Origin: a virus
Reading direction: 5' to 3' (one strand)
Length of the DNA: 43,619 nt
IMG/VR virus record: IMGVR_UViG_3300042545_001684
Location: 1-43,619 of that record
Part shown: in pieces, positions 1 through 43,619 of the stretch
Numbering within the stretch: position 1 is the stretch's first letter
Layout of the letters: every line of letters starts with the position of its first letter
Made by a program: the position numbers and the translations under genes
Notes under the pieces: model-generated
What the model was told of the DNA's origin: nothing
Database searches by the model: none
Seen by the model: only the letters and a program-made list of their open reading frames with translations

Positions 1-4
1 TTAT

Positions 5-91
5 ATGAATACAGAAAAAGCTGAAAAAGGCGTTAAATATTTATTTATCTTTGTTGTTGCTACTGTTCTTGTTACACTTATATTTGCTTGA
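5..91 (+). CDS. 28-aa single-pass membrane microprotein
   Basis: A complete 28-codon reading frame from ATG to TGA. It has a short polar N-terminus (MNTEKAEKGVKY) and then about 17 hydrophobic residues that would form one membrane helix. The stop codon overlaps the -35 box of the next promoter. I do not recognise a family. Similar tiny membrane proteins recur in the window (871-960, 30835-30957), which supports a real gene. Its own promoter would lie left of the window. Confidence 0.5.
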   Translation: MNTEKAEKGVKYLFIFVVATVLVTLIFA

Positions 92-116
92 CATACCCTG
101 CAAAATTGGATATACT
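88..116 (+). promoter_or_regulatory. Sigma-70-type promoter for leaderless gene at 123
   Basis: TTGACA at 88-93, a 17-base spacer, TATACT at 111-116, then 6 bases before the ATG at 123. The predicted transcription start falls on or next to the A of the ATG, so the mRNA would lack a leader. Confidence 0.8.
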
Positions 117-122
117 GGATAT

Positions 123-284
123 ATGAGCCTAGACGACATAATGCTAAAGAAAGAAATATCAGAGCTGTTGGCCAAAGAGTCTTATCGTATTTGGGATAGT
201 GCCAAAGTGATTAAGAACCAAGACTATCATGATGGTTTGGTTAAGGGTCTTAAGATGGCTTCTGAGTTTGTAGCCAAGCTATGA
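123..284 (+). CDS. 53-aa hypothetical protein, leaderless
   Basis: I start the gene at the internal ATG (MSLDDIMLKK...). A consensus promoter sits just upstream of it, so a longer frame from base 51 would be split by that promoter. The product is charged and probably helical and soluble, with no recognised domain. Its stop overlaps the next start (ATGA), which indicates translational coupling in a small-gene operon running to about 1081. Confidence 0.6.
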   Translation: MSLDDIMLKKEISELLAKESYRIWDSAKVIKNQDYHDGLVKGLKMASEFVAKL

Positions 285-571
285 AAAAAGAAATTAATTG
301 GTCTAAAGAATTAGCCAATGCCAAAAAACAACTTCATAAAAACAAATCAGCAATTGAGGCTACCCCTATGGGCACACCAGCATCTTGGTCTAGACCAGAT
401 CATAATAAACCTCTAATTGCCCCAGATCCAACTGCTCCTGAAACAAAGATTGTGGGTCGCAGGCTAAATAAGAAACAACGCAAAGCACACAACAAAGTAT
501 TTGTTCCACAACAAAAAGCAAAGTCTAAACGAGACAGTGAAACAGGCGGATTGCCTGTGGTTAAAAAATGA
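281..571 (+). CDS. Basic 96-aa hypothetical protein
   Basis: The start overlaps the previous stop as ATGA. The protein is rich in Lys/Arg with a Pro-rich middle (residues 28-54) and a basic C-terminal half, so it is probably disordered and could bind nucleic acid. That is inference from composition. No family is recognised. It ends in an ATGA overlap with the next gene. Confidence 0.6.
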   Translation: MKKEINWSKELANAKKQLHKNKSAIEATPMGTPASWSRPDHNKPLIAPDPTAPETKIVGRRLNKKQRKAHNKVFVPQQKAKSKRDSETGGLPVVKK

Positions 572-774
572 TGAACATGGAAATACCAGACCCATTTGCT
601 ACTTTTGTGGCGCATAAGTATAATGGTTACAAGGGTATGGTTCGTGATTTCTTTACTGGGGAGTGGTCTATGTCTTGCTTATCTTGTAATGAGCCATTGT
701 CTGCTCCATCCCGCAAAATTATGATTAAGATTAGGTTATTCCATACCAGAAATGAGTGCCTAGGTGGATACTAA
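568..774 (+). CDS. 68-aa hypothetical protein with a CxxC
   Basis: Starts in an ATGATG overlapping the previous stop; the first or second ATG could be used. It contains one CLSC motif near residues 37-40 and a further Cys near the C-terminus, a possible half zinc site. No family is recognised. It belongs to the run of small overlapping genes at the left end. Confidence 0.55.
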   Translation: MMNMEIPDPFATFVAHKYNGYKGMVRDFFTGEWSMSCLSCNEPLSAPSRKIMIKIRLFHTRNECLGGY

Positions 775-871
775 TTGTTGTACAATATCTAAAGATGATG
801 ACTCATTCTGGGATACTCATCAAACCATGAGTGATGGACACATATGGTGTACTAATGGAAAGGATAGATAA
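764..871 (+). CDS. 35-aa Cys-containing microprotein
   Basis: Possible gene starting at GTG, overlapping the preceding gene by 11 bases and the following ATG by one base (TAATG). The product has a CC pair near the N-terminus, a Trp/His-rich middle and a third Cys. The tight packing on both sides is the main argument for it. An in-frame ATG 21 codons later would give only 14 residues. Function unknown. Confidence 0.35.
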   Translation: MDTNCCTISKDDDSFWDTHQTMSDGHIWCTNGKDR

Positions 872-960
872 TGATTAATGTTTTATTTCTTATTCCCGCA
901 TTTATTATGGGATATGTTGCTTGCTATGTTGCAATGACATATAAGGTTAACCAAGATTAA
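871..960 (+). CDS. 29-aa single-pass membrane microprotein
   Basis: ATG overlaps the previous TAA and is preceded by AAAGGA at good Shine-Dalgarno distance. The product is almost entirely one hydrophobic helix (residues 2-21, with GYVACYV inside) and a short polar tail. No family is recognised. It could affect the host membrane, but nothing in the sequence shows that. Confidence 0.5.
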   Translation: MINVLFLIPAFIMGYVACYVAMTYKVNQD

Positions 961-979
961 AGAGCCAAAGATTACCCAG

Positions 980-1081
980 ATGGATTGGCGTAGCTTAGGC
1001 TATTGGCCTGTGTGGAAAGATGGCAAAAAGGTATGGGTGCCTAAAGATAAAGTAACAGATGGTGCATCGTTAGATGCATAG
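980..1081 (+). CDS. 33-aa hypothetical protein
   Basis: Short frame starting at ATG (MDWRSLGYWPVW...) with four Trp residues and several Lys/Asp. The alternating aromatic and charged pattern suggests a small beta-hairpin fold. No upstream ATG exists in frame, and no Shine-Dalgarno is obvious. Low certainty; function unknown. Confidence 0.35.
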   Translation: MDWRSLGYWPVWKDGKKVWVPKDKVTDGASLDA

Positions 1082-1124
1082 GGCTGTTTTAGTATCTCTA
1101 TACGGCGCCGAACTTAAAAACCTA

Positions 1125-1133
1125 TGTTAGAAT
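1125..1133 (+). promoter_or_regulatory. Extended -10 element before leaderless gene at 1140
   Basis: TGT then TAGAAT (1128-1133), ending 6 bases before the ATG at 1140. No convincing -35 box was found, so the extended TGn probably compensates. This is the same spacing as at the other leaderless genes. Confidence 0.55.
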
Positions 1134-1139
1134 ACACCA

Positions 1140-1265
1140 ATGGGAACTTTTGAATCATCATACTATAAATATCATCCATATAAGGTAGCTTGCAATTTAT
1201 GCCTTCGCCTTTATGTAAAACCATCAGATGACCCATTTGTTTGCTTGGACTGCTTAAAATCCTAA
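1140..1265 (+). CDS. 41-aa zinc-ribbon protein, leaderless
   Basis: Contains CNLC at residues 18-21 and CLDC at 35-38, the spacing of a four-Cys zinc ribbon. Such mini-ribbons often bind nucleic acid or protein, but the target cannot be read from the sequence. The start is fixed by the -10 hexamer six bases upstream; there is no Shine-Dalgarno. Confidence 0.6.
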   Translation: MGTFESSYYKYHPYKVACNLCLRLYVKPSDDPFVCLDCLKS

Positions 1266-1267
1266 TA

Positions 1268-1276
1268 TGATATAAT
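1268..1276 (+). promoter_or_regulatory. Extended -10 (TGATATAAT) for leaderless gene at 1283
   Basis: A perfect TATAAT (1271-1276) preceded by TGA and ending 6 bases before the ATG at 1283. A -35 box is weak or absent. Confidence 0.65.
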
Positions 1277-1282
1277 CAATAT

Positions 1283-1387
1283 ATGAAGTGTTTTTACTGT
1301 AAAAGAGAAGCTACGCATAACGATATGCATGGTGTAGATCTTATTTCTGTTTGCTCAAAACATCTTACAATGGGACTATCCTCGTAA
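1283..1387 (+). CDS. 34-aa zinc-binding microprotein, leaderless
   Basis: Begins MKCFYCKREA and has C24 and H27 further on, a CxxC...CxxH pattern suited to one zinc ion. The layout resembles a shortened form of the actinobacterial-type zinc protein at 19417-19629. The start is set by the extended -10 upstream. No enzyme function is implied. Confidence 0.55.
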   Translation: MKCFYCKREATHNDMHGVDLISVCSKHLTMGLSS

Positions 1388-1392
1388 ATAAT

Positions 1393-1515
1393 ATGTGTGA
1401 AACCATTAAACCCTCATCCTGGGATCAAGGTGGTATTCTTAGGGATATCTTTACTATTACTAGGACTGTAGATAATGCAGTTGATTCTGTACTTGACTCA
1501 CCCGCTAAAATGTGA
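1393..1515 (+). CDS. 40-aa hypothetical protein
   Basis: Begins only 5 bases after the previous stop and ends just before the -10 box of the sulfotransferase gene. The product (MCETIKPSSW...) has an amphipathic C-terminal half and no recognised motif. The promoter for 1528 lies inside its 3' end. Assigned mainly because it fills the gap with an intact frame. Confidence 0.35.
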   Translation: MCETIKPSSWDQGGILRDIFTITRTVDNAVDSVLDSPAKM

Positions 1516-1521
1516 GACAAT
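1493..1521 (+). promoter_or_regulatory. Promoter for leaderless sulfotransferase gene
   Basis: TTGACT (1493-1498), a 17-base spacer and GACAAT (1516-1521) with TGA just before it. The box ends 6 bases before the ATG at 1528. Confidence 0.75.
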
Positions 1522-1527
1522 AGTAAG

Positions 1528-2106
1528 ATGAATCAAATAATATATAACTCTTTTCCAAGATCAGGTAATGTTTATTCAGGGTTGTTGTCAAACTATTTTT
1601 TTGATTCAATGTATGCAACTGTTCACATACCAGAAATTTTTAGCGTTAAAGAATTAGATACTGTAACAATTTTTAGAAAGCCAGAGGATGCTATATCTTC
1701 TCTAATTAATAAACAGCTTCAGCCATCAGTTAAAGTTGATATGCAAACAATAAGCAGTGTGGTTATTTCAAACTGTAACCTATATAGATCCTATATAGAT
1801 TATGCTAAGACAAACAAAGAAATAATATATATTGGTAAGTTTGAAGATTTAATTACAAATACTGTTAATCATTTTGAAAACATTGCTAAAAAATTTGATA
1901 GAAAACTTAGCCTAGATTACGAATCTAAATTTAAAAATGCTCAATTTTCAGGAAAACTATGGGAAGATAAGTATGATGGTCATATTCAAAGAGATAAAGA
2001 TGAAGTTAGACTTGACATAGAAGAAAAAGTTGGATCACTAAGCATCATAAAAGAATTAAATAAAGAATATGAAGAGTTTATCTTTGAGCACAAAACAAAA
2101 ATATAA
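1528..2106 (+). CDS. P-loop sulfotransferase family protein (192 aa)
   Basis: Residues 8-14 read SFPRSGN, the 5'-phosphosulfate loop of PAPS-dependent sulfotransferases. FRKPEDAIS at 49-57 matches the position of the 3'-phosphate motif (usually RDPRDVxxS). The family moves sulfate from PAPS to hydroxyl or amine groups on sugars, lipids or small molecules. At 192 aa it is somewhat short, and the conserved Asp after the Arg is Lys here. It overlaps the next sulfotransferase gene by 38 bases. The substrate is unknown; nearby halogenase and glycosyltransferase genes suggest tailoring of a glycan or small metabolite. Confidence 0.7.
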   Translation: MNQIIYNSFPRSGNVYSGLLSNYFFDSMYATVHIPEIFSVKELDTVTIFRKPEDAISSLINKQLQPSVKVDMQTISSVVISNCNLYRSYIDYAKTNKEIIYIGKFEDLITNTVNHFENIAKKFDRKLSLDYESKFKNAQFSGKLWEDKYDGHIQRDKDEVRLDIEEKVGSLSIIKELNKEYEEFIFEHKTKI

Positions 2107-2779
2107 TAAGATTTATTTTATGCACATACATAAAACTGGTGGAAGACATATTATTTCAACAGTAAGAGATGCAATGCTTGAAACATTAAACGAAAATGAT
2201 ATAAAAATTATTAAACGGCCAAATACACATGGTGGATGGCATTCAGAGGTAGATGAACAAACTTATGTCTTTACAGTTTTAAGAGATCCAGTAGAGCAGG
2301 CAGTAAGTCTTTATGCCCATCAAATATCTTTAAATAAAATGGGAGACATAAAAGAAGAATACGATAAAAGTAAACTAACAAAAGAACATTTTTTTATTTG
2401 GTTACAAGAAAAAGATCTATATCCAAATTTTCAAGCAAAACATTTTCTAGGCGATGAACTTTACTTTGTAAGAGATCATCCACAAAACATGTTTCATGTT
2501 CAGCTAAACTTTGACGAAAAGTTTTTAGAAGCAAGGAAAAATAGAGTTAATTTATTTTTAAACAATAACAATATTGATGGAAGATCTATTGAAATACAAG
2601 AAAAAATATTTTTAGATTTAGGAATTAAAGGAACTCCAAAGGCTGTAGAAAGCAAAAAACCATCAGTAAATCCAGAATCAAAAATATTGTATGATACGTT
2701 AACTGAAGAAGAAAGAGATTTTGTTAGAAAATATAGCCCAATTGACGATTATCTTTACAAAAATGTAAAATATTTTTAA
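2069..2779 (+). CDS. Second sulfotransferase family protein (236 aa)
   Basis: HIHKTGG at residues 19-25 is the 5'-phosphosulfate loop typical of carbohydrate sulfotransferases. VLRDPVEQAVSLY (70-82) is a clear 3'-phosphate motif with R72 and S80. The length suits the small bacterial/viral members. The start is uncertain: ATG 2069 overlaps the previous gene, while ATG 2120 would begin right at the loop and remove the first beta strand, so 2069 is preferred. It differs clearly from its neighbour, so this is not a recent duplication. Substrate unknown. Confidence 0.75.
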   Translation: MKSLSLSTKQKYNKIYFMHIHKTGGRHIISTVRDAMLETLNENDIKIIKRPNTHGGWHSEVDEQTYVFTVLRDPVEQAVSLYAHQISLNKMGDIKEEYDKSKLTKEHFFIWLQEKDLYPNFQAKHFLGDELYFVRDHPQNMFHVQLNFDEKFLEARKNRVNLFLNNNNIDGRSIEIQEKIFLDLGIKGTPKAVESKKPSVNPESKILYDTLTEEERDFVRKYSPIDDYLYKNVKYF

Positions 2780-2821
2780 AATATGCTGAAAATACAATCT
2801 GTTTATTACATGCTCAAGTAA

Positions 2822-2830
2822 TGATACAAT
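2822..2830 (+). promoter_or_regulatory. Extended -10 (TGATACAAT) for leaderless gene at 2837
   Basis: TACAAT at 2825-2830 preceded by TGA and ending 6 bases before the ATG at 2837. The -35 region is poor. It would drive the conserved-protein/halogenase pair. Confidence 0.65.
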
Positions 2831-2836
2831 ATATAT

Positions 2837-3538
2837 ATGTTTAAAAAAAAACCAATATTGCAGTATGAATCTTATTTAGAATTTTACCCAAACATAGTAG
2901 AGCCAGCAAAAGGACATGTACCAAAATGGTATAAAGAAATAGATTTATGGAAAAACAATGAGGTTTTTTCTATTGAGACAAGGTTTAATAAGACCGTAAA
3001 GCATTGCACATCTTTGTTAGACTCTTTAACAATTGGATACATGCTTGTTCTTCCTTATGACTTTTATGTAAAAAACAACAATGGTATTCCTTATATTGCC
3101 TGCAAAGGAAATGATGCATTTACACCAAAAGCACAAATTCAAGATGATTATCCAAGCTTAGTTCCTGAAGGACACAATCCCTTAATGTTTACCTGGAAAT
3201 TTTCTGCTGCAATATCTATTCCACTTGGCTATAGTTTTTTATTAACGCATCCAATTAATAGACACGAGCTTCCATTTACAACAGTAAGTGGAGTGGTTGA
3301 CGGTGGTTTTGTAACAAACCCAATAGGAAGTCTTCCATTTTATATTAAAGATGGTTTTGAAGGAGTTATTCCACAAGGAACTCCAATTGCACAAATAATT
3401 CCATTTCGTCAAGAAAATTGGTCATCTAAAATAGCTAATGGATTAGTCAACATAGGGAAAAAACACGGAGAGCAAAGTAAAGCTGTTTTGTCTGGTTGGT
3501 ATAAAAAAACATTTTGGACAAGAAAAAATTATAATTAA
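2837..3538 (+). CDS. Conserved phage protein paired with halogenase (233 aa)
   Basis: Function unknown. The N-terminal GHVPKWYKEI, the following KTVKHCTSLLDSLTIGY and a late PQGTPIAQIIPF resemble, from memory, a family common in marine cyanophages (DUF6065-like). The late segment also recalls the beta-barrel edge of dUTPase/dCTP-deaminase folds, but no catalytic set is evident. It sits 15 bases upstream of the halogenase under a leaderless promoter, so the two are probably co-transcribed. It could present or modify the halogenase substrate; this is inference from position only. Confidence 0.5.
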   Translation: MFKKKPILQYESYLEFYPNIVEPAKGHVPKWYKEIDLWKNNEVFSIETRFNKTVKHCTSLLDSLTIGYMLVLPYDFYVKNNNGIPYIACKGNDAFTPKAQIQDDYPSLVPEGHNPLMFTWKFSAAISIPLGYSFLLTHPINRHELPFTTVSGVVDGGFVTNPIGSLPFYIKDGFEGVIPQGTPIAQIIPFRQENWSSKIANGLVNIGKKHGEQSKAVLSGWYKKTFWTRKNYN

Positions 3539-3553
3539 AGTTAGGATCTTTTT

Positions 3554-5053
3554 GTGAAAATTGCAGTTATTGGAGGAGGGTCCGCTGGATATCTTTCTGC
3601 TCTTTTATTTAAGAAACAGTATCCAGATTACGAAATTACTGTGATTGATAGTAGCAAGATAGGAATTTTAGGGGCTGGAGAAGGCACTACTCCATTATTT
3701 CATGATACATTAATAGACCTTGGTATATCAATAGAAGACTTTGTAGAGCAAACAAAGGCAACAGTTAAAAATGGAATTAAGTTTATAAAATGGGGAACAA
3801 ACAAAGATTTTTATTTCCATGCTTTTCACAAAGAAGAAATAGAAAATATATACTTAAAGCATAAAAGCAAAGACGAGTCAATTAGTAACAAATTAGTAAC
3901 TGAAGCAAAAAAAGAAGCTTTGTTTTTGTCGTATGCAGGACTAAAGGACAACAACTTAGACCCAATAAGTTTGCCAGCACAATGTAGCTATAACAACAAT
4001 GTTTATACAAAAAAACATGCGTGGCATATTGATGCAAGACTTTTGGCTATGTTTTTAAACAAACAGTCATCAGATCGTGGCATAAAGATTATTGATGGAA
4101 TTATAGACAATATAATTTTTAATGAAAGCAATGAAATAAAATCACTTTGTATAAATAATGAAATAGTTGACTTTGATTTTTTTATAGACTCTTCTGGATT
4201 TAATAGATTAATAATTGGAAATCACTATAAGTCTGAATGGATAAGTGCATCTAACAGTTTGCCATGTAATAGTGCATTGGCATTTTTTATGTATGATCAA
4301 GAACCTATGATGCATACTGAGTCTATTGCAATGAATTACGGTTGGTCTTGGAGAATTCCTCTACAGCATAGATTTGGATGTGGTTATGTTTATGATTCAA
4401 AACATATTACCAAAGAAGAAGCAATAGAAGAGGTTAAAGAAAAGTTTGGAAATAACATAGAAATAGTTAATCATTTTAGCTTTAATCCTGGTTACTACAA
4501 AACTCCATTAGTTAAAAATTGCCTATCTATTGGGCTGGCATCTTCATTTTTTGAACCACTTGAAGCAACTTCAATTCACACCTCAATACTAATGTGTAAT
4601 AGATTTATTAATGTTTATGCTGACGAATACTTTAAAGATAAAGATAAAGATATTGCAGACAAGTATAACAAAGCGATATCTAGTTTTAATGAAGATATAG
4701 TATCATTTTTGTATTTTCATTATATGACAAATAAAGAAAACACGGACTTTTGGAAGAATTTTACAACTAATAATATTGTTCCCAAAAAAACTAAAGACTA
4801 TCTAGACAAAATAAATAATAATTTTTTTACTACACCATTTATTGATAATAATAGATTTAGAATGTTTAATGTAACAAGTTGGATGACCGTATATTTTGGA
4901 AATGAGCTAAATAAAAACAATGATCTTAGTCTTTGTTTGAATGATTTGTCTAAAGAAAAATATCAAACAAGGATAAAAGAAATAAAAGAAAGCAAAATTC
5001 CAATGTCAATGAATGAATACTTATACTATATAAAAACAAGAAATAAAGTATAG
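3554..5053 (+). CDS. Flavin-dependent halogenase, tryptophan-halogenase family (499 aa)
   Basis: Residues 7-12 (GGGSAG) form the FAD-binding GxGxxG. GAGEGTTP (40-47) is the family's second FAD motif. WSWRIP at 264-269 is the diagnostic WxWxIP of flavin-dependent halogenases. K72 lies where the catalytic Lys (Lys79 in PrnA) is expected, and FEPLEATS (333-340) matches the region of the active-site Glu. These enzymes use FADH2, O2 and halide to chlorinate or brominate electron-rich substrates. Length is normal. Starts at GTG after a weak AGGA. No flavin reductase is seen nearby, so host reductase would be needed. A phage member, VirX1 of cyanophage Syn10, is known. Confidence 0.88.
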   Translation: MKIAVIGGGSAGYLSALLFKKQYPDYEITVIDSSKIGILGAGEGTTPLFHDTLIDLGISIEDFVEQTKATVKNGIKFIKWGTNKDFYFHAFHKEEIENIYLKHKSKDESISNKLVTEAKKEALFLSYAGLKDNNLDPISLPAQCSYNNNVYTKKHAWHIDARLLAMFLNKQSSDRGIKIIDGIIDNIIFNESNEIKSLCINNEIVDFDFFIDSSGFNRLIIGNHYKSEWISASNSLPCNSALAFFMYDQEPMMHTESIAMNYGWSWRIPLQHRFGCGYVYDSKHITKEEAIEEVKEKFGNNIEIVNHFSFNPGYYKTPLVKNCLSIGLASSFFEPLEATSIHTSILMCNRFINVYADEYFKDKDKDIADKYNKAISSFNEDIVSFLYFHYMTNKENTDFWKNFTTNNIVPKKTKDYLDKINNNFFTTPFIDNNRFRMFNVTSWMTVYFGNELNKNNDLSLCLNDLSKEKYQTRIKEIKESKIPMSMNEYLYYIKTRNKV

Positions 5054-5067
5054 TTATTGTTTTTGAA

Positions 5068-5096
5068 TTGACTTTGATCATTCTGTGTAGTACAAT
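5068..5096 (+). promoter_or_regulatory. Promoter for leaderless zinc-finger gene
   Basis: TTGACT (5068-5073), a 17-base spacer and TACAAT (5091-5096), ending 6 bases before the ATG at 5103. It lies wholly in the gap after the halogenase stop. Confidence 0.75.
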
Positions 5097-5102
5097 AGAT
5101 AT

Positions 5103-5381
5103 ATGATTAAACCTAAACACGAAATGTCCTATGGGCAACCAGTATGGGATATTTATGCTTGCGAAATATGTGGTTGCTTACTACTTCCAAGCACTGCAAA
5201 GTTACATGAAAAATTTCACGATGAAGAACCAATAACAAAAATAAAAAATAAAATACAAACCATAAAAAAAGAATGTCCAAAATGCAAAAAAACTATTACT
5301 TTGCCATTAGATTCAGATGGTGCTATGATTTTAGATGATTACGATGACCATATGGATTTTCATGAAGAAAGTGAGAGATAA
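5103..5381 (+). CDS. Two-zinc-finger protein (92 aa), leaderless
   Basis: CEICG with HEKFH about 14 residues later forms a C2H2-like finger in the N-terminal half. CPKC with DHMDFH forms a second in the C-terminal half, joined by a basic linker. Nucleic-acid or protein binding is likely. Its stop overlaps the next start (TAATG). No named family is recognised. Confidence 0.6.
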   Translation: MIKPKHEMSYGQPVWDIYACEICGCLLLPSTAKLHEKFHDEEPITKIKNKIQTIKKECPKCKKTITLPLDSDGAMILDDYDDHMDFHEESER

Positions 5382-5611
5382 TGTCTGATTGGACTGAAGA
5401 ACTAACAGAAGAACAAAAAAGCAACATAATGGATCTTGTTATTACTACGGTTAAAGAAATTAGACATCAAATTGATCAAGATATTTTATTTACCCAGCAA
5501 ATTTGGGAACGCAAAGGGTTTTTAAAAAGTCGTAGAACTAGAAAAGCTTTTGATGCTTGTCGCTCAATAGTTCAGGGTAAAAATGAAATATTCAATGATA
5601 CAAATGATTAA
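5381..5611 (+). CDS. 76-aa hypothetical helical protein
   Basis: Start overlaps the preceding stop. The sequence is charged and helix-prone throughout, with a basic stretch (KSRRTRK) near residues 49-55. It overlaps the next small gene by 8 bases. No domain is recognised; it is part of the small zinc-protein operon at 5103-5747. Confidence 0.5.
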   Translation: MSDWTEELTEEQKSNIMDLVITTVKEIRHQIDQDILFTQQIWERKGFLKSRRTRKAFDACRSIVQGKNEIFNDTND

Positions 5612-5747
5612 AAATATTATATTAAAGATAAAACAAAATATATGCAAACATAATTCAAAAAAAACAAGTGCATCGTGCCCATATACTAGAAAAACATATA
5701 CATACTGTTTAAGTTGTCTTAAACAAATAAGTGTAACTGATTCATAA
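5604..5747 (+). CDS. 47-aa basic zinc-ribbon-like protein
   Basis: ATG overlaps the end of the previous gene. Cysteines at residues 14, 25, 35 and 38 (the last two as CLSC) in a Lys-rich protein could bind zinc. The stop lies 6 bases before the first tRNA, so the tRNAs may be read through from this operon. Unknown function. Confidence 0.5.
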   Translation: MIKNIILKIKQNICKHNSKKTSASCPYTRKTYTYCLSCLKQISVTDS

Positions 5748-5752
5748 AACTA

Positions 5753-5826
5753 ACACCAGTAGCTTAGTTGGTTAAAGCCCCGAACTCATAATTCGGTAAT
5801 CGTGGGTTCAAGTCCTACCTGGTGTA
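5753..5826 (+). tRNA. tRNA-Met/Ile2 (CAT)
   Basis: A full cloverleaf can be drawn: acceptor ACACCAG/CTGGTGT, anticodon stem CCGAA/TTCGG around loop CTCATAA (anticodon CAT), T arm GTGGG-TTCAAGT-CCTAC, discriminator A, CCA not encoded. The first acceptor base pair is formed, so it is not an initiator type. Elongator Met and lysidine-modified Ile2 (AUA reader) cannot be separated by eye. AUA codons are frequent in this AT-rich phage, so Ile2 is attractive. Confidence 0.9.
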
Positions 5827-5844
5827 CTATATAACTAAACATAT

Positions 5845-5917
5845 TGGTCTGTAGCTCAGTTGGTAGAGCGCCGAACTGTTAATTCGGATGTCGCAGGATC
5901 GTAGCCTGCCAGACCAG
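5845..5917 (+). tRNA. tRNA-Asn (GTT)
   Basis: Acceptor TGGTCTG/CAGACCA, anticodon stem CCGAA/TTCGG (the same as in the tRNA before it), loop CTGTTAA giving anticodon GTT, discriminator G as usual for Asn. The T arm is odd: stem GCAGG/CCTGC closes loop ATCGTAG instead of the normal TTCRANN, so positions 54 and 58 appear swapped. CCA is not encoded. Confidence 0.88.
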
Positions 5918-5921
5918 CTAA

Positions 5922-5994
5922 ACCTTTATAGCTCAGGGGATAGAGCGACGGACTTCTAATCCGCAGGTCGTAGGTTCAAATCCTACTAAGGGTA
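5922..5994 (+). tRNA. tRNA-Arg (TCT)
   Basis: Acceptor ACCTTTA/TAAGGGT, anticodon stem ACGGA/TCCGC (outer pair A-C mismatched) around loop CTTCTAA with anticodon TCT, T arm GTAGG-TTCAAAT-CCTAC, discriminator A. It reads AGA, which the phage genes use heavily for Arg. It ends two bases before the stop of the converging gene at 5996. Confidence 0.9.
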
Positions 5995-5995
5995 C

Positions 5996-7048
5996 TTAGT
6001 TATATTTTCCACCACGGCGTTTGTATTCTTGAACAACCCATCCGTTTGCATATGCTGAAGGATAAACTTTAAATTTCTTTTTTGCTTCTGAAACTACTCT
6101 TGCATATAACTCTTTGTCTGCAGGCTTTCCTTTTCTATTTCCAATGACTCCACTAAAATCTTCTTTTTTAGATAAGTTAAATATTTCTGTAAGAGTTTCT
6201 GCTCCAGGTATAAATTTTCCAAAGTTAGCAAACAATACTTTGTCTCTTTCACGATTAGCAATTCCTCTTGACCATGAGTATCCTGCGTCTCCACCCCATG
6301 CAAGCCACATGATGTATCCATTAGATGGGTTAGCATTGTTGCCCCAGTCTTTACCTTTTTTGTCTACTTCGTGTCTAGAAAAATATGAATACATTCTTTT
6401 AACTGTGCTAAGAGAAATTGTTTCTCCTCTTGCTAACTGACCTGCACGAGTCCAACCAACTTGTGTTCCAGCTCCAGTTGCCTTACCATCTTCTTTAAAT
6501 TTAATTGCTCTACGAGCAGCAGATCTTGCTCCTGCTGGAGGAGAGTATCCCTCTGCTTTTGACACTTCATCTGTATCGTATTCAACATTATCATCATCTT
6601 CAAATAAATCATCTGCTTTTGCAGCAGGTACGCAATTAGGAACTGGTTTGCCATTTGCTCCTGGCTTCATTCCTCTTTGAACATATCCATCCCAGCAAGG
6701 TGCTTGTTTAGAAATATCTTCTGAACAACACTCTGACTTACCAATTGATGCATCATACATTGCCATTTCTTTTTCTGAATCCATTTGATGTCCCTCTAAT
6801 GTTTCTAGCTTTGTAGCATCTAAATACATCATTCCTATGCTGTAGGCTGTTTCTTCCCATTCACCATCTTCTTCTTCATAAATCCTAACAGACATTGCTG
6901 GATTATCTGGTGGCATTGAGACTAAGGAATATTCTGATCCAGGGGTTCCAAGTATTCCACCCTCTATCATAATATGCTCTACTCTGCCATGGACCATTCC
7001 TTCTTTGGTCATGCCCATAACAAAATTACCCTCTTTTATCTCTATCAT
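5996..7048 (-). CDS. Virion-associated-type protein with DUF5872-like C-terminus (350 aa)
   Basis: Modular protein. The N-terminal about 95 residues look like a small beta domain. A Cys motif with GYVQRGMKPGANGKPVPNC follows (about 120-140). Next comes a basic region with GARSAARRAIKFKE and GWTRAGQLARGE. The C-terminus (KFKVYPSAYANGWVVQEYKRRGG) resembles DUF5872 as I remember it. Such modules recur in structural or capsid-linked proteins of environmental phages, so a virion role is inferred. It has its own leaderless promoter and runs opposite to the flanking genes. Confidence 0.5.
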   Translation of the reverse strand: MIEIKEGNFVMGMTKEGMVHGRVEHIMIEGGILGTPGSEYSLVSMPPDNPAMSVRIYEEEDGEWEETAYSIGMMYLDATKLETLEGHQMDSEKEMAMYDASIGKSECCSEDISKQAPCWDGYVQRGMKPGANGKPVPNCVPAAKADDLFEDDDNVEYDTDEVSKAEGYSPPAGARSAARRAIKFKEDGKATGAGTQVGWTRAGQLARGETISLSTVKRMYSYFSRHEVDKKGKDWGNNANPSNGYIMWLAWGGDAGYSWSRGIANRERDKVLFANFGKFIPGAETLTEIFNLSKKEDFSGVIGNRKGKPADKELYARVVSEAKKKFKVYPSAYANGWVVQEYKRRGGKYN

Positions 7049-7054
7049 ATAATC

Positions 7055-7063
7055 ATTATATCA
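7055..7063 (-). promoter_or_regulatory. Extended -10 (TGATATAAT) for leaderless gene at 7048
   Basis: On the minus strand TGA-TATAAT ends 6 bases before the ATG at 7048. No good -35. It forms a divergent promoter pair with the element at 7121-7129. Confidence 0.65.
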
Positions 7064-7120
7064 GATTTTAGATGATACACATTATTTATAATAAATTAAA
7101 CAATGCTTTTTGGGCTGTCA

Positions 7121-7129
7121 TGCTATAAT
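7121..7129 (+). promoter_or_regulatory. Extended -10 (TGCTATAAT) of the glycan operon
   Basis: TATAAT at 7124-7129 with TGC before it. The predicted start near 7136 leaves a leader of about 20 bases carrying AAAGGGG at 7147-7153. So, unlike its divergent partner, this operon should have a normal Shine-Dalgarno leader. Confidence 0.65.
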
Positions 7130-7158
7130 TGTTTTACGTTTAAAATAAAGGGGTTTGT

Positions 7159-8118
7159 GTGGCTAATATTGTTTTTTTAGGTAATTTTGAAGTTGAATAT
7201 AGCAGTGAGAATCATCATGTTAAGTCTTTGGAGTCTCTTGGGCATACCGTTAAAAAATTACAAGAAAAAAAAGCAACTAGCGAAGAAATTCTAGATAAAG
7301 CATTAACCTCTGACCTATTTATATGGGTACACACACACAAATGGCAAACTCCAGGAAATCTATCAATGATAGATGTCTTAAAACAACTAAAAGCTGTAAA
7401 TAAAATAACAATGACTTATCACCTTGACTTGTGGTTTGGCATTGAACGTGAAAAAGATTTAAAGGGTGATGATTTCTATACAAACATAAGTCATTTCTTT
7501 GCTACAGATAAGTTAATGTGTAACTGGTTTAATGAAAACACAAGCGTTAAGGGACACTTCTTGCCTGCTGGAGTTTATGATAAAGAATGCTATGTGCATT
7601 CAGATTATGATATAAATAACTTTGAGCATGACATAATTTTTGTTGGTAGCAAAGGATATCATCCTGAACACAAATACCGTCCACAGCTAATAAACTTTTT
7701 ACGAAAAACATACGGTAAAAGATTTCTTCATGTAGGTGGCGATGGAGATACTGGAACAATTCGTGGTGATGCACTTAATCGTATATATGCAAAAAGCAAG
7801 GTAGCAATAGGTGATAGTCTCAATATTAACTTTAACTATCCATACTATACTAGTGACAGATTATTTGAAAGTACTGGTCGTGGTGGTTTTACTATCTATC
7901 CTAGGATTAAAGGACTTGAGGAATACTTTAAAGATGGAGAAGAAATTGTGTTCTATGAGCATGGAAACTTAGAAGATTTAAAAACAAAAATAGATAAATA
8001 TATTTTAGATGGTATATCAAGAGAAAGTATTAGAACTGCAGGGCATGAAAGAACTAAAAAAGAGCATACATATGTACATAGGTGGGCAACAATACTAGAA
8101 ACATTAAATATACAATGA
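7159..8118 (+). CDS. GT-B glycosyltransferase, CgeB-like (319 aa)
   Basis: The C-terminal third (residues about 235-315) has RLFESTGRGGFTIYP, GLEEYFKDGEEIVFY and a late RTAGHERTKKEHTYVHR. This is the pattern of CgeB/group-1-type glycosyltransferase C-terminal domains that bind the sugar nucleotide. The N-terminal half is the acceptor-side Rossmann domain. It starts at GTG after AAAGGGG and is the first gene of a seven-gene plus-strand operon. It overlaps the epimerase start as ATGA. Sugar and acceptor are unknown. Confidence 0.75.
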   Translation: MANIVFLGNFEVEYSSENHHVKSLESLGHTVKKLQEKKATSEEILDKALTSDLFIWVHTHKWQTPGNLSMIDVLKQLKAVNKITMTYHLDLWFGIEREKDLKGDDFYTNISHFFATDKLMCNWFNENTSVKGHFLPAGVYDKECYVHSDYDINNFEHDIIFVGSKGYHPEHKYRPQLINFLRKTYGKRFLHVGGDGDTGTIRGDALNRIYAKSKVAIGDSLNINFNYPYYTSDRLFESTGRGGFTIYPRIKGLEEYFKDGEEIVFYEHGNLEDLKTKIDKYILDGISRESIRTAGHERTKKEHTYVHRWATILETLNIQ

Positions 8119-9002
8119 AGTATTTAGTAACTGGTGGTGCTGGGTTTATTGGTTCAAACCTTGTTGATGAGCTAATTAGCCTTGGTCATGACGTTGTTTG
8201 TGTTGATGATGAATCCGCAGAGTGTCATGAACAATTTTATTGGAATGATAAAGCACAAAACTATAAATATGATATTTGCGATTATGATTTAATTGCCTCA
8301 CTATTTAAAAACATTGACTGTGTGTTTCACGTTGCATCTGATGCAAGAATACAGCCAGCAATACTAAATCCTAAAAAATCTATTCAGTCAAATGCACTAG
8401 GAACAGCCAACGTCCTTGAACTTTGTAGGGTTAATAACGTAAAAAGATTTATATATTCAAGCACATCCTCTGCTTATGGCAAGAAGGCAATACTTCCAAA
8501 CATAGAAACACAACCGTCTGACCCACTAACACCATACTCTGCTGCTAAAGTTTTTGGTGAAAACCTTGCGAGAGTTTATTGTAATCTTTATGGTCTTGAG
8601 ACTATATCGCTTAGATACTTTAATGTTTATGGAGATAGGCAGCCACTAAAAGGTCAATATGCACCAGTAATAGGACTATTTTTAAAACAATCTCGTGAAA
8701 AAAAACCTTTGACAGTTGTTGGAGATGGATCTCAGCGCAGAGACTTTACACATATATCTGATGTAGTGCAGGCAAACATTCTTGCATCTGAGGTTGAAAA
8801 TGGATTTGGTGAAGTATATAACATTGGGTATGGAAGTAACTACGCTATACTTGATATTGCTAATATAATTTCAAATGATATTAAGTTTATACCGTCAAGA
8901 ATTGGTGAAGTGCAAGAAACTCTTGCATCTAATACTAAGTTTAAAAATCTAACTGGTTGGACTCCAAAAATATCTTTAATGGATTGGATACAAAATGACT
9001 GA
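8115..9002 (+). CDS. NAD-dependent sugar-nucleotide epimerase/dehydratase (295 aa)
   Basis: Extended short-chain dehydrogenase. NAD-binding GGAGFIG is at residues 7-13, the catalytic Ser/Thr region SSTSS at 115-119, and YxxxK at Y141/K145 (YSAAK). Later RYFNVYG and RRDFTHISDVV motifs are typical of UDP-glucose 4-epimerase-type enzymes. I start at the ATG overlapping the upstream TGA rather than a longer frame, because the protein then begins at the first beta strand. It probably makes the sugar donor used by the neighbouring transferases. Confidence 0.85.
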   Translation: MKYLVTGGAGFIGSNLVDELISLGHDVVCVDDESAECHEQFYWNDKAQNYKYDICDYDLIASLFKNIDCVFHVASDARIQPAILNPKKSIQSNALGTANVLELCRVNNVKRFIYSSTSSAYGKKAILPNIETQPSDPLTPYSAAKVFGENLARVYCNLYGLETISLRYFNVYGDRQPLKGQYAPVIGLFLKQSREKKPLTVVGDGSQRRDFTHISDVVQANILASEVENGFGEVYNIGYGSNYAILDIANIISNDIKFIPSRIGEVQETLASNTKFKNLTGWTPKISLMDWIQND

Positions 9003-9708
9003 AATGATTAAGGCTATTGTTAACGGGGAATTTGAAATAACATTACCAAAACATCGTGCAAATAGACCAGACTGGTATAAACCACATGGTTGGGAAAAAC
9101 CAAGATTAAAACATATGTCAGAAAATATTTCATCTGGAGATGTTGTGTATTATGTTGGTGCAGAAGAAGGGGAAATGCCTGCTCTATGTCAAATGTGGGG
9201 TGCAGAAGTTGTTTTATTTGAACCCAATCCAAAAGTATGGTCACACTTTCCATTACTTTGGAGCGCAAATAATTTAGAACTACCATTAATTTGTATCCCT
9301 GGATTTGCATCTGACAAGATAAATAATCTTTCAAGAATATATTATAATGAGTGGCCACCAGAAGTTAATGCTGAAATTGAAGCAGCACATGGATTTAAAG
9401 AGTTATATCTTGAAGGAGATACGTATGGTCAAATTACTATAGACTCTTGTGTGTATGATCATAATATTAAGGCACCTACGGCTATTTCCTTAGACGTAGA
9501 AGGCAGTGAATGGAGGGTCCTAGGAGGAGCTGAAAAGGTACTTAAAGAACATAAACCAAAGATTTGGTTATCTGGACACCCTGAGTTTATGTTACAGCAA
9601 TGGGATGAATCTTTGTATAACCTTAGACAATGGATAAAAGAATTAGGATACAAAGAATTGATATTAGACTATCAGCATGAGGTACATTTATTTTATGAAT
9701 CAATCTAA
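8995..9708 (+). CDS. FkbM-family methyltransferase (237 aa)
   Basis: SAM-dependent fold: GDVVYYVGAEEGE (motif I, about residues 48-60), VVLFEPNP (about 71-78) and SLDVEGSEWRVL (about 164-175), the last characteristic of FkbM-type O-methyltransferases. Such enzymes methylate sugars or polyketides. It overlaps the epimerase end by 8 bases and the next gene by 14, so it is translationally coupled. It would fit O-methylation of a glycan built by this operon. Confidence 0.8.
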   Translation: MTEMIKAIVNGEFEITLPKHRANRPDWYKPHGWEKPRLKHMSENISSGDVVYYVGAEEGEMPALCQMWGAEVVLFEPNPKVWSHFPLLWSANNLELPLICIPGFASDKINNLSRIYYNEWPPEVNAEIEAAHGFKELYLEGDTYGQITIDSCVYDHNIKAPTAISLDVEGSEWRVLGGAEKVLKEHKPKIWLSGHPEFMLQQWDESLYNLRQWIKELGYKELILDYQHEVHLFYESI

Positions 9709-10243
9709 ACAATTTTGGGATAACGCTGCCAAGGATCCAGAAGTAAGATATAAGTATATTGCAGATGAGTGGGCATCTACTGAAACATTTTTGGATATTA
9801 TAAAAAACAATAATAATGACTGGAACAATGTTCTAGAAATTGGTTGTGGAGTAGGTAGACTGTTAGTTCCTTTTGCAGACATGTATAAAGAGTGTAATTT
9901 TTATGGAATAGACATATCCGATGAAATGATAAACCTTGCACCTAAAAGAGATAATATAAAGTATCAAGAACTTACAGACAACCTTGACCTTGTATACTCA
10001 ATGCTAGTCTTTCAACATATTGAGCACCAAGAAAAAATTAACTATATAAAACTTGCTTATAAAAAATTAAAAATTGGTGGTAACTTATTTTTTCAGTTTG
10101 TTGTTGGTGAAGAAAATTCTCCATACTCCTATCAAACATCAAGGTTTGAGATTGATAGAATATTAAGTCATGCTGGATTTAAAAACTTAATCTTTACAGA
10201 TCATATGCATCCTGAATGGATGTTTGTTAGGGCTACAAAATGA
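9695..10243 (+). CDS. Class I SAM-dependent methyltransferase (182 aa)
   Basis: VLEIGCGVGRLLVPF is a clear SAM-binding motif I, followed by FYGIDISDEMI (motif II) and YSMLVFQHIEH (motif IV region). I choose ATG 9695 over the in-frame ATG 9677: FWDNAAKDPEVRYKYIADEW is the usual N-terminus of this type, and GAGG lies upstream of 9695. Target (sugar or small molecule) unknown. Overlaps the next gene as ATGA. Confidence 0.8.
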   Translation: MNQSKQFWDNAAKDPEVRYKYIADEWASTETFLDIIKNNNNDWNNVLEIGCGVGRLLVPFADMYKECNFYGIDISDEMINLAPKRDNIKYQELTDNLDLVYSMLVFQHIEHQEKINYIKLAYKKLKIGGNLFFQFVVGEENSPYSYQTSRFEIDRILSHAGFKNLIFTDHMHPEWMFVRATK

Positions 10244-11088
10244 TTAATGCATACATATATTCTATTAATCCACTTGATGCTGCAGATGGCAAATGGGATT
10301 ATGGACTACTAAAAGAAACATTTGAAAAAAATAATATTAATCAGTTAGTTGTAAAAAAAATACCAAAAACAGATCGTGGCTTTGTTGTTATCCCTGGACA
10401 AGGAAATGCTGGTAAAGAAAAAGCAATATCAAATCAATTAAAAAACCTTAATAGAGTTGTTTTGTTTATAACTGGTGATGAGGGAGCTCATTTTGATGTA
10501 GATAAGATATCTCATCCAAATATTTCTATTTGGGTTCAATACCCACATCAAAAACATGAAAAATATAATAAATTTTTTATTGGTGTGCCACAACACTTAG
10601 AGTCTAACTTGCCTGACTATCCCGTTAAAGAATATGATATTTATTTTGGTGGACAGATAACTCATCAACGTAGACAGCAGTTATCGGAAATAATGCCAAA
10701 CCTTCAAAATTCTCTATATAAGCCCACAGAAGGATTTGCACAAGGGGAAAAACCTAAAGACTACTATAAAACACTTTCAAAAACTAAGATTGCTCCAGCT
10801 CCTGCTGGTGCCCAAGTTATAGATACTTTTAGATTTTTTGAGGCTATTGAAATGTTGGCTTTGCCTATTGGTGATCTTATTGACTCTAAAGGTGAAATGA
10901 TTGATTATTTTAATTATGTTTACCCTGCGGGAATTCCAATTGAAAAAGTTAAAAACTGGAAAGAACTAAAAAAAATGCTTCCAAGTCTTATTAATAACTA
11001 CCCAAACAATATGCATCAGGTAGTGTGCTGGTGGATTAAGTATAAAAGAGATTTTTCCATTAACATAATGAGGGATCTACATGAATAA
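10240..11088 (+). CDS. Exostosin-like GT-B glycosyltransferase (282 aa)
   Basis: YDIYFGGQITHQRRQQL in the middle and KIAPAPAGAQVIDTFRFFEA followed by MLALPIG match the donor-binding half of exostosin-like glycosyltransferases (from memory, CPRG...D(T/S)xRxxEAL...PV). The N-terminal domain has no known signature. Placed in the middle of the glycan operon with overlaps at both ends. Donor and acceptor are not deducible. Confidence 0.6.
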   Translation: MINAYIYSINPLDAADGKWDYGLLKETFEKNNINQLVVKKIPKTDRGFVVIPGQGNAGKEKAISNQLKNLNRVVLFITGDEGAHFDVDKISHPNISIWVQYPHQKHEKYNKFFIGVPQHLESNLPDYPVKEYDIYFGGQITHQRRQQLSEIMPNLQNSLYKPTEGFAQGEKPKDYYKTLSKTKIAPAPAGAQVIDTFRFFEAIEMLALPIGDLIDSKGEMIDYFNYVYPAGIPIEKVKNWKELKKMLPSLINNYPNNMHQVVCWWIKYKRDFSINIMRDLHE

Positions 11089-11842
11089 AAATGATGTAAC
11101 TATTGTTGTTGTTACTTCTGTTTTGCCAAGTCACCCAGGTACAGAAATTATTGATGAAACAATGTCTACTATAAGGGAACACTTTCCTAATAATGAAATT
11201 ATATTACAAATAGATGGTTTACGTAAAGAGCGCTTACACCGTAAAGCAGATTATGATGAATATAAAAATAGAGTTTTATGGAAATGTTTACATGAATGGA
11301 AAAATGTATTACCTATAATTTTTGATGAACATAGTCATCAAACCACAATGATGAAAGAAACTATTGGACTTATTAATACTGCAGTTATGCTTTATGTTGA
11401 AGGAGATGCCCCGTTAACTCCAGATTGTAAAATTGATTGGCAAGAATGTTTAGATATGTTAGAGCATGAAAAAGCAAACACAATTCGTTTTCATTTTGAG
11501 TCATCAATACCAGAACCACACAAACACTTAATGTTTGGTCTTGAGGATAATTTTATTAAAACTGTTCAATGGAGTCAACGTCCACACCTAAGCACAGTTA
11601 AGTATTACAGGGATGTTGTTCTTCCTTTTTCTGAAGAAAAAACATTTATTGAAGATAGGTTTCATGGGAAAGTCCAAGATGACAGTTTTCCATATGAAAC
11701 TTTTAGTCAAGAAGGTTGGGACATTCATAAACTTTGGATATATCATCCAGAAGGAAGCATTAAACGCTCTTATCATTTAGATGGTCGTGATGGTACACAA
11801 AAATTTACACAAGATGATAATACTTGGGGATATAAAGAATGA
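11081..11842 (+). CDS. GT-A-like glycosyltransferase (253 aa)
   Basis: VTIVVVTSVLPSHPGTEIIDETMSTI at the N-terminus resembles the nucleotide-binding start of family-2-type enzymes. LYVEGDAPL near residue 105 is in the position of the metal-binding D-x-D, here GDA. FIEDRFHGKVQDD about 90 residues later could hold the catalytic acid. No close family is recalled, so the call rests on fold features and operon context. Overlaps the next gene as ATGA. Confidence 0.5.
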   Translation: MNKNDVTIVVVTSVLPSHPGTEIIDETMSTIREHFPNNEIILQIDGLRKERLHRKADYDEYKNRVLWKCLHEWKNVLPIIFDEHSHQTTMMKETIGLINTAVMLYVEGDAPLTPDCKIDWQECLDMLEHEKANTIRFHFESSIPEPHKHLMFGLEDNFIKTVQWSQRPHLSTVKYYRDVVLPFSEEKTFIEDRFHGKVQDDSFPYETFSQEGWDIHKLWIYHPEGSIKRSYHLDGRDGTQKFTQDDNTWGYKE

Positions 11843-12870
11843 GACTTGGCATAATTGCAAGATCAGACAATACTGGCCTTGGTAATCAAACAAAAGAACT
11901 TGTAGACATGCTTAATCCAGCAAAGATCATGCTTATTAATTCCGCTCCTTTTAATAGAAATAAACAACACCCAGAGTGGTATGAAAAATATGAATGTCAA
12001 CATGTTAGTGGTTTTCCAAAAAACTTTGAAGTAGAGATGTTTTTAAACGGATTAGATGTTGTATTAACCTGTGAAACATTTTACAATAAACATTTTATTG
12101 CTTTAGCAAAAAGAAAAAGAGTTAAAACAATTCTTCAGTACAATTATGAATTTTTAGATAATTTAGAAAACCCAGACCTTGCATTGCCAGATGTTTTAGT
12201 TGCACCAAGCTTATGGAATTTTGAAGACATAGTAAATAAATTTGGTAATATAAGTAAAGTAATACACATTCCACCTCCAACCAATATAGATTTATTTTCT
12301 AATGCAAGAAATATTAATTTAAGTAAAACACATAAAAAAATACTTCATGTTGGTGGAAAAGCTGCTGCAAAAGATAGGAACGGAACAAACACAGTAATTC
12401 AAATGCTTAAATATTCCAAGGCTAACTATGAACTTGTTATTAAAAGTCAAACTCCTTTAGAAATACAGTGTAATGATCCAAGACTTACCATTGACACTTC
12501 TAGCCCAGATACACGTGAAAGCCTCTATGAGGGCTATGACGCAATGGTACTGCCAAGAAGGTATGGTGGACTGTGTTTACCCATGAATGAGGCTCTATTA
12601 AGCTCTCTACCCGTTTTTATGACCAACATATCTCCAAACAATAAGATACTTCCATTAGAATGGCTTGCAGACACTGTTAAGGTTGATAGACTAATGACTC
12701 GTACTATGCTTAATGTATATGAAGCTAATCCTAAAATGCTTGCTAGGATGATTGATGATTATTATGATAGCGATATTTTTGTTAATAAAAATAAGGCTTT
12801 TGAAATAGGAGTAAATAATTTTTCTCAAGAAAAACTACATGGAACATATAAAGATCTATTAAAGTTTTAG
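11839..12870 (+). CDS. Family-4-type glycosyltransferase (343 aa)
   Basis: GT-B organisation: an N-terminal domain beginning MRLGIIARSDNTGLGNQTKEL, a linker, and a C-terminal domain with KKILHVGGKAAAKDRNG and YDAMVLPRRYGGLCLPMNEAL. The last corresponds to the E-x7-E donor-sugar motif region of GT4 enzymes. It is the last gene of the plus-strand operon. Its stop codon lies inside the converging gene at 12859-13545 (12-base tail-to-tail overlap), so no terminator separates them. Confidence 0.75.
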   Translation: MRLGIIARSDNTGLGNQTKELVDMLNPAKIMLINSAPFNRNKQHPEWYEKYECQHVSGFPKNFEVEMFLNGLDVVLTCETFYNKHFIALAKRKRVKTILQYNYEFLDNLENPDLALPDVLVAPSLWNFEDIVNKFGNISKVIHIPPPTNIDLFSNARNINLSKTHKKILHVGGKAAAKDRNGTNTVIQMLKYSKANYELVIKSQTPLEIQCNDPRLTIDTSSPDTRESLYEGYDAMVLPRRYGGLCLPMNEALLSSLPVFMTNISPNNKILPLEWLADTVKVDRLMTRTMLNVYEANPKMLARMIDDYYDSDIFVNKNKAFEIGVNNFSQEKLHGTYKDLLKF

Positions 12871-13545
12871 TCCTAAATCTCTAGATATTGGAATAATAAA
12901 TTTATCAGAAAACTCCTGCTTAAGGTTTCCTAACGTCATAAAGGTTGCTTTTCTGTCTAATATAAACCTAATGTCTGTTTTAAGTTCTTGAATTTTAAGG
13001 TCTGTAAATGTTAATATATAAAAAGATAGCCATAGATCATCAATAATCCAATATTCTTCTGGACAATCAAAAAAATCATCATTAAGAAACAAACTAGAAT
13101 GACATATTAATCCGCCAGTTCCTGCATAGTTTCCACATTCATTTTTTTCTAATTTAATTTTTTTTCTATAAAGATACTCAACCATGTGTGCCCAAAATGT
13201 TTTAACAGAATTAGGATCATACTGATCATGACATTCTTGTATAAATGTATCTGGAATTATCTCATCATCATCAATAAATATTATTTTCTCATATCCTGAT
13301 TCCGCTAAGTCTCTTGCCAGAATAAATCTACCAAATTGTTTAAACTCATTACCATAGTTATGTACAGTTATTTTTGTTGTATTAGAATATTTATTTAAAT
13401 AGCCCAGCAATTTTTCATTTCTATTTGAATTATCAACTATAAAAAAATCAAAGTCTTTATTTGTTTGTCTTTCTATGCAGCCTAAAGTAGTTTTAAGGTT
13501 TTCAAACCTTACATAAGTGCACATTATAAGAGCTGTTTTTGACAT
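12859..13545 (-). CDS. Family-2 glycosyltransferase (228 aa)
   Basis: N-terminal TALIMCTYVRFENLKTTL is the nucleotide-binding strand and helix of GT2 enzymes. FFIVDNSN and IIFIDDDEII (DDD at 92-94) supply the metal-binding acidic motif. WIIDDLWLSFY (about 165-175) matches the ED catalytic-base region. It is divided from the main glycan operon by orientation and has its own extended -10, so it may be expressed at another time. Length is normal for a single-domain GT-A. Confidence 0.75.
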   Translation of the reverse strand: MSKTALIMCTYVRFENLKTTLGCIERQTNKDFDFFIVDNSNRNEKLLGYLNKYSNTTKITVHNYGNEFKQFGRFILARDLAESGYEKIIFIDDDEIIPDTFIQECHDQYDPNSVKTFWAHMVEYLYRKKIKLEKNECGNYAGTGGLICHSSLFLNDDFFDCPEEYWIIDDLWLSFYILTFTDLKIQELKTDIRFILDRKATFMTLGNLKQEFSDKFIIPISRDLGLKL

Positions 13546-13553
13546 ATATTTTA

Positions 13554-13562
13554 ATTATAGCA
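13554..13562 (-). promoter_or_regulatory. Extended -10 (TGCTATAAT) for gene at 13545
   Basis: On the minus strand TGC-TATAAT ends 8 bases before the ATG, predicting a leader of 0-2 bases. It abuts the terminator of the gene upstream. Confidence 0.55.
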
Positions 13563-13597
13563 GAGAGAAAGCCAGCCCATTTCTAGGCTGGCCTCTC
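13563..13597 (-). terminator. Hairpin terminator after gene 13609-13881
   Basis: A 7-bp GC-rich stem GCCAGCC/GGCTGGC with an 8-base loop and an outer GAGAG/CTCTC pairing. On the minus strand the inner stem is followed by TTT then CTCTCT, so the U-run is short and termination may be partial. Confidence 0.6.
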
Positions 13598-13608
13598 AGT
13601 GAAGTTTA

Positions 13609-13881
13609 TTACTTCTTCTTTGCTGCTGCCTTCTTTGCAGGAGCCTTCTTAACTACCTTTGCAGACTTCAATGCTTTGTCTACAACTGATGTGTCAGGTA
13701 GGCGACCAAATGCACTATCATTTGGATTAATTGCTCTTAATGCAACTGGAACCAATGCACCAAGTAGTGAGTATGCAAGTGTTGCTGGATCTGTAATTCC
13801 AGATGCATACATTGCTACTCCTGCTGAAAGTGCTGATCTTCCGTATGATGCAAGTATTGCCTTTAGTTGTTCTGTATTCAT
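13609..13881 (-). CDS. Small membrane protein with Lys/Ala tail, possible holin (90 aa)
   Basis: Two hydrophobic stretches (about residues 15-29 and 33-50) joined by a short turn, then a polar segment and a histone-like tail of Lys/Ala (APAKKAAAKKK). Strong AGGAGG before the ATG indicates high expression. The layout of two short helices and a charged tail fits holin-like or virion membrane proteins, but the endolysin is 7 kb away. From memory, similar proteins occur in freshwater actinophages without an assigned role. Confidence 0.5.
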   Translation of the reverse strand: MNTEQLKAILASYGRSALSAGVAMYASGITDPATLAYSLLGALVPVALRAINPNDSAFGRLPDTSVVDKALKSAKVVKKAPAKKAAAKKK

Positions 13882-13891
13882 TTTATTCCTC

Positions 13892-14050
13892 CTAGGATAT
13901 TGCTCTTGTTAGTACTGTAAAGCCAATCCATAGACCAATAATTCCTGCGACTCCCGCAAAAACTGGTGGTGCTGGAACTGGCAATTTGAATGCAGCAAAT
14001 ACTATACCGCATCCAAAACCTGTTAGTGTTGATAATATAATGTCTTTCAT
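13892..14050 (-). CDS. XapX-domain membrane protein (52 aa)
   Basis: Two hydrophobic helices around FKLPVPAPPVFAGVAGIIGL, which is the XapX (DUF1427) signature: K-(L)-P-x-P-A-P-P...G-x-x-G-I-x-G-L. The function of XapX is not established. Start overlaps the previous stop (ATGA), and its end lies 11 bases before the next ATG within an AGGAGG, so the three genes are co-translated. Confidence 0.7.
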   Translation of the reverse strand: MKDIILSTLTGFGCGIVFAAFKLPVPAPPVFAGVAGIIGLWIGFTVLTRAIS

Positions 14051-14793
14051 TTGTTTTCCGTTTCTTTGTATTGTTTTACAAAATTATTTATTCTTTTTCT
14101 TTCTTCATTGTCCCAACAAGAAAGCATTATTTCTTTTATTCCTTTATTTTTTATTTCTTCAACAACCAAACTAAATTGTTTATATGTAAAATTTTCCATG
14201 TCATCTTCATTTTTAATTTTATTTAAATTTGACAATTCTTCTTCTGTTTCTCTTAATGTGGGAGCTACAGATATCATTACATTTTTATTGTCTAGATCGT
14301 ATATATTTTTTTTATATTGTGAATATGGAATTATTATTTTGCTGTTATTTTTAATGGATGCATCAAAAACAAATTTATTTGTTACAGAAACATAATAGTC
14401 TATATTTTTTATTTTTATATTTTCAATTGCATCAATATACTTTATTAAATAATTTGATCTATCTACATTAGAAGATAAATCATTAACCTCTCCAAGCACT
14501 CCTCCAAAATCTTTTTCTTCTTCTTTGATCCAGCCACTGATAAGATTAACTTGTATTCTGTTTGGTGCAATTTCACTAATTGATTTGCTAATCATATGCA
14601 AATATTGTGGAGAAATAACGTATGGCCTAATTGCTACCATATACTTAAAGTTTCTTTTTCTATCAATATTTCTTGATATTCTGGTAAAAAAATCACCTTG
14701 ATGAATATTGTAAGTAAATAATGCTCCACTGTAACTGTGTTCACATAGTTCTTCAACTTCTTGTAAACCATAAGAAAACATATAAAAATTCAT
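14047..14793 (-). CDS. Luciferase-like (SsuD-type) flavin monooxygenase homologue, shortened (248 aa)
   Basis: Residues 51-62 (YMVAIRPYVISP) and 78-88 (NRIQVNLISGW) align by eye with the conserved FLVAVRPG-xxSP and GRLLINVVTG segments of alkanesulfonate monooxygenase SsuD. A NYLIKYID segment lies near the place of the family's YxRxxEF. Full SsuD is about 380 aa, so this is a reduced barrel lacking part of the C-terminal half. SsuD releases sulfite from sulfonates using FMNH2. Activity is not assured here; it may be a non-catalytic relative. GAGG precedes the start. Confidence 0.6.
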   Translation of the reverse strand: MNFYMFSYGLQEVEELCEHSYSGALFTYNIHQGDFFTRISRNIDRKRNFKYMVAIRPYVISPQYLHMISKSISEIAPNRIQVNLISGWIKEEEKDFGGVLGEVNDLSSNVDRSNYLIKYIDAIENIKIKNIDYYVSVTNKFVFDASIKNNSKIIIPYSQYKKNIYDLDNKNVMISVAPTLRETEEELSNLNKIKNEDDMENFTYKQFSLVVEEIKNKGIKEIMLSCWDNEERKRINNFVKQYKETENK

Positions 14794-15203
14794 TATATTT
14801 TTTCCTCTGGCAATAAATGTTTTAATTCTTTGTATGCATATGAAATATTTTTCATTGCCTGATAGTCTGGTCTTACCATTGATAAAGTGTCTCCATAGGT
14901 ATCAAAATGTTTTATGTCTGAATCAACAGCATTAACAAAATTTTCTAAACTATTTTGAACATCTTCAATATACTGATATGCCCAGTCACGAGATTCAGAT
15001 AAAAACTTAATAAAGTTTTCTTTGTGTATGTTTTCTTCACTGTTAAGTTTATTTTCTTCAATGCTATTAAAATATTTTTCAAATAAAATATTTTTATTTT
15101 GAATTTTAGTGTACTCTTTTCTAATTACATTAATTCTGTACATTAAAAATAAACAGAAAAAAGAAAACAAAAATACAGTAATAGCTAAAATTATCTCTAT
15201 CAT
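14793..15203 (-). CDS. N-terminally anchored hypothetical protein (136 aa)
   Basis: One strong N-terminal membrane helix (residues 3-22), then a long charged helical, probably coiled-coil segment (25-75) and a soluble C-terminus. Its stop overlaps the start of the SsuD-like gene, so the two are coupled. No named family. It resembles spanin-like or membrane-anchored accessory proteins only in topology. Confidence 0.5.
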   Translation of the reverse strand: MIEIILAITVFLFSFFCLFLMYRINVIRKEYTKIQNKNILFEKYFNSIEENKLNSEENIHKENFIKFLSESRDWAYQYIEDVQNSLENFVNAVDSDIKHFDTYGDTLSMVRPDYQAMKNISYAYKELKHLLPEEKI

Positions 15204-15218
15204 AGTTTTGTTTTAATC

Positions 15219-15563
15219 CTAAACAAAATGCTTTACAAGAAATGTTAAAGCTAATAATGACCAAAGTATATTAAACCAAATAATAGTTGGCATTGTTTTA
15301 ATGGTTGATGACCAAATTAATAAAATGCTTGTTACTAGTGCAAAGATATATAGCCACCAAATTGAAATACCAAAAAGCAAACCTGGAATTATAATTGCTG
15401 CTTTTGTAGTAAAAGCAAAGAACTCAACGGTATTAGGAACATTCCAATATGACTTAGTTCCCATAGTTTTTAAGGCAGTTGCCCATTGAAAATGCTTACG
15501 CCAATTTCCGTCAAATATTTCTTTATTTGTAAAAAAGTTTGGATCTTTATAGTTCTTTGTCAT
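15219..15563 (-). CDS. Multi-pass membrane protein (114 aa)
   Basis: A soluble N-terminal 45 residues is followed by three closely packed hydrophobic segments (about 53-72, 74-88, 93-112). Strong GGGAGG before the ATG. No recognised family. It belongs to a run of small membrane and accessory genes between 13.6 and 17.8 kb. Confidence 0.5.
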   Translation of the reverse strand: MTKNYKDPNFFTNKEIFDGNWRKHFQWATALKTMGTKSYWNVPNTVEFFAFTTKAAIIIPGLLFGISIWWLYIFALVTSILLIWSSTIKTMPTIIWFNILWSLLALTFLVKHFV

Positions 15564-15790
15564 TTTAATACCTCCCTAGTAACTAATACAATTGCTCCGT
15601 TTTGCTCTAATGCCTCTTTTAATTTTACCACATACTGAAGGGCTTGTATTTTTTCATCATGTACCATATCTATAAAACTTTTTTCATTAAGCTTTATAGT
15701 TAAAAAATGCTCATTATCAATAATCGCAACACTAAAATTTTTAGGTGGAATAATTGAGTGAAAGGCTTTTTTCATACTATCTGTGTACAT
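15560..15790 (-). CDS. 76-aa hypothetical protein
   Basis: Alpha/beta-looking small protein (FSVAIIDNEHFLTIKL strands, then a helix and the final strand AIVLVTREVL). AAAGGA lies 7 bases before the ATG. Its stop overlaps the next start (ATGA). No family is recognised. Confidence 0.5.
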   Translation of the reverse strand: MYTDSMKKAFHSIIPPKNFSVAIIDNEHFLTIKLNEKSFIDMVHDEKIQALQYVVKLKEALEQNGAIVLVTREVLK

Positions 15791-15957
15791 TATTTTTCCT
15801 TTATATATGGATCAAGTCTATCCCAATGACCATTAGAACTACCCTGATACACCTGTCCAGTTTCTCTGTCAACAAGAAGCCACTTTGTTGGAACCTTTGT
15901 GTGTATAATTATGTCAATTGGATTTTTAAGTTCTTCAAATTCTTTATGAGTTCTCAT
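15790..15957 (-). CDS. 55-aa hypothetical phage protein
   Basis: I choose ATG 15957 (MRTHKEF...), preceded by GGAG, rather than an upstream start that would lie deep inside the previous gene. The C-terminal half contains WLLVDRETGQVYQG and HWDRLDP, which I recall as a recurring small-protein motif in environmental phages with no known role. Overlaps neighbours at both ends. Confidence 0.5.
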   Translation of the reverse strand: MRTHKEFEELKNPIDIIIHTKVPTKWLLVDRETGQVYQGSSNGHWDRLDPYIKEK

Positions 15958-16159
15958 CTGATCTCCAATGCAAAAATGACTTAATATATACAATTCCGTA
16001 GGCAATAGCAGCAACTATAAATCCATACTGTTTTGTTGTTACAGCATAAATAATCCACAAAACTTCATTTACGCAAAGGATTAGCCAACCCCAAATTGTT
16101 TTTCTACCAACAAGAAATATTCCCGTTACACCAATTGCTGCCAATATCCATGACCACAT
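15944..16159 (-). CDS. PnuC-like small membrane protein (71 aa)
   Basis: Three hydrophobic segments with GRKTIWGWLILCVNEVLWIIY and YGFIVAAIAYG. These recall one repeat of PnuC-type vitamin transporters, in which W/N residues line the substrate site. At 71 aa it is far too short for a full transporter (about 230 aa), so it could be a homo-oligomeric half-size version or an unrelated membrane protein. Overlaps both neighbours. Confidence 0.45.
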   Translation of the reverse strand: MWSWILAAIGVTGIFLVGRKTIWGWLILCVNEVLWIIYAVTTKQYGFIVAAIAYGIVYIKSFLHWRSDENS

Positions 16160-16461
16160 TATTCTTTTTCCTCATTGTCTACATAAAAGAATAATTCTTC
16201 AAGAGAGCTCCATCCTATATCTTCTTTAACGTCTAAAGAGTCTAGAAAAATATTCCATGTTTCATAAACATACTGTTTTGCCATTTCACTTGCTTCAACA
16301 AGTTCTGCCTCAATAAAATATGCCAATGGCAACCCAATATCGTTGTAGCTAATAAAATCTTTAAAGTCTTTTTCGTGCTTATAGTTTAGCCAAAGATCAG
16401 AAAGAATAGAGCAAATGCTTTCAAATTCAGTTACTGATTCTCCGTTGTTAGCGTTTTCCAT
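16159..16461 (-). CDS. Acidic 100-aa hypothetical protein
   Basis: Strongly acidic and helical (clusters of Glu/Asp at both ends). It starts within the end of the WhiB gene (31-base overlap) after GGGGTG. No domain is recognised. The overlap and acidity are compatible with a partner or regulator of the WhiB-like protein, but that is conjecture. Confidence 0.5.
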   Translation of the reverse strand: MENANNGESVTEFESICSILSDLWLNYKHEKDFKDFISYNDIGLPLAYFIEAELVEASEMAKQYVYETWNIFLDSLDVKEDIGWSSLEELFFYVDNEEKE

Positions 16462-16718
16462 AATTCACCCCACTGTTCTTTATTCCTATGCCTTGAAAAC
16501 TCTTTTGAGATTTCTCCATTTTCTAAATATATACCGCCCCAAACACCCCACTCTTTTCCAGATACACCGTTAGCAAAACATACTTTTGCTACTGGACATC
16601 TCATACACATACTATCTATTATTGGTCTAATCTCTATATCGTCTTCATATTTTTCAAAATACAGGTTTGTGTCTAAATCAAGACATACTGCATTATCTTT
16701 CCATAAATGTTGTTTCAA
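16431..16718 (-). CDS. WhiB-family iron-sulfur transcription factor (95 aa)
   Basis: Four Cys in the WhiB pattern: C12, C38, C41, C47 (C-x25-C-x2-C-x5-C), which bind a [4Fe-4S] cluster. EWGVWGG at residues 56-62 is the G-V/I-W-G-G turn, followed by a basic helix with RHRN. WhiB proteins contact the primary sigma factor and are restricted to Actinobacteria and their phages, so this is the best host clue in the window. It likely redirects host transcription. Confidence 0.9.
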   Translation of the reverse strand: MKQHLWKDNAVCLDLDTNLYFEKYEDDIEIRPIIDSMCMRCPVAKVCFANGVSGKEWGVWGGIYLENGEISKEFSRHRNKEQWGELWKTLTTENQ

Positions 16719-16721
16719 GGA

Positions 16722-16931
16722 TTACTCCTTATACTTATTTGGAATATCCCAGCCATTACGATCAGGCACAAAGTACTTAGCTAAAAACCATTTGTTTTTA
16801 ATTCGTATACCGTTTGGTGAAGTTCTTGCAATGTCAGAATGCTTTGTTTCTATTACTGTCCAACCATCCCAACTTAAGTTATAGTTTTTTGCAACAATTT
16901 TTTCCATAATTTCTAACTTATTTACTATCAT
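16722..16931 (-). CDS. 69-aa hypothetical phage protein
   Basis: Preceded by AAGGA. Contains ARTSPNGIRIKNKWFLAKYF followed by a short GWDIP segment, a motif I recall from several actinophage proteins of unknown function. A start at the internal Met9 is possible. It lies 3 bases upstream of the WhiB gene. Confidence 0.5.
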   Translation of the reverse strand: MIVNKLEIMEKIVAKNYNLSWDGWTVIETKHSDIARTSPNGIRIKNKWFLAKYFVPDRNGWDIPNKYKE

Positions 16932-16939
16932 CTTTATCC

Positions 16940-17290
16940 TTAATACCTATAAATTCCGACTTCAATATTTTTGAGTTCGGCTTTTGCTACTAACTTTGAA
17001 GCTAATTCTTTTGGCTTGCTTAAAAATATTAAATAGTTAACATAGTCCATATTTTCTTCAACATAGGAAACTGGAACTTTAAAAAATTTAATCTTTTTTC
17101 CTCTTGCCTTCATTCCACGTTCTGAAAGATTTGTAAATTCAGATACCATAGAATTAATTTTTGTTGGTCCAACAGAATAAATTAGTAGCTCATTGTCTTC
17201 GCTTGGCATTGTTGACATTGCAACTGCCATTGCACGAAGAAAGACTTGGTAGTCATTAAAATCTTTCGTTCCTTGCACTGCCACTATCAT
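16940..17290 (-). CDS. SLOG/YspA-like Rossmann protein (116 aa)
   Basis: Begins MIVAVQGTKDFNDYQ, the first beta strand, glycine turn and Asp/Tyr of SLOG-superfamily nucleotide-ligand-binding proteins (YspA type, usually GSRxxxDY). ELLIYSVGPTKIN would be the second strand. An ATG four codons earlier (17302) is also possible. SLOG domains bind nucleotides or ADP-ribose-like ligands and feature in phage-host conflict, but no effector partner is visible here. Confidence 0.55.
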   Translation of the reverse strand: MIVAVQGTKDFNDYQVFLRAMAVAMSTMPSEDNELLIYSVGPTKINSMVSEFTNLSERGMKARGKKIKFFKVPVSYVEENMDYVNYLIFLSKPKELASKLVAKAELKNIEVGIYRY

Positions 17291-17675
17291 TATTATTTCC
17301 ATTCTTTAAATTGTCTAATATAAACAACATTTTGTTTATATCGTTTTTTGTCATATTTTCAGTATTAACTGGTTGTGTTGTTTCTGAATCAACACCGCCA
17401 TCAATAGTTTCAGCAGTATAAAATACATTATTGCTGACCCAATATGCTTTTTCTTCTATAAAAATAACCTTTACTGTGTTTTTTTCTAAGTGTTTTTCTG
17501 CTTGAGAAAGTTTTTTAGGCTTATCAAAAAAACCAGAAGGAATAAAGTTTTTAATTATTTCATGCATATTGCTTTGACTATACATAATCTTATTAATAAC
17601 CTTACTTTTTCTTCTTCTATAAAGTATATACCCAAAGGAAAGCAATGTCAAGTTTACAAAGAGTATATATATCAT
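17256..17675 (-). CDS. N-terminally anchored hypothetical protein (139 aa)
   Basis: A hydrophobic N-terminal helix (residues 2-19) followed by a basic stretch (YRRRKSK) predicts an inside-facing C-terminus. The rest is charged with an Asn-rich tail. It overlaps the SLOG-like gene by 35-47 bases depending on the start. Topology is similar to the 136-aa protein at 14793, but there is no clear sequence similarity. Confidence 0.5.
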   Translation of the reverse strand: MIYILFVNLTLLSFGYILYRRRKSKVINKIMYSQSNMHEIIKNFIPSGFFDKPKKLSQAEKHLEKNTVKVIFIEEKAYWVSNNVFYTAETIDGGVDSETTQPVNTENMTKNDINKMLFILDNLKNGNNNDSGSARNERF

Positions 17676-17683
17676 TATTTTTC

Positions 17684-17833
17684 TTAAAAATCAATCATTG
17701 GCTCCGACTGATTATCAGTCTTTTTAGTGTTTAGTTTGATTTGTGAAACTAAATATTCTAACTCAAGGTCAGAAGATTTTTGTTTATAAAAGTTAATGAT
17801 CTGTATAAGTTCATTTTTTTCTAAATCTTTCAT
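17684..17833 (-). CDS. 49-aa hypothetical helical protein
   Basis: A complete frame (MKDLEKNELIQIINF...) filling the gap between flanking genes. AGGGGG lies about 10 bases upstream of the ATG. The product is charged, probably two helices; no motif is recognised. Confidence 0.5.
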   Translation of the reverse strand: MKDLEKNELIQIINFYKQKSSDLELEYLVSQIKLNTKKTDNQSEPMIDF

Positions 17834-17848
17834 TGGTTTGGCTGCCCC

Positions 17849-18367
17849 CTATTTAATAAATTTTGTTAAATCAAAAACACTTTCACTCCATATTGTTTTA
17901 TAAGATTTTTCTTCTTTAGAAGCAACAAACTCTGCATTGTTTCCATCACCAACATTTTTTGGAGAACATGCAGGACAATCAGGGCAGTCAACACCCATAG
18001 CTTTACATGTTTCGCATCCACAACCCTTGTATGTTGATGTTACAGAGTTTCCTTCTGGAGTTCCTCCAGGAATTTTATTTATATCTACAGACTGATTTTC
18101 CATTTTTGCTGCGCCTTCCAATGTTTGTTTTTCTACATTTGTTATTGAGTCTGAGGCACTTATTGATGCACCAGAACTAGAATCTCCAATTCCACTTCTA
18201 CGCACTCCATATCGCAAAACATTATCTTTTGTAGCATCTGGCACATTGGCATACAAAGCCCTTACTTGGTCTTCTGCCTCGCCTTTAGTTGGATGTGTAC
18301 CAACGGTCTTTCCTTTGTCGTCTACTACAGCGTACTGTGACCCTAAAAGCTCAATTTGATATGGCAT
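17849..18367 (-). CDS. Hypothetical protein with Cys cluster (172 aa), leaderless
   Basis: N-terminal about 45 residues (MPYQIELLGSQYAVVDDKGK... HPTKGEAEDQVRALYANV) form a small beta-beta-alpha module that I recall fused to virion or protease proteins of environmental phages. A low-complexity Ser/Asn-rich middle follows, then six Cys in about 25 residues (GCGCETC, DCPDCPAC), probably metal-binding. A -10 box six bases upstream sets the start. Role unknown. Confidence 0.55.
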   Translation of the reverse strand: MPYQIELLGSQYAVVDDKGKTVGTHPTKGEAEDQVRALYANVPDATKDNVLRYGVRRSGIGDSSSGASISASDSITNVEKQTLEGAAKMENQSVDINKIPGGTPEGNSVTSTYKGCGCETCKAMGVDCPDCPACSPKNVGDGNNAEFVASKEEKSYKTIWSESVFDLTKFIK

Positions 18368-18373
18368 AGTAAA

Positions 18374-18382
18374 ATTATACCA
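18374..18382 (-). promoter_or_regulatory. Extended -10 (TGGTATAAT) for leaderless gene at 18367
   Basis: On the minus strand TATAAT (18374-18379) with TGG before it ends 6 bases before the ATG. Confidence 0.65.
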
Positions 18383-18385
18383 GAG

Positions 18386-18763
18386 TTATTGTCTTTTTAG
18401 AAGTCTTTTAATTTCATTTAAATGCCATTGATTTTCTTCAGACAAACTTAATATTTCTTCAGGGTCTAATGCCTTTTCTGAAATACTTACTATTGGATCA
18501 TCTTCCATTAAGTCAATACTTAAAAAACCTTTTTCCCATAAATTAAGAATATGAGAATTAACATCCCTTATGTGTTCTTCATAAAGTGCAGGCATTAAAT
18601 CTTTAATTTTTGGCGTAAAAGAATATAGGAATTCTCCAACGTTAGGGTCTATGCCTGCAACCTCAATTCCACCATTTAATATTAGATAGTCAATAGAGTC
18701 CTGTTCTTCAGGTATCATATTTTTACCATCAGGATTAAATACCATTTTGAATATTTTTTTCAT
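18386..18763 (-). CDS. 125-aa hypothetical protein
   Basis: Mostly helical with a central segment (YLILNGGIEVAGID) and a C-terminal charged helix (NEIKRLLKRQ). The start overlaps the thioredoxin gene by 29 bases. A later Met (residue 7) is a possible start. No family is recognised; it may adopt a winged-helix-like fold, but no diagnostic motif is visible. Confidence 0.5.
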   Translation of the reverse strand: MKKIFKMVFNPDGKNMIPEEQDSIDYLILNGGIEVAGIDPNVGEFLYSFTPKIKDLMPALYEEHIRDVNSHILNLWEKGFLSIDLMEDDPIVSISEKALDPEEILSLSEENQWHLNEIKRLLKRQ

Positions 18764-19010
18764 AATTAACTAACCCCATTAATTTTTCTTGTGTTTGTGC
18801 TCCAGAGATTCTTTTTATTTCTTTGCCATCTTCAAGCAATATAAAAGTTGGAATAGACCTAACCTCATAATCTTCTGCAAGAGACAGCTCTGTATCTATG
18901 TCTATAAATAAAAACTTAGTAATGCTATCCTTGTTGATTTCTTCTACAATTGGACGAACTTTTTTACAAGGGTTACACCAATCTGCTGTAAAATAAAGTA
19001 TATGTCTCAT
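18735..19010 (-). CDS. Thioredoxin-like protein (91 aa)
   Basis: Active site WCNPC at residues 11-15 (normal thioredoxin is WCGPC) and the cis-proline loop RSIPTF at 51-56. It has no export signal, so it is a cytoplasmic disulfide reductase or redox partner. Slightly short, as expected for phage members. Start overlaps the nuclease stop (ATGA). It could keep Fe-S or nucleotide-reducing enzymes reduced, but no ribonucleotide reductase is present in the window. Confidence 0.88.
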   Translation of the reverse strand: MRHILYFTADWCNPCKKVRPIVEEINKDSITKFLFIDIDTELSLAEDYEVRSIPTFILLEDGKEIKRISGAQTQEKLMGLVNYEKNIQNGI

Positions 19011-19414
19011 TTGCCAGATTTACTTCTGGCTTTTGAAAGAGCATCAAAATCTTTAACTTTAGTATCACCCATATATCCCCATGCATATCCATCATTAATC
19101 ATCATATCATTAAGGGATACAGTGTCTCCATTGACATATACCCAGCCTAAAATGCGACCATATTTTTCTGATGAGTCCATTTTTTCAGTTTTAATAATAA
19201 CAGATTTAGCATCCTTAAGGTGTTTTTTTAGATATTCTTTAGACTCTAATCCTAAAACTTTTTCAGCTTTATCTTTTGTGCGAGATTCAGGAGTATCAAT
19301 TCCAGCTAATCTTACACGGGATGCAAACATAATATCAAAACCTAAGTCAATAACAACATCTATTGTGTCTCCATCAACTACATTTGTTACATCTTTAACA
19401 AAATACTCATACAT
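19007..19414 (-). CDS. Staphylococcal-nuclease-like thermonuclease (135 aa)
   Basis: SNase OB-fold with VVDGDTIDV (D16), RVRLAGIDTPES giving R35, D40 and E43, and KYGRILG giving R87, the known metal and catalytic residues. No signal peptide, so it would act inside the cell, possibly on host DNA or RNA. The following LNDMMINDGYAW segment is also typical. Stop overlaps the thioredoxin start. Confidence 0.88.
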   Translation of the reverse strand: MYEYFVKDVTNVVDGDTIDVVIDLGFDIMFASRVRLAGIDTPESRTKDKAEKVLGLESKEYLKKHLKDAKSVIIKTEKMDSSEKYGRILGWVYVNGDTVSLNDMMINDGYAWGYMGDTKVKDFDALSKARSKSGK

Positions 19415-19416
19415 AA

Positions 19417-19629
19417 TTAATTATTTAACCTTGATCTCTCATCAATAATTTCCACCATAAATTTCATCATGTTTATATATCCAGTGGCATTATTCATAAT
19501 TTTATTATAGTGATGTGAACAAAAAAGTAATTCCCCTATATTTCCAATTACTTTAATATATGCTTGTGATGGACAAGAGTCACACCTATCTGTTGCATCA
19601 AGCAGATAAACTTTATCTTGTATATCCAT
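19417..19629 (-). CDS. DUF7455-like small zinc protein (70 aa)
   Basis: LLDATDRCDSC...AYIKV...ELLFCSHH places C16, C19, C37 and H40 in a zinc-ribbon pattern, resembling a small family frequent in Actinobacteria (DUF7455, from memory). An ATG three codons earlier (19638) directly touches a TATAAT box at 19639-19644, so a transcript from that promoter would exclude it. The ATG at 19629, 9 bases after the box, is therefore preferred. Confidence 0.65.
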   Translation of the reverse strand: MDIQDKVYLLDATDRCDSCPSQAYIKVIGNIGELLFCSHHYNKIMNNATGYINMMKFMVEIIDERSRLNN

Positions 19630-19644
19630 TGTATTCATATTATA

Positions 19645-19830
19645 CTACCGCTTTCTATTATCAGTGGAATAAAATCCACTACCGCTGAAAACTGCTCCTA
19701 CATTAGAGTATACACGAACTAGGTTACTATTGCAACTTTCACAAATATATCCAGGATCATGTTCTTTAATAGAACGTTCCTTTATGTATCTTTGTGCACA
19801 TGGCATGCAATCATATTCGTAAATAGCCAT
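19645..19830 (-). CDS. FmdB-family zinc-ribbon protein (61 aa)
   Basis: MAIYEYDCMPC at the N-terminus and CESC at 30-33 give the four zinc ligands (C8, C11, C30, C33). A C-terminal GSGFYSTD is typical of FmdB-type putative regulators. AAAGGT precedes the ATG. The family is widespread in Actinobacteria and their phages; its exact role is unproven. Confidence 0.8.
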   Translation of the reverse strand: MAIYEYDCMPCAQRYIKERSIKEHDPGYICESCNSNLVRVYSNVGAVFSGSGFYSTDNRKR

Positions 19831-19833
19831 TTT

Positions 19834-20436
19834 TTACCTTTCGTAAAACCAAGTTACAATTGCATATTTTGTTCCATTAGTTACTGGATGAGCAATATGC
19901 CTATATGGGTAATTGGGAGGAAACAGAATTATTGTGCCAGCACTGGGCTTAATCTTTAAATTAAAATTAACAAACTCTATTTCACCACCCTCGTATTCGT
20001 CATTTAAATATAGCAGTCCAGATACGGCTCTTTTAGATTCTGGATAAGAGTCATAATGTGACCCAAAATGATCATTTTTTTCATATTTTAATAATTGAAA
20101 ACCTTCACCACAAAATACATCATAATTAATACGCATTTCAGCTCTATATGATACTAAACATTCATCAAAAACAAGGTTGCACTTGTCTTCTAGTTTTTTA
20201 AAATGCTCATTATATTTATTTCTATTTATGCGAACTTCTTGGCTTGTTCTGTATGCATCTACTAAATCAGTATTATTATTACTTATATCACCAAGTATAG
20301 TAGATCTTTTGTATGAAATATCTGACATTTTATCATTTAAAACTAACTCTACTGAATCAATAAAGTCATAGGGATCGCTAAATACGCCTTCATATATAGC
20401 AATTCCTGGTGCGGGAGTTGTGTTTTTATAAGTCAT
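19834..20436 (-). CDS. 2-oxoglutarate/Fe(II) oxygenase, prolyl-hydroxylase type (200 aa)
   Basis: HYD at residues 127-129 and H180 give the H-x-D...H iron triad, and K190 (TNGTKYAI) takes the place of the 2-oxoglutarate-binding Arg/Lys. ALLYLNDE-type strands (GLLYLNDEYEGGEIEF) and SAGTIILFPP complete the double-stranded beta-helix. Such phage enzymes hydroxylate protein side chains, nucleobases or small molecules; the target is unknown. Start overlaps the upstream stop (TAATG). Confidence 0.85.
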   Translation of the reverse strand: MTYKNTTPAPGIAIYEGVFSDPYDFIDSVELVLNDKMSDISYKRSTILGDISNNNTDLVDAYRTSQEVRINRNKYNEHFKKLEDKCNLVFDECLVSYRAEMRINYDVFCGEGFQLLKYEKNDHFGSHYDSYPESKRAVSGLLYLNDEYEGGEIEFVNFNLKIKPSAGTIILFPPNYPYRHIAHPVTNGTKYAIVTWFYER

Positions 20437-20636
20437 TACTTAATTTTACGACCAAACTTTGCCCATACTCTTTCATGCAAAAAGTATCCAAGTGCTTCCC
20501 AACCAATATAGATAAGGGCTCCAAGACTTGCATATTCCCATTCTCCAGTAAAGATATAAATAACTCCAGCTACCCCTACTAAATGAAATGTTTCCCAGCT
20601 TAATGTCTTTAGCAAAGTTCTTTTAGTTGATTCCAT
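20436..20636 (-). CDS. DUF2061 membrane protein (66 aa)
   Basis: RTLLKTLSWETFHL, two hydrophobic segments and a closing YFLHERVWAKFG match the DUF2061 pattern (K-x-(I/L)-SW...E...HERxW). AAAGGA precedes the ATG. It lies between the endolysin and the oxygenase, which might hint at a lysis role, but DUF2061 has no established function. Confidence 0.7.
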   Translation of the reverse strand: MESTKRTLLKTLSWETFHLVGVAGVIYIFTGEWEYASLGALIYIGWEALGYFLHERVWAKFGRKIK

Positions 20637-20637
20637 G

Positions 20638-21459
20638 TTATTTTCCTTTGATTGCTTTTAGGGTATTTGAATCTACAATTCCATTAGGATTTATTGATTT
20701 AGATTTTTGAAAATCTTTTACTGCTTTTTCTGTTCCTGGACCAAACTGTCCATCTGCCTTTAATCCAAGAGCTTTTTGTATTTCTTTTACTTGTGGACCT
20801 TTAGATCCTTTTTTTAGTAAAGCAAATGTTACTTTAGCTTTTGCAGTTGTTTTTGTTGCTACAGTAGGCTTTTCTGAAACACTCTTTGCAGATTTAGGTG
20901 CTAGATCTGAAGAACCAACCTTAGATAACAATGGAGTATTTTCTTCTCCAGCATAAACTGGACGTCCCCATCCTACAATGCCATTAATAAGCTTTAGTTT
21001 ATTGTCTTTAACGTATGCACGAGTTTTCTCTACGCACATTCCGCCATTTCTTTGGTCTCCTTTTGAAGTTCCTGAAGTATTTCCTTCAATAACTTGAATT
21101 GTTCCATTTCCGTTGTTCTTGATACAGATACCAACATGTGAAATTCTATTAACACCATCTTCTGGAAAATCAAAATAAATCCAGTCTCCTGGGGTTGGAT
21201 CATCATTACGTGCATCTGCCCAACGATTATTCTTTTTAAACCAATCCGATGCTGCAACTGTTGATGCAGACTTTGGGTATTTCTTTGGGTCTAGCCCTGA
21301 TGTAAATGCACACCAAGAAACAAATGATTGACACCATGGTTGAAAATTCATTCCAGTCCATTTACCATACTTTGTTTCGTTATCTTTTGGACCTTCAATG
21401 GTTCCAACTTCTTTCTTTGCAATTTCAATGATTGCTTCTAATGATCCTTTTGTTGACAT
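20638..21459 (-). CDS. Endolysin: CHAP amidase/endopeptidase plus peptidoglycan-binding domain (273 aa)
   Basis: N-terminal CHAP-type cysteine hydrolase: C43 in PWCQSF, H108 in ISHVGI, and E125/N127 in VIEGN. A variable Lys/Ala/Thr linker (about 170-205) follows. The C-terminal domain is PG_binding_1-like (KGSKGPQVKEIQKALG, ADGQFGPGTEKAVKDFQ). It would cut peptidoglycan peptides at lysis. No signal peptide, so it needs a holin; candidates lie at 24320-24791. Strong AGGAGG before the ATG indicates high late expression. Confidence 0.88.
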   Translation of the reverse strand: MSTKGSLEAIIEIAKKEVGTIEGPKDNETKYGKWTGMNFQPWCQSFVSWCAFTSGLDPKKYPKSASTVAASDWFKKNNRWADARNDDPTPGDWIYFDFPEDGVNRISHVGICIKNNGNGTIQVIEGNTSGTSKGDQRNGGMCVEKTRAYVKDNKLKLINGIVGWGRPVYAGEENTPLLSKVGSSDLAPKSAKSVSEKPTVATKTTAKAKVTFALLKKGSKGPQVKEIQKALGLKADGQFGPGTEKAVKDFQKSKSINPNGIVDSNTLKAIKGK

Positions 21460-21494
21460 GGTTCCTCCTAATAGCTGTCTAATTAATTATAGCA

Positions 21495-21770
21495 TTATGA
21501 GGCCTGTGATGTCAACCTATTATGAGTTCTTATCCTATGACAATTGGCACAGACCACTTCACATTTTGCTATTTCTTTTTTTATTGCTGCCCAAGAAAAT
21601 CCATCGTGAATCATTCTTGAGATATTGTATTTTTTATCATGTAGGTGATCAAAGTCTAAAATTATATGATTTCTTGCTCCACAATCAACACAACCAGATG
21701 CTTCTTTTATTTCTGACAGTCTTTTTTTAAACTGTTGCTTGTTATAATGTACCAACTCTTTGTTAGTCAT
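21495..21770 (-). CDS. HNH endonuclease (91 aa)
   Basis: C27xxC30 and C74xxC77 form the structural zinc site. LDFDH (H42) supplies the catalytic His, and HRIRTHNR (H78-R85) the distal N/H. Small free-standing HNH enzymes in phages act in packaging with terminase or as homing nucleases; terminase is 7 kb away. It has its own extended -10 box, and a long inverted repeat lies just upstream. Confidence 0.85.
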   Translation of the reverse strand: MTNKELVHYNKQQFKKRLSEIKEASGCVDCGARNHIILDFDHLHDKKYNISRMIHDGFSWAAIKKEIAKCEVVCANCHRIRTHNRLTSQAS

Positions 21771-21778
21771 AGGATTTA

Positions 21779-21787
21779 ATTATACCA
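21779..21787 (-). promoter_or_regulatory. Extended -10 (TGGTATAAT) for HNH gene
   Basis: On the minus strand TATAAT (21779-21784) with TGG before it ends 8 bases before the ATG at 21770, so the mRNA would have at most a couple of leader bases. Confidence 0.55.
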
Positions 21788-21802
21788 ACAAATATTAAAA
21801 TG

Positions 21803-21882
21803 CCCCACACAGGTAATTCAGGCACGTTGGCCACGGTATATATTAATGGGTAACTAAACCATCTCTAAGGTCCTGTGTGGGG
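21803..21882 (-). ncRNA. Possible structured RNA closed by an 11-bp stem
   Basis: CCCCACACAGG at 21803-21813 is perfectly complementary to CCTGTGTGGGG at 21872-21882, enclosing 58 bases. Inside, ATGG/CCAT (21846-21849 with 21859-21862) and a weak GGC/GCC pairing can form a branched fold. It lies in the gap between the HNH and Hsp20 genes. On the minus strand it follows the hsp20 stop and is trailed by CATTTTAATATTTG, a poor U-run. The strand is uncertain. It could be a small RNA, an mRNA 3' structure or a DNA-level site. Confidence 0.4.
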
Positions 21883-21896
21883 ACATCTATATTGTA

Positions 21897-22313
21897 CTAC
21901 TTGATTTTAATTGTTCTTGGTTTCTTTTCTTCAGGAACAATACGATCTACATTAATATGTAGCATTCCATCTTTAAGGTCAGCACCAGTTACTTCCATGT
22001 ACTCACCAAGAGCGAATGTGCGAGTAAACTTACGACCAGCAATTCCCTTGTGTACAACTTCTGCATCTGTTACTTCTACAATCTCACCCTTAATGATAAG
22101 TGTTCCATTGTCTACTGAAACATTAATGTCTTCTTTTGTAAATCCTGCAATAGCAAGAGATAGTCTATATGTATCTTCATCTAGCTTAAGAAGATCATAT
22201 GGAGGGTATGACTGAGAGTTTGTTTTGTGTGCTGTATTGAGACGGCTTAGTTCTCTGTTAAAGCCAATAAAAAAAGGATCATTTAAAAGATCCATAGCAA
22301 ACTGTGTTACCAT
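21897..22313 (-). CDS. Small heat-shock protein Hsp20 (138 aa)
   Basis: Alpha-crystallin domain of IbpA type: LAIAGFTKEDINVSV, GTLIIKGE, FTRTFALGEYMEV, LKDGMLHINV and a C-terminal TIKIK resembling the I-x-I anchor. It acts as an ATP-independent holdase in the cytoplasm; phages with Hsp20 are thought to use it in capsid folding or stress. AAAGGGG precedes the ATG, and a promoter at 22369-22377 gives a leader of about 50 bases. Confidence 0.92.
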   Translation of the reverse strand: MVTQFAMDLLNDPFFIGFNRELSRLNTAHKTNSQSYPPYDLLKLDEDTYRLSLAIAGFTKEDINVSVDNGTLIIKGEIVEVTDAEVVHKGIAGRKFTRTFALGEYMEVTGADLKDGMLHINVDRIVPEEKKPRTIKIK

Positions 22314-22368
22314 TTTATTCCCCTTTCAAGCGAATAAGTTAATGTATCCCCGTAGGCAATACAATATA

Positions 22369-22377
22369 ATTATATCA
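22369..22377 (-). promoter_or_regulatory. Extended -10 (TGATATAAT) for hsp20
   Basis: TATAAT at 22369-22374 on the minus strand with TGA upstream. The predicted start near 22362 gives a leader of about 50 bases with AAAGGGG close to the ATG. No CIRCE-like inverted repeat was seen. Confidence 0.6.
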
Positions 22378-22394
22378 TAGGATAGAGTGTGTTT

Positions 22395-23480
22395 TTAGTT
22401 GCCAATCTTCATAAGGCCTCTAGAGGCTTCAAATTTAGAATAAAAATCATCTAATTCAATTCCAGTAGCTTTTTTAAATCCATCAGAAAAATTTCCTTCA
22501 GAATTTGTATACTTAAAAATATTTAGTAGGCTCTCAAACCCTACAGAGGCAATAATATATTCAGTCGCAGCCTGTCCAATTCCGTATGGATTTAATGATG
22601 GATTTGCCAGGTAATCATGATCTGAAAGTGGTGTTGAATAATTTTTCGTATAACTTAGTTCTACTTGAATACGACGTCCTTGTTGGTATGAATAAAATCC
22701 CATTTTTTCAACCATGTAGTACCCAAAATAATTTGCGCTTCCTTCAATTAACCATCTTGGAATTCTTTTGGACGATAAATCAGTCATGGGACCTCCATGA
22801 ACTGTAAACTGAGGACCAGTAAGAAAATATTGAATAGTATGAAAAAACTCATGTGCTGGTGCTGAGCGATAAAGTACTGTCCAATATGATTGTGATGGAT
22901 TTTTTGTAATTAATAGTATGAGGTTTTTATCTGCACAAAGAACATCAAGTTTTCCATCACTGCAAGGATAAGGTCCACCTGGAGAGCCCATCCAAAGATT
23001 CATACTACTTAAAGTTGACTTAGACCATTCATGGCTTGTTCCTGCAAACACTTTAATGTTTTTATTTTCAATACTTTTAAAGGCACCATTTGAATAATCA
23101 AGCATTTTAGCAATCCAAATACGATCAGATTCTGGAAGTTCTTTATCAATAAATATTTCGTATTTGCTGTCTGGAACTACTTTTCCAAAATAGTTATTTG
23201 TAGAATCAAGTGCTGAGTTAACCATTAATTCAGTATCAAAATTTGTAGACCAAGCAGAGAATGAAACAATTTCTGCTTTTGAAGATTGGTTTACTTTTTT
23301 CCAAACAAGTTTTTTACCTGATTTAACACAGACAAAACTGTTTGACTGAAATACAGTGTTTTGATTTTTTATTTTACATATAGACCCTGAATTAATTACA
23401 TTTGCCGAATAAGAGTTTTGAATTGAAATAGAAGAAAATATTAAAGAAATAAATATAAAAAATATTTTATTTTTTTTCAC
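22395..23480 (-). CDS. Secreted HEXXH metallopeptidase-like protein (361 aa)
   Basis: Starts at GTG after AAGGAG. Signal peptide at residues 1-26 (KKNK, hydrophobic core, SYSA cut site). Residues 30-62 hold a small two-Cys module ending GKKLVWKK, which I associate with cell-surface proteins of aquatic Actinobacteria. HEFFH at 210-214 and WLIEGSA with E246 form a gluzincin zinc site (H210, H214, E246) with E211 as base. It would act outside the cytoplasm. Phage-encoded exported proteases are unusual; it could be host-derived and act on the envelope. Confidence 0.75.
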   Translation of the reverse strand: MKKNKIFFIFISLIFSSISIQNSYSANVINSGSICKIKNQNTVFQSNSFVCVKSGKKLVWKKVNQSSKAEIVSFSAWSTNFDTELMVNSALDSTNNYFGKVVPDSKYEIFIDKELPESDRIWIAKMLDYSNGAFKSIENKNIKVFAGTSHEWSKSTLSSMNLWMGSPGGPYPCSDGKLDVLCADKNLILLITKNPSQSYWTVLYRSAPAHEFFHTIQYFLTGPQFTVHGGPMTDLSSKRIPRWLIEGSANYFGYYMVEKMGFYSYQQGRRIQVELSYTKNYSTPLSDHDYLANPSLNPYGIGQAATEYIIASVGFESLLNIFKYTNSEGNFSDGFKKATGIELDDFYSKFEASRGLMKIGN

Positions 23481-23481
23481 G

Positions 23482-23700
23482 TTACTCCTTTATTTTAAAA
23501 ACTACTTGGCAAGGATCTCCGCCATCTTCCCATTCTTGCATTTCTTCATCTGTCATATATGAATCACCTTCATGTGTATTACAAAAGGGTTCTGTTATCC
23601 ATCCTCTTTGAATACCGTTTTCAAGCCAAATTTCAAACTCATTATAATCTGATTCGCTACTTTGAATATCTTTTAATATTTCTTCAAATTCTTCACTCAT
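23482..23700 (-). CDS. Acidic 72-aa conserved phage protein, leaderless
   Basis: The C-terminal half has GWITEPFCNTHEG and EEMQEWEDGGDPC, a motif I recall as common in small actinophage proteins. Its role is unknown; Cys and His could bind a metal. The promoter (TTGACG, 17 bases, TATACT) ends 6 bases before the ATG, so no Shine-Dalgarno is needed. The -35 box lies inside the 3' end of the upstream protease gene. Confidence 0.6.
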   Translation of the reverse strand: MSEEFEEILKDIQSSESDYNEFEIWLENGIQRGWITEPFCNTHEGDSYMTDEEMQEWEDGGDPCQVVFKIKE

Positions 23701-23706
23701 ATATAT

Positions 23707-23735
23707 AGTATATCCTTAAACGCTTACTACGTCAA
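23707..23735 (-). promoter_or_regulatory. Promoter for leaderless gene at 23700
   Basis: On the minus strand TTGACG (23730-23735), a 17-base spacer, and TATACT (23707-23712), ending 6 bases before the ATG. The -35 overlaps the end of the proteasome-like gene. Confidence 0.75.
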
Positions 23736-24246
23736 CTGGACCCATACATGATGGATTAAACTTTATTGCAGAATTAACTGCTCCCACAACTCTTTTTCTT
23801 TGATCTTTGGCTTTTTCTGTAGCATTAAGATATCCATAAGCATATTCTGCTCCTGATCCCATAGCTAAATATGGAAGGGTATATTTAGATAAAGACATAT
23901 CTGCAGAGCTATGTTCATAAATTTGACCACGAACTACAATAATTAAACCAAGGTCTCCATCTTTTGATGTATCTACCCAAAAATCATTATAGAATCCTCT
24001 AAGTTGTTTAATAAATTTGGTTTGCATAAATTTATCTGTATCTTTAATGTCTGGAACATAAGGATTAAAATTATAGCGAATACGCTCTCCATCCATTGCA
24101 CCTGCATATCCAATTAAATATGGACCAAGCTTCCAAACCTTTGGACTAGACAATGCTAGAATGGTTCCATCATCTGATGCACCACGATCTCCAGCCATAT
24201 AAACTTTATTATTTATTTCATCACGAACTACAGCAATACAGGTCAC
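23716..24246 (-). CDS. Proteasome/HslV-like N-terminal threonine hydrolase (176 aa)
   Basis: GTG at 24246 follows GGAGGGG by 6 bases and gives M-TCIAVVRD, so removing Met exposes Thr as N-terminal nucleophile, as in HslV. In mature numbering, AGDRGAS holds D19 (Asp17 equivalent) and SSPKVWKLG holds K35 (Lys33 equivalent). MGSGAEYAYG is the family's GSG motif. A longer frame from TTG 24303 is rejected because that TTG is the first base triplet of the -35 box. Length suits HslV (about 175 aa). No unfoldase gene (HslU, Mpa) is seen, so it may use a host ATPase or act alone as a ring. Confidence 0.85.
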   Translation of the reverse strand: MTCIAVVRDEINNKVYMAGDRGASDDGTILALSSPKVWKLGPYLIGYAGAMDGERIRYNFNPYVPDIKDTDKFMQTKFIKQLRGFYNDFWVDTSKDGDLGLIIVVRGQIYEHSSADMSLSKYTLPYLAMGSGAEYAYGYLNATEKAKDQRKRVVGAVNSAIKFNPSCMGPVDVVSV

Positions 24247-24274
24247 GACAAACCCCTCCAGATAAGTATATTTA

Positions 24275-24303
24275 AGTATACCATTGCCTGAAGGGGCTGT
24301 CAA
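24275..24303 (-). promoter_or_regulatory. Promoter of the Thr-hydrolase gene
   Basis: On the minus strand TTGACA (24298-24303), a 17-base spacer, TGG-TATACT (box 24275-24280). The predicted start near 24268 leaves about 22 leader bases with GGAGGGG. This is one of the best promoters in the window. Confidence 0.8.
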
Positions 24304-24319
24304 TTAAGGCAAATAATGA

Positions 24320-24610
24320 CTAATTAGCTTTTTTGTCTACAGCATTAAATGCAGAATTAATCTCAGCTACCGTTAGCTTTCCATCATCTAGAAATCCACG
24401 TGCCAGTCTTTCTACTACAGTGGCTACTCCAAGGGTTCCAGCAAGGATTACAGCATCTAGTGTGCTAATTCCTACTACCGCTCCAGCACCAATAACCGAA
24501 AGTCCTGATGCTGCAAAGACCGCAACTATTCTAGCAAGGATATTTCCTATGCTAGCAACTGCTCCTCCACCTACTTGTTTTGGGGCTTCTACTATTTTTT
24601 TTGTTGCCAT
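24320..24610 (-). CDS. Holin-like membrane protein with EF-loop-like tail (96 aa)
   Basis: Two or three Gly/Ala-rich hydrophobic segments (about 16-35, 37-48, 51-65), then a soluble tail with LDDGKLTVAEINSAF (74-88), which resembles a D-x-D-G-x-(I/L)-T-x-x-E calcium loop and helix. The same kind of motif is repeated in the large secreted protein encoded just upstream. GGAG precedes the ATG. Size and topology fit a holin; the endolysin is 3 kb downstream on the same strand. Confidence 0.55.
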   Translation of the reverse strand: MATKKIVEAPKQVGGGAVASIGNILARIVAVFAASGLSVIGAGAVVGISTLDAVILAGTLGVATVVERLARGFLDDGKLTVAEINSAFNAVDKKAN

Positions 24611-24614
24611 TTTA

Positions 24615-24791
24615 TTACTCCTTATTTCTAATTGGGCTAGTTAAAATCCAAAGTGTTGTAGTTGCTATAATTCCATATCCAACTATCGTTTTTGCACTTC
24701 CATCAAGGACTACCCAAGCAATAAACATTCCAAGAAGGGTCCATGCTTGGTCAATCAGATCTTTCACTATATTTTTTATTATTCTTACCAT
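24615..24791 (-). CDS. Small two-helix membrane protein, holin-like (58 aa)
   Basis: Amphipathic N-terminus (MVRIIKNIVKDLIDQ) and two hydrophobic segments (about 17-29 and 36-51) with a charged tail. It overlaps the end of the large secreted-protein gene by 7 bases and ends 5 bases before the next ATG within AAGGAG. Paired with the 96-aa membrane protein, it could form a holin/antiholin set. This is inference from topology and position. Confidence 0.55.
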   Translation of the reverse strand: MVRIIKNIVKDLIDQAWTLLGMFIAWVVLDGSAKTIVGYGIIATTTLWILTSPIRNKE

Positions 24792-27196
24792 TTTCTTCCT
24801 CCTCTTGAACCTGGTGAATTAGCTCCTGATGAGCCTCCTCCAGAACTTCCTCCGCCACCTGTGCTACTTCCAGTGGCTCCTGCAGCTGCAACACCTGCTG
24901 CATTAATTGCTGCTCCCGCTGCTACAACTGTTGCTATAACCATGTCAGTTGCTTCTTCACGTTCTTGTGTAGACATGTCTGCACCAATACTTCCTAAAGC
25001 AAGTAAAACCTGTGCTGGATCTTCAAATATTGCACCAATTAATTCTGAAGGATTTTCAAGAACAACAAGTGCTGCAGCAACTTCTGCAGTAATTACAACA
25101 GAATTTCCATTTTCATCAGTTCTAATGTCAACAGGTGTTTCTGCAGGTAAATCTTCATATTCAATTCCAGCATCTTTAATTTGTTCTGATGTAAGTGTTT
25201 CTCCTTCAGCAACTGATTCAAGAAGAGCATCTGCGATAAGGTCTTTTTCAGCTTCTGTTAATTTACCATCTTCAGAAAGAGCATCCGAAAGATTATTAAC
25301 TTCTTCAGGTGTAATTTCACCATCTGCATTTAATGCATCTAAAATTTCTTCAGCATCTTCTGATGTTATTTTGCCATCATCAAGTGCATCTTCTACAGCA
25401 GTGTCAACAACTTCTTCTTGTGTAGGTTCAGGCTCTATAGTTGGCTCTTCTGGTATCTCTGGCTCTACTGGCTCTGGAATTGTTGGTTCTTCTGGTTCTG
25501 GTTCAATTGGTTCTTCTGGCTCTGGTAATTCTGGCTCAATTGGTTCTTCAGGTTCAACGGTCTCTGGAATAATTTCTGGTTGAACAACTACAATATATAC
25601 TGGAGCTGGGGCTGGAATAGATAAAATAAATTCATCATAGACACTTGTAGGTCCAGACCAGTTTGCAACAGATATGGTATATGTAGCACCCTGTTCTAGT
25701 CCAGAGATTTCAAATATTTCTGGAGAGCCATCTGTATTTAATGTTTGTCCATCGTATGGATTAGCGGCATTTTCATCATCTGCAGTTATAGTATAAAACC
25801 ATGTATTTCCTGTGTAGCCTTCAGGCATAGAAATTGAAACAGTGGCAACACCGCCTTCAAATACTATATCTTCAATAGTTGGTGGTGGAGTAGGAATATA
25901 GTTATTAATTGCATTAGTAAGGTTTGTTGCTCTTGTTGTTAATAGTGTTTGAAGATTAGCTTTAGCGGTATTTGCTGCATTAATACCGTTTTGAATTGTA
26001 GAAATAGAAGGTATTGTATTTACTAATTGTTGGTTGCTTGTATTTACAACAACAATAGCAGTAATTCTTTGGTTTAATTCAGATAGTTGAGCATTTGCTG
26101 AATCTACAATAGCCTGTACTCCAGAATTATCTGTAGTATTAGTAGGAGCAGTATAGTTTCCTTGACCTACTGTTCCTTCAAACTCATTTGTTCCATCTAA
26201 ATCTTGGTCTACAATTTGAGTAATTTCTCCACCTGCTGTTTGTCTATAGTTCCATCTTGTTGTGTCTACATGTGGACCAACTCCAGAAACATCTGCTACC
26301 CAAGCACCAGTTGTTGGATTTACATCTGCATTAAATCTTATTTGTGTAAGTTGAATTGAAGAGTCTGTTGTTGGAAAAGCACGAAGATCCCAAGCAATAT
26401 CTAAACTATTTTGTGTTGTTGCATATGTAATTCCAGAACCGTAGCTCCAAGTTGTCCAATCCATTCCAGCAAGAGAAACTGATGGGGCATTTGGTGTATC
26501 CCAATATACATGACCTTCATTTGTTCCAAAGGTTAAAGTTGCATTTGATCCAACAAAGATAGAGTTGTATACAATATCTCCCATTCTCATATTAAATGGT
26601 AATATTAATTGAACTCCAGCATCGTCTACTCCCTGAAGAACATCTCTAACTGTAGCAATTGTTGCCTGAAGTGCATTAATTGCATCTTGAGCATTAGATA
26701 TAGAAGCGTTTGCTTGTGAGAATTCTGTAGATGCAGTACTTATTGCAGTCGTAACTTCAGATCTTGCTGTAGTTGCCTCCGCTAATTCTGATTGTGCTAA
26801 CACTGTAGATATGGCATTGACTGCTGTTTGAGCGTCTATAACAGTAGATTTTGCCTCAGAGACTATGGTTGAGGTTTGATCTATGCCAGTAGCATTTGTT
26901 ATTATTGTAATTGCAGCATTTATTTGATTTACTTCAGATGTTGCAGTAGATACTTGTGTACCAACATTTATAGAGGCAGTCTGAGCTTGTTGAGCCTGAG
27001 TTATTGCATTTGGCACTAATGGTGCTACCGCAGCAGATGCAGCCTCAGATTCTTGTACTTGAGTTGTAGCAATTCCTAAAGCAATAATTACTGTTTCTTC
27101 AAGTGTATCTCCATGTGCGTCATATGAAGGCACGAAAAATAAAACTAATGATAACAAAATCCCCACTAACCATATCCTGATTAGTTTTTTTTTAAT
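24785..27196 (-). CDS. Large secreted NIDO-like protein with acidic EF-loop repeats (803 aa)
   Basis: Proposed start is ATT 27196, 4 bases after AGGAGA; it gives MKKKLIRIWLVG, a proper signal peptide. The alternative GTG 27166 has no Shine-Dalgarno and loses the basic N-region. Order: signal peptide (1-29), Ala/Ser/Thr coiled coil (about 45-195), a nidogen-like beta domain (LPFNMRMGDIVYNSIFVG, about 205-345), second coiled region, a fibronectin-like domain, a Glu/Pro repeat stretch, three D-G-x-(I/L)-T-x-E loops (bases 25230-25390), and a Gly/Ser tail. Likely cell-surface or virion adhesin. Unusual for a phage to export it by Sec. Confidence 0.65.
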   Translation of the reverse strand: MKKKLIRIWLVGILLSLVLFFVPSYDAHGDTLEETVIIALGIATTQVQESEAASAAVAPLVPNAITQAQQAQTASINVGTQVSTATSEVNQINAAITIITNATGIDQTSTIVSEAKSTVIDAQTAVNAISTVLAQSELAEATTARSEVTTAISTASTEFSQANASISNAQDAINALQATIATVRDVLQGVDDAGVQLILPFNMRMGDIVYNSIFVGSNATLTFGTNEGHVYWDTPNAPSVSLAGMDWTTWSYGSGITYATTQNSLDIAWDLRAFPTTDSSIQLTQIRFNADVNPTTGAWVADVSGVGPHVDTTRWNYRQTAGGEITQIVDQDLDGTNEFEGTVGQGNYTAPTNTTDNSGVQAIVDSANAQLSELNQRITAIVVVNTSNQQLVNTIPSISTIQNGINAANTAKANLQTLLTTRATNLTNAINNYIPTPPPTIEDIVFEGGVATVSISMPEGYTGNTWFYTITADDENAANPYDGQTLNTDGSPEIFEISGLEQGATYTISVANWSGPTSVYDEFILSIPAPAPVYIVVVQPEIIPETVEPEEPIEPELPEPEEPIEPEPEEPTIPEPVEPEIPEEPTIEPEPTQEEVVDTAVEDALDDGKITSEDAEEILDALNADGEITPEEVNNLSDALSEDGKLTEAEKDLIADALLESVAEGETLTSEQIKDAGIEYEDLPAETPVDIRTDENGNSVVITAEVAAALVVLENPSELIGAIFEDPAQVLLALGSIGADMSTQEREEATDMVIATVVAAGAAINAAGVAAAGATGSSTGGGGSSGGGSSGANSPGSRGGRKW

Positions 27197-27237
27197 TTTA
27201 TCTCCTATTTTAGCCTGTGGTGTTGACTAATAGGACT

Positions 27238-27246
27238 ATTATATCA
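27238..27246 (-). promoter_or_regulatory. Extended -10 (TGATATAAT) for the NIDO-like gene
   Basis: TATAAT at 27238-27243 on the minus strand with TGA upstream. The leader of about 35 bases includes AGGAGA before the proposed ATT start. It sits just after the terminator at 27258-27287. Confidence 0.6.
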
Positions 27247-27257
27247 TTTTATTGCAC

Positions 27258-27287
27258 AAAAAAGGGAGCCAAAATTAATTGACTCCC
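27258..27287 (-). terminator. Rho-independent terminator after gene 27305-28288
   Basis: On the minus strand GGGAGTC, a 10-base loop, GGCTCCC (7 bp with one G-U), then six T. Textbook form; it isolates the secreted-protein gene from the next transcription unit. Confidence 0.85.
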
Positions 27288-27304
27288 CTAATTGTTGGAC
27301 TAGG

Positions 27305-28288
27305 TTACTTAATTAGTGCAACCTTTGCACGTGGATTCTTTGCATTCCACTTCTTAGCAAGTGCATTAAACTTTGCCTTATGATCTGCAATTGCAGTTGC
27401 AAGTGCTAGATCTGAAGCAGCCTTTTCAGAAACTGCAGCAGCTTTAGTTACAGCGTGTGCTGCTCTTTCAGCAATAAGTTGTGCCTGAACAGAAGCAAGC
27501 TCTGTTGCAAGATCACGAATTGATACATTCTTAACTGCAACCCCTACTGGTGCTGCAAGACCTGCTACTGCTGCAGCAACTGTTGCTGTTGCAACAAGAG
27601 TAATTGATCCAGATGCTGGAACAGTTACATCTACAGTCTTAAGACCAAGAACTGTTGATCCTGCTGTTGCTGTATCTGTTGTATGTACAGTTGTTGTTGA
27701 TGCGGTTGATGTAACAACCTGAAGGCTAACTGATGCAGCAGCAATAGCATTTCCAAATACATCGTATGCGCCAAGAACTACCTTTTGGGTTGTTCCTGCA
27801 GCAGCAGTATCTGGTGTTGACATTGTGATTGCATTAAGTGCTCCAGCTGAACCCTTAAAGTAGTATGTAGTTGATGATCCACCAACTGTAATTACTACAG
27901 ATCCATCTGCTACAGATGTTGTAAATACATAGAATGTTGCAGTAGCTCCACTACCTGTATTAACTGATGCTGTTGCAGATCCTGCTGTTGCAACGATTGG
28001 AGCCAAGGCTGTACCAATTGTTGTTAGAATCTTACCGTTTGTTGCAGATGCCGTTACTACTGTATTAGCAGCAAGTGAATCTACTACGATTGTTAGTGCT
28101 TTTGAAACAAGAACATTGTTCTGGTCTGGCACTGGAATTGATACTGGGCTTACAGCAGTTGTTCCGCCTACGGCAGCAACTGAGTTTACAGTTAGAGTTG
28201 TAGCAGCACTTGCTGATGTAACTCCAACCATTGTGCCCATTGCTAAGGCTGCAGCGATAGCAACTGAGATTTTCTTAAATGAATTCAT
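27305..28288 (-). CDS. Secreted Ala/Thr/Val-rich surface protein (327 aa)
   Basis: Signal peptide MNSFKKISVAIAAALAMG... with A-x-A cut site near residue 29. The middle (30-250) has repeated Thr/Val/Ala beta-strand segments including PDTAAAGTTQKVVLGAYDVFGN, an Ig-like (big-domain) strand pattern. The last 75 residues form an Ala-rich coiled coil with a basic end. It looks like surface proteins of aquatic Actinobacteria rather than classic phage proteins, so host origin is possible. AAGGAG before ATG and a strong terminator suggest high expression just after the terminase gene. Confidence 0.6.
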   Translation of the reverse strand: MNSFKKISVAIAAALAMGTMVGVTSASAATTLTVNSVAAVGGTTAVSPVSIPVPDQNNVLVSKALTIVVDSLAANTVVTASATNGKILTTIGTALAPIVATAGSATASVNTGSGATATFYVFTTSVADGSVVITVGGSSTTYYFKGSAGALNAITMSTPDTAAAGTTQKVVLGAYDVFGNAIAAASVSLQVVTSTASTTTVHTTDTATAGSTVLGLKTVDVTVPASGSITLVATATVAAAVAGLAAPVGVAVKNVSIRDLATELASVQAQLIAERAAHAVTKAAAVSEKAASDLALATAIADHKAKFNALAKKWNAKNPRAKVALIK

Positions 28289-28305
28289 TATTCTCCTTGT
28301 TTATT

Positions 28306-30084
28306 TTATATTAGTTTAAATTGATCAAGATAATCCCTGACATTTTCAGGAATTTTTTGACTATCTAATTCTATCATAGACTGCTCTTCTTTGGCAATTT
28401 TTGAGGAACTAGAAGACCATGTGTGTATCTCTATCTCTATATTAGTATTTTTTGGTGTATGAGATAATGCACCAAAGACAGCACCTGTTACAGCATCTGA
28501 AAGGTCTTTAGATTTTTTTCTAGGGTGGTCAACCTTTTTATCATTAATAATTTTAAGTTCTGACATTTCATCAAGTAGAAGTGGTATGTGTGGCATTATC
28601 ACTCTTTCTTCATAAACCATCATTGCTAGATCTTCGTAATGTTTTTTACCAACAGAAACAGTATCGGTTCTTATTCCTACTGCTTGAAGTTCTTGCTGAA
28701 TATCAAACGATTGCCATCTGTCAAAGCTAACCATACCTAGATTAAATCCTTGCCTGCGAAGATTTTGAATCCATTGTTTTACCTCAGAGAGGTTGACTGG
28801 TCCTTCAACTTTTGGTTCCCACCAAACTACGGCATCAACAACAATCATTGGAGCAACCTGTTCATAATCTTTTACAACCTGAAGGTTAACCCATTTGTCA
28901 ACATGGGCAATTGCTACTGCACACTTATCGTGTTTTTGTGCAAGGTCAGCATGTACATAATAAATTTTATCTGGGTCTGGAACAAATGAGGCGTCAAACC
29001 TTTTATTAGAATCAATTGGATTTCTTGTAGTCATACATTTTTCAAGTTTTTCTTTTTGCTTAAAGAATGCATCTGAAGAGTATGTTGGAATACAAGCAAA
29101 CCTTTGCATTGCATCACCCATATCAGTAAAGAATGCTAATTTAAAATCATCAATTTGTCTTGTTGGGTTGACTACCCAAGTTGGTCTTTTTAAAGCAAAC
29201 ACTCCAGGATACTTATAGGAAATAATAGTATCTTCATCCCAGGCAATATCTAAATAGTTTCCTTCAAGGTCTTCTGGAAACTCTGGATTCATTATAAACC
29301 TATGTGTCTTTGTTATAATCTCTTTTTCCATAATTGCTGCTTCGTATTTCTGAGATATAAAGTCCCCTGGATATCTGGGAAACGAAAGCAATGCAACCTT
29401 TCCTAAATCAGGAAAACGAGAGTCTACTGAAGCACGGAAGGCTTTATATATGTTGTCAGCAGTTTTACCTTGATCGTTTGCAGTTCCAACTTCATTTGCA
29501 AACCCTGAAATTTCATCAAGTACTGCAAGGATTAAGTTTAAACCCTCATGGGATTCTCTTTCTGAGTGACCAGAATAAACTGTTATACCTTTATCAAATT
29601 CAATTGATTCAGCCTTTGAGTTATATTTTCCAGCAAACCATTCAGACTTTTCAATTTTATTTTTAAAACCTTTAAAGAAAACATTTTTAGCTTGTTGTGC
29701 ATTTATAGCAATATTAATAATATCTATTGCATCTCCACTTGGTTTTCCAAAATATCTAGCAGGGTCTTTTAAACAAAGTAACTTATAAACAATATAAGAA
29801 CAAGCAACAGTAGAGGTAAAATCTTTTCCAGAGCCTTTGCCCAGCTGAAGAATAATTTCATTCTTTGTATATTTTTTATAGTATTTTCTTCCTTCTGCTT
29901 CTCCCATTATGTCTATAAGGTCTTCTTGTCTGTATATCTGACTCATTGCTTCTACAATGTCATATTGAACATCTGATAGTGGTGGTTGGTTTAGGTATGA
30001 CTCACCTTCAACAAATGTTTTAGCGTCTACTGGCATTTGTTCAAAATTATTATTTTTTAATACCTCAAAAAAATCATTGAACAT
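28306..30084 (-). CDS. Terminase large subunit (592 aa)
   Basis: ATPase: Walker A GKGSGKD at residues 82-88 and Walker B LAVLDEIS with D191/E192. C-terminal RNase-H-like nuclease: YYVHADLAQ, MVSFDRWQS and DLSDAVTGAV supply three acidic metal ligands. It packages DNA into the prohead. The ATG at 30084 is chosen; a TTG three codons earlier (30093) is possible. Start overlaps the small-subunit stop by 11 bases, giving coupled translation. Confidence 0.92.
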   Translation of the reverse strand: MFNDFFEVLKNNNFEQMPVDAKTFVEGESYLNQPPLSDVQYDIVEAMSQIYRQEDLIDIMGEAEGRKYYKKYTKNEIILQLGKGSGKDFTSTVACSYIVYKLLCLKDPARYFGKPSGDAIDIINIAINAQQAKNVFFKGFKNKIEKSEWFAGKYNSKAESIEFDKGITVYSGHSERESHEGLNLILAVLDEISGFANEVGTANDQGKTADNIYKAFRASVDSRFPDLGKVALLSFPRYPGDFISQKYEAAIMEKEIITKTHRFIMNPEFPEDLEGNYLDIAWDEDTIISYKYPGVFALKRPTWVVNPTRQIDDFKLAFFTDMGDAMQRFACIPTYSSDAFFKQKEKLEKCMTTRNPIDSNKRFDASFVPDPDKIYYVHADLAQKHDKCAVAIAHVDKWVNLQVVKDYEQVAPMIVVDAVVWWEPKVEGPVNLSEVKQWIQNLRRQGFNLGMVSFDRWQSFDIQQELQAVGIRTDTVSVGKKHYEDLAMMVYEERVIMPHIPLLLDEMSELKIINDKKVDHPRKKSKDLSDAVTGAVFGALSHTPKNTNIEIEIHTWSSSSSKIAKEEQSMIELDSQKIPENVRDYLDQFKLI

Positions 30085-30610
30085 CGTGGACAACTGTAAT
30101 CACTTCTCCCTCTTTTGCAATAGCAGAAAGTCTTTTCATTATTAAGTCACGAATTTCTGGATGAGATGATGCAATATCTCTAAGAATTCCAACAAGAACT
30201 TCTTGTCGTTTTTCTATTTCAACCATTTCTTCTGCAAGTTCTTTGTTTTCAAGAAGTCCAGCTTTTTGTAACATGTCAATTCTTTTAGACTCAATATCCA
30301 TAACAAGTTTAATTGCTGCAGTCTTTGCACTAAGATTATTAATCATTGATGCTTCATCAATAACTTCGTATGATTTTAAAATTAACTTGCTGTAGTGTGC
30401 ATCTGCACCAGCAAGTGCATCTTTTGCACGTGCACGAATAGCTGTATTATTTGATGTTTTTTCTTTCCATTCATCAATATATGCAACAACACGAACTCTT
30501 GGTAAGGATAATTCTTTAGAGATTTTTGTTGGATCACTGCCTTTTAAATACTCTTCAACGACAGTATTCATTGTATCAAGATGTTTAACAAGCTCTTCTT
30601 CAGTTGACAT
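30074..30610 (-). CDS. Terminase small subunit-like protein (178 aa)
   Basis: N-terminal helix-turn-helix (LKGSDPTKISKELSLPRVRVVAYI, about 23-46), a central helical region and a C-terminal helix, directly upstream of the large terminase. This matches the role of recognising the packaging site and recruiting the large subunit. The family is not one I can name, so the call is half from position. Confidence 0.7.
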   Translation of the reverse strand: MSTEEELVKHLDTMNTVVEEYLKGSDPTKISKELSLPRVRVVAYIDEWKEKTSNNTAIRARAKDALAGADAHYSKLILKSYEVIDEASMINNLSAKTAAIKLVMDIESKRIDMLQKAGLLENKELAEEMVEIEKRQEVLVGILRDIASSHPEIRDLIMKRLSAIAKEGEVITVVHDVQ

Positions 30611-30842
30611 ACTTACCTTCTAGTCTATTAATTTCATCTTTAATGTAAAAGATTGCTTTTTCTAGATCTTGAATAGTTTTTGCCTCATCTTTAAGTCCTG
30701 CTCTCCAAAGATATTTAAATGCATTTCCAATATTAAAATTGCGATGACGTGTAATTTCTATACATTCTACTCCAGAAGGATCTGTTGTATAGTGTCGTGG
30801 ATGATTTACTTGATCAACTGTAATTGTTAAATTATCACTCAT
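30600..30842 (-). CDS. DUF3310 protein (80 aa)
   Basis: VNHPRHYTTDPSGVECIEI and NAFKYLWRAGLKD with a closing DLEKAIFYIKDEI are the DUF3310 signature, found in many phages and often linked to nucleotide metabolism, though its activity is not firmly known. I start at ATG 30842, preceded by GGGAGG, rather than at an upstream ATT in frame. Overlaps both neighbours. Confidence 0.85.
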   Translation of the reverse strand: MSDNLTITVDQVNHPRHYTTDPSGVECIEITRHRNFNIGNAFKYLWRAGLKDEAKTIQDLEKAIFYIKDEINRLEGKYVN

Positions 30843-30957
30843 CGTCTGCCTCCCAATCAAATAATTCTGGCAATCCTCTTAGCGCCGTAAATACATATGT
30901 AACACCTACTGCACCAGCAATACCTAAACCAATAAGAATTTTTTGTGCTTTACTCAT
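30835..30957 (-). CDS. 40-aa single-pass membrane protein
   Basis: Complete frame MSKAQKILIGLGIAGAVG... with one hydrophobic helix (residues 7-25) and an acidic C-terminus (FDWEADDE). Both ends overlap neighbouring genes (ATGA at the start, 8 bases at the end). Function unknown. Confidence 0.6.
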   Translation of the reverse strand: MSKAQKILIGLGIAGAVGVTYVFTALRGLPELFDWEADDE

Positions 30958-31109
30958 CTTTTTGACTTCCTTAAATTAAATTTAGCAAGATAAACATAGA
31001 TTGTCTCTACGCTTGACCCACACTCTTTGGCAATATCTTCTGGACTTTTTTTGTCTATTAAATATCGTTTACGTAACCAAACTTCGCTTGTATATAGTTT
31101 ACCAGGCAT
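30954..31109 (-). CDS. 51-aa helix-turn-helix protein
   Basis: KKSPEDIAKECGSSVETIYVYLAKFNLRK is a canonical helix-turn-helix (residues about 20-48), as in small phage DNA-binding proteins and the C-termini of homing nucleases. It lies between the RuvC-like gene and the 40-aa membrane protein, overlapping the latter as ATGA. It could regulate this segment or aid packaging-site recognition. Confidence 0.65.
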   Translation of the reverse strand: MPGKLYTSEVWLRKRYLIDKKSPEDIAKECGSSVETIYVYLAKFNLRKSKR

Positions 31110-31113
31110 GATG

Positions 31114-31713
31114 TTATTTGTCAAATCCTATTGCTTTGTCCCAGTTTTTTATTGCCCAGTAACCAATGCCACATGCATCTGCCACATCGTTATCGGTAAT
31201 TTTTTTATCATACTGAAGATTAATAAATCTAATTGTTTTTTGTTTTCTTATTTCTCTTTCATTTGATTTATGCCATGCTTCTGACTTACCTAGATTTTTT
31301 GATCTTATAAAAAACTTTTCATCTTTAGTTAGCTTGCCATTTCCTAAAAATATTTGCCAAGTAATTGGAGCAACCTTGCCAATTATTTTTGTTCCAGATT
31401 GACCTGCTGCTCCAAGAATAGCGCCTTGAACTAATGCAAGATCTGCAGCAGTCTTAGGGCTATTCATGAATACAGTATGCTCAATTACTATTGCTTCAAA
31501 TCCACCATAGTAATCAAAAAATGCTTTAACTTTTTTACCTGCATCCATAACTTTTTCATAGGTATCTTTGCCTTCAAACTTAATTTTTCCAATAGCCCCT
31601 AATGTTTTTTCTTGTGTATTAAATAAAGCAAAAGCAAGGCTATTGGTACTAGCATCAATAGCGCATATTCTTTCTGGAGCAGTAGTTGATCCTGCTTTAA
31701 TTATCTTGTTCAT
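31114..31713 (-). CDS. RuvC-like Holliday junction resolvase (199 aa)
   Basis: RNase-H fold: ICAIDASTNSLAFA gives D20, AIVIEHTVF gives E78, and DNDVADACGIGYWAI near 174-188 gives the last acidic pair. Resolves branched DNA before packaging. Length fits RuvC (about 170-190 aa). The first Met overlaps the end of the zinc protein upstream by 17 bases. Confidence 0.85.
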   Translation of the reverse strand: MNKIIKAGSTTAPERICAIDASTNSLAFALFNTQEKTLGAIGKIKFEGKDTYEKVMDAGKKVKAFFDYYGGFEAIVIEHTVFMNSPKTAADLALVQGAILGAAGQSGTKIIGKVAPITWQIFLGNGKLTKDEKFFIRSKNLGKSEAWHKSNEREIRKQKTIRFINLQYDKKITDNDVADACGIGYWAIKNWDKAIGFDK

Positions 31714-31996
31714 ATTGAACCATACCTTTTATTTCTTTTATCATTTTGTTTACTAGTTTTTCACTTACGTTACAATTAGAGCAGAACCCAGAGTCATTAT
31801 ATATTGATAGATCTACTCCACACCCACCTAAACACTTTCTTACTTTTCCTAATCTTTTTTGACGTCGTGTAGCTTGATAGCGTTCTGCTATTTTTTCTTT
31901 TGTAGCAAATGTTCTACATTCTTCTGAGCAATAAACTTGATAGCTTACCTTTGGAAGAAAATAAATATCGCAATCAAATCTGCTACAAAGTTTCAC
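31697..31996 (-). CDS. Cys-rich zinc-binding protein (99 aa)
   Basis: Two metal sites are likely: an N-terminal CSRFDC with YCSEEC (a treble-clef-like pattern) and a C-terminal CLGGCG with CSNC, separated by a basic helix (ERYQATRRQKRLGK). Nucleic-acid binding is likely. It overlaps the Cas4-like gene by 14 bases and RuvC by 17, so it probably belongs with recombination functions. Confidence 0.65.
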   Translation of the reverse strand: MKLCSRFDCDIYFLPKVSYQVYCSEECRTFATKEKIAERYQATRRQKRLGKVRKCLGGCGVDLSIYNDSGFCSNCNVSEKLVNKMIKEIKGMVQYEQDN

Positions 31997-32816
31997 TCAG
32001 TTCCTCTAATGAAGCTATTTTTATTACGCCTGTCCCTGCTTCAAGACACGTTGCTTTTACTGGACATGACTTACAAACCTTTGAGTTGTTACGATAATTT
32101 TTTGTTGGTAATGTTTGATCTTCCCAAGCCTTACGAACTTCTCTCATCCAATCAAATGCATAATTAATCCATTTAATATATCCATCATTTACTTCAACAG
32201 GAATAATCATTAGATCGTGATTGTTTTTGTTTTCATAGATCAATGCTCCCTTTGACTTTCCAAGAATCTTCATGTAGATAAGAAGCTGAACTAAGTGACC
32301 TGTCTTTGGTTTGTTTGTTTTTTTACGATACTCGTAGGCTTCGCTCATCATTGTTTTAATTTCTCCAATGATTTCTTCGCCTTCCCAATCAAGCATTGCA
32401 TCGCCATATCCAAAGATTGGAGGATCATTGTGAATTACTTTAAACTCTGTAGTTTTTTCATTTTTGTCATTAATGTATGTCTTTGCAATTCCAGAGTTCA
32501 TCATTGCTGCCTGAATTCTATCGTGTGACAAAGTACCAGCTGTCATATTTGCTGCACCGTAGGCATCAGTGTTGTCTTCAAATGTTGCACCATTAAATGC
32601 CAAGTACCAATATCTTGGGCATTCACCATGTCCATATACAATTGTTGATGGGGCAAATGTTTTTTTCTGTGTATGCTTTGGACCACGCATAATGGTGTAT
32701 CCAAGATTAATCTTTTCAATCATAGCATCAGAATCAAAGATATTGTCTTGATCTATTTTTGCTTGCTTCTTTTCTGATTCCTTTAACATAACCTGCTGTA
32801 GTAAACTTTTTGTCAT
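31983..32816 (-). CDS. Cas4/RecB-like PD-(D/E)XK exonuclease with Fe-S site (277 aa)
   Basis: C66 plus C248, C251 and C257 make the four-Cys [4Fe-4S] site seen in Cas4/AddB-type nucleases. G94/H98 (GTLSHD), D139, E152-I-K154 and Q177 (HLVQLLIY) are the catalytic motifs in order. It would resect DNA ends for recombination with the neighbouring RecA-like protein. There is no CRISPR array or Cas1/Cas2 here, so it is a stand-alone phage enzyme. AAAGGG before the ATG and an extended -10 further upstream. Confidence 0.85.
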   Translation of the reverse strand: MTKSLLQQVMLKESEKKQAKIDQDNIFDSDAMIEKINLGYTIMRGPKHTQKKTFAPSTIVYGHGECPRYWYLAFNGATFEDNTDAYGAANMTAGTLSHDRIQAAMMNSGIAKTYINDKNEKTTEFKVIHNDPPIFGYGDAMLDWEGEEIIGEIKTMMSEAYEYRKKTNKPKTGHLVQLLIYMKILGKSKGALIYENKNNHDLMIIPVEVNDGYIKWINYAFDWMREVRKAWEDQTLPTKNYRNNSKVCKSCPVKATCLEAGTGVIKIASLEELSETL

Positions 32817-32838
32817 TTTTATCCCTTTGTTTTATATA

Positions 32839-32847
32839 AGTATAGCA
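32839..32847 (-). promoter_or_regulatory. Extended -10 (TGCTATACT) for the Cas4-like operon
   Basis: TATACT at 32839-32844 on the minus strand with TGC upstream. A leader of about 20 bases includes AAAGGG. It lies in the only open gap between 33.2 and 31.1 kb. Confidence 0.55.
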
Positions 32848-32851
32848 GGTA

Positions 32852-33169
32852 CTAGCGCATAATATATTTAAGTGCAGATACTAAATTGTTAATAGACTCT
32901 GCTGCAGTATAATAAATATTCTTTTTTGCTCTATCGTTTTTATCAACATTTGCCATCCATGTAGCCATGAAGGACATCTTTGCTGCAATTGCTTGTAGTC
33001 TTACTATTTCAATACTTGCTACCTGAGTTGGAATGTCTGGCTTAATAATTACCTTAGCAATAAATGTTAAAGCAGCAGTAAGTTCCTCATCTTGCATATA
33101 GTCTGCAATTTCTGTTAAACCGTTTACCATTTCTAGTGTTGTTTTTGCTGGTTCATTGTGTTCAGACAT
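32852..33169 (-). CDS. 105-aa hypothetical helical protein
   Basis: All-helical, Met/Ala-rich with no Cys. GGAGG precedes the ATG. From memory, similar proteins are conserved in environmental actinophages next to recombination genes, with no known function. Confidence 0.5.
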   Translation of the reverse strand: MSEHNEPAKTTLEMVNGLTEIADYMQDEELTAALTFIAKVIIKPDIPTQVASIEIVRLQAIAAKMSFMATWMANVDKNDRAKKNIYYTAAESINNLVSALKYIMR

Positions 33170-33170
33170 T

Positions 33171-33455
33171 TTATTTTTCCTCCATTAGTTGTTCTAACAT
33201 ATCTACTCCAATTATAGCAAGTCTTACTTTTGAGTCTCCATCTCCTATTACAACAAATATAGCAGGATCTTTTTTATTTTTAATAGCATCAGTTGTTGCT
33301 TTTGCCCAAACATCTTTATTAAGAGTAAAAGATTTACCCACTTCTTTAAAATCAATTACAAAGTCTTTCCAGGAGGCATCTCCTTTTTGCATATTGCGCC
33401 CAGAATTTTTATGCTGCTTTGCACCTATACGTTTAGACTCACTTCTTTCGCTCAT
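33171..33455 (-). CDS. PD-(D/E)XK-like resolvase/endonuclease candidate (94 aa)
   Basis: The pattern K-x-x-x-N-SGRNMQKGDASW, then FVIDFKEV (D-x-K), SFTLNKDVWAKA and DPAIFVVIGDG follows the core of small Hje/VRR-type nucleases: a glycine-rich loop with GD, then (D/E)xK, then S...W helix and a hydrophobic strand. The Glu of ExK is Asp here. It lies between RecA and Cas4-like genes, which fits DNA branch processing. Confidence 0.5.
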   Translation of the reverse strand: MSERSESKRIGAKQHKNSGRNMQKGDASWKDFVIDFKEVGKSFTLNKDVWAKATTDAIKNKKDPAIFVVIGDGDSKVRLAIIGVDMLEQLMEEK

Positions 33456-33618
33456 AGTCCTTCTTCGTTACTATAATTGGTACCCTTGAAATATGCTTTG
33501 CAGTACACATCCAAGTTAGCACACCTGTTTCAGTCCAAAGCCTTATAGACTTTACTTCTTCATTGCATGTTTTGCATGGAAACTTACCAGGATATATTGT
33601 AAAGTTGTTGTTAGACAT
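33439..33618 (-). CDS. 59-aa zinc-ribbon protein
   Basis: Complete frame with CKTC at residues 15-18 and a third Cys (MCTAKH) at 38 with H42, a probable CxxC...CxxxH zinc site. It overlaps the RecA stop by 8 bases and the next start by 17, so it is embedded in the recombination operon. Unknown function. Confidence 0.6.
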   Translation of the reverse strand: MSNNNFTIYPGKFPCKTCNEEVKSIRLWTETGVLTWMCTAKHISRVPIIVTKKDYERKK

Positions 33619-34624
33619 TCATCAGTTTATCTGTTAATGATTTTTGCAAATCAAGATCTTCTTTGACACGATTAATAAATCCTTCACGACCTTGAACTTT
33701 TGTTCCATCATCAAGTTTATACCATGCTCCTGTTCGCTCAACTAAACCAACTAACTCTGCAGTATCAACCAAGTCACCAATGGTATCAATACCAATGTTG
33801 TCACCTCTAAAATAAAAATCATACTCACCAGATTGGAACCCTGCAGATGTTTTAGAAAACTGAAGTTCCCATTTAATTTTTCTACCAATTTTTTCTTCAA
33901 TTAATTTATCTCCTATTTGAATCTTTCCTTTAATTGCCTGATTGTCTGATTCTGACGAAAACAGTTTAATAACAGTAGATGAATAAAACTTAGTGGCCTG
34001 ACCACCAGTAGGTTGCTGACTGGTGTACATAGCACTAATGTTGTTTCGTGACTGAGAAATAAGAACCAGTAAAGTAGGTTTTACTTTATTGTTAGCATAG
34101 TTTAACATTTTCCAAGCATTACTAAAGTCTCTTGACTCTGCACCAATTTGTTTTGTATTTTCAAGCTGTTTAAGTTCATCTGTATCTTTTTCAAAATACA
34201 TTGCAGGAAGAAGTGAAGTTATACTATCTATAACAATTATATCAACACCTGCATTCATTAAACTTGTTCCAACATCAACCATTTCATTGATGGTTCTAGC
34301 CTGTGAATAAATAAGTTTTGTTGAATCTACACCAAGTAGTTTTGCCCACTCTTCATCATAAGACATTTCAGCATCAATCCATGCACAAACTTTTCCTTCT
34401 GCTTGAGCCAGAGCAATCATTTGAAGGCACATAGAAGACTTTGCAGATGACTTGGATCCCCACACAAGAACCTGTCTACCATATGGAAGTCCACCCTTTA
34501 AGGCTCTGTTTAAACCAAAGCTTGGAGTTGCTGCATAACTAACTTTTTGTCCTGTAGCATCACCAAGTCTTTTACGAATTCTTGGATCTAGTTGTGCTAA
34601 TACTTCTTCCATTGTTACTGACAT
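33611..34624 (-). CDS. RecA/UvsX-like recombinase (337 aa)
   Basis: RecA core with LPYGRQVLVWG, Walker A GSKSSAKS at 56-63, WIDAEMSYD (equivalent of the RecA FIDAEHALD strand) and Walker B IIVIDSIT. The Walker A has Ala where Gly normally precedes the Lys; T4 UvsX (GPSKSFKS) also departs there, so activity is plausible. QPTGGQATKFYSS matches the L2/DNA-binding neighbourhood. It drives strand exchange in replication and repair. AAGG precedes the ATG; followed by DNA nucleases. Confidence 0.88.
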   Translation of the reverse strand: MSVTMEEVLAQLDPRIRKRLGDATGQKVSYAATPSFGLNRALKGGLPYGRQVLVWGSKSSAKSSMCLQMIALAQAEGKVCAWIDAEMSYDEEWAKLLGVDSTKLIYSQARTINEMVDVGTSLMNAGVDIIVIDSITSLLPAMYFEKDTDELKQLENTKQIGAESRDFSNAWKMLNYANNKVKPTLLVLISQSRNNISAMYTSQQPTGGQATKFYSSTVIKLFSSESDNQAIKGKIQIGDKLIEEKIGRKIKWELQFSKTSAGFQSGEYDFYFRGDNIGIDTIGDLVDTAELVGLVERTGAWYKLDDGTKVQGREGFINRVKEDLDLQKSLTDKLMNV

Positions 34625-34642
34625 TAATTTATTACCTTATCC

Positions 34643-37600
34643 TTATGCACTAGTTATATCCTCTAAAGTTACTGTTCCATCTTTTGTTTTACCTGTCTTA
34701 ACAGTATACACTTTACCTTCTTCAATTGTCATATATGCCTTTGCAAATGCCGTTGGAAATACAACAATTGAGTGTAAATCTCTGCCAGCATCAGCAATAA
34801 CAAGAGATGCCATTTTCTTTCCAGCCTTAGTCATTCTTGGCTTAAAAGAAATTGCCATTGATTCCCCTTCTTTAAATGGAAGCATTTTGTAGTTTAAAAA
34901 TTTAACAAGAGCACTTTTTGATTCTTTTATTTCATCAACAGGAACAGATGAAACAATTCTATTGTCACTAACCAATATTAAGTATGTTCTACCAGTTTCA
35001 ATGGATGTATTTTCTTCATCAAAAATACCAACACTTCCTGTCTTATCTAAAAATTCTACTCTTGACCAACCAGTACCACGCTTTATTGATTTAATCATTC
35101 CCATCATAATAAAAGAACCTTGCTCTTCATAATCACATGCATCTTGAATATATGCATAATAATGTTGTGGAATTGACATATTAAACTCTGGTAGGTTTAA
35201 ATACTCATATAAGTTTTCTTTTACTTCTTGGTCATTTCTTGGTTGATCAGAAAACGTTGCTGCGCCAATAATTCGTAATGCTTGAAGAGCACGACTGTTA
35301 ACTCCGTTTCCTTTAGTAAAAGTAAACTCTTCAAGTTGAGCGTATGAATTGAAAGGCCTAGCAGCCATGTACTTTTCTGCAATTTTGTCAGAAATAAACT
35401 TAATACCTGACAAACCAAATCGTATGCCCTTACCTTCAATTTTAAAATCAATATCTGATTCATTAATGTGAGGTAGCTTAACACTAATCCCCATTCTTTT
35501 AGCTTCAATAAGGTATTCAGTTCTTGCATCTTTATCCTTTTCATTTTTTAAAAGTGAGTACATAAATTCTAATGGGTAGTAATATTTTAACCATGCTGTC
35601 CAATATGACAGTGTTGAGTATGCTACTGCGTGAGACTTGTTAAATGAGTACCCTGCGTGAGCCTCAAAGTCATGCCAAAGATCTAAAGCAACATTAGGAC
35701 TAATAAACTTAGAAGCCCCAGACACAAAGCGATCCTTAAACTCATCAAACTCTTTAGCATCTTTTTTCTTTCCAATAATTTTTCTGACTTTATCTGCTTC
35801 CGACATGGACATACCGCCAAGGGATACGCATGCTTGCATAACTTGTTCCTGGTAAAGAATACAGCCATAGGTGTCCTCCGTAATTTTCTTTAAAACTTCA
35901 TGCTTATAGTCTGGATTTTGACGACCATGCTTAATAGCAATATAGTCTTTTCCAATTGTATTGGCTGCTCCTGGACGAACCAAAGCATTTGATGCAGCAA
36001 GTTCATCAAGATTTTTTACACGCATCTTAACTAATAGGTTTGTGTATGGTGCTGCTTCACATTGAAATACACCCTTTGTGTATCCATCAGATAGCATATT
36101 ATATACGTTAGCATCTTCCATATCAATCTTTAGTGGATCAATCTTTGTACCTTCACGTTCTTTAATAATGTCAATACAGTTTTTAATTACCGTCAAAGTT
36201 TTAAGTCCAAGTGCATCAATTTTAATTAATCCAATATTTTCAGCTTCTCCCATATCTACAGCAACAACAGGAATACGGTCATCAGATCCAGTTACAGAGC
36301 GTGTTTCCATTGGTGCATATCTAAATATAGGGTCTTTACTTGTAACAACACCAGCAGCATGAATACCAGTTCCCTTAATACGTCCTCGTAATTGTTCTCC
36401 GTAAATTTCTACTTCTGGATATTTTTCTCTAAACCATGCGGAGCTTTTTGAAGTGCAGTATTCTTCCCACGTATCAATTTGCTTATTTACTTTATTTGCA
36501 TCTGCTAGTGGAATATTTAATACACGAGAAACATCTTTCACAATATTTTTATTGTTGAACTGCATAAAGGTTGCAATAGATGCAACATGGCGATATTGTC
36601 TAACAAGATAGTCTTTGACTTCATCACGTCTTGTATCTTGAATGTCTGAGTCAATGTCTGGAAAGTCATTACGTTCTGGATTAATAAATCGGAAAAAAAG
36701 CAATCCGTGCTTTATTGGATCAATATCAGTAATTCCAAGAGCATAACAAAGAAGAGAACCTGCAGCAGAACCACGACCTGGGCCAACCATAATGTCTTCC
36801 TTTTTGGCCCAGTTTAACATATTGCGAACAACTAGAAAATACGGAGCAAAACTTTTATCTTGAATTACTTTTAATTCTTCTTCAAGTCTTAGTATGTATT
36901 CTTCGTTTTTATCAAGTTTGTGATCTACTAATCCTTGCATAGCAAGATCTTTTAATTCTTTATCTGGATTAAGGTATTGAACTGGAAGTAGATCAAGCCC
37001 AGACTTAACATCGTAATCTTCAATCTTATTCATAATTTCTAAAGTGCTAGTAAACATTTCTTCATCTACATGACCTTGCTCAGCCATAGCAGACTTCATT
37101 TCTTCATACGAAAGCAAGTGAATGTCAAAAGACCTAAAAGACATTTTTCTGTCTGCACCATACAAATAGTCAAGACGTTCCATCATATTCTCATGTTTTT
37201 TAGACTTTTCAAATGTTGAATCTTTTTCAACTTTACCATGGGTGTTAAGCAATAACATCATTTCTTGAATTTCTTTTTGACTTGGATCTGAATGATGACA
37301 GTCTGGTGTTACTACAGTTTTAACATTAAATGCTTTTGCAAGAGCAACAAGTTGATCATTAATACTTTTAGGATTGTGTGGCATGAGCTCAACATAAAAG
37401 TCATCACCAAATCTATTTTTAAACCAAGACATCTTTTCTTTTGCAAATGCATATTCTTCATGTTCAATTGCTTTTGCAATAATTCCACCCTGACAAGCAG
37501 AAAGAACAATTATGTCGTCTCCATGTTTGTCAAGAATTTCAAAATCAAAACGTGGTTTACTGTGAAAACCTTCAGTCCACGCTACTTCATTAATTTTGTT

Positions 37601-37918
37601 TAGATTTTCTAAACCATTTTGGTTCTTGGCGAGAAGGACTAAGTGGAAAAAGTTAACATCAAGTGGGCCAATACGATCTTTCTTAGCCTTCTTATCATGT
37701 CTATCTAATGCCAAATAGCCTTCTACGCCAAGTATTGGTTTGATGCCCTTTGCTTTTGCAAGACGATGCAGTTCTCTATGCCCAGATAAGGTCCCGTGAT
37801 CTGTGATAGCCAGTGCTGGCATACCAAGTTCAACTGCTCGGTCAACGTATTCTTCTGGAGTAGCAACACCATCCATTAAGGAAAAGTGTGTATGGACATG
37901 CAAACCAACGTAGTTCAT
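34643..37918 (-). CDS. DNA polymerase III alpha subunit, DnaE type (1091 aa)
   Basis: N-terminal PHP domain (HVHTHFSLMDG, ITDHGTLSG, DCHHSD). The C-family palm has GPGRGSAAGS at 379-388 and PDIDSD at 420-425 holding two catalytic Asp. Finger and thumb motifs include YQEQVMQA, GGMSMSEADKVRKIIGKK and HAGYSFNKSHAVAYS, and the C-terminus has an OB-type fold. Slightly shorter than bacterial DnaE (about 1160 aa). Main replicative polymerase of the phage; its start follows the SSB-like stop by 4 bases. No separate proofreading exonuclease or clamp was recognised. Confidence 0.93.
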   Translation of the reverse strand: MNYVGLHVHTHFSLMDGVATPEEYVDRAVELGMPALAITDHGTLSGHRELHRLAKAKGIKPILGVEGYLALDRHDKKAKKDRIGPLDVNFFHLVLLAKNQNGLENLNKINEVAWTEGFHSKPRFDFEILDKHGDDIIVLSACQGGIIAKAIEHEEYAFAKEKMSWFKNRFGDDFYVELMPHNPKSINDQLVALAKAFNVKTVVTPDCHHSDPSQKEIQEMMLLLNTHGKVEKDSTFEKSKKHENMMERLDYLYGADRKMSFRSFDIHLLSYEEMKSAMAEQGHVDEEMFTSTLEIMNKIEDYDVKSGLDLLPVQYLNPDKELKDLAMQGLVDHKLDKNEEYILRLEEELKVIQDKSFAPYFLVVRNMLNWAKKEDIMVGPGRGSAAGSLLCYALGITDIDPIKHGLLFFRFINPERNDFPDIDSDIQDTRRDEVKDYLVRQYRHVASIATFMQFNNKNIVKDVSRVLNIPLADANKVNKQIDTWEEYCTSKSSAWFREKYPEVEIYGEQLRGRIKGTGIHAAGVVTSKDPIFRYAPMETRSVTGSDDRIPVVAVDMGEAENIGLIKIDALGLKTLTVIKNCIDIIKEREGTKIDPLKIDMEDANVYNMLSDGYTKGVFQCEAAPYTNLLVKMRVKNLDELAASNALVRPGAANTIGKDYIAIKHGRQNPDYKHEVLKKITEDTYGCILYQEQVMQACVSLGGMSMSEADKVRKIIGKKKDAKEFDEFKDRFVSGASKFISPNVALDLWHDFEAHAGYSFNKSHAVAYSTLSYWTAWLKYYYPLEFMYSLLKNEKDKDARTEYLIEAKRMGISVKLPHINESDIDFKIEGKGIRFGLSGIKFISDKIAEKYMAARPFNSYAQLEEFTFTKGNGVNSRALQALRIIGAATFSDQPRNDQEVKENLYEYLNLPEFNMSIPQHYYAYIQDACDYEEQGSFIMMGMIKSIKRGTGWSRVEFLDKTGSVGIFDEENTSIETGRTYLILVSDNRIVSSVPVDEIKESKSALVKFLNYKMLPFKEGESMAISFKPRMTKAGKKMASLVIADAGRDLHSIVVFPTAFAKAYMTIEEGKVYTVKTGKTKDGTVTLEDITSA

Positions 37919-37921
37919 CTA

Positions 37922-38575
37922 TTACCAGTCAGCGTTTGCTGATGATGTTGATGGACCATCAAAGCCTAGATAAAAGGCTTCTTGTTCAGCATAAGGAATT
38001 TTGTTAAGAGCCTTCTCTAGTGGGAATGGCTCTACACCTGTCCAATCAAATGGTTCCTTATCTGGTGCACTTGGAATAAGAGTGTAACTTGTTTCAGTAC
38101 CCTGACCATTACGCTTTACCTTCCAAGTAAGATTTGAAATGCTTCCTGTCTCAAGAGCATATTCACGAATAGTGTTAAATGCAGATTGCTTGCTTACACC
38201 CATTGACCAAATAGACACATATGGTGCTTCAATGCCATCATCTACAAGAACATTGCAATAGAAACGCAGACGAGCTCTCCAGCCAGCCTTCATGTCTTTA
38301 CGATGCATCTCTTCAGCCCAGTCACGGCCTTCTGTATCCATAGTATCTACAGCCTTGCGCTTATAGTCTTTTGGATTTGTGTGCTCTGAAACAACAAGAG
38401 CTAAACCACGAGCCTCATTATAATTTGCTGAGTCTTCGTCAAGTTCTTCAATGAAACGAATTTTTACTGCTTGTCCGTCAGCTAACTTTAGCCAACGAAC
38501 TTTTGTTCCCGTACCTTCATACTTAGGCTTGTCAACTAGGGCATTTATATCTTTTAGACCTCTTACGATTGCCAT
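37922..38575 (-). CDS. Putative ssDNA-binding protein (217 aa)
   Basis: Between primase and polymerase. It has a beta-rich central region with aromatic and basic residues (GWRARLRFYCNVLV, PYVSIWSMG, LTWKVKRNG) compatible with an OB fold of gp32/gp2.5 type. The acidic/polar C-terminus ends in Trp (ANADW), which recalls the interaction tails of SSBs. No sequence signature settles it. AAGGAG precedes the ATG. Confidence 0.55.
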   Translation of the reverse strand: MAIVRGLKDINALVDKPKYEGTGTKVRWLKLADGQAVKIRFIEELDEDSANYNEARGLALVVSEHTNPKDYKRKAVDTMDTEGRDWAEEMHRKDMKAGWRARLRFYCNVLVDDGIEAPYVSIWSMGVSKQSAFNTIREYALETGSISNLTWKVKRNGQGTETSYTLIPSAPDKEPFDWTGVEPFPLEKALNKIPYAEQEAFYLGFDGPSTSSANADW

Positions 38576-38604
38576 TTATTTTCTCCTTATATTTTGTATG
38601 TATT

Positions 38605-39528
38605 TTATTTTAGCATAGCAGCAATAGAATTGTCAAATGAAAACTCAAGTTTCTTAATAGCTTCATCATTCATATCGCCAATATCCTTATATTTTTTATC
38701 TATGTTTGTTATTGTTACAAGGCTTCCTAATTTTTCAACTAGTTTATCTTTCATTATAGATCCAGCCTCGTCATTGTCTGCAATAAGTACAATATTGTTA
38801 AAGTACTTTTCTAATAATCTGATTTGTGATACAGATACATTAGCACCCAGAGTAGCAACTGCTGGGAATCCTACTTGATCAAGTCTTATAGCATCAAAAG
38901 ATGATTCAACTACATAGACTGTTGATGATGTTTTAATCCTGTGTAAGTTAAAAAGAATTTTACTTTTTGCAAGTCCTGGAGTGTTTTTAAATTCTTTACC
39001 CTCAATTGTTCTAGCAACAAATCCAATACACATTCCATCTGGTGTTGACATTGGGATAGTTACTGAATCTTGTTTTTCTGAATATCCTAAATTAAATTTT
39101 ATCACAGAGTCTTTTGTAATACTGCGACCTTCAAAATATCTCATTGCTCTTGGTGATTCAATTGCCTGATTATTTAATCTTTTAATTAAAAGCTCATCAT
39201 ACTGAACAAAATCTGCTGGAGTATATAATGTTTTATCTATTAAAGAAGCAATATTTGTTTCTTGCTGTTTGCTTGAAATATATCTTACGGTTTCAAAGTA
39301 TGTTCTACCAGACATAAACATAATTAGTTCAATTAAGTTTTTAGTTGTTTGACATCCAAAACAAAAAAACAATCCAGACTCTTTGGAAACTTCTCCAGCA
39401 GGTGTGCGATTATTGTTATGGTATGGGCAAAATATAATAAAGTCAGATCCAAACTCTGCCTCAATGTCAATTCCAGCACCGTTTAGTACTCTGCGTATTT
39501 GTTCTTCTGAGTATAAATCTTTATGCAT
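38605..39528 (-). CDS. DnaG-type primase (307 aa)
   Basis: Zinc-binding domain CPYH (C34, H37) with CFGC (C56, C59), then a Toprim catalytic domain: E208 in VVESSFDAI, ATLGANVS, and DND at 251-253 in IADNDEAG. It makes RNA primers for the DnaE-type polymerase. Shorter than bacterial DnaG (about 580 aa) because the helicase-binding domain is missing or reduced. I start at ATG 39528, which overlaps the helicase stop (ATGCATAA), rather than 16 codons upstream. Confidence 0.9.
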   Translation of the reverse strand: MHKDLYSEEQIRRVLNGAGIDIEAEFGSDFIIFCPYHNNNRTPAGEVSKESGLFFCFGCQTTKNLIELIMFMSGRTYFETVRYISSKQQETNIASLIDKTLYTPADFVQYDELLIKRLNNQAIESPRAMRYFEGRSITKDSVIKFNLGYSEKQDSVTIPMSTPDGMCIGFVARTIEGKEFKNTPGLAKSKILFNLHRIKTSSTVYVVESSFDAIRLDQVGFPAVATLGANVSVSQIRLLEKYFNNIVLIADNDEAGSIMKDKLVEKLGSLVTITNIDKKYKDIGDMNDEAIKKLEFSFDNSIAAMLK

Positions 39529-40747
39529 TTTTATCTTCAAAGTCTTTATAGCGATAATATCCTTTATCAAAATCACACTGAACTAAAAAGTCTCCCATAA
39601 AACCATTACGATTTTTTCTAAATGCACACTCAATAATGTCACTATTAGCTGAACGGCCTAGCGCAAGAACCCAATCAGCATCATAGGCAATTTGTCTAGA
39701 CCATGCTGTTTGAGCCAGTGTAGGGACTGTAGACAAGTCTTTGACGTCATCTGGTGTTGCAGAGGATATAGCAATAATAGGAACTTCTTCACTAATAGCC
39801 ATAAGCTTTAGTTCACGAGATAGATTCTTCATCTTTACCGTTTCATTGTCAGCTTTTTGGTTTGGCGACATTAATTGTAAATAATCTACCACAACAAAAT
39901 CAGGTTTGTATTGATCAATTTTTCCACGAATAACTGATGGAGTAACTTCTCCACCGTTATCGTTTGAAATAATATGAAATGGTGGACGACCATCAAGCTT
40001 TGAAGCATGCCACTTTTTCATCATATCTAACTCAACTTCACCATTTGATAGTTTTCTGTGAGACCATAAACCTTCACCCATAATTGTATAGGCACGATTA
40101 CGAACTTCTGTTTCACTCATTTCAAGAGAAATAATAAGTGGTGTCTTTCCTTGTTTCCATGCCTGAACAGCAAAATATAAAGCCATCCATGACTTTCCAA
40201 TTCCAGGATATGCAAGGAATACTCCAAGTTGTCCAGGCATAATTCCAGAAGGCAGATAGTTATCAAATCCTGGCAATCCAGTTTTAATTCCACGCTTTCC
40301 TAAAGCATTGTCTGCTTTTACTTGCTCAAAGTATGCAATAGCAGAATCAATATCAATTGCATCAATATCACGAATAGCCGATGTATTCTTTTTTAGTTCT
40401 GAAGTCTTTGTAATAATTTGTTCAAGTGCTGTAACCCCTTGCCCAGACTGAACCTCTCCTGCTGCAGATCTAAGAATATCCTTAAGACTATCGTTTAAGT
40501 ATTCTGCTTGAAGTTCTTCTAGGTGGTGTTTTGTTGCTCCTACTCCACTGACTGGAATAAAGTCTCTAAATTTTTCTACAACTAAATTTGTTGGTGGTAC
40601 TGTGCCATTATTTTCTGAATACAGCCTAATAAAATTCCAAACATCTTTGTGGCTTCTTAATAGTACTTCTACATTTGCTTGCAATAATACATGAACTTGT
40701 TTATCTTCAAGTACTGCAGATATTACCTTAGCCTCTGTATTATTCAC
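39521..40747 (-). CDS. DnaB-family replicative helicase (408 aa)
   Basis: RecA-like core with Walker A YPGIGKS at 180-186, SLEMSETEV (H1a-type), Walker B FVVVDYLQLM and a C-terminal FRKNRNGFMG, all typical of DnaB. The N-terminal 130 residues are a short helical domain. Starts at GTG, overlapping the previous gene by 8 bases. Forms the 5'-3' helicase ring at the fork. Confidence 0.92.
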   Translation of the reverse strand: MNNTEAKVISAVLEDKQVHVLLQANVEVLLRSHKDVWNFIRLYSENNGTVPPTNLVVEKFRDFIPVSGVGATKHHLEELQAEYLNDSLKDILRSAAGEVQSGQGVTALEQIITKTSELKKNTSAIRDIDAIDIDSAIAYFEQVKADNALGKRGIKTGLPGFDNYLPSGIMPGQLGVFLAYPGIGKSWMALYFAVQAWKQGKTPLIISLEMSETEVRNRAYTIMGEGLWSHRKLSNGEVELDMMKKWHASKLDGRPPFHIISNDNGGEVTPSVIRGKIDQYKPDFVVVDYLQLMSPNQKADNETVKMKNLSRELKLMAISEEVPIIAISSATPDDVKDLSTVPTLAQTAWSRQIAYDADWVLALGRSANSDIIECAFRKNRNGFMGDFLVQCDFDKGYYRYKDFEDKNA

Positions 40748-41048
40748 TTAACCACTCTTTCGCTTTTGCTCTTAATTCTTTTCTTTGTTTAATATCTTGC
40801 TCTACTTCTATCTTACCATTAAGAATTTTTTCTGCGTTGTATGCAAAATAATTCCAGCTAGGTTCTTGTGCAACACTAAAATAATACTCTAGTAAATCAT
40901 AGCAAGCACTAATTCCATAGGACTCAACTAAAGCATCTGAAGACCACTGCTCTACATTTAAATTCATGTTTGACTTGCGCTCATACTTTTTAGTATAAAG
41001 CTTGTTAAAGCGACTGAGCAAAGCCATTCTGTCTTTGCGTTCAGCCAT
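40740..41048 (-). CDS. 102-aa protein upstream of DnaB, possible helicase loader
   Basis: Helical, basic at the N-terminus (MAERKDRMALLSRFNKLY) with a central LVESYGISACYDLLEYYF segment. Overlaps the helicase start. Position and size could fit a helicase loader or accessory factor, but there is no ATPase motif and no family is recognised. Confidence 0.5.
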   Translation of the reverse strand: MAERKDRMALLSRFNKLYTKKYERKSNMNLNVEQWSSDALVESYGISACYDLLEYYFSVAQEPSWNYFAYNAEKILNGKIEVEQDIKQRKELRAKAKEWLSE

Positions 41049-41254
41049 TATTCTTCTAGTTCAGCCTTAGCTTCATTAATCTTTGAAGCAAGCTTATCTT
41101 CAACAAACTTGTAAACTCTTTCAAACGCCTGATCTACATTTTCACCTTCTCGCTTTGAGTCAATAATTCCAAGATCAAGCCTCAATGACTGAAAGTTTCC
41201 AAGGTTAAGCGTATATCCAAGTGTTACATTAATCTTTGTTTCTTCGTTATTCAT
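41048..41254 (-). CDS. 68-aa hypothetical protein
   Basis: I start at ATG 41254 (MNNEETKINV...), which has GGGGGG just upstream; a longer frame from 41287 lies inside the previous gene. Two beta strands (INVTLGYTLN, LRLDLGII), then an acidic helix. No family. Stop overlaps the next start (TAATG). Confidence 0.55.
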   Translation of the reverse strand: MNNEETKINVTLGYTLNLGNFQSLRLDLGIIDSKREGENVDQAFERVYKFVEDKLASKINEAKAELEE

Positions 41255-41268
41255 GTGCCCCCCAAGGC

Positions 41269-41811
41269 TTAAATGCTTTCGCTCCAAGTAGGAATAAACC
41301 TACCATCTTCTGTCTTCGTATATGTAAGTATACCGTCTCCCATTCGCCTTGTCAATTCTTGGCTAGTTGGAGTCATGTTATTTGTTATTAATTTGTCTTT
41401 TCTTGGTTGTCCAATATGTATAGTAGAAAGTATAGCACGGATATCTCTTACTTGAGATTCTGAATAATACGATCTAATTCTAAACCCACGTTCCCCATTA
41501 AGCTTTGCTCCTATTGGTGGAGGTATCATTCCTGACTTCATTAACTTAGGCATGTATTTTCTATGTCTATTGACAAGTACTGCAGTTTCTGCTACAGTAT
41601 ATGCTCTTTCTCTATTCCGACGAAAATCAGAACGCAAACATGTTTCAAATCTATCTTGAGTTATATTATAAAAAGAAACCATTCCAGTAGATCTTGAGCT
41701 ATGATGAAATCTAACTAAATCATTATTAAGAAACCAAATTTTTTGATTTCCTTTAATTATAGCTTCGTTATTGTATTCTTCGCTCTGTATTTTTCCTTTA
41801 GCAGTAGCCAT
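41269..41811 (-). CDS. MerR-like helix-turn-helix protein (180 aa)
   Basis: RAYTVAETAVLVNRHRKYMPKLM (about 88-112), then IPPPIGAKLNGERGFRIRSYYSESQV and RDIRAIL fit a winged MerR-type DNA-binding domain with the wing around GERGFRI. The N-terminal about 80 residues have no known motif. GGGAGGG before the ATG. Encoded at the head of the replication genes; could act as regulator or origin-binding factor. Confidence 0.65.
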   Translation of the reverse strand: MATAKGKIQSEEYNNEAIIKGNQKIWFLNNDLVRFHHSSRSTGMVSFYNITQDRFETCLRSDFRRNRERAYTVAETAVLVNRHRKYMPKLMKSGMIPPPIGAKLNGERGFRIRSYYSESQVRDIRAILSTIHIGQPRKDKLITNNMTPTSQELTRRMGDGILTYTKTEDGRFIPTWSESI

Positions 41812-41948
41812 CTGCCCTCCCTACTGTCTTGCGGTGGATGATAAAATTTTCTATCCCCACAGCCAATACAATATGTCTCAATATGGTTTTCAGATGTGTG
41901 TTGCCTATCAATGAATATTTTTCCATTGCATCTTTTACAAACATTCAT
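41757..41948 (-). CDS. 63-aa zinc-ribbon protein
   Basis: CKRC at residues 4-7 and CIGC at 27-30 make a four-Cys ribbon, followed by a basic C-terminal helix. It overlaps the MerR-like gene by 55 bases, and its ATG follows the upstream stop directly (TAAATGAATG). Confidence 0.65.
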   Translation of the reverse strand: MNVCKRCNGKIFIDRQHTSENHIETYCIGCGDRKFYHPPQDSREGRWLLLKEKYRAKNTITKL

Positions 41949-42389
41949 TTAGTTTGGTATGCCGATAATTATTAAATGAACTGCTAAAGAAAGATCTCCA
42001 GATGCTCCGTATCTTACTATTCCTTCAACCTTACTTGTTGTTACAGCCTTTAAAATTACTGTTACGTTTTGTCCCGCTGGTGTTCCACCAATGTTGTATG
42101 GAGTTGCTGAAACAATTGGTGAATATTTAAAATCATCAAATGTAAATGAAAAAGAAACTTCTGATGCTGCAGTAACTGTAGTATTATTTGCTACTTGAAC
42201 ATATCCACCAACAATTTTAGTTTCTGAGGTTTTTACACTTTGTTGTCCAGAAACCCCATTATTAATAGTAGAGTAGTTGTATGTAGCAGAAGAAATTTGC
42301 GTTGACAAATCATTAACCGTTTCTGCTAGTTGATAGATGTATGTTACATCTAGTGGTTGCCCTCTTTCGGGTAGTGGTATTTTTGCCAT
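41949..42389 (-). CDS. Virion/tail-type structural protein (146 aa)
   Basis: N-terminal LPERGQPLDVTYIYQLAETVNDLSTQI is an amphipathic helix typical of trimeric fibre or tail proteins. The remaining 100 residues are Ser/Thr/Val-rich beta strands without Cys. AGGAGGA before the ATG suggests high late expression. No named family; the virion role is inferred from composition and from similar neighbours to the right. Confidence 0.55.
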   Translation of the reverse strand: MAKIPLPERGQPLDVTYIYQLAETVNDLSTQISSATYNYSTINNGVSGQQSVKTSETKIVGGYVQVANNTTVTAASEVSFSFTFDDFKYSPIVSATPYNIGGTPAGQNVTVILKAVTTSKVEGIVRYGASGDLSLAVHLIIIGIPN

Positions 42390-42407
42390 TATCTTCCTCC
42401 TATAACA

Positions 42408-42908
42408 TTATATCGTATGTGGACCATCTGTGTATACCTTTAAAAAATCTGAATCTCTGCTAATTGGATTACCTCGTAAATATATTTCAGTAGTAAGTCT
42501 GTTTGGTTGTGATGCTTGTACTATTCCATTAATTGTGTACGTACTAGGAACTGGAAAAGAAATACTGTTTCCTTGTATTCTTTGTAGATATATCCAATCT
42601 CCTCCATCGTTTCTATCATATTTTACCCAAACATCATATTCACTAGCTTGTCTTATTTCGTTACCGCTTTTAAGAATACTCACTGCATCCCATGCCTGTT
42701 GAGCAATTGATCCATTTTTATTAAAACTTATATTATTAGACACAAAGGTATAATTTGGCTGTATTAAAAATGTTGGGGACCAATGAGAAGTTCTATTTTT
42801 GTCTTCAGATACTATTCTGTATCTTACGTTATATCCTTCTATTGAAGAATCAATTGACGGAAGATCGGCATTTAATATTGTTGCTTTTTTAATTCCTATG
42901 TCTGCCAT
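42408..42908 (-). CDS. Virion/tail-type structural protein (166 aa)
   Basis: Beta-rich with YNVRYRIVSEDKNRTSHWSP, which is fibronectin-III-like (a Y-x-V-R-Y-R strand followed by an S-x-W-S-P segment). DVWVKYDRNDGG is a second strand pair. Tail or fibre accessory proteins often carry such domains. Start overlaps the upstream stop (TAATG). Confidence 0.55.
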   Translation of the reverse strand: MADIGIKKATILNADLPSIDSSIEGYNVRYRIVSEDKNRTSHWSPTFLIQPNYTFVSNNISFNKNGSIAQQAWDAVSILKSGNEIRQASEYDVWVKYDRNDGGDWIYLQRIQGNSISFPVPSTYTINGIVQASQPNRLTTEIYLRGNPISRDSDFLKVYTDGPHTI

Positions 42909-43619
42909 TACGAAACACCTATTGAAAATCTAAACTCAACATAATTTGCAGTATTAGGAGATTTTACAATTGTAGTCTCATCATTATTTTTAATTACTGA
43001 GTATCCAGTTAAACCATAGAGTGCATTTACAGTAGAAACATTTTCTATTCTCATTGCATCTAAAGCAACATAATAGTTTCCTGATACTGCGTTACTGACT
43101 ATGGCGCTTGCATAAACCTTAATAACAGATACTGCATTCCAATTAAAACCAGCTGTTGTGTATAGCTCTTGTAGTTTTTTAGTAACTACATGATATCTAT
43201 TGTTGTCAAAATCATATTGTCCTGTACCAACTCCTTTGACCATATCTACCTCAAACCTTGCGCTCTCTCCAGAGCCTGATGTATCTGATGATGAAAACTC
43301 AACCAAAACTCTAACTTTATCGGGAGATGAGCCAGTTGTTCCATTTTTGTTTACTACAGACAAAGCAAGTTTAAGTTCATCTGTTGGTGAATTTTTTGTA
43401 AAATCTACCTGTGTTCCAGTTAAATGAATATGGTTTGATCCACTTTCAATATAAAAATGTGTTACAGTTGTTGATCCTCCAGATACGTAAGTTCCAACTT
43501 GACTACTTAAAAGTGTAAACTTTGTTGTGGTTGGTATAGTAGATACAACTCCAGTTATGTTGTAGTTATTTGGATTAATTCCTGTTACTGTTACGCTATC
43601 TCCTATTGTTAAATTGTGT
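42908..43619 (-). CDS. Virion/tail-type protein, 5' end beyond window (partial, at least 236 aa)
   Basis: The frame is open through the right edge: upstream of the apparent TTG at 43363 it continues without a stop to base 43619, reading HNLTIGDSVTVTGINPNNYN and further beta-rich text. The TTG is therefore an internal codon. The Gly/Asn-Y-N and V-V-S-T-I-P-T-T pattern is typical of short repeated beta modules in phage tail proteins. C-terminal part has FSSSDTSGSGESARFEVD. Function beyond virion component unknown. Confidence 0.6.
   Translation of the reverse strand, partial: HNLTIGDSVTVTGINPNNYNITGVVSTIPTTTKFTLLSSQVGTYVSGGSTTVTHFYIESGSNHIHLTGTQVDFTKNSPTDELKLALSVVNKNGTTGSSPDKVRVLVEFSSSDTSGSGESARFEVDMVKGVGTGQYDFDNNRYHVVTKKLQELYTTAGFNWNAVSVIKVYASAIVSNAVSGNYYVALDAMRIENVSTVNALYGLTGYSVIKNNDETTIVKSPNTANYVEFRFSIGVS

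Follow-up and report, generated by a model that had tools for sequence, protein, structure and literature searches.

Results

A hydrolase gene with its own promoter and a conserved start codon

The DNA analyzed here (the window; 43,619 nucleotides, IMG/VR record IMGVR_UViG_3300042545_001684) is a 43.6-kb fragment of a tailed phage. On its minus strand, at positions 23716–24246, lies a coding sequence of 176 codons that begins with GTG and encodes an Ntn threonine hydrolase of the proteasome/HslV type. The open frame is longer than the gene (23716–24303, minus strand), being open from a TTG at 24303. The gene is preceded by a promoter (24275–24303, minus strand) that is composed of the −35 hexamer TTGACA (24303–24298), a 17-nucleotide spacer, a TG and the −10 hexamer TATACT (24280–24275), and that agrees with the consensus at 11 of 12 positions. 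A Shine-Dalgarno-like GGAGGG(G), read directly at 24254–24259 (minus strand), lies a few bases 5′ of the GTG.

Translation starts at GTG 24246. The −35 hexamer begins with this TTG at 24303, so that no transcript initiated at that promoter can use the TTG as its start codon. In an alignment of related viral loci, the first residue of the window protein corresponds to ATG or GTG in every readable locus, whereas the in-frame extension 5′ of the start amounts to 0–27 codons and is unconserved. The same promoter arrangement recurs in 77 of 79 related loci, 21–32 nucleotides 5′ of the ATG or GTG that opens Met-Thr, and GGAGGGG or a close variant is present in most of them. Both the promoter and the choice of GTG over TTG, as put forward in an earlier note made from the letters alone, are thus upheld. 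Promoters of this kind are frequent in the window: the motif TTGAC-N-TATAMT occurs six times against 0.52 expected, a count that was reached in none of 100 shuffled sequences.

Gene neighborhood

In close relatives, the gene order is largely constant and runs from the terminase through large secreted proteins, a holin-like protein, the Ntn hydrolase, an acidic 72-residue protein, a variable secreted protein and Hsp20 to a CHAP endolysin. The upstream neighbor in most loci is a 96-residue membrane protein (24320–24610, minus strand), holin-like by composition and position, which matches phrog_26427 (labeled nuclease) with E = 5e-23 and the holin family phrog_443 weakly, at just E = 0.2. Between the terminase and this gene, two large proteins of 793 and 327 residues with signal peptides are encoded at 24785–28288 (minus strand); they contain coiled or Ser/Pro/Glu-rich regions and are conserved, with no clear family.

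Directly downstream of the hydrolase, in 63 of 79 loci, lies the gene for the 72-residue acidic protein (23482–23700, minus strand). This protein has a conserved C-x-x-H plus a later Cys; it gave no Pfam match, and a search of the phage collection gave no relative of it outside these phages. A second promoter, TTGACG-17-TATACT (23707–23735, minus strand), has its −35 hexamer within the last hydrolase codons, and its −10 hexamer ends 6 nucleotides before the ATG of the 72-residue protein, a distance that is the same in 60 of 62 related loci. The mRNA of this small gene is probably leaderless. The C-terminal V-D-V of the hydrolase is encoded by the stretch in which this −35 hexamer lies, and the promoter may thus add to the conservation of these residues.

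Farther downstream are an Hsp20 small heat-shock protein (21897–22313, minus strand; PF00011, E = 6e-18; phrog_432, E = 7e-38) and an endolysin with CHAP and peptidoglycan-binding domains (20638–21459, minus strand; PF05257, E = 3e-11 for CHAP; PF01471), both of which are found at most eight genes downstream of the hydrolase in 52 of 65 loci. The hydrolase had been described as standing beside an Hsp20, a secreted protease and lysis genes. The Hsp20 and the endolysin hold up well, while the supposed protease is a secreted protein (22395–23480, minus strand) that carries the HExxH motif as HEFFH and matches M61 peptidases below threshold, a position that is taken in relatives by a variable set of secreted proteins, and the holin is weak, as given above.

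In other phages the hydrolase has different neighbors, namely PhoH, DNA ligase and rIIA, nucleotide metabolism genes, or head genes. The gene neighborhood points to no one function: the locus is common to close relatives by descent, and the contexts vary elsewhere.

Fold, family and active site

The window protein matches the profile of PHROG 1040, "peptidase HslV family", over its full length (residues 1–175, E = 1e-19). With the Pfam proteasome family, PF00227, it scores 17.3 bits, which is below the gathering cut-off of 22.4; among 64 relatives, 14 match this family at E ≤ 0.01, the best at 1e-10. When a profile built from the 64 phage sequences was compared with the PDB, it matched HslV from Thermotoga (E = 8e-12), BPH (9e-8) and other HslV proteins too. 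An AlphaFold model made with the same 64-sequence alignment has a pLDDT of 91.4 and a pTM of 0.88. Its best solved matches in Foldseek are BPH (TM 0.79) and HslV (TM 0.73–0.75), with E values of about 1e-10 and with identities of about 16–23% in the alignments; Foldseek also places the model on β subunits of the 20S proteasome and on many phage proteins. The single-chain prediction thus gave the proteasome/HslV fold that the earlier note had expected, a β-sandwich with flanking helices. In the region of the first helix pair, the model has a short helix of seven residues (53–59) and a long one (70–89).

The active site consists of the nucleophile Thr2 (Thr1 after removal of Met), Asp20, Lys36, the oxyanion residue Gly46 and the segment Gly130-Ser131-Gly132. 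Thr1, Asp19 and Lys35 of the mature numbering and the GSG motif are all present as described before. Judged by the motif, Gly46 probably corresponds to Gly47 of the archaeal proteasome. Thr2, Asp20, Lys36, Gly46, Gly130 and Gly132 do not vary among the 64 sequences, whose identity falls as low as about 20%. In a broader set of about 250 relatives, which includes near-copies, Thr2 is found in 249 of 249 letters, Lys36 and Gly46 in 250 of 250 each, and Gly130 and Gly132 in 251 of 251; the sole departure at the catalytic sites is at residue 20, which is Asp in 244 cases and Glu in six. The fold and the presence of Thr, Asp and Lys in related sequences are the two points on which the earlier note had said that its reading could fail, and both came out in its favor. 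The dN/dS values against relatives are 0.04–0.16, and by this measure the gene is under strong purifying selection.

The triad of proteasome-like Ntn hydrolases (Thr1/Asp17/Lys33 in their numbering), the oxyanion glycine and the fold are all present. The hydrolase is a member of the group-I proteasome-like family, which comprises HslV, BPH, AAH, CPH and PPH. Proteins of this kind are already known in many phages.

Comparison with known proteasome homologues

The threonine directly after the start codon had been presented as a distinctive trait. It is ordinary for the family, because E. coli HslV also begins with Met-Thr and other proteasome-like homologues are likewise made without propeptides (Fuchs et al.; PMC8665760). 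The closest named systems belong to the same profile family: Epseptimavirus S124, Vibrio phage 166E36-1, Ochrobactrum phage OC and Planktophila phage E7 all encode PHROG 1040 proteins, which have in common with the window protein the Met-Thr start, the Asp, the Lys, the Gly and the G-S/C-G motif. However, the clade of the window protein forms a long-stemmed branch of its own (support 100/100) and is 25–31% identical to the named phages in an alignment of the family.

Group-I proteasome homologues were described in 2021, and two of them, PPH and AAH, were found in phages (PMC8665760). The window protein resembles PPH in that both are group-I proteins of tailed phages (the window holds a terminase, an endolysin and a polymerase) with no propeptide, no known AAA+ partner and a T/D/K/G active site. 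PPH, however, is described as having about 140 residues (PMC8665760), against 176 in the window protein. It is also described as lacking helix H2; in that place the model of the window protein has the helices 53–59 and 70–89, either of which may correspond to H2. AAH is described as another group-I protein that also occurs in phages and is most abundant in Actinobacteria. By profile and by fold, the nearest solved structures are HslV (ClpQ) and BPH, from which the window protein differs in its identity of about 16–23%, its short first helix, its sub-threshold PF00227 score and its lack of an HslU (no AAA_2 match in the records of ten relatives, 68–119 kb long). A scan of genome contigs returned no close bacterial relatives; it used just two peptide patterns, so its sensitivity is limited.

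Host and distribution

The host is very probably an actinobacterium. The window encodes a WhiB-family regulator (16431–16718, minus strand; PF02467, E = 4e-10), a marker of actinobacterial hosts, since published work regards the family as confined to Actinobacteria and the phages that infect them. The DnaE-type polymerase and the terminase are about 54% and 52% identical, respectively, to those of Streptomyces phages, and the gene order of the window resembles that of Streptomyces phage Samisti12. From the G+C content, the signal-peptide proteins and the related literature, we infer that these are freshwater phages of Nanopelagicales. The label Chitinophaga came up as a host in the WhiB scan of genome contigs; it derives from a single MAG contig, probably a mis-binned phage contig, and was discarded.

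Similar viral contigs are numerous, with 582 stretches matched in one scan and 512 in another, the two sets overlapping. What is new here is the wide and fixed presence of a proteasome-like gene in one large group of actinobacterial phages, across hundreds of viral stretches. The family itself reaches further, into phages of Salmonella, Vibrio, Psychrobacter, Ochrobactrum and Microbacterium.

Record OX376640 encodes an unannotated PHROG 1040 protein (7500–8036, E = 4e-30) directly after the portal gene, again with GTG followed by a Thr codon. By our own reading, which matches names, this record (LanE43-AprE7) is Planktophila phage E7 from Hoetzinger-type work on isolating phages of 'Ca. Nanopelagicales' (PMC10202952). 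OX376641, taken as phage F5, has a homologue 92% identical to that of E7, and more distant homologues are found in Microbacterium phage Pumpernickel and the lake phage DSL-LC01. Long branches occur in the tree and its bootstrap had not settled, so that just the starred branches were used. On these, a set with E7, DSL-LC01 and Pumpernickel (98/92) stands apart from the set of the window (100/100). The well-supported branches require that the actinophage label was gained or lost at least twice, and the tree suggests that the homologue of the two isolated Planktophila phages was acquired separately from that of the window clade. In 2021, no phage specific to Actinobacteria could be found that carried AAH (PMC8665760), a statement that is extended by these actinophages, whose homologues may belong to AAH.

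A model for the function of the hydrolase and its alternatives

The reading that we hold with moderate confidence is that the protein is an active peptidase of the group-I family working without a dedicated phage unfoldase. In this model, a sigma-70-like promoter of its own drives the gene, translation begins at GTG 24246, and the methionine aminopeptidase of the host would presumably remove Met. This would leave Thr as a free nucleophile at the N terminus, positioned by Asp and Lys; Gly46 would provide the oxyanion hole, and no propeptide cleavage would be needed. The subunits would then assemble through their helices into a ring or another oligomer; as the first helix has just seven residues in the model, a closed HslV-type ring is not certain and the oligomer may be of another type. 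The assembly may cut unfolded or particular proteins of the host or phage in the infected cell, and its substrates would perhaps be kept in an unfolded state by chaperones, among which the neighboring Hsp20 is a candidate, or by an ATPase borrowed from the host. We would name any particular substrate with far less confidence than we have in the general model. A bolder version, to which we give a low probability, is that actinophages took up proteasome-like hydrolases at least twice and that the hydrolase of the freshwater group became a fixed, unfoldase-free protease that removes certain host proteins, for instance regulators or defense proteins, with Hsp20 or the 72-residue protein as carrier.

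The absence of an AAA+ unfoldase from the window, which had been pointed out before, extends to larger genomes: Pfam searches of the ten relatives' records (68–119 kb) gave neither AAA_2 nor AAA over the cut-off. Sub-threshold AAA matches cover about 33 residues in ORFs of 256–292 codons, which we take for P-loop kinase-like proteins. Any partner would therefore probably be the host's, and HslV and the 20S proteasome do need such partners, so that the hydrolase might serve as a peptidase for a host AAA+ unfoldase (a Clp-type ATPase, HslU or Mpa/ARC) and redirect regulated degradation to new substrates. We regard this as unlikely, given that no co-occurring AAA+ is reported for these proteasome homologues (PMC8665760) and that the phages with this family infect hosts so diverse that a single partner conserved among them is improbable. 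The short first helix of the model and the lack of an encoded partner would also suit an enzyme that works on a single target as a monomer or small oligomer, either in highly specific processing or as a protein ligase like connectase, itself a monomeric proteasome-like ligase (PMC8665760). But in connectase neither H1 nor H2 is present and S3 is followed by an insertion of two helices, whereas the model of the window protein has the long 70–89 helix and no such insertion, and its nearest matches by sequence as well as by fold are HslV and BPH; such a role is accordingly rather improbable.

The two roles that remain to be weighed are both very doubtful. The earlier note had itself suggested competition with the host proteasome; the protein would then be a poison subunit or a decoy, either built into the host 20S particle or blocking it, and many actinobacteria do possess a 20S proteasome. 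A decoy, however, would not need an active site that is fully conserved under purifying selection, and some homologues come from phages whose enterobacterial hosts possess HslV but lack a 20S proteasome; this makes the role very improbable. The same note had also considered remodeling of capsid proteins. Some phages do have the gene between those for terminase, portal and S78 protease, and Planktophila phage E7 has it immediately behind the portal gene. All ten large relatives nevertheless encode an S78 prohead protease in addition to the hydrolase, which is therefore not the capsid protease of these phages. A linkage to head genes, which the gene orders of distant phages had suggested, is no better than chance: of 19 dissimilar phage records, 5 have the hydrolase gene at most 3 kb from the portal gene, compared with 3.9 expected (P = 0.34). 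We give a role as a maturation protease of the prohead hardly any credence. This leaves an enzyme that acts by itself, together with chaperones or through an ATPase of the host.

Proteasome homologues of phages were described in 2021, and no function has been known for them so far. To these, the window adds a large and coherent set of lytic freshwater phages, very probably actinobacterial, in which the gene keeps a fixed place and is under strong purifying selection. PHROG 1040 homologues are present both in the two isolated 'Ca. Planktophila' phages and in Epseptimaviruses that grow on laboratory E. coli, so their function can be tested in cultured systems. If an unfoldase-free protease does act on host proteins, it would provide a simple natural model of proteasome-like proteolysis without an ATPase.

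Other genes in the window

Several further genes are of interest in their own right. A tryptophan halogenase is encoded at 3554–5053 (plus strand; PF04820, E = 4e-100) although the phage is lytic, and the genes around it include glycosyltransferases, an epimerase and methyltransferases; phage DSL-LC01 has been reported to carry a tryptophan halogenase too (PMC10611076). On the minus strand, the window encodes a thioredoxin-like protein (18735–19010; PF00085, 2e-19) and a 2OG-Fe(II) oxygenase (19834–20436; phrog_61, 6e-32).
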